From IMG/VR virus record IMGVR_UViG_3300029926_000042, positions 1 to 21,914 of that record: DNA of 21,914 nucleotides; one strand, given 5' to 3'. Positions 1 through 21,914 of the stretch are shown piece after piece (positions within the stretch are counted from its first letter, which is position 1; every line of letters starts with the position of its first letter). The notes below the pieces were generated by a model. It saw only the letters and a program-made list of their open reading frames with translations. It made no database searches and was not told the DNA's origin. Position numbers and translations under genes: made by a program. Source of the DNA: a virus.

Positions 1-143
1 ATTAAATTTAGGTACTGTGCTGAAGTAGCATGGTGCGGGTAGCGTGGGCGCAGAGTTTCGCTAGATTTTAACATCATAAAAAACCCCTTCTGGTTCAGTG
101 ACTTACGAAGCTCACCAGTAATCCGCAATAAACTGGCGAAATT
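1..143. other. leader before the terminase genes, no gene seen
   Basis: No reading frame of convincing length lies here. Frame 1 runs open from the edge to a TAG at 40-42 and could be the tail of an upstream gene, but about 13 codons are too few to judge. In lambda-type phages the packaging site cos lies just upstream of the small terminase gene, so this stretch is where a cos site could be. I cannot recognise one from sequence alone. Confidence 0.4.
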
Positions 144-617
144 ATGGGCCACGACTTTGAAGAAATATTTGTCCAACAGATAGAGCTCGCCAGATTCATA
201 GGCTTAACTACTCGAAGAGTTCACGACCTCACAAAAGAAAATATTTTCAAAAAATCCACCAAGGGTTACCCGTTTTTTGAATGCACTCAAATCTATATCG
301 AGTACCTGCGGGCCAGGTCTGACGGCAAAAGCCAAACCACAACCACAGCTGAAAAACTGAAAGAACGAAAGCTATTAGCTGAAGCTGAAATGCGCGAAAT
401 AGATCTGGAAGAAGTTAAAGGCCGGCTGATAGACGTAGACAAGGTGCGCGACGTATGGATACACATGGCATCAAACTTTAAAAGCAAAATGACATCATTA
501 CCAACCAAAATTGCATCGTCATGCTACGGACGCGCAAAGCCACAAATACAACGAGAGGCGCAAGCATTAATAAATCAAGCGCTCGAAGAGTTGGCCAATA
601 GTGAGCCAGACGAGTGA
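144..617 (+). CDS. terminase small subunit, Nu1-like
   Basis: A 157-residue protein directly upstream of the large terminase, the position of lambda Nu1. The N-terminal part (about residues 12-35, IELARFIGLTTRRVHDLTKE) reads as a winged helix-turn-helix, as expected for a protein that binds the packaging site. The middle (about 65-95) is rich in Lys, Glu and Arg and is probably helical, which fits the self-assembly and large-subunit contact region of this family. No strong ribosome binding site precedes the ATG at 144, but it places the HTH at the extreme N-terminus as in Nu1. The gene overlaps the large subunit by 17 bases, suggesting coupled translation. Function is inferred from position and the HTH; family membership is likely but not proven by a conserved motif. 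Confidence 0.8.
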   Translation: MGHDFEEIFVQQIELARFIGLTTRRVHDLTKENIFKKSTKGYPFFECTQIYIEYLRARSDGKSQTTTTAEKLKERKLLAEAEMREIDLEEVKGRLIDVDKVRDVWIHMASNFKSKMTSLPTKIASSCYGRAKPQIQREAQALINQALEELANSEPDE

Positions 618-2448
618 TTTACAACGATCAGTCTTTGAGTGCTTACGACCACCGCCGTCTTTAACAGTTAGCCAGTGGGCCGACAAAAATCGGCAGCTAT
701 CGTCAGAAGCATCAAGCGAAACAGGCCAGTGGAATACGTCCAGATTTGAATTTACGCGCGAAGTAATGGACTGCGCAACAGACCCTGACTACCACACAAT
801 AGTATGGATGAAAAGCGCGCAGGTAGGCGGCACCGAAGTCATAAACAATATCGTCGGCTATCACGTCGACCTTGACCCTTGCCCTATTATTGTTGTGCAC
901 CCTACGTTGAGGGAAGCGCAGGATTGGGCCGAAGATCGCTTTGTCCCGATGGTTAGAAATTGCAAATCGATATCCGGAAAAGTCGCAGAAAATAAATCAC
1001 GCGACAAATCGAACACAAAAACAAAAAAGAACTTTCCTGGCGGACATTTAACCGTCGCTGGTGGCAACAGCCCTTCTGGTTTGGCAGGGCGACCAATCCG
1101 CGTTGCCATACTCGATGACGTTGACCGGATACCGGCTGAAGCAGGAAGCGAAGGAAGCCCGATATTATTAACGTTCAAGCGCACGCGCGGCTTCTGGAAC
1201 AGAAAAAGAATACTTGTTAGCACGCCTACTGTCGCCGGGGCATCTCATATAGAGACCTGGTTTGAACGATCTGACAAACGTTACTTTAATGTTAAATGCC
1301 CTAACTGCGATATGTGGCAAATTCTCAAATGGGCAAACGTTAAGTTTGATTCGAAGAATTTCAATGTTGATCAGGTGCATTACAAATGCAGTAACAACAA
1401 GTGCACAGCCCATTTATCTGATCCCGACATAAAGCAAATGGTGCCTGGCGGACACTGGAGAAAGACAGCAGAAAGCAACGGTATAGCTGGGTTTCACATC
1501 AATGAACTGTATTCCCCTAATTCATCCGTCAATGAAATAGCAGAAGATTTCATGCGGGTTCGAAAGAACCCATCAGAGCTTAAGACATTTATCAATACCA
1601 GCCTCGGCGAGCTCTATGACGAGACGACCGAAGAATTTGAATGGCGTAAGCTGTACCAGCGACGCGAGAAGTACCCCTCACCCGTCCCACAAGGCGTGCA
1701 ATATCTAACTGTTGGGGCTGATTTACAAGCAGACCGAGCAGAATATGAAGTCGTCGGATGGGGCGTCGGTGAAGAAAGCTGGTCTATCGATTACGTGAGA
1801 TTGTACGGCGACATACATGGTCAGCATTTTTGGGATTCGTTGCACCAAATGTTTAACAAGACATACTTGCGTGAAGACGGTATCAAAATGGAAATTGGTC
1901 TTATAGGGTTCGATCAGCAATATCAATCCGATTTAGTAAAAGATTTCTCTAAAAAAGTTGGTGTTCGCAGGTTGATTCCGTTGGTTGGCGATGGCCGAAT
2001 AGGTCACCCGATAGCAGTGTTTCCACGAAAGCGAAACCGGCAAGGTATTTATATAAGTCGGGTTGGAACAGATACTGCAAAAACCCTTATATATGGTCGC
2101 TATGATTTGTTGCAGCCAGGAGCGGGATATTGTCATTACCCTATACATGATGCATACGACGAAGAATTTTTCAAGCAGGCAACTGCGGAAGTAAGACAGC
2201 TTAAATACAGCCGTGGCAATTCTTACCATGTTTGGGCAAACCCAAAACAGAAACGTAACGAACCTTTAGATTGTCGACAAAACGCAATAGCTGCATTACG
2301 AATAGCACAACAGCACTTTCATTTGGATTTAGACACATTGTCGGCTGGACACCAAAAACCAGCGCAGAAAAATACAGTAATTGATAAACCACCGCAATCA
2401 AAAGATGAGTGGTTAAGTAGTGTTGACCGTTCCAAACCTTGGATATAA
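601..2448 (+). CDS. terminase large subunit, lambda gpA family
   Basis: The packaging motor and nuclease that cuts concatemeric phage DNA and pumps it into the prohead. The 615 residues are close to the size of lambda gpA (641). Visible motifs: a Walker A-like loop KSAQVGGTE at about 71-79, a Walker B VAILDDVDR at about 168-176, and a coupling-type VSTPT at 206-210. A four-cysteine zinc-binding pattern follows (CPNC at 233-236, then Cys263 and Cys268). The C-terminal half carries VGADLQADRAE, matching the first acidic strand of the gpA RNase H-like nuclease. All these are in the usual gpA order. It overlaps the small subunit upstream and is followed 3 bases later by the gpW-like gene, exactly the lambda order. 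Confidence 0.95.
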   Translation: MSQTSDLQRSVFECLRPPPSLTVSQWADKNRQLSSEASSETGQWNTSRFEFTREVMDCATDPDYHTIVWMKSAQVGGTEVINNIVGYHVDLDPCPIIVVHPTLREAQDWAEDRFVPMVRNCKSISGKVAENKSRDKSNTKTKKNFPGGHLTVAGGNSPSGLAGRPIRVAILDDVDRIPAEAGSEGSPILLTFKRTRGFWNRKRILVSTPTVAGASHIETWFERSDKRYFNVKCPNCDMWQILKWANVKFDSKNFNVDQVHYKCSNNKCTAHLSDPDIKQMVPGGHWRKTAESNGIAGFHINELYSPNSSVNEIAEDFMRVRKNPSELKTFINTSLGELYDETTEEFEWRKLYQRREKYPSPVPQGVQYLTVGADLQADRAEYEVVGWGVGEESWSIDYVRLYGDIHGQHFWDSLHQMFNKTYLREDGIKMEIGLIGFDQQYQSDLVKDFSKKVGVRRLIPLVGDGRIGHPIAVFPRKRNRQGIYISRVGTDTAKTLIYGRYDLLQPGAGYCHYPIHDAYDEEFFKQATAEVRQLKYSRGNSYHVWANPKQKRNEPLDCRQNAIAALRIAQQHFHLDLDTLSAGHQKPAQKNTVIDKPPQSKDEWLSSVDRSKPWI

Positions 2449-2451
2449 AAA

Positions 2452-2694
2452 ATGTCAGAGTGGACTTTAATCGAAGCACGAGAATGCCTTGCATTATACA
2501 AAAAAGCGATTCGCGCTGCCTCCAGGGGTCAGTCATACTCAATCGAAATTCAGGGCGAAAGAATACAAGGGGATAGGCAAAGCCTGGGCGAACTGCGCCG
2601 CCAAATAAATTATTTCCAAGAAGTTATTAATCAACTCACAAGAGCTGAATCGGGCGGCTCTATAAGATTAGGCCGGGCTGTTTTTTATGAATAA
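2452..2694 (+). CDS. head-tail joining protein, gpW-like
   Basis: An 80-residue protein between the large terminase and the portal, where lambda has W. Lambda gpW (68 residues) sits on the portal after packaging, stabilises DNA and provides the surface for later connector proteins. The sequence follows the gpW plan: an N-terminal helix (about 6-24), a short beta hairpin with a positively charged turn (SIEIQGERIQGDRQS, about 29-43), and a second helix (about 44-65). It ends in a Gly/Arg tail with aromatic residues (GRAVFYE), similar to the GFYV-type end of gpW. It overlaps the portal start by 8 bases. The call rests on size, position and secondary-structure pattern. Confidence 0.8.
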   Translation: MSEWTLIEARECLALYKKAIRAASRGQSYSIEIQGERIQGDRQSLGELRRQINYFQEVINQLTRAESGGSIRLGRAVFYE

Positions 2695-4141
2695 ATATCA
2701 ACGCAGGATAGAAAACACTATTGCCTATGTGTCGCCTGGCTGGGCTGCTAGTCGCGCAAAAAGCCGTAATAACTACCACGTCCTTAACAGTTATGAAGCT
2801 GCACGCACGACAGTACATCATAAGCGCAGAGGAAGGTCCACGACGCCAGACCAACTAGCCGAGGCATCGGCTGTTCGCATACGTGAAGAAACCCGTTGGT
2901 ACGAGCGTAACCATGATTTATTTGCTGGTGTGCTTGATACTTTAGTTGGCAACACAATCGGCATGGGGGTGCGTGCGGAACCACAAGTTCTGGATACACA
3001 AGGTAATCTTTGCAATGAAGTGAATGAAGCCATACTGCAAATACAAAAAGAATTTCACAAGCGCCCTGAAGTTACTAGATCATACGATGAATTCGAAGGA
3101 CAAAGACTTAGAGCGAGAACATTGTTTCGCGACGGCGAATATCTTGTTCAATTGTTGCCAGGTGTTGTACCGTTTCTAACGCATGGTTCTGATTTACCGT
3201 TGAGCTATGAAGCATTAGAACCTGATTTTTTACCTTATGACTTTTGCGATAACGGCCGTAGAATATTCAATGGCATCGAAGTAAACCAATGGCGGCAAGC
3301 TCGACGGTACTGGATTCTGTTTGACAGACCTGAGTCGAGCAGGAACATGTTCACTTCATCTTCTCAAACAAAACCGATTAATGCTGACAGAATCATTCAT
3401 GCAAAAACGATTAGTCGACTTGGCCAGCTTCGCGGCGTATCTCATTTTGCATCTACCTTGCGACGATTCGAAGATGTAAAAGACTACGAAGACAGCGAGC
3501 GCATTGCAGCCCGTATAGCCGCTGCAGTTGTTGGCTCAATTAAACGCGGCCCAGAAGCACCGGCGCCAGCAGCTAGGCCAGATGGTCAGAGTTACCAAAT
3601 GTCACCCGGTGTGATATTTGATGACCTGCCAGCAGACACCGAGTTTATGATTCACAGTTCGGACAGACCCAACCCAGGCCTTGATGCGTATTTACGTGTC
3701 CAGCATGCAGCCAATGCGGCGGGTTCGCGGGTTTCTTATTCCGCGCTTAGTAAAAATTATGAAGGATCGTACAGCTCACGTAGGCAAGAAGCAGTCGAGC
3801 AATATCAGGTCTACGGAATGCTATGGGGATATTTCGTGTCTATCGATCAAGTGCCCATGCACGAAATGATGGTCTCTACTGCAATTGCAGCAAATTTACT
3901 CAGGCTACCGGACAATTGCGATACAAAAACGATATTCGATGCCGACTTCTCACGTCCCGCATTGATCCAAATTAATCCTAGGGACGAAGCAAAAGCGATG
4001 GAGACGGAAATCTCACTTGAAATTATGTCAAAAAGCCAAGCCATACGTTCACGTAATCGCAGTCCGTCAGCAACAATGAAACAAATTGAACTAGAGCAAC
4101 TTAGCGATGGCAGTCGTGATTCTGTCGACGAAGATAACTAA
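2687..4141 (+). CDS. portal protein, lambda gpB family
   Basis: Forms the dodecameric portal at one capsid vertex, through which DNA enters and leaves. The 484 residues compare with 533 in lambda gpB. Features of the lambda portal family are visible: an N-terminal Arg-rich segment, then RIREETRWYERNHDLFAGVL leading to VGNTIGMGVRAEPQ, and the segment IHAKTISRLGQLRGVSHFA with its invariant QLRG. YEGSYSSRRQEAVEQY follows, matching the family pattern YSSxR in the stem and crown region. The C-terminus is polar and short. It starts inside the gpW-like gene, and the next gene begins 16 bases after its stop. The role is well supported. Confidence 0.95.
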   Translation: MNKYQRRIENTIAYVSPGWAASRAKSRNNYHVLNSYEAARTTVHHKRRGRSTTPDQLAEASAVRIREETRWYERNHDLFAGVLDTLVGNTIGMGVRAEPQVLDTQGNLCNEVNEAILQIQKEFHKRPEVTRSYDEFEGQRLRARTLFRDGEYLVQLLPGVVPFLTHGSDLPLSYEALEPDFLPYDFCDNGRRIFNGIEVNQWRQARRYWILFDRPESSRNMFTSSSQTKPINADRIIHAKTISRLGQLRGVSHFASTLRRFEDVKDYEDSERIAARIAAAVVGSIKRGPEAPAPAARPDGQSYQMSPGVIFDDLPADTEFMIHSSDRPNPGLDAYLRVQHAANAAGSRVSYSALSKNYEGSYSSRRQEAVEQYQVYGMLWGYFVSIDQVPMHEMMVSTAIAANLLRLPDNCDTKTIFDADFSRPALIQINPRDEAKAMETEISLEIMSKSQAIRSRNRSPSATMKQIELEQLSDGSRDSVDEDN

Positions 4142-4157
4142 ATAGCGAGCGCATAGC

Positions 4158-6245
4158 ATGCCGAAAAGAAAGAACAAAAACAGAACAAAAATGAAAAGCG
4201 ATTGGTACGCAATGAATCGTGTGTCAAACGAGTCAGCGCTAATAAGAATTTACGGTGTTATTCACCCCTGGGTAATAGGAGCTGACCAGTTTGCCCAGGA
4301 CCTTGATGGCTTGGGCAATATTGACGATCTTACGGTTGCTATTAACAGCCCAGGCGGAAGCGTCACTGAGGGCATCGCAATTTACAACTTGCTGGTTTCC
4401 CACTCAGCAAACGTCACAACAAGAATTGACGCTGCAGCTTATTCAATTGCCAGTGTCATTGCCATGGCGGGTGACAGCATTCAAATGTGTGAAAATGCTC
4501 TGCTCATGATTCACGACCCATGGACTTTCACGGAAGGAAATGCCGACGAACTACGCAAAGATGCTGAAATCTTAGACATACACAAAGACGCTATCGTAAG
4601 AACTTATGCAACACAAACTGATTTAAGCGATAGCGATATAAGCGATCTCATGAGCGATGAAACTTGGTTCACTGCTGAGTCAGCACTCGCAAACGGATTC
4701 ATCGACCGAATCATCACTCGTTCCACAGAAGATGATGACGATGAAAGCACCGCCGGCAATTCAAGTCGGTTTGATGTCAACACGTTCGGGTTCAAAAACG
4801 TTCCTGAAAATTTAGCAAAATCAATCACTGGAGTTACCAACATGCCATCACAAACAAAAGTAAAACAGGAGCTAGTCAAAGACTCAACTTCAGTTGATAA
4901 TTCTGACGCTTCTGACTCAGAAAACACACCTTCCGATCCGGCTAACGCGTCAGACATTAGTGCGAAATTGATTAGTGACGAACAAGCACGCAAGCACGAA
5001 ATAAAGGACGGAGTGTTTGCTCACTTTCAAGAACATGCGGATTTAATGGTTGAATGTTTAATGGATGAAAAATGCACGCCAGCTATGGCCAGCAAGCTTC
5101 TGTTAAACAAGCTGGGCCAGAATTCTACGCCTGCCCAAAATTCACCCGTTATTCATTCAATCGCTGATGCCCGTGACAAGAAAATTGAAGGCATGACTAA
5201 GGCGCTATTGATTCGCTCAGGTGCCGAAAAGAATGATATGGCGAACGAATTCCGCACTATGACAACATTCGAGATTGTGCGTGAATGTTTAGATATGGCA
5301 AAAATAAATTATTCGCGAATGGATAGATCGCAAATGATCCAGTCTGCGTTTACACATAGCACATCGGATTTCCCCGGCTTATTTGAGAACACCCTAGGCA
5401 AGATCCTGCAAACAGCATACGACGGGGAACCATCTACGTGGCGCCCTTGGGTTGACGTGACTCGAGTGAACGACTTTAAACCTAATAGCCGGGTACGTAT
5501 GGGGTCATTCAACTTGCTCAAGACCGTACCGGAAGGCGGGGATTTTGAGAGTGGTTCGTTCGGCGAAGAACGAGAAACAATCCAAGCTGAAACGCAAGGA
5601 CGTTTGATTACAATCACTCGTCAAATGATCATCAACGACGATCTTGACGCTATCAGCCGCTTGCCCCGAATGATGGGCAGCGCTGCTAGCCGCTCTATTT
5701 CGAGAGATGTTTACCGTACGTTAAATGATAATGCTTTAACCAGCGATGGCTCAGCATTGTTTTCTACTGCTCACGGCAATCTTGGCGACCCTGCTGGACC
5801 AATCACCATTGCTTTGCTTGATTTGGGTCGCCAAGCTATGGTTAAGCAGGTCGGCCCAACAGCAGCAAACGGCGAAGAAAATGATGATTACGTCGGCGCC
5901 CGTCCAGCTTACTTATTAGTCGGCATTGGTCAAGAAATCGCGGCACGGGAATTGATACAGTCTGCAACTTACGCAAACGGTGGCCGTAATAACCGCGAGA
6001 TTAACCCTCTACAAAACTTCGTGGAAATAATCTCTGATGTTCGTATCCCTGGAAATAAATGGTACTTAGTTGCTAATCCTAATCAGATCCCATTGATGGA
6101 GGTCGCTTTTCTTGACGGCAATGAGACTCCTTTCATCGATTCCATGGAAGGTTTCAAGTCAGACGGCATTTCTTACAAAGTGCGCTTAGATTATGGCGTG
6201 GGTGCTAACGATTTCCGTGGCGGTTTCTGCAACCTTGGCGCTTAA
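4158..6245 (+). CDS. ClpP-like prohead protease fused to major capsid protein
   Basis: One 695-residue frame holds two normally separate head proteins. Residues about 25-190 are a ClpP-like serine protease: INSPGGSVTEGIAIYN (62-77), the nucleophile in AAAYSIASVIAMAGD (Ser96) and the histidine in MIHDPW (His119). An acidic, Ser/Thr-rich linker follows (about 195-280), which would suit an internal scaffold. From about residue 390 to the end is a capsid-type region: PGLFENTLGKILQTAYDG, EETIQ-type and GRLITITRQMIINDDLDAI segments typical of Mu-type/HK97-fold capsid proteins. The protease presumably releases the capsid part during maturation. A second in-frame start at 4842 may give a protease-free product. 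The start at 4158 has a weak ribosome binding site; ATG 4191 is an alternative and keeps the whole protease domain. Confidence 0.92.
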   Translation: MPKRKNKNRTKMKSDWYAMNRVSNESALIRIYGVIHPWVIGADQFAQDLDGLGNIDDLTVAINSPGGSVTEGIAIYNLLVSHSANVTTRIDAAAYSIASVIAMAGDSIQMCENALLMIHDPWTFTEGNADELRKDAEILDIHKDAIVRTYATQTDLSDSDISDLMSDETWFTAESALANGFIDRIITRSTEDDDDESTAGNSSRFDVNTFGFKNVPENLAKSITGVTNMPSQTKVKQELVKDSTSVDNSDASDSENTPSDPANASDISAKLISDEQARKHEIKDGVFAHFQEHADLMVECLMDEKCTPAMASKLLLNKLGQNSTPAQNSPVIHSIADARDKKIEGMTKALLIRSGAEKNDMANEFRTMTTFEIVRECLDMAKINYSRMDRSQMIQSAFTHSTSDFPGLFENTLGKILQTAYDGEPSTWRPWVDVTRVNDFKPNSRVRMGSFNLLKTVPEGGDFESGSFGEERETIQAETQGRLITITRQMIINDDLDAISRLPRMMGSAASRSISRDVYRTLNDNALTSDGSALFSTAHGNLGDPAGPITIALLDLGRQAMVKQVGPTAANGEENDDYVGARPAYLLVGIGQEIAARELIQSATYANGGRNNREINPLQNFVEIISDVRIPGNKWYLVANPNQIPLMEVAFLDGNETPFIDSMEGFKSDGISYKVRLDYGVGANDFRGGFCNLGA
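4830..4844 (+). promoter_or_regulatory. internal ribosome binding site and ATG in the protease-capsid gene
   Basis: GGAG at 4830-4833, 8 bases before the in-frame ATG at 4842. It lies exactly at the junction between the protease domain and the acidic linker, where a nested scaffold or capsid start would be expected. Confidence 0.5.
4842..6245 (+). CDS. possible nested scaffold-capsid product of the fusion gene
   Basis: An in-frame ATG at 4842 (residue 229 of the fusion) is preceded by GGAG at 4830-4833 with 8 bases between, a better ribosome binding site than the one before the full-length start. The predicted 467-residue product lacks the protease and begins with the acidic linker followed by the whole capsid domain. 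Lambda is known to make its scaffold Nu3 from an in-frame start inside the protease gene C. By analogy this start could supply excess scaffold-capsid protein over protease-capsid protein, which capsid assembly would need. This is inference from start-site context; no product is demonstrated. Confidence 0.5.
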   Translation: MPSQTKVKQELVKDSTSVDNSDASDSENTPSDPANASDISAKLISDEQARKHEIKDGVFAHFQEHADLMVECLMDEKCTPAMASKLLLNKLGQNSTPAQNSPVIHSIADARDKKIEGMTKALLIRSGAEKNDMANEFRTMTTFEIVRECLDMAKINYSRMDRSQMIQSAFTHSTSDFPGLFENTLGKILQTAYDGEPSTWRPWVDVTRVNDFKPNSRVRMGSFNLLKTVPEGGDFESGSFGEERETIQAETQGRLITITRQMIINDDLDAISRLPRMMGSAASRSISRDVYRTLNDNALTSDGSALFSTAHGNLGDPAGPITIALLDLGRQAMVKQVGPTAANGEENDDYVGARPAYLLVGIGQEIAARELIQSATYANGGRNNREINPLQNFVEIISDVRIPGNKWYLVANPNQIPLMEVAFLDGNETPFIDSMEGFKSDGISYKVRLDYGVGANDFRGGFCNLGA

Positions 6246-6288
6246 TCTTGCTGCTAAAAACAGCTAAACAAATATTGAGGAAAAGATA

Positions 6289-6648
6289 ATGGCTACAAAT
6301 TATATTAAAGATGGCAGCAACATCAGCTATACCAACCAAGGCGCGGCTATTGCCTCTGGTAGTGTAGTTGTGATCGGTTCGCTTGTGGCTGTGGCATTAA
6401 CTGACATCGACAATGGTCAAACTGGTGCAGTAGCGCTTGAAGGCATCTTTTCTCTGCCTAAAGTGCCTGCGGATACTTTTGCCCAAGGTGATCAAGTATT
6501 TTACGACGTAAGCGTCAGCCAATTCAGTAATTTAACCCCTGCGGCCGGCGATATTCTCAACGCCGGTGTAGCTGTTGCATCAGCTGAGGGATCAACACAG
6601 TTTGCGGAAATCAAACTGAATGGTAACGGCGGCAGCATCTCCGTCTAA
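6289..6648 (+). CDS. DUF2190-like capsid decoration protein
   Basis: A 119-residue, beta-rich protein directly after the capsid gene, where lambda carries the decoration protein D. The sequence has the pattern of DUF2190 proteins, including an early ASGSVVVIGSLVAVA strand, the EGIFSLPKV segment and AAGDILNAGVAVASA near the end. Such proteins bind the outside of the expanded capsid and stabilise it. A strong ribosome binding site (GAGGAAA, about 8 bases before the ATG) suggests high expression, as expected for a protein present in hundreds of copies per virion. Family membership is judged from pattern and position. Confidence 0.85.
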   Translation: MATNYIKDGSNISYTNQGAAIASGSVVVIGSLVAVALTDIDNGQTGAVALEGIFSLPKVPADTFAQGDQVFYDVSVSQFSNLTPAAGDILNAGVAVASAEGSTQFAEIKLNGNGGSISV

Positions 6649-6977
6649 TGCCAAACCGTGAAGACATTGTCGACGACATTGATGCGATGCTTGAAGATTG
6701 GGATGAAGCTACAGCGCACCCAGGTGCAGTGTGGCCACACCTTAGCGATAGACCGACCAACATATTCGGCAGATTGTTTAAGCCATCAAATCAACGCTCG
6801 TTCGGCGATGTCTCACTTAATACTAATGACTACACTTTTTTAACTTCTCAGCGTTTTGCAAATGGGTTGATACGAGATTCTGTTTTGATCGTTGACCAAA
6901 TATGTTATCAAGTAGTCGCTGTTAAGCCTGGTGGCGTACAAATTGTAATTGTGGTACTGAAAAATCATGCCAGGTGA
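6648..6977 (+). CDS. head-tail connector protein, gpFII-like candidate
   Basis: A 109-residue protein whose ATG overlaps the stop of the decoration gene by one base. Position between the decoration protein and the gpZ-like gene matches lambda FII, the connector that joins the filled head to the tail. The C-terminal half alternates hydrophobic residues (RDSVLIVDQICYQVVAV, VQIVIVVLKN), indicating a small beta barrel, and it is preceded by the ordered-looking NDYTFLTSQ. Lambda gpFII is 117 residues and mainly beta. The N-terminal acidic helix (residues 1-22) also fits. Identification is by position, size and fold pattern rather than by an unmistakable motif. Confidence 0.65.
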   Translation: MPNREDIVDDIDAMLEDWDEATAHPGAVWPHLSDRPTNIFGRLFKPSNQRSFGDVSLNTNDYTFLTSQRFANGLIRDSVLIVDQICYQVVAVKPGGVQIVIVVLKNHAR

Positions 6978-7554
6978 CATAACTATAAGCTTTGATGGCC
7001 AAGGACTAGATGACGTTATGCGGTTGCTCAGAGCGTTACCAGACCAAGTCCAAACGAGAATATTAAACCGTGTGCTGAATAACGTAGCCACATTTGCAAG
7101 GTCGAATGCAGTCAGGCAAGTAAATGCAGAGATAAACCTCAGCCAGGCAAGCATAAGGCGGTTTACGTCCATAACACGCTCTAACTTTAGCAGTTTGCAA
7201 TCACGTGTGACTATAACTGGTGAGCCAATACCTCTTATACTTTTCAGGCCATCAATGCTCAGCAACGGTTTATCTTTAAGAGTAAGACGCACTGGCGCGC
7301 GAGAAAGGCTGACAGAATCATTTATAACTAATGTTGGCAGCAATCAGAATAATTTACATACAGGCATATTCCGTAGGCGATTTAACACGTCGACAGGAAG
7401 GCGTGTTGGCAGATTACAAATAGACGAAAGATTCGGTCCAAGTATTCCAGCAGTATTTCAGAACAACGGCATAGAAATAACTGTACCAGCCTCAGGTCAA
7501 CGCATTACAAACGAAGCAAACAGGCAAATTGAAGCCTACTTGAGAAGATTTTAA
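6967..7554 (+). CDS. tail completion protein, lambda gpZ-like
   Basis: A 195-residue protein that overlaps the preceding gene by 11 bases. It opens with a short beta strand and GLDDVMRLLRALPDQVQTRI, then a helix with RVLNNVATFARSNAVRQVNAEINLSQASIRR. This resembles the N-terminal helical region of lambda gpZ (192 residues) and related minor tail Z proteins, where a small helical domain is followed by a basic beta region. The protein is very basic (many Arg), and its C-terminal helix ends in IEAYLRRF. In lambda, gpZ acts at the end of tail maturation and positions the DNA end in the tail. The gene order FII-Z-U is preserved here. Confidence 0.75.
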   Translation: MPGDITISFDGQGLDDVMRLLRALPDQVQTRILNRVLNNVATFARSNAVRQVNAEINLSQASIRRFTSITRSNFSSLQSRVTITGEPIPLILFRPSMLSNGLSLRVRRTGARERLTESFITNVGSNQNNLHTGIFRRRFNTSTGRRVGRLQIDERFGPSIPAVFQNNGIEITVPASGQRITNEANRQIEAYLRRF

Positions 7555-7556
7555 GC

Positions 7557-8039
7557 GTGATTGCAAGTATTCGAGAACGATATATGGAGCTATTACAAGC
7601 CCAGTTTGAAACTCTGACAATAAAAAATGGTTACCAGGTAGACATTGGCAGAAAGGTTTTTCGTGGGACATTTCAATTTGATGAAAGCGATATACCGTTT
7701 ATAACTCTCGTGGATGGAGCCGCAAATAATCAACAAGATTACGACCAAATAACAAAAAACGTAAATGTGCAAATTGTTGGTTGGGACAGACTGCCGGGCA
7801 ATAGCCGAATAGAATTTGAAAACGCCAGCATACACCTAAACAAAATTAGTAATGACATGCAGCGGTGCCTGTTTGAGATTGACTACGTTGTCGATAATCA
7901 AAGAGCAGCACTTAACTTTACAGACAGCGAATTTGGATACCCGTTAGAAGGTAACCGATTTGTTATGTGTGAATTTACTGTGCAGATGTCATTTACCGAA
8001 CAACTTAGAGACCCATCAAGTTCATTGTTAGGAGCCTAA
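7557..8039 (+). CDS. tail terminator candidate, gpU-like position
   Basis: A 160-residue protein starting with GTG 2 bases after the gpZ-like stop. The opening IRERYMELLQAQFETLTI is a helix, followed by beta segments (RKVFRGTF, IPFITLVDGAA, VNVQIVGW) and a closing strand RFVMCEFTVQMSFTEQL. This helix plus beta-sandwich plan matches tail terminators such as lambda gpU (131 residues) and its relatives, which cap the tail tube and fix its end for head joining. The position between gpZ-like and major tail genes is the lambda one. I do not see a diagnostic motif, so this is a moderately supported call. Confidence 0.65.
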   Translation: MIASIRERYMELLQAQFETLTIKNGYQVDIGRKVFRGTFQFDESDIPFITLVDGAANNQQDYDQITKNVNVQIVGWDRLPGNSRIEFENASIHLNKISNDMQRCLFEIDYVVDNQRAALNFTDSEFGYPLEGNRFVMCEFTVQMSFTEQLRDPSSSLLGA

Positions 8040-8040
8040 T

Positions 8041-8241
8041 GTGGAAACAAAAAAAATAGAAATTAGAAGTGCTGTACTTGCAGATCGAGGTGATGGCGTT
8101 AAAACCGTTATCGAAGCAGGGACACATGAACTACCGACAGACGTTGCAGATAGTCTGATAAAAGGTGGCTCAGCAGTACATAAAAAAACCAAAGCAAACA
8201 AACCAATAGAAATTAAACCAGAGGTAAAAAACGATGCCTAA
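8041..8241 (+). CDS. small DUF7210-like protein
   Basis: A 66-residue protein starting with GTG one base after the previous stop. It is a short beta-rich domain (KKIEIRSAVLADRGDGVKTVIEAG) ending in THELPTDVADSLIKGGSAV and then a Lys-rich tail. The segment in which a value is set, followed by D-x-A-x-x-L-I-x-x-G-x-A, is typical of small phage proteins of the DUF7210 kind found between connector and tail-tube genes. Their role is not established. It overlaps the next gene by 8 bases and shares its transcription unit. Confidence 0.6.
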   Translation: METKKIEIRSAVLADRGDGVKTVIEAGTHELPTDVADSLIKGGSAVHKKTKANKPIEIKPEVKNDA

Positions 8242-9208
8242 TGCAAGAGATGCACTTTTAGAAATGGAGGTTGCGCAGACTCCTATACAGTTTTCTGAGT
8301 TAGACAACAGTGGTGACTCACGCACGTTTGCATCAAGCGATGATTTGTGGTCACGTCGAACAGGTTTTGAACCTGTGGTTCGTCCAGACGGATTAGTGAA
8401 CGGCGGCATCGTTTCGACGACTACCATAAACAACCAAGTATCTGTCACAGCAGCACTGGCTTTTCTTGCTGGAGCAGAACTGAATGTGCCGTCAAGCCTT
8501 TCGTTAGCGGTTACCAGAGCGGTTACGGATACACATATTGTGCATTCCGTAACAATTAACCCAGCAGGCGCGTATGAAGTTGTTGGTGGAGCTGAAGGCA
8601 CCGCATTTTCAGAAGTGCGTGGTGCTGCGGGTGGCCCTGCATTGATCCCGGTCGGCAACATTGAAGTTGCGCAAGTGCGGCTTGCCTCAAGTGTCGCGTC
8701 ACCAGTGCTCGCAACTGAAATATTTTCTGCGCCCGGTTTACACACTGAGCGTTTCGACAGCCCAGCATTTACCACCGATTTTGTCAACGGCAGGGTTAGT
8801 TTTCCTGCGCCTCTGCCAGCCATTCATGTCGGTCAATTAACAAAACGTGTGTATGCTTCTTACAGCATTCCTGTGTTTTCACAAATTCCAAACGCGCGTA
8901 ACTTTAAAGCGCCATATCTCAGTTTTTCTGTTTCATCCGACGAGTTCTATCAAACCACGCTTGGTTCAACATCCAGCACGCTCAACCAAGGCAGCTTTGA
9001 GACAGCGCTTAACACCGGCATACAAGACCAGATTAACCAGCTTGCCGGTGAGAACCTATGGTTTAGATTCCGACCTTCGCGGTTTCGTAGTGAACTGCAT
9101 GTGACGCAGGGTATTCTTGGCGTAGACCGTACGTTTCCAGCCGACGCATTAATAACAGCCGCATGCACAATTAGTCCTGAGCAGATCGGATCTGATAGAG
9201 CTGCGTAA
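8234..9208 (+). CDS. major tail (tube) protein candidate
   Basis: A 324-residue protein directly before the tail assembly chaperone, the position of the lambda tube protein V. It is rich in beta-prone, Ala/Val/Ser/Thr residues and low in Cys, as structural tube proteins are. It is longer than lambda gpV (246), so an extra surface domain may be present. A good ribosome binding site (GAGGT about 8 bases before the ATG) suits a high-copy protein. I see no motif that proves tube identity. An alternative is a tube-like or tail-decorating protein of unknown family. The next gene begins one base inside its stop. Confidence 0.6.
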   Translation: MPNARDALLEMEVAQTPIQFSELDNSGDSRTFASSDDLWSRRTGFEPVVRPDGLVNGGIVSTTTINNQVSVTAALAFLAGAELNVPSSLSLAVTRAVTDTHIVHSVTINPAGAYEVVGGAEGTAFSEVRGAAGGPALIPVGNIEVAQVRLASSVASPVLATEIFSAPGLHTERFDSPAFTTDFVNGRVSFPAPLPAIHVGQLTKRVYASYSIPVFSQIPNARNFKAPYLSFSVSSDEFYQTTLGSTSSTLNQGSFETALNTGIQDQINQLAGENLWFRFRPSRFRSELHVTQGILGVDRTFPADALITAACTISPEQIGSDRAA

Positions 9209-9672
9209 TGGCATTTAACGTACAAAAATATCAAAGCGCTAAATCAAAGCACCGCCAGACATCAATAAAAGTTCCTGACCTGGCAGCGTTTTTTGATGAT
9301 GACGATGAAGCTGTTTGGGTTGTTCGCGGCCTAACTTTTAACGAAATGAGCGTTTGCACATCGCGCGCAGAAAGTTCAGAGCGGTTCGCTGAAATTGCTA
9401 ACGCATTGCTTAACAAAGGTCTTGAGGACAAAGAGGCGTCTGAAAATTTAAAAGAAGCGCTTGACGTAAACGAGAATCAGCCAACAACGCATACAAAGAT
9501 GCGCTTGCAATATCTGCAAATGGCATCCATTAGCCCTCTAATAAATAGCGATATTTCGCTGAAGCTATCTGAGGTTCACCCCATTATTTTCAAGCAACTC
9601 ACGGATGAAATAATCACACTCATGGGAAGGGGACAAGACGTGGAAAAGCCGAAAGCCTCTGGAAAAACATAA
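9208..9672 (+). CDS. tail assembly chaperone, gpG-like
   Basis: A 154-residue protein between the major tail gene and the tape measure, where lambda has G. Its start overlaps the preceding stop by one base. It opens with an Lys-rich helix, then VPDLAAFFDDDDEAVWVVRGLTFNEM, which resembles the beginning of tail assembly chaperones that use a short beta segment and then helices. The rest is helical (RFAEIANALLNKG, SDISLKLSEVHPIIFKQLTDEIITLMGRG). In lambda, gpG and its frameshifted form gpGT coat the tape measure during tail assembly. The reading frame that continues past the stop on the -1 frame is described separately. Confidence 0.75.
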   Translation: MAFNVQKYQSAKSKHRQTSIKVPDLAAFFDDDDEAVWVVRGLTFNEMSVCTSRAESSERFAEIANALLNKGLEDKEASENLKEALDVNENQPTTHTKMRLQYLQMASISPLINSDISLKLSEVHPIIFKQLTDEIITLMGRGQDVEKPKASGKT

Positions 9673-9824
9673 GCATAAGAAATTCACTTAGCCTGGCACA
9701 ACGTTCAAATCGCTTTTTGTTTGAAATTAGGCCGGACGTTTTTCCAGAGGGCTACCTAACAGAAACAGAAACACTTCTTTGGTCTAAAAAAATTGAGCGA
9801 GACAATGAGGAAGCCGAAAAATAA
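9609..9824 (+). CDS. gpT-like extension reached by -1 frameshift
   Basis: After a TGA at 9606-9608, the -1 frame relative to the gpG-like gene stays open to the TAA at 9822-9824. The coding-like part beyond the chaperone stop reads SIRNSLSLAQRSNRFLFEIR, then a short Pro/Gly turn and EGYLTETETLLWSKKIERDNEEAEK. It has no plausible start of its own, and its stop overlaps the tape measure start. This is the arrangement of lambda G-T, where -1 slippage makes gpGT. The overlap window is 9609-9669. Candidate slip sites are GGAAAAG at 9642-9648 and TGGAAAA at 9660-9666; both allow good A-site re-pairing (AAA) but imperfect P-site pairing. The fusion would be about 204 residues. Confidence 0.7.
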   Translation, partial: NNHTHGKGTRRGKAESLWKNISIRNSLSLAQRSNRFLFEIRPDVFPEGYLTETETLLWSKKIERDNEEAEK

Positions 9825-12484
9825 TGGTTGATTTTACTCGCACAGTTGAAATAGTTTTTGGCGGCAGAAGCGATGTCTCACGGGTTACCCGTGCCGTTGA
9901 AAATGATTTGTCTCGCCTGGAAGGCGGCCTATCATCACTTGCAAGACCTCTTGCTTCAACAACTAATGCCATCCTTGCCATCGATGCGGCAATATTGGCG
10001 GCAGGTGCGGGCATACTCGCTTTTTCTATCAATCAAGCAGTGCAGTTCGAAAGTGCTTTGCTTGACTTGCAACGAGTATTATCAGATAGCGACGGAGAAG
10101 CGTCCGACTATGCTGACACGATTGAATCTATGGCGCTTAGGTTCGGTACGTCTGCCACGACAGTAACGCAGTCACTTGCAGATTTCAGGCAAGCAGGATT
10201 CGGTATCGGAGATTCGATTGCTCTGGTAGAAGGCTCCCTCACCGCACTTGCTGTGTCCGAGGTTTCCGCAGAGCAAGCAACCACAATCTTAACTTCAACA
10301 ATTCGTGGTTTCGGTTTGGAAGCTGATGACGTAACTAGGATTTTAGATGTACTAAACAGCACATCAAATAATTTTGGTGCAAGTTTTAATGAAATCGGTG
10401 ATGCCGTATCGAGCGTTTCTGCTGTAGCCAGACTGGCCGGTTTATCACTTGAAGAGACGGCCGGATTCCTCACCCCAATTATTGAAAATGGAATAGCAGG
10501 CACTGAGGCTGCAAACGGATTGCGAACTGTTTTAATCCGTCTTGTCTCAGACACCGCACCCGTCATAGGCGCATTGGATACCCTTGGAATAAGCCAAAAT
10601 GACTTAAATGGAGACTTAAGATCAGGTAGAGATATATTATTCGACGTCGCCGAAGCATTTCAGCAACTCACCCCAGAGCAACAACTTTATAACGCTGGTC
10701 AACTTGCAGGCATAAACAGAGCAACCACATTCGCTCTATCTGTCGGTAACTTCAACCGAGTTCTGGAAGTTACACAAGAAGTAACAAACTCTGCGGGAAG
10801 CGCGCAAACAGAACTACAGATTCGTCTTGACTCGACCCAGGTGTCACTAGATCGGGTTCGTGTTGGTTTCAATCTTGCCGCCACGTCAATCGGCACCAAC
10901 TTTTTACCGCAAACCCGAGGCGTTGCAGACGCCAGCACTGACATATTATTAGCATTCAGTGAGATCATAAGTAGCGGAGGGCTGGCACCTTTTTTCGACG
11001 CATTGTCCCCCAGCCTTGACAGCTTTGAAGATGATCTAAGATCAATTGCAGAGAATTTGCCCGAAGCATTTGCAGGGCTGGACTTTGATGGTTTAATTGA
11101 TTCGTTTGGTGATTTGGCTGGTCAGTTTAGCGACCTGTTTGGAGGAGTCGACTTAACAACAGCCGATGGCTTGACGCAGGCACTGCAGGCAATAATAAAT
11201 AGCGGTGAATCATTAGTTAGGATCACTGGTGGCATCGTTGAATCGTTTCAGCCTCTATTTTCTGCTCTGAGCCAAGGTGGCGAAGGAATAAACGGACTCA
11301 GCGAAGAAACTCAAAACGCTATTGGAAACGTGCTTGGTTTCGGCAGACAACTTGACACTTTGCTACCAATAGTTTCATCAGTGATTTCTGCGGTGGGCGG
11401 ACTCATAACCGCCATAGCTGCACTCACATTTATACGAGCAATAGGCACTGTTTCATCATTGACATCCGGTCTTGGGTCGCTGTTGTCAATACTGGGCCGA
11501 GGGGGCGTGGTAGGCGCTATCGTTGCCCTGGTTTTATTGATCGGCGAGTGGACCGGGGTTAATGATGCTGTAATAACCAGCATTAGTAATCTTGTAGGTC
11601 GGCTCAACGGAACTACCGACGCGATTGCGCGTAATGAGCAGGCAACAAGACAATCGGTTGAAGCATACGAAGAGCAACTTGCTGCGTTCCAACAAATCTC
11701 TGATGCGTCTGAACGATTACTACAAACTACTATCGATTCGCGAAGCGCTGAATTCGACAGAACCGATATAGCTAATAGATTGACCCAGGCCTTTCGCGAC
11801 CAAGGCATTGAATATAACGCTTTAACCGGTGTCGTTGGTGAAGTTGATCAGGCTCAAAATAATGCCGCGCAATCTAGTCAACGCTGGATAGAAATATTAG
11901 TCGACGGAGTGCCAACGTTTCGCCAAATAGGTGCGGCCGCATCTGAAAGTTTCGGACAGGCCGCCGAGTCGGCCATTGAAGCTACCGAAGCGTCCGAAGA
12001 ATTCCAAACAAGACTGGAAGAAATAGCGTCGAACGAGCGAATCGCAAACATCGAAGCGATGGTCACGATAAACGTTGCCCAGCTTGAGCAGCAAACAAGA
12101 CTGGTCGAAGCCTCATTTGAATCAATCAATGCCACAGTACAAAATACTGGAAATTTAATTGGCGGGTTATTTGGCGATCTTAATGATGCAGACAGACCTC
12201 AAGAGCTAGCCATCGAACGACAAATTGAAGCAGAAAACCGACGCAGAGATGAGGCGTTGAGCTTGCAAGAAAGATTAATCAATTCGACAATAGAGCTTAA
12301 CCGACAGCGGTCAAATGCCATACAGCGCGGAGATTCTCTTATTAATATTAGCGCAGATGGACTGGAGCCAGAACTAGAAGCCTTCATGTTTCGAATTCTT
12401 GAGAGAATTCAAATTCGCGTATCAGAAGAGCAAGCAGATTTGTTACTTGGAATTGATGCAGCAACACCACAAGTGGCGGCTTAA
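9824..12484 (+). CDS. tail tape measure protein
   Basis: The tape measure sets tail length and passes to the host membrane during DNA entry. The 886 residues would suit a tail of medium length. About residues 65-260 resemble the TP901-type phage minor tail domain: FESALLDLQRVLSDSDGEA, AEQATTILTSTIRGFG, GLSLEETAGFLTPIIENGI and the conserved GLRTVLIRL. A strongly hydrophobic stretch lies at about 510-580 (ISAVGGLITAIAALTFIRAI, GVVGAIVALVLLIGEW), as is usual for membrane-active segments in tape measures. The last third is helical and charged. It is the longest gene in the window and its start overlaps the gpT-like stop by one base. Identification is secure from size, domain, hydrophobic core and position. 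Confidence 0.95.
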   Translation: MVDFTRTVEIVFGGRSDVSRVTRAVENDLSRLEGGLSSLARPLASTTNAILAIDAAILAAGAGILAFSINQAVQFESALLDLQRVLSDSDGEASDYADTIESMALRFGTSATTVTQSLADFRQAGFGIGDSIALVEGSLTALAVSEVSAEQATTILTSTIRGFGLEADDVTRILDVLNSTSNNFGASFNEIGDAVSSVSAVARLAGLSLEETAGFLTPIIENGIAGTEAANGLRTVLIRLVSDTAPVIGALDTLGISQNDLNGDLRSGRDILFDVAEAFQQLTPEQQLYNAGQLAGINRATTFALSVGNFNRVLEVTQEVTNSAGSAQTELQIRLDSTQVSLDRVRVGFNLAATSIGTNFLPQTRGVADASTDILLAFSEIISSGGLAPFFDALSPSLDSFEDDLRSIAENLPEAFAGLDFDGLIDSFGDLAGQFSDLFGGVDLTTADGLTQALQAIINSGESLVRITGGIVESFQPLFSALSQGGEGINGLSEETQNAIGNVLGFGRQLDTLLPIVSSVISAVGGLITAIAALTFIRAIGTVSSLTSGLGSLLSILGRGGVVGAIVALVLLIGEWTGVNDAVITSISNLVGRLNGTTDAIARNEQATRQSVEAYEEQLAAFQQISDASERLLQTTIDSRSAEFDRTDIANRLTQAFRDQGIEYNALTGVVGEVDQAQNNAAQSSQRWIEILVDGVPTFRQIGAAASESFGQAAESAIEATEASEEFQTRLEEIASNERIANIEAMVTINVAQLEQQTRLVEASFESINATVQNTGNLIGGLFGDLNDADRPQELAIERQIEAENRRRDEALSLQERLINSTIELNRQRSNAIQRGDSLINISADGLEPELEAFMFRILERIQIRVSEEQADLLLGIDAATPQVAA

Positions 12485-12485
12485 T

Positions 12486-12833
12486 GTGATATCGATAACC
12501 AGCGTTTCATATGATCCAATCGGTTATGTTGTGTTTGAGCAATCGGCGCAAGATAGCGACAGCGAGATATCGCGCAGGACAAGCGTCACGTCAACGCTTG
12601 ACGGCGGAGTGACTATATTTGATGGCGGCTTTACCGACTCGGGCCGTGTATTACAGATAACTGACAGGAGCCCAACGCTTGCAAGGCGGCAGGCCGTCGA
12701 ACGATTACTAAAACTCTATCCGCTTGTTAACGTAGCCAATGATGAAGGTGTGTTTCTGGCTTCGCCTAACTCTATTAGGTTTTCTGGCGATCAGTTGACA
12801 ATAAGATTAAACGTTAAAGAAAAGCTGGCATAG
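12486..12833 (+). CDS. tail protein after the tape measure, unknown family
   Basis: A 115-residue protein. I place the start at GTG 12486, one base after the tape measure stop; an ATG at 12399 in the same frame would overlap the tape measure by 86 bases. The sequence is beta-rich, with a middle segment STLDGGVTIFDGGFTDSGRVLQI and a helix (LARRQAVERLLKLY). Two beta strands close it (SIRFSGDQLTIRLNVKEKLA). Lambda carries gpM (tail tip) at this position, and a role in the tail tip is likely. I see no motif that assigns it to gpM or to another named family. It is followed 2 bases later by the first LamG gene. Confidence 0.6.
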   Translation: MISITSVSYDPIGYVVFEQSAQDSDSEISRRTSVTSTLDGGVTIFDGGFTDSGRVLQITDRSPTLARRQAVERLLKLYPLVNVANDEGVFLASPNSIRFSGDQLTIRLNVKEKLA

Positions 12834-12835
12834 CA

Positions 12836-14122
12836 ATGTCATATCGTGATGCGGTTCTGGCCGATAATCCCATATCGTATTGGCGTTTCGAAGAAACGTC
12901 CGGCACCACTCTTGTTGATGAGCAAGGCGTTCAGGACGCAGTCAACGGATTGGGGTTTTCTGACGAGTCGACTCTTGGCGTGCCGGGTGCATTTATTGAG
13001 TCGCTTGGCGTTCGATTTCAAGAAGGGCAAGAGATCGAGATACCCAACAACGTATCGCTTGAAACGTCAGGATCTATATCGGTTGAATTGTTTGTTTCTT
13101 TTGGTCCAGGAAGTTCCGGTGAAAGAATAATTGACTCAGGCGACATTGATATAAGTGTTGACGGCGTCCAACCTGGACACATATTTGTATTGCTAAGACC
13201 AGAGTCAATTCCTGGTAGCAACGGGTCTAATTTTGTATTTATTGTTAGCGATAACCCTATTGACGATGAGCAATGGCATCATATCGTTATTGTCTATGAC
13301 ATAGTCGCTCTTACTGGATCACTCTATATAGATTCAGTACTTCAATCTGACGTAGCAACTCAAGTTGGGAACCTGCCTGACACTTCTTCAATGGAGGTGG
13401 GCAATAGATTTTCATCTAGCACGTTTAATCTGTTAGTTGATGAACTGGCTATTTACCACAGTGCGTTAACGCAAGCGCAAATAAGCGCGCACATAGCAGC
13501 AATTCAAGCGGAAGAAATTATAGCTGTTGCCGCCGACCCTGAATCTATTGAATTTAACGCGTTACAGCTTTCAGCGCTGACAGCTACTAATCCAGCGTTC
13601 GATCTGATTTTTAAAAGAGAATATCTAGCAGAGATAACTTTCCCAGGATTACCCACGATTGAGATACCGTTTTCTTCATTCACTGCCCGTCTGACAAATA
13701 GTGCCAGTTCGATATCAACATTATTTATACCAAATGTGGCGGATTATATAGACATAATAGACGCACGCATCGATGGCGGCAGATTACAAGTTTATGAGTT
13801 AATAGATTCGAACATACTTGTTCAACGCGGGCTGATATCATCACTTGCTCTTGTATCATTTGATGTGACGAAAACGAGTGCAAGTCATAACGGCTCACTA
13901 GTTTCGGTATCATTAATCGTCAGCCAAAAAGCTTCAGTTGTGAAGCTAACTGATATTTCTCTGCGTAGTGTTATTAACGATAAACAGCGTATTCGCGCAG
14001 CGTTTAATTCATCTTTAAAGCCCGGTGACACGGTTGATATCGACGGCGATCAATTCATCGCAGATTTGGTTGTTATAGATTTAAATCAACAGCGTCAAAT
14101 TATGGAAGTTTCTGAAGCTTAA
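12836..14122 (+). CDS. LamG-domain tail protein A
   Basis: A 428-residue tail protein. About residues 8-215 form a LamG/concanavalin A-like beta sandwich: ISYWRFEETSGT at the start, SVELFVSF, EQWHHIVIVYD and the closing LLVDELAIYHSALTQAQISA. Such domains usually bind sugars or proteins and may act in host recognition. The C-terminal 150 residues (ITFPGLPTIEIPFSSFTARL onward, then DARIDGGRLQVYE and KPGDTVDIDGDQFI) form a second beta domain shared with the gene at 14594-16045. It resembles hub-type structural domains of tail tips. The two genes are paralogues. Receptor binding is inference. The next gene begins 19 bases after its stop with AGAGG as ribosome binding site. Confidence 0.75.
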   Translation: MSYRDAVLADNPISYWRFEETSGTTLVDEQGVQDAVNGLGFSDESTLGVPGAFIESLGVRFQEGQEIEIPNNVSLETSGSISVELFVSFGPGSSGERIIDSGDIDISVDGVQPGHIFVLLRPESIPGSNGSNFVFIVSDNPIDDEQWHHIVIVYDIVALTGSLYIDSVLQSDVATQVGNLPDTSSMEVGNRFSSSTFNLLVDELAIYHSALTQAQISAHIAAIQAEEIIAVAADPESIEFNALQLSALTATNPAFDLIFKREYLAEITFPGLPTIEIPFSSFTARLTNSASSISTLFIPNVADYIDIIDARIDGGRLQVYELIDSNILVQRGLISSLALVSFDVTKTSASHNGSLVSVSLIVSQKASVVKLTDISLRSVINDKQRIRAAFNSSLKPGDTVDIDGDQFIADLVVIDLNQQRQIMEVSEA

Positions 14123-14141
14123 TTTAACAAGAGGTTGAAAA

Positions 14142-14591
14142 ATGGCGTTTACTTTTACTGGTTACAATAGCTTATTAAGGACTTGGCACGACGGTACTGT
14201 CGACGCTGATACTGACATTATTAAACTCGCGCTTCTAACTAGCAGTTATAACCCCGACCTTTTACTGCATACAATTTTCGGCGACGTGGCGGCATCAGAA
14301 TTGCCAGCTGCTAACGGTTACGCTGCGGGAGGCTTACAGCTGACTAATACTGTCGTTAATCAAGATGCTTTTGACGCTGATGATGTTATATTTGTCAATC
14401 TTGGTTCCCCGGTTAACGTGACTTTCCGATATGGAATTCTGTATGTTGACGAAACAAAAAACGGAATTGTCCGGCCTTTAATCGGTTTGATCTTGTTTGA
14501 TGATACCCCGGCCGACGTAATCGTTTCGGCTAGTAATTATGGCATACAGTGGAGCGCTGCGGGGATTATACGTTACGCATATATTGCTTAG
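14142..14591 (+). CDS. small tail-tip associated protein
   Basis: A 149-residue protein lying between two LamG paralogues. It follows a pattern common in small phage tail proteins: an opening beta strand with TFTGYNSLLRTWHDG, then TDIIKLALLTSSYNPDLL, a central Gly-rich GYAAGGLQLTNTVV and VTFRYGILYVDETKNG. It ends in SNYGIQWSAAGIIRYAYI. Proteins of this kind recur next to tail fibre or tip genes; their role is unproved and structural function is likely. It uses the AGAGG site at about 14130-14134. The following LamG gene starts 2 bases after its stop. Confidence 0.6.
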   Translation: MAFTFTGYNSLLRTWHDGTVDADTDIIKLALLTSSYNPDLLLHTIFGDVAASELPAANGYAAGGLQLTNTVVNQDAFDADDVIFVNLGSPVNVTFRYGILYVDETKNGIVRPLIGLILFDDTPADVIVSASNYGIQWSAAGIIRYAYIA

Positions 14592-14593
14592 TT

Positions 14594-16045
14594 GTGAATT
14601 ATCGCGACCTGGTCATCGACGATGGTGCCGTCATATATTATAGATTTGAAGAACCCTTTGGGTTAATAATTACCGATGAAATTTTAACCCAAGATGCAAC
14701 AAACAGTATTATCGGCGCAGGGCCAGCTATCCTTGGCCAGCCTGGCGCGTTTGGATCGTCTTTGTCACCTTTATTTGTTGATAACAGTGCTATCGGTGCG
14801 CCTGCACGTGCGTTTTACGAGCCTAATCAATCAGCTTCCGTCGAGCTTTGGTTTAATCTCGATCCGGGTGACGTTGGCATTGTCTTTTTTGATGGTATCG
14901 GCATAAAACTTCAGCTTGATGTCGTCACAACTGCAGGCATATTACTAGCAGATCTATCGACATCTTTGAGTTCTGCGCAGCTACAATCAAACTCGTCACT
15001 AGATGATAGCCAGTGGCACCATGTTGCAATTGTTTACGACCAGGCGGGTGCAACAGCCTATATGATTGTTGATGGAGCACAACAAACGGCTGTGGTCTCG
15101 CTGGATGGTGTATTGACGCCCAGTGTCGACGGGCTGGTTTTCGGTGGATTAGATGGTGCGCAGTGGTTTAACGGCCGACTTGACGAATTCGCCTTGTATC
15201 ATGACGCGTTGACGGTGATGCAATTATCAGCGCATCGAGAATTAGCATTATCTGAACTGCCATTGTTAAGCATAGCGATGACGCTGGCACAGGGCACTAC
15301 AAGCAAGCCAATACAAGCTAATATTGTGCCGTCACTAATTATGGCTCTTACGTTTCCAGGTATTCAAACGCCTGTGGCGGAAATCCCGTCGCTTGTTATG
15401 TTGCTGTCGTTTGATCAGGCAGTAGTATTCACGTCACCATTCCCCACCAACATTTTAAAAAATATTTCCATCGCTATGTCGCTGCGGTTTGTGCCTCCTC
15501 GCATAATTCGTGAGCTGGTCGACATGCCAGTTAATACGGTCTATATTGCGACGTTAAAAAATGCTTATAATGATGAAATAGAAATACCTATATCTAATTT
15601 CCAATTGAGATTGAGAGCTAATGGAAATTCTTTTTTATCGATAACCATTCCAAACCTTGCCACATTATTTACCGTCATTTCAGATCGCCTTGATGGCGGC
15701 ACGTTAACAGTTTTTGAGGGAGACGTTTTGCAGGACGGGACAATAGTGCGCGACCAGATCGTCAACGTTCAGGTCAATACGTTTAGACAAGATCAAGGCG
15801 CGCGAGCGAACACGGGAACACTTTCAGGAAATTCCACACTTGTAATTGAATCGGTTATAACAAGACTGATAACTAATGCGGTGTCCATATCAAGAAACCA
15901 AGGCCGCCGCAGAATTCGCGCGCCCATTGATCGACACCTTAAGCCTGGCGATACGGTCGATACAGTCGGCGAACAATTTGTTGTGGGTGCTATCAGCATG
16001 AATTTTAGCCAAGCGTCACAATTTATGGATGTTGAAGAGCTTTAG
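14594..16045 (+). CDS. LamG-domain tail protein B, paralogue of the first
   Basis: A 483-residue protein. I choose GTG 14594, because it makes the N-terminus NYRDLVIDDGAVIYYRFEEP line up with SYRDAVLADNPISYWRFEET of the first LamG protein; the upstream ATG at 14549 would overlap the previous gene. The LamG part shares QWHH, the Asp-Glu-x-Ala-x-Tyr-His-x-Ala-Leu-Thr motif and SAH with its paralogue. The C-terminal beta domain (ISNFQLRL, SDRLDGGTLTVFEG, LKPGDTVDTVGEQFVV) also matches. Between them are about 70 extra residues made of four imperfect repeats of a Ser-x-x-Met-x-Leu type. A structural tail-tip and receptor-binding role is inferred from the domains and position. Confidence 0.75.
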   Translation: MNYRDLVIDDGAVIYYRFEEPFGLIITDEILTQDATNSIIGAGPAILGQPGAFGSSLSPLFVDNSAIGAPARAFYEPNQSASVELWFNLDPGDVGIVFFDGIGIKLQLDVVTTAGILLADLSTSLSSAQLQSNSSLDDSQWHHVAIVYDQAGATAYMIVDGAQQTAVVSLDGVLTPSVDGLVFGGLDGAQWFNGRLDEFALYHDALTVMQLSAHRELALSELPLLSIAMTLAQGTTSKPIQANIVPSLIMALTFPGIQTPVAEIPSLVMLLSFDQAVVFTSPFPTNILKNISIAMSLRFVPPRIIRELVDMPVNTVYIATLKNAYNDEIEIPISNFQLRLRANGNSFLSITIPNLATLFTVISDRLDGGTLTVFEGDVLQDGTIVRDQIVNVQVNTFRQDQGARANTGTLSGNSTLVIESVITRLITNAVSISRNQGRRRIRAPIDRHLKPGDTVDTVGEQFVVGAISMNFSQASQFMDVEEL

Positions 16046-16047
16046 AA

Positions 16048-18666
16048 ATGGGCAAAGCGACCATCTTAAACAATCTTGGCAGCGGAAAATATCTTGTTAG
16101 GCTTGATCTTGATACAACAGCAGCACAAGCGACACGACAGATAATTTTTGAGCGTATAAACATAGTTGAAACCGAAACGATTCCAGCGCTTGAGGCAGAC
16201 AGGGCGCAGGCACAAATAGATTTTTTGGCCGCACAGTCAGAGCTTGATGTTGTCATTCAAAGATTTAGTGATGGTGAAATTACTATAGAGGAACTATCCT
16301 CGGCGCACCAAATCTTTAGATTGGGCGCTGAAATTAGAAGAATACAAGCTGATGTGATTTTCAATCAAACCCAATTAGAGCTTGCCAGCCTTAATGAGGA
16401 ATTAAAAAAGTTAGACGCGCTTGTAGATAGTATTGTCTCGGAAGCATGGTGCGCTGACTATACAGAAAATTTGGAAGGTGAAGTAGGTACCATTGATATT
16501 GAGTCTGAGCTATTTGAAAATAACACTGTGCAAATTTCGGGCTCTGAAATAGTTGGCGGCCAAAAAAATCTTAAACCCGTTATTTTGCGGCCAGGATTTT
16601 TCGGCGATGCGAAATTTAATGCTAACCGTGACGGACAATTCTCACCTATTAATGCGGGTAGTGCGTCCGCTGCTTTTTATAACGCAGCACTATTGCCCGG
16701 CTTACAGAAATGGTACCCAGGGTCCCGTGTTGCAATGGTAGACAAGGTCAGCGATGAAACTCTGGACGTCACATTGAATGATGCGCACAGCAATTATCAA
16801 AACATCAACATCAATCAACAGACAACGTTCGAAGATGTTGAGGTTAAATATATGAGCTGCGGCTCTTCTGTATTCAGCGTAGGTGACACAGTTGTCGTCG
16901 AATTCATGTCCAGAAATATTGCAAACCCTGTTGTTATAGGGTTCGTTGACAATCCAAAATTATGTACAGCAGGGTTTGTTGCAATACCAGTTTCAGATTC
17001 TGCCCCTGGCGGATGGGGTCAGCCATTCGCGGATGACGGGGGAGTTGCCATTAACGCGCCATTAGGTACAGTAGGCGGGTCGCACAACCAAGTGATATTT
17101 AGAGCTAACCCTTCTGCCGTTTCCCGTGATCAAAATGTTAGTTTTGGTAGGCAGGCATGGGCTGTGAAAAACCAAGGTGATACATTATTAACAACCGATA
17201 CTAGTCGTATTTACCGACGCGGTGCGCAGTACGCAAGGCTTCCAGTAGGAGAAACTCTTCGTGGCGCAGCATTGACGCCCAGTCGGAAATATATAATTGC
17301 GGTGACAGCACGGGTATCGTCATTAACTGTTTGGCGCAAAATAAACAAGCTGGATTTGTCGCGCAGTATTTTTGATGCTATTACAGCGCCGGAAGGCTGG
17401 CATCAGGTTGATACGTTGAGTCTGCTACAAGATCAAATGAATTGGGGTGCAGACTGGCAAATCAATCAATCATGTTCCCGAGCAACAAGCCAGCAATCTT
17501 TCACACATCCAACATTACGCCCCGACTTCGTATTTAACCTAGGTCCCGAGGGCGATAATTTTCAACTGACTGCAAATTCTTTTGTGGGAACGTTTTTTTC
17601 AGAAAGCGTCGACCTGGTTTTTAATGGCATCGATAGTCTTAACACATCAGACGTATCTGCAAACTTATCGAAACAAGAAATAAACTACATTAATTTACAT
17701 ACGAATCAGCGCATCAATAATCAGTGTTTTTATACTGAAGGAAGAAATTCAGGCGGTGAATATGTTTTGCAGTCAAGGCATATCATGACTGGCCAACATC
17801 AAATCGGTGCAGCATTTGATGGTGATAGTAAAATCGTTGCTACTATTGAAGCATTAGGCGCAGGCCTCTTTATAGACATATTAAACGAAGCAGGGCCAAA
17901 TGGACTTCTTGCACAAGAGCGATTTGGATTACGCGATGAAGAGCTGACGGATTTTAGGAACGACAGTGTTGAGCTAGGCGTTGGCCTAAAAATAGGTTCA
18001 ACTCGATTTCCTTTTTTTACTTCAGGTCTTATTGACAACAGCTCTTGGGTTCGTGTTGGAACACTTTTTAATCCTGGCGAACCTGTTAGGAGCCGAACAA
18101 GAACAATAGAACAGTCGGAAATTATTTATTTAGACATCAGGTCACTAACAGTGGTGATACTAAGACAAAGAGAAACAACAACGGCCACTGGCGCAATAAT
18201 ATCAGGTATATCGAATGGAATGAAGACGCATTTGCTTGACCTTGAAGTTTATGTCGGTGGGTCAAAGATATTTTCTAAGAACCTAATTACCAACATAGTG
18301 GAGGATACTGTGTTCAGTGCGCAGCCGCCTACCGGTCCAAGCGCTGCTTGTAGAGCTATTTTGTCGCCCGGAGAAACATTCCCGTTAAACCCAGAAAGCT
18401 TTGATGTAAACATAGAAAACCGAACGTTTATTAAATATATTTTGCCATTCCATGGAAGCCTTAATGCACCAAAACTCACAGATACAGCAGGACTGACGCT
18501 ATCAGTCGATGGTCAATCTGATTTTAATGGAAACACCGTTTTATCGTTGTCGTATGCATATAACGATAACGAAAACGTCTTCAATTTCATGACGAGTGGT
18601 GACATTGTCCAAATCTTGCAAATTCAGGGCGATAACCCACGCTTGTTAAATATCGGAGTAATTTAA
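16048..18666 (+). CDS. large tail-tip protein with coiled coil and OB-like segment
   Basis: An 872-residue protein that closes the tail module. It begins with GKATILNNLGSGKYLVRLDLD, an OB-fold-like first strand pair. A long charged helical region follows at about residues 41-130 (EADRAQAQIDFLAAQSELD, IRRIQADVIFNQTQLELA) that looks like a helical hairpin or coiled coil. About residues 270-306 contain VGDTVVVEFMSRNIANPVVI and GFVDNPKLC, resembling the last strands of spike or hub OB domains. The rest is a long beta-rich region with no domain I recognise. It may be the central tip or spike protein in place of lambda gpJ, which I do not see here. Function beyond a tail-tip role is unassigned. Confidence 0.6.
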   Translation: MGKATILNNLGSGKYLVRLDLDTTAAQATRQIIFERINIVETETIPALEADRAQAQIDFLAAQSELDVVIQRFSDGEITIEELSSAHQIFRLGAEIRRIQADVIFNQTQLELASLNEELKKLDALVDSIVSEAWCADYTENLEGEVGTIDIESELFENNTVQISGSEIVGGQKNLKPVILRPGFFGDAKFNANRDGQFSPINAGSASAAFYNAALLPGLQKWYPGSRVAMVDKVSDETLDVTLNDAHSNYQNININQQTTFEDVEVKYMSCGSSVFSVGDTVVVEFMSRNIANPVVIGFVDNPKLCTAGFVAIPVSDSAPGGWGQPFADDGGVAINAPLGTVGGSHNQVIFRANPSAVSRDQNVSFGRQAWAVKNQGDTLLTTDTSRIYRRGAQYARLPVGETLRGAALTPSRKYIIAVTARVSSLTVWRKINKLDLSRSIFDAITAPEGWHQVDTLSLLQDQMNWGADWQINQSCSRATSQQSFTHPTLRPDFVFNLGPEGDNFQLTANSFVGTFFSESVDLVFNGIDSLNTSDVSANLSKQEINYINLHTNQRINNQCFYTEGRNSGGEYVLQSRHIMTGQHQIGAAFDGDSKIVATIEALGAGLFIDILNEAGPNGLLAQERFGLRDEELTDFRNDSVELGVGLKIGSTRFPFFTSGLIDNSSWVRVGTLFNPGEPVRSRTRTIEQSEIIYLDIRSLTVVILRQRETTTATGAIISGISNGMKTHLLDLEVYVGGSKIFSKNLITNIVEDTVFSAQPPTGPSAACRAILSPGETFPLNPESFDVNIENRTFIKYILPFHGSLNAPKLTDTAGLTLSVDGQSDFNGNTVLSLSYAYNDNENVFNFMTSGDIVQILQIQGDNPRLLNIGVI

Positions 18667-18882
18667 ACCATTGTCAAAGTTCGACCCTGCTTTTCGCTTT
18701 ATTCGGAAAATAAATTTCTAGTGGCGGAGCGTCTATCCACTGTTACGTTAGATTTAAGTGGTTACAACTGATGTAAACACATATTAGTTAATTTATTACG
18801 TACATCTAATTATGTTTTATAACTTAGTTAATAGCCCTACACTTCCTGAGTTTACACTCAAAAAAATTGGATTTTTATAGCT
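18667..18882. promoter_or_regulatory. AT-rich control gap between tail and lysis genes
   Basis: This 216-base gap is the longest in the window, while its neighbours are packed end to end. It has no reading frame of note and is very AT-rich from about 18750 on. An inverted repeat, AGTGG at about 18720 and CCACT at about 18736, could be a weak hairpin. Further on is the tight palindrome described separately. TATAAC near 18820 could be a -10 element, but I see no convincing -35 at the right distance. A separate promoter for the lysis and accessory cluster is plausible. Confidence 0.4.
18847..18860. repeat. short palindrome upstream of the lysin gene
   Basis: TGAGT and ACTCA form perfect 5-base arms around TTAC, ending 22 bases before the lysin ATG at 18883. 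It is followed by seven A residues, so it is not a + strand terminator. It could be a protein binding site or a small mRNA hairpin near the start; chance is also possible. Confidence 0.35.
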
Positions 18883-19386
18883 ATGAATTATCAAGCCATT
18901 GCGGTAAAGCAATATCGCGATTATATCGTCGAGCCGGTGCTGAAGGAGTTAAACATGCATAGCGAATCGGCTGTGCGTTTAGTGCTCGGCACCGCAGCGC
19001 AAGAATCAAAGTTTGATTTTGTCAAACAAATAGGCGGAGGCCCGGCGCTTGGTTTATATCAAATGGAGCCTGCGACACACGATGACATTTGGCAAAACTA
19101 CCTGGCTTATAAGCAAAAATTACGCGATAAAATGCTCTACGGAATCGGTGCAATTTGGCACAACGATATGCCGCGGCATCATTTGCTGATCGGCAACGCG
19201 TTTTATGCGACAGCAATGTGCAGATTGCATTATCGACGAGTAAAAGCTTGGCTGCCGCAAAAAGACAATATCGAGCAGTTGGCAATGTACTGGAAACGGC
19301 ACTACAACACGCGACTGGGCAAAGGCACAATCGACGAATTTGTACATTCGTATTACACAATAATTGGAGAAAACCATGCACAATAA
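18883..19386 (+). CDS. transglycosylase-like lysin
   Basis: A 167-residue protein that probably cleaves peptidoglycan at lysis. It shows the hallmarks of a lytic transglycosylase core: AAQESKFDF (about residues 38-46) with the presumed catalytic Glu in the ES motif, then GGGPALGLYQMEPATHDDIW, equal to the G-x-x-G-L-x-Q block. No signal peptide or membrane segment is visible at its N-terminus, so it would need a holin or another export route. The start at 18883 has no clear ribosome binding site, but residues 14-30 (DYIVEPVLKELNMHSES) look like part of the domain. A second in-frame ATG at 18955 has a much better site. It begins the second + strand cluster. Confidence 0.75.
   Translation: MNYQAIAVKQYRDYIVEPVLKELNMHSESAVRLVLGTAAQESKFDFVKQIGGGPALGLYQMEPATHDDIWQNYLAYKQKLRDKMLYGIGAIWHNDMPRHHLLIGNAFYATAMCRLHYRRVKAWLPQKDNIEQLAMYWKRHYNTRLGKGTIDEFVHSYYTIIGENHAQ
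18943..18957 (+). promoter_or_regulatory. strong internal ribosome binding site in the lysin gene
   Basis: AAGGAG at 18943-18948 lies 6 bases before the in-frame ATG at 18955 (residue 25 of the lysin). The upstream ATG at 18883 has no such site. The gene may thus start at 18955 (143 residues), or two products may be made. Confidence 0.5.
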
Positions 19387-19492
19387 ACTCATCGATGCCG
19401 GCACACTTGACGTTGATGATGTGCTAACAGTTGTTAGTGTGCTTGATTTCATTATACAAACAGCGATGCCGCTGGCAGAGCGGCAGCGATGA
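19376..19492 (+). CDS. 38-residue overlapping protein of unknown function
   Basis: An ATG at 19376 with GGAG 7-10 bases upstream opens a 38-codon frame that ends in TGA at 19490-19492. It overlaps the lysin stop by 11 bases and the hydrolase ATG by 4 (ATGA), a typical sign of translational coupling. The peptide has an acidic start (LIDAGTLDVDD) and a hydrophobic middle (VLTVVSVLDFIIQTAMPL) that may be membrane-associated, although one Asp interrupts it. I do not recognise it. Its coupling and ribosome binding site make it a likely real gene; a small lysis helper is one possibility. Confidence 0.55.
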   Translation: MHNKLIDAGTLDVDDVLTVVSVLDFIIQTAMPLAERQR

Positions 19493-20106
19493 CCGTCTAT
19501 TTGCTGCACGGCTTTAACGTGCGCAAGCCCGAGAATACTGTCGGCAATTGCGCGCCAGCGATTTATGAGATGGGCCACACGCCGCAGATTATCAATTATG
19601 GCCATGTTGGCTTGATTAATCTACGTCCGATCAACGAAACCGTTGCTCGATTGCTTGGCTCAATAATCAAGCCTGGCGATGCCCTAATTACACACAGCAA
19701 CGGTGCTGCTATTGCTTATCAAGCTGCGCGCGAGTTTGGCTTGCAAGGCTTGAGCGCTTTAATGATGCTCAATCCTGCGCTTGACCAAAGCATTGTTTTC
19801 CCGCGCGATACAGCGAGCCGTATCGTCGTTGCTTACAATCCTACCGACACACCTGCGTTAGCTAGCAAGCTGTGGCGCTGGGGCGCTTATCTCTCGCCGC
19901 TGCGGCTTAAGTATGGACGACATCTTTGGGGTGCGGCGGGGCGGTTTGGTTTTGACAAACAATCGCGTTACGATGCACACATCAATATGTGCGTTGGGCC
20001 GCACGCGGTTAAAGGTCACGGAGGACAATTTAAAACACGCGAGCTAGCAAGCTATTGGACGCATAGACTGATGGCGGCTGCCGAGCTGCCGCGCATAGAA
20101 GGCTGA
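19489..20106 (+). CDS. alpha/beta hydrolase-fold protein
   Basis: A 205-residue protein with the plan of an alpha/beta hydrolase. LLHGFN at 5-10 carries the usual oxyanion-side HG motif after the first strand. THSNGAAIAY at about 68-77 is the nucleophile elbow, with Ser70 in the form H-S-N-G rather than the common G-x-S-x-G. ALMMLNPAL follows as the next strand, and VVAYNPTDTPA (Asp120) could give the acid. His177 in KGHGG near the end is the likely catalytic base. There is no signal peptide. It lies between lysin and holin-like genes, so an esterase role on lipids or cell-wall components at lysis is possible, but the substrate is unknown. Confidence 0.7.
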   Translation: MTVYLLHGFNVRKPENTVGNCAPAIYEMGHTPQIINYGHVGLINLRPINETVARLLGSIIKPGDALITHSNGAAIAYQAAREFGLQGLSALMMLNPALDQSIVFPRDTASRIVVAYNPTDTPALASKLWRWGAYLSPLRLKYGRHLWGAAGRFGFDKQSRYDAHINMCVGPHAVKGHGGQFKTRELASYWTHRLMAAAELPRIEG

Positions 20107-20107
20107 C

Positions 20108-20518
20108 ATGAAAACCTATCTAAAGTTATTATTATTTGCGCTGTCAGTCTGCATAATTGCCTTTCCCAGTTACGCTAAACGCCAACATCCCGAGCGCTGG
20201 TATCAAGACAAACACTGCAAAGGCATTGTCGAATACCGTTTGCCTGATGCGACCCGCGTCGACTGCATGGTAGGTGGCTATGCAGTCGAATATGATTTCG
20301 CAAGCAAATGGGCTGAGAGCATCGGCCAATCTATTTATTACGCGACAGTTACAGGCCGCAAGCCAGGGGTAGTGTTAATAGTAGAGTCTCCCCGCGACTG
20401 CAGGCACATACTAAAAATAAGACTGGCTATAAAATCGTATTGGATACCCATCGATATACAGCTTATCTCGCCGGTCGGCGAGAATGGAATTAAAACAATA
20501 TCGTGCAAAGTGGACTAA
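20108..20518 (+). CDS. secreted protein with possible PD-(D/E)XK-like fold
   Basis: A 136-residue protein with a clear signal peptide: MKTYLK, a hydrophobic core LLLFALSVCIIAF and a cleavage motif SYA after residue 23. The mature part has GIVEYRLPDATRVDC, GGYAVEYDFASKWAESIGQS and IYYATVTGRKPGVVLIVES. The order Glu42, Asp52, Glu61-x-Asp63, Lys67 and Gln74-x3-Tyr78 resembles the Asp, Glu-x-Lys and Gln-x3-Tyr signature of PD-(D/E)XK nucleases with a shifted lysine. Such small exported proteins are common in proteobacteria, but I know of no proven function. Four cysteines (37, 53, 98, about 133) may form disulfides in the periplasm. It starts 1 base after the hydrolase stop. Confidence 0.6.
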   Translation: MKTYLKLLLFALSVCIIAFPSYAKRQHPERWYQDKHCKGIVEYRLPDATRVDCMVGGYAVEYDFASKWAESIGQSIYYATVTGRKPGVVLIVESPRDCRHILKIRLAIKSYWIPIDIQLISPVGENGIKTISCKVD

Positions 20519-20524
20519 CCGAAT

Positions 20525-20794
20525 ATGCAGCTCAGCAAAGACGACATAAAAAACGCCATCAACGAAGTGCTGACCGAGCGCGATAGAATAGATGCAATAA
20601 GCCATGCCGACCATCATCAGTTTATCGCTATTTTAATGAGCGAAAGAAAGCTGGCGATTGAGCGTAACGAAGCAATAAAAAAGAAAGTTTACGGTTGGGG
20701 CATAATCAGTGCTATTGGTGGTTTTCTGGGTTTGCTGGGTACGCTAGCTTGGCACGCCGCAGAAAATTATTTCAAGGCTGTGTCTGGCGGCTAG
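20525..20794 (+). CDS. holin-like small membrane protein
   Basis: An 89-residue protein with a charged, probably helical N-terminal part (about 1-52, many Asp, Glu, Lys and Arg) and one C-terminal hydrophobic segment GIISAIGGFLGLLGTLAWHA at about residues 59-78. Small phage proteins with this plan are often found in lysis cassettes and are annotated as holins or holin partners. Only one membrane segment is visible, so pore formation is uncertain. It starts 6 bases after the exported protein. Its last 23 bases overlap the end of the helix-turn-helix gene on the opposite strand. Confidence 0.6.
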   Translation: MQLSKDDIKNAINEVLTERDRIDAISHADHHQFIAILMSERKLAIERNEAIKKKVYGWGIISAIGGFLGLLGTLAWHAAENYFKAVSGG

Positions 20795-20969
20795 CTTTTT
20801 CTGCTGTCAGCACTCTGCGCGCGCTATACAGCTTATTATCGACAACAATAAAGTCTTTGTTTAGCCATTGCGTCACTTGCGGCGGCGCAATGTTGTTAGC
20901 GTTAGCAAAGGCACGTTGCATTCCGCTGTAATATTTGTCGATATAATTTTTTAGTGTTATTGCTTGCAT
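20772..20969 (-). CDS. 65-residue helix-turn-helix protein, Aca-like candidate
   Basis: The start is the ATG at 20969-20967, one base after the stop of the AcrVA2-like gene (TAA-C-ATG), so the two are almost certainly cotranscribed and coupled. An in-frame upstream start at 21005 would overlap that gene by 35 bases and adds nothing domain-like. Residues 15-38 (SGMQRAFANANNIAPPQVTQ and on to WLNK) form a Cro/YdaS-type helix-turn-helix. This is followed by DFIVVDNKLYSARRVL, as often seen in small phage Cro-like proteins. In many acr operons a small HTH protein (Aca) encoded after acr represses the promoter; this one has that position. Its operator would lie upstream of the acr gene, beyond the window. 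A Cro-like regulator of another promoter is the alternative. Confidence 0.7.
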   Translation of the reverse strand: MQAITLKNYIDKYYSGMQRAFANANNIAPPQVTQWLNKDFIVVDNKLYSARRVLTAEKASRQTQP

Positions 20970-20970
20970 G

Positions 20971-21914
20971 TTATTGCTCTGTATTGTTGTCTGATGCAAC
21001 CGCAATCGGCGGCAGCCATTTTACAGTTAGTTTTTTATCATCACCCGCTCCCACCCAAAAGCTATGCCAGTGCGCGCGCCGAATGTGAGGTGCTTTTTTA
21101 CCTGATCCGCCGCCGGCGGCGGCGCGTATTCTGTCGCCGGTTTGTTTGCACAAATCCCAGTATCTTGGCTTGGCCGCAGGGAACAATCTCCAGCCTTTTT
21201 TTGTACGCTTCGGCTGTGGAAATGATGGCTTTTGATTGCCGTTATATTCAACGCCGTCACTGCACACATACAGTAGTAGTGATATCAAAGAATAAACCGA
21301 TTCGCTCATTTGCATAACAAGATCGTCTGATTTGTTAAATGCAACTCCCACTTTTTCTGCTTTTTTTACCGTCTCACTTAGTGATCTATCGATAGCTTCT
21401 GTTATTGTCCATGCGCCCAAGTGCAACACAAAAGGTATCAGTTGATCATCAGTATCGAGCAATAAGCGCAGCTCGTGACGCTCTGTATTAACGTCATACT
21501 CTAAGTGCGCAAAAAACCCAGCTAAGTTGTGAGTCATCCAGCGCATTTTTGGCGTCTCAATATAGAGGCACCATTCTGGCATCCGATAAATCACATCAGT
21601 TGGTATAGCGCCGCGCGGCACGGTCTCGATAAGAGATTGATAAACTGTCTCATCAAAGCGGTATATTGATTGCGTATAGCGCCAAGCACCGAGCGCTGCG
21701 AGCTTTGCGACATCAGCAATGTATAGTTGACTGATCTCATTAACTTGCAGCTCAGAGCTAACGACAGCATACCAACCGGACATCGGACAAAAACACCAAT
21801 CCGGCCAATTTGGTATATCTGTGCCCCGGTCTCTGCGCAGCTCATCGAGCTGCGACCAGGCATTAGGATAGTCGTCTTTGATTGAGTGCAAAAAAGTAAG
21901 AGGGCGCGGTATGC
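20971..21914 (-). CDS. AcrVA2-like anti-CRISPR homologue, start outside the window
   Basis: The frame runs leftward and stays open to the edge, with 306 residues from a TTG at 21891 and seven more codons beyond it; the true start is probably outside. The known AcrVA2 has 322 residues. Shared features, recalled from the Moraxella AcrVA2 sequence, are GAWRYTQSIYRFDE (residues 69-81 from the TTG), MPEWCLYIE (104-112), and the C-terminal APHIRRAHWHSFWVGAG followed by VKWLP. AcrVA2 protects phages from type V-A CRISPR by causing loss of cas12a mRNA as Cas12a is made, and homologues occur on many mobile elements. Between domains is a Gly-rich linker (AAAGGGSGKK). It is transcribed against the lysis cluster, with the HTH gene directly behind it. 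Whether it acts on Cas12a is unknown. Confidence 0.75.
   Translation of the reverse strand, partial: IPRPLTFLHSIKDDYPNAWSQLDELRRDRGTDIPNWPDWCFCPMSGWYAVVSSELQVNEISQLYIADVAKLAALGAWRYTQSIYRFDETVYQSLIETVPRGAIPTDVIYRMPEWCLYIETPKMRWMTHNLAGFFAHLEYDVNTERHELRLLLDTDDQLIPFVLHLGAWTITEAIDRSLSETVKKAEKVGVAFNKSDDLVMQMSESVYSLISLLLYVCSDGVEYNGNQKPSFPQPKRTKKGWRLFPAAKPRYWDLCKQTGDRIRAAAGGGSGKKAPHIRRAHWHSFWVGAGDDKKLTVKWLPPIAVASDNNTEQ
21107..21122. repeat. 16-base perfect GC palindrome in the AcrVA2-like gene
   Basis: CCGCCGCC and GGCGGCGG are exact reverse complements with no spacer. The stretch encodes the Ala/Gly linker just before the conserved C-terminal block. Its composition stands out from the AT-richer surroundings and may arise simply from Ala and Gly codons. 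Confidence 0.5.

Follow-up and report, generated by a model that had tools for sequence, protein, structure and literature searches.

The virus record analysed here in full (the window, 21,914 bases) ends in a gene whose product is homologous, by sequence and predicted fold, to the anti-CRISPR protein AcrVA2. The gene is one of many relatives in a known, under-appreciated family of phages and plasmids, which spans several phyla and of which AcrVA2 is one small tip. FinQ, a plasmid protein, belongs to the same family. On balance we lean toward a reading in which the family comprises target-specific mRNA silencers that are carried by mobile elements and act co-translationally, and in which the copy in the window, a gene beside an integrase, probably has a target other than Cas12a.

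The gene and its place in the phage

As the initial annotation proposed, there is an open frame at 20971-21914, and this minus-strand region is a genuine gene rather than a chance frame. Within the window the frame (20971-21912) is open for 313 codons and is truncated by the contig edge, past which it runs. It is full in L002 (IMG/VR contig 3300029927_000045), a second record of the same phage with 100% identity across 6,941 bases, where the whole gene has 322 codons (322 aa), with an ATG at 5974 and a stop at 6942. Three features of this region are discussed below.

20971-21914, minus strand: AcrVA2/FinQ-family gene, its 5' end lost at the contig edge; complete in L002 at 5974-6942
20772-20969, minus strand: putative Cro/YdaS-like helix-turn-helix protein, 65 aa (phrog_10103, E=5.7e-18; phrog_35, E=7.6e-4)
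21900-21914, minus strand: candidate GC-rich terminator-like hairpin, a match to the consensus only; whole in L002 at 5993-6013, reaching 21920 in window numbering

L002 has, in order, genes for a tyrosine integrase (PF00589) and for a 96-aa protein, followed by the silencer-like gene and the putative helix-turn-helix gene. The silencer-like gene overlaps the 96-aa frame by 8 nt (ATGACTAA), and the ATG of the 65-aa gene lies 1 nt past its stop (an alternative TTG at 21005 would overlap). It is therefore the middle of three tightly packed genes, beside the integrase, in a temperate phage. The two PHROGs matched by the 65-aa protein are annotated as unknown function (phrog_10103) and transcriptional repressor (phrog_35), and its match to Pfam YdaS (E=0.013) is under the cut-off. 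At the limits applied, searches of PHROGs, NCBIfam, Pfam and PADLOC found no match for the 96-aa neighbour.

An acr-aca operon as a feature of the family was considered and rejected, as phmmer (E<=0.01) finds no counterpart of either the helix-turn-helix protein or the 96-aa neighbour in the other loci compared. A short same-strand ORF lies at most 60 bp downstream in 43 of 140 loci, the frames having been selected on length rather than with gene-calling software. Of the 42 such ORFs scanned, a minority match helix-turn-helix families (HTH_31 in five, HTH_3 in four). No common partner was seen by eye among the neighbours in the plasmid and phage records inspected. Because the neighbouring genes are without a match in other loci, the operon says little about function.

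An integrase occurs in the same viral record as a family member in 22 of 50 cases, these records being possibly fragments. Among phage relatives, the family gene adjoins the integrase in Pasteurella CFP3 and lies between the endolysin and attP in Lactobacillus JCL1032. The opposite strand of the window phage carries a lysozyme-like gene (Pfam Phage_lysozyme2, under cut-off) and large late-region frames, and its description as a lambda-type phage is borne out by a lambda-family portal and by terminase relatives.

Other genes of this phage are worth recording. A CsrA homologue, a post-transcriptional regulator unexpected for a lambda-type phage, is encoded at L002:2947-3132 (PF02599, E=7e-26). 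On the plus strand of the window, a 695-aa frame at 4158-6245 is a ClpP-type protease fused to a major capsid protein (PF00574, PF25209), and a 205-aa protein at 19489-20106 is hydrolase-like by eye, with a best family match of E=0.07. Phage L102 has what looks by eye like a relative of the latter, placed on the same side of its silencer-like gene.

The window protein starts with MTNHPNRGRIPRPL (MTNHPNR), encoded at L002:5974-6015, which corresponds to window 21898-21939 and so falls mostly outside the window. Similar starts are found in L102, L022, L121 and the second family member of L123. The start M-x-[NST]-HPNR is also found on a family of small Xre-like regulators, one of them located, in L111/L127, where an AcrVA2/FinQ-family gene begins; further unrelated phage proteins share it too (loci including L187-L209 and L210-L314). 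The pattern ATG-x-N-HPNR occurs in 105 viral stretches, versus 11 for permuted codons and 38 with ATC in place of ATG, an enrichment that is real but moderate. Frames of at least 40 codons are open in 94 of 106 HPNR matches (duplicates included), and a second codon version of the leader gave 10 stretches, namely six of one other gene and four short frames. Because synonymous codons vary among HPNR starts, the peptide, and not merely the DNA, is kept. The leader as a tag for a co-encoded silencer finds little favour: a family member is present in two of 50 HPNR records (50 of the 105 having been searched), both of the same phage type. That MxxHPNR is a readable tag for such silencers is not favoured, and we regard it as very improbable. 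A literature search for the letters of the HPNR peptide returned only unrelated uses of the letters among the matches listed.

The hairpin falls within the gene's opening codons, 11 nt past the stop of the 96-aa frame, and is followed by U-rich sequence. The related phage L102 retains its stem, and L022 does not. This candidate hairpin could be an attenuator.

A family that contains AcrVA2 and FinQ

By phmmer against PDB chains, the window protein matches AcrVA2 (E=5.4e-18, residues 60-307 of 313). A profile built from six proteins of the window clade finds AcrVA2 with E=6.8e-34, and no other PDB chain at E<=0.1. The blocks shared with AcrVA2 that were named in the initial annotation are all present on alignment with 7ci1. 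They comprise, in the window protein and AcrVA2 respectively, GAWRYTQSIYRFDE and GAWRNTLGIYQLDE, PEWC and PDWC, the C-terminal PHIRRAHWHSFWVGAG and PHIRRGHWHGYWQGTG, and after that block VKWLPP and VRWQP. The window protein has no Pfam or NCBIfam model above cut-off and no match in a PADLOC scan.

The AlphaFold2 model of the window protein, for which the input alignment comprised 85 family proteins, has a mean pLDDT of 92.5 and a pTM of 0.90. Foldseek against the PDB gave three matches at E<=0.001, all of them AcrVA2 chains (best 3.8e-17), and VIA-align to 7ci2 gave Z 24.4 over 281 residues (rmsd 3.1 A; rows with Z < 4 were treated as uninformative). The initial annotation had asked for a profile search and a structure comparison, counting a missing profile match or an unlike fold against itself; since the profile match is significant and the predicted fold matches AcrVA2 by both Foldseek and VIA, neither occurred, and its proposal of an AcrVA2 homologue is upheld. 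The window protein shares with AcrVA2 (7ci1/7ci2) the predicted full-length fold, the GxWR, PxWC and PHIRRxHWH blocks and a length of 322 aa (that of AcrVA2 is given in PMC9765179). It differs in being 16-20% identical in structural alignments, in belonging to a separate clade, and in that the sampled genomes of its relatives are without Cas12a.

The family is found in phages and plasmids of Pseudomonadota, Bacillota, Planctomycetota, Deinococcota and others. With the window protein as query, tblastn at E<=1e-3 matches 28 records among 50,697 from phages and 210 among 72,556 from plasmids; the best match, at 47% identity, comes from a plasmid of Methylobacter. A scan guided by a profile, run on one genome per species with the pattern H[IL]RR[AG]HWH, found 103 relatives, of which the best 80 were retained, giving 79 loci; a second scan yielded 78 loci from viral contigs. 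Of 178 loci, the window and fetched records among them, 176 contain a frame that the family profile recognises. The window protein (E=2e-61), R621a FinQ, Serratia FinQ and the protein of Moraxella phage Mcat1 all match phrog_6160, making this PHROG the same family, to which PHROGs assigns no function ('unknown function'). An NCBIfam scan of FinQ, Serratia FinQ, Mcat1, L004 and L007 proteins gave nothing above cut-off.

Acinetobacter accounts for 166 of the 210 plasmid records. As there are 291 match places in these 210 records, some plasmids have two members, which suggests paralogous copies on one plasmid. Two divergent members also occur on opposite strands of one viral contig, L123 (5983-6969 and 8099-9049).

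In a tree of 136 rows, made by FastTree only and with long branches, so that the deep order is not trustworthy, the AcrVA2 clade comprises five rows with a support of 100, from Moraxella, Acinetobacter and Shewanella. AcrVA2 is represented there by the Mcat1 protein (E=2.6e-128 to 7ci1). The window protein lies outside this clade, and its neighbours are L022 (a gammaproteobacterial MAG, 53% identity), L102 (54%) and a Reinekea protein. FinQ, which is among the rows with an odd letter make-up, is a separate tip, apart from both. The protein of Shewanella phage vB_SbaS_Y11, named AcrVA2 in print (PMC10846135), is a family member like the window protein; unlike it, this protein lies inside the Moraxella/Acinetobacter AcrVA2 clade. 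PMC7162821 mentions huge-phage proteins that group with AcrVA2.

The C-terminal motif, H-x-R-R-x-H-W-H, reads HIRRAHWH in the window protein (residues 285-292). Of 19 homologues gathered independently of the motif (tblastn matches plus R621a, including two FinQ and two Pasteurella phage proteins), 18 carry the pattern H.[RK][RK].H[WFY][HQR], the sole exception being L020, a protein from an Acinetobacter plasmid. In the larger alignment the conservation of the motif is inflated, because loci there were selected by it, and, with the same bias, the rest of the protein is more variable. Family sequences are highly diverse, with a mean column identity of 23%. A constant C-terminal motif and a variable remainder would fit a single activity with many targets.

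FinQ, reportedly sequenced in 1989 and with a mechanism that is still only loosely described, is characterised as a plasmid protein that silences the F transfer (tra) operon, causing fertility inhibition of F. Its described action is Rho-independent termination of tra transcription at multiple sites. One plasmid match to the window protein in tblastn is annotated 'protein finQ'. The R621a protein, which is the reference FinQ in PMC5696584, was taken as the full 363-aa frame starting at an upstream ATG; the R621a record annotates a shorter frame (45396-46175). The longer frame agrees with the 361 aa given for FinQ in PMC8004404 and with the Serratia FinQ protein.

FinQ and AcrVA2 are homologous on the evidence of a phmmer match of R621a FinQ to AcrVA2 among PDB chains (E=1.8e-16), its match to phrog_6160 (1.7e-47), an independent profile and the predicted fold of an orthologue. 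The profile is that of the six window-clade proteins, built without FinQ and without the AcrVA2 clade, and among 154 proteins it picks out FinQ at 7.5e-40. The orthologue, from Pantoea (L099), is 77% identical to FinQ, and its model (pLDDT 78.4) aligns with 7ci1 by VIA at Z 18.9 over 275 residues, with a best Foldseek value of 2.2e-10. Within the searchable literature, which excludes preprints and most subscription papers, no paper mentions both FinQ and AcrVA2. They are the only two family members for which a described function was found.

The link from FinQ to the window protein is remote. In a single BLASTP comparison R621a FinQ matches the window protein at 3e-18 with 26% identity. FinQ is present at 99% identity or more in 501 of 72,556 plasmid records, nearly all of which were missed by tblastn with the window protein, and this search matched at most one record each from Escherichia and Salmonella. 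With FinQ itself as query, 564 plasmid records match at E<=1e-3, of which 518 are typed conjugative. Being 26% identical to FinQ of IncI1 plasmids and at a separate tree tip, the window protein is not a close FinQ. FinQ of IncI1 plasmids (for example, R621a and R820a) resembles it in family, by phmmer, PHROG, profile and fold, and in residing on a mobile element, and is described as stopping the transcript of its target. It differs in being plasmid-borne, with the F tra operon as target, whereas the window protein is phage-borne.

Cas12a and the target of the window protein

The initial annotation advised checking related hosts for type V-A CRISPR, and the result went against a role for Cas12a. 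The Cas12a model TIGR04330 matches none of 77 family-carrying genomes (50 + 27), which are genomes of relatives and not of the phage's own host, versus nine of 22 genomes of the genus Moraxella (the genus of L092), used as a positive control. The 77 genomes come from the motif scan (best 80 of 103 relatives), many being MAGs, and correspond to its 79 loci minus L096 and L038, the latter from the same organism as L035; one of them, G049, also sits in the Moraxella control. The result is tempered by the fact that a prophage host need not keep CRISPR. Within the genus Moraxella, the family profile matches three of the 22 genomes, one by a short fragment only, and in G082 a single contig carries both Cas12a and a full-length homologue. 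A link to Cas12a is present in the genus Moraxella and is not seen across the wider family as sampled.

The window protein might be a true AcrVA2, reducing Cas12a in a phage host that has a type V-A system, as its homology and fold match and the pairing in G082 would allow. This is quite unlikely, however, as the AcrVA2 clade is a separate tip, with a support of 100, that does not include the window protein, Cas12a was absent from all 77 carrier genomes of the motif scan while the positive control worked, and the described target of FinQ, a co-member of the family, is the transfer operon. The label 'AcrVA2-like anti-CRISPR' holds as to homology and is, for the same three reasons, unsupported as to anti-CRISPR. 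The more cautious wording of the initial annotation, that the target may be Cas12a or another nascent host protein, fares better. The target of the window protein is probably not Cas12a.

Possible modes of action and their implications

According to a 2026 review (PMC13131331), AcrVA2 recognises the nascent LSKT peptide of Cas12a, leading to mRNA loss, and the effect follows the amino acids of the nascent chain and not the nucleotide sequence, codons or promoter. AcrVA2 is also described as binding an internal Cas12a peptide (618-634), whose relation to decay is given as unsettled, and in crystals (7ci2) it is bound to a peptide from mature Cas12a. According to a 2025 meeting report (PMC12908700), the same group is able to redirect AcrVA2 to tagged nucleases. 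AcrVA2 and FinQ are thus each described as removing a specific transcript, and we infer that mRNA loss by the one and termination by the other may be one mechanism.

Family members would, in the reading that we favour, silence chosen genes at the mRNA level while these are translated. The variable face of the protein would read a target peptide emerging from the ribosome, and the conserved C-terminal part (H-x-R-R-x-H-W-H) would bring about the loss of the message through contact with the ribosome, RNA or a host nuclease. A prophage could express such a silencer from its integrase-side locus against a gene of the host or of a rival element. Against a common silencer stand the description of FinQ as provoking transcription termination and not mRNA decay, the remoteness of its link to the window protein, and the lack of LSKT in F transfer proteins. 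LSKT is at residue 12 in three Cas12a proteins of the genus Moraxella. LSKT as the peptide read by FinQ is not supported: the 33 F Tra/Trb proteins contain no copy of it (mean after shuffling, 0.15), so FinQ, if it is a nascent-peptide reader, must use another peptide.

Alternately, the family might consist of transcription-termination factors, the mRNA loss caused by AcrVA2 being premature termination coupled to translation. The account of FinQ as a Rho-independent terminator of tra transcription at multiple sites suits this idea. The reported dependence of AcrVA2 on nascent amino acids, and not on nucleotides or promoter (PMC13131331), makes it unlikely; the structural comparisons by Foldseek and VIA, in which AcrVA2 alone stands out for the window model, leave some room for it. 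We give a similarly low standing to the view that the window protein is phage cargo which binds a completed protein of host or phage and blocks it, sharing just the fold with AcrVA2. The binding of AcrVA2 to a mature Cas12a peptide in 7ci2 indicates that the fold is a peptide binder, and the great diversity of family sequences would suit such cargo, but the polar C-terminal motif in 18 of the 19 homologues suggests a common activity beyond target binding. The co-translational silencer reading could be taken further: FinQ and AcrVA2 would be the same machine, and the whole family protein-guided mRNA silencers that read nascent peptides, with target peptides specific to each lineage, used between mobile elements or against hosts. 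This extension is held tentatively, as possible but somewhat doubtful.

A phage that carries a relative of both a CRISPR-nuclease silencer and a plasmid-transfer silencer suggests one widespread family of silencers on mobile DNA. The relationship between AcrVA2 and FinQ gives a testable mechanism for a fertility-inhibition factor found on hundreds of plasmids. Many AcrVA2 homologues may be silencers with other targets and not anti-CRISPRs, so that 'AcrVA2' labels assigned automatically in phage genomes should be read with care. If AcrVA2 and FinQ do share a mechanism, the family would be a source of silencers that are guided by peptide and not by RNA.
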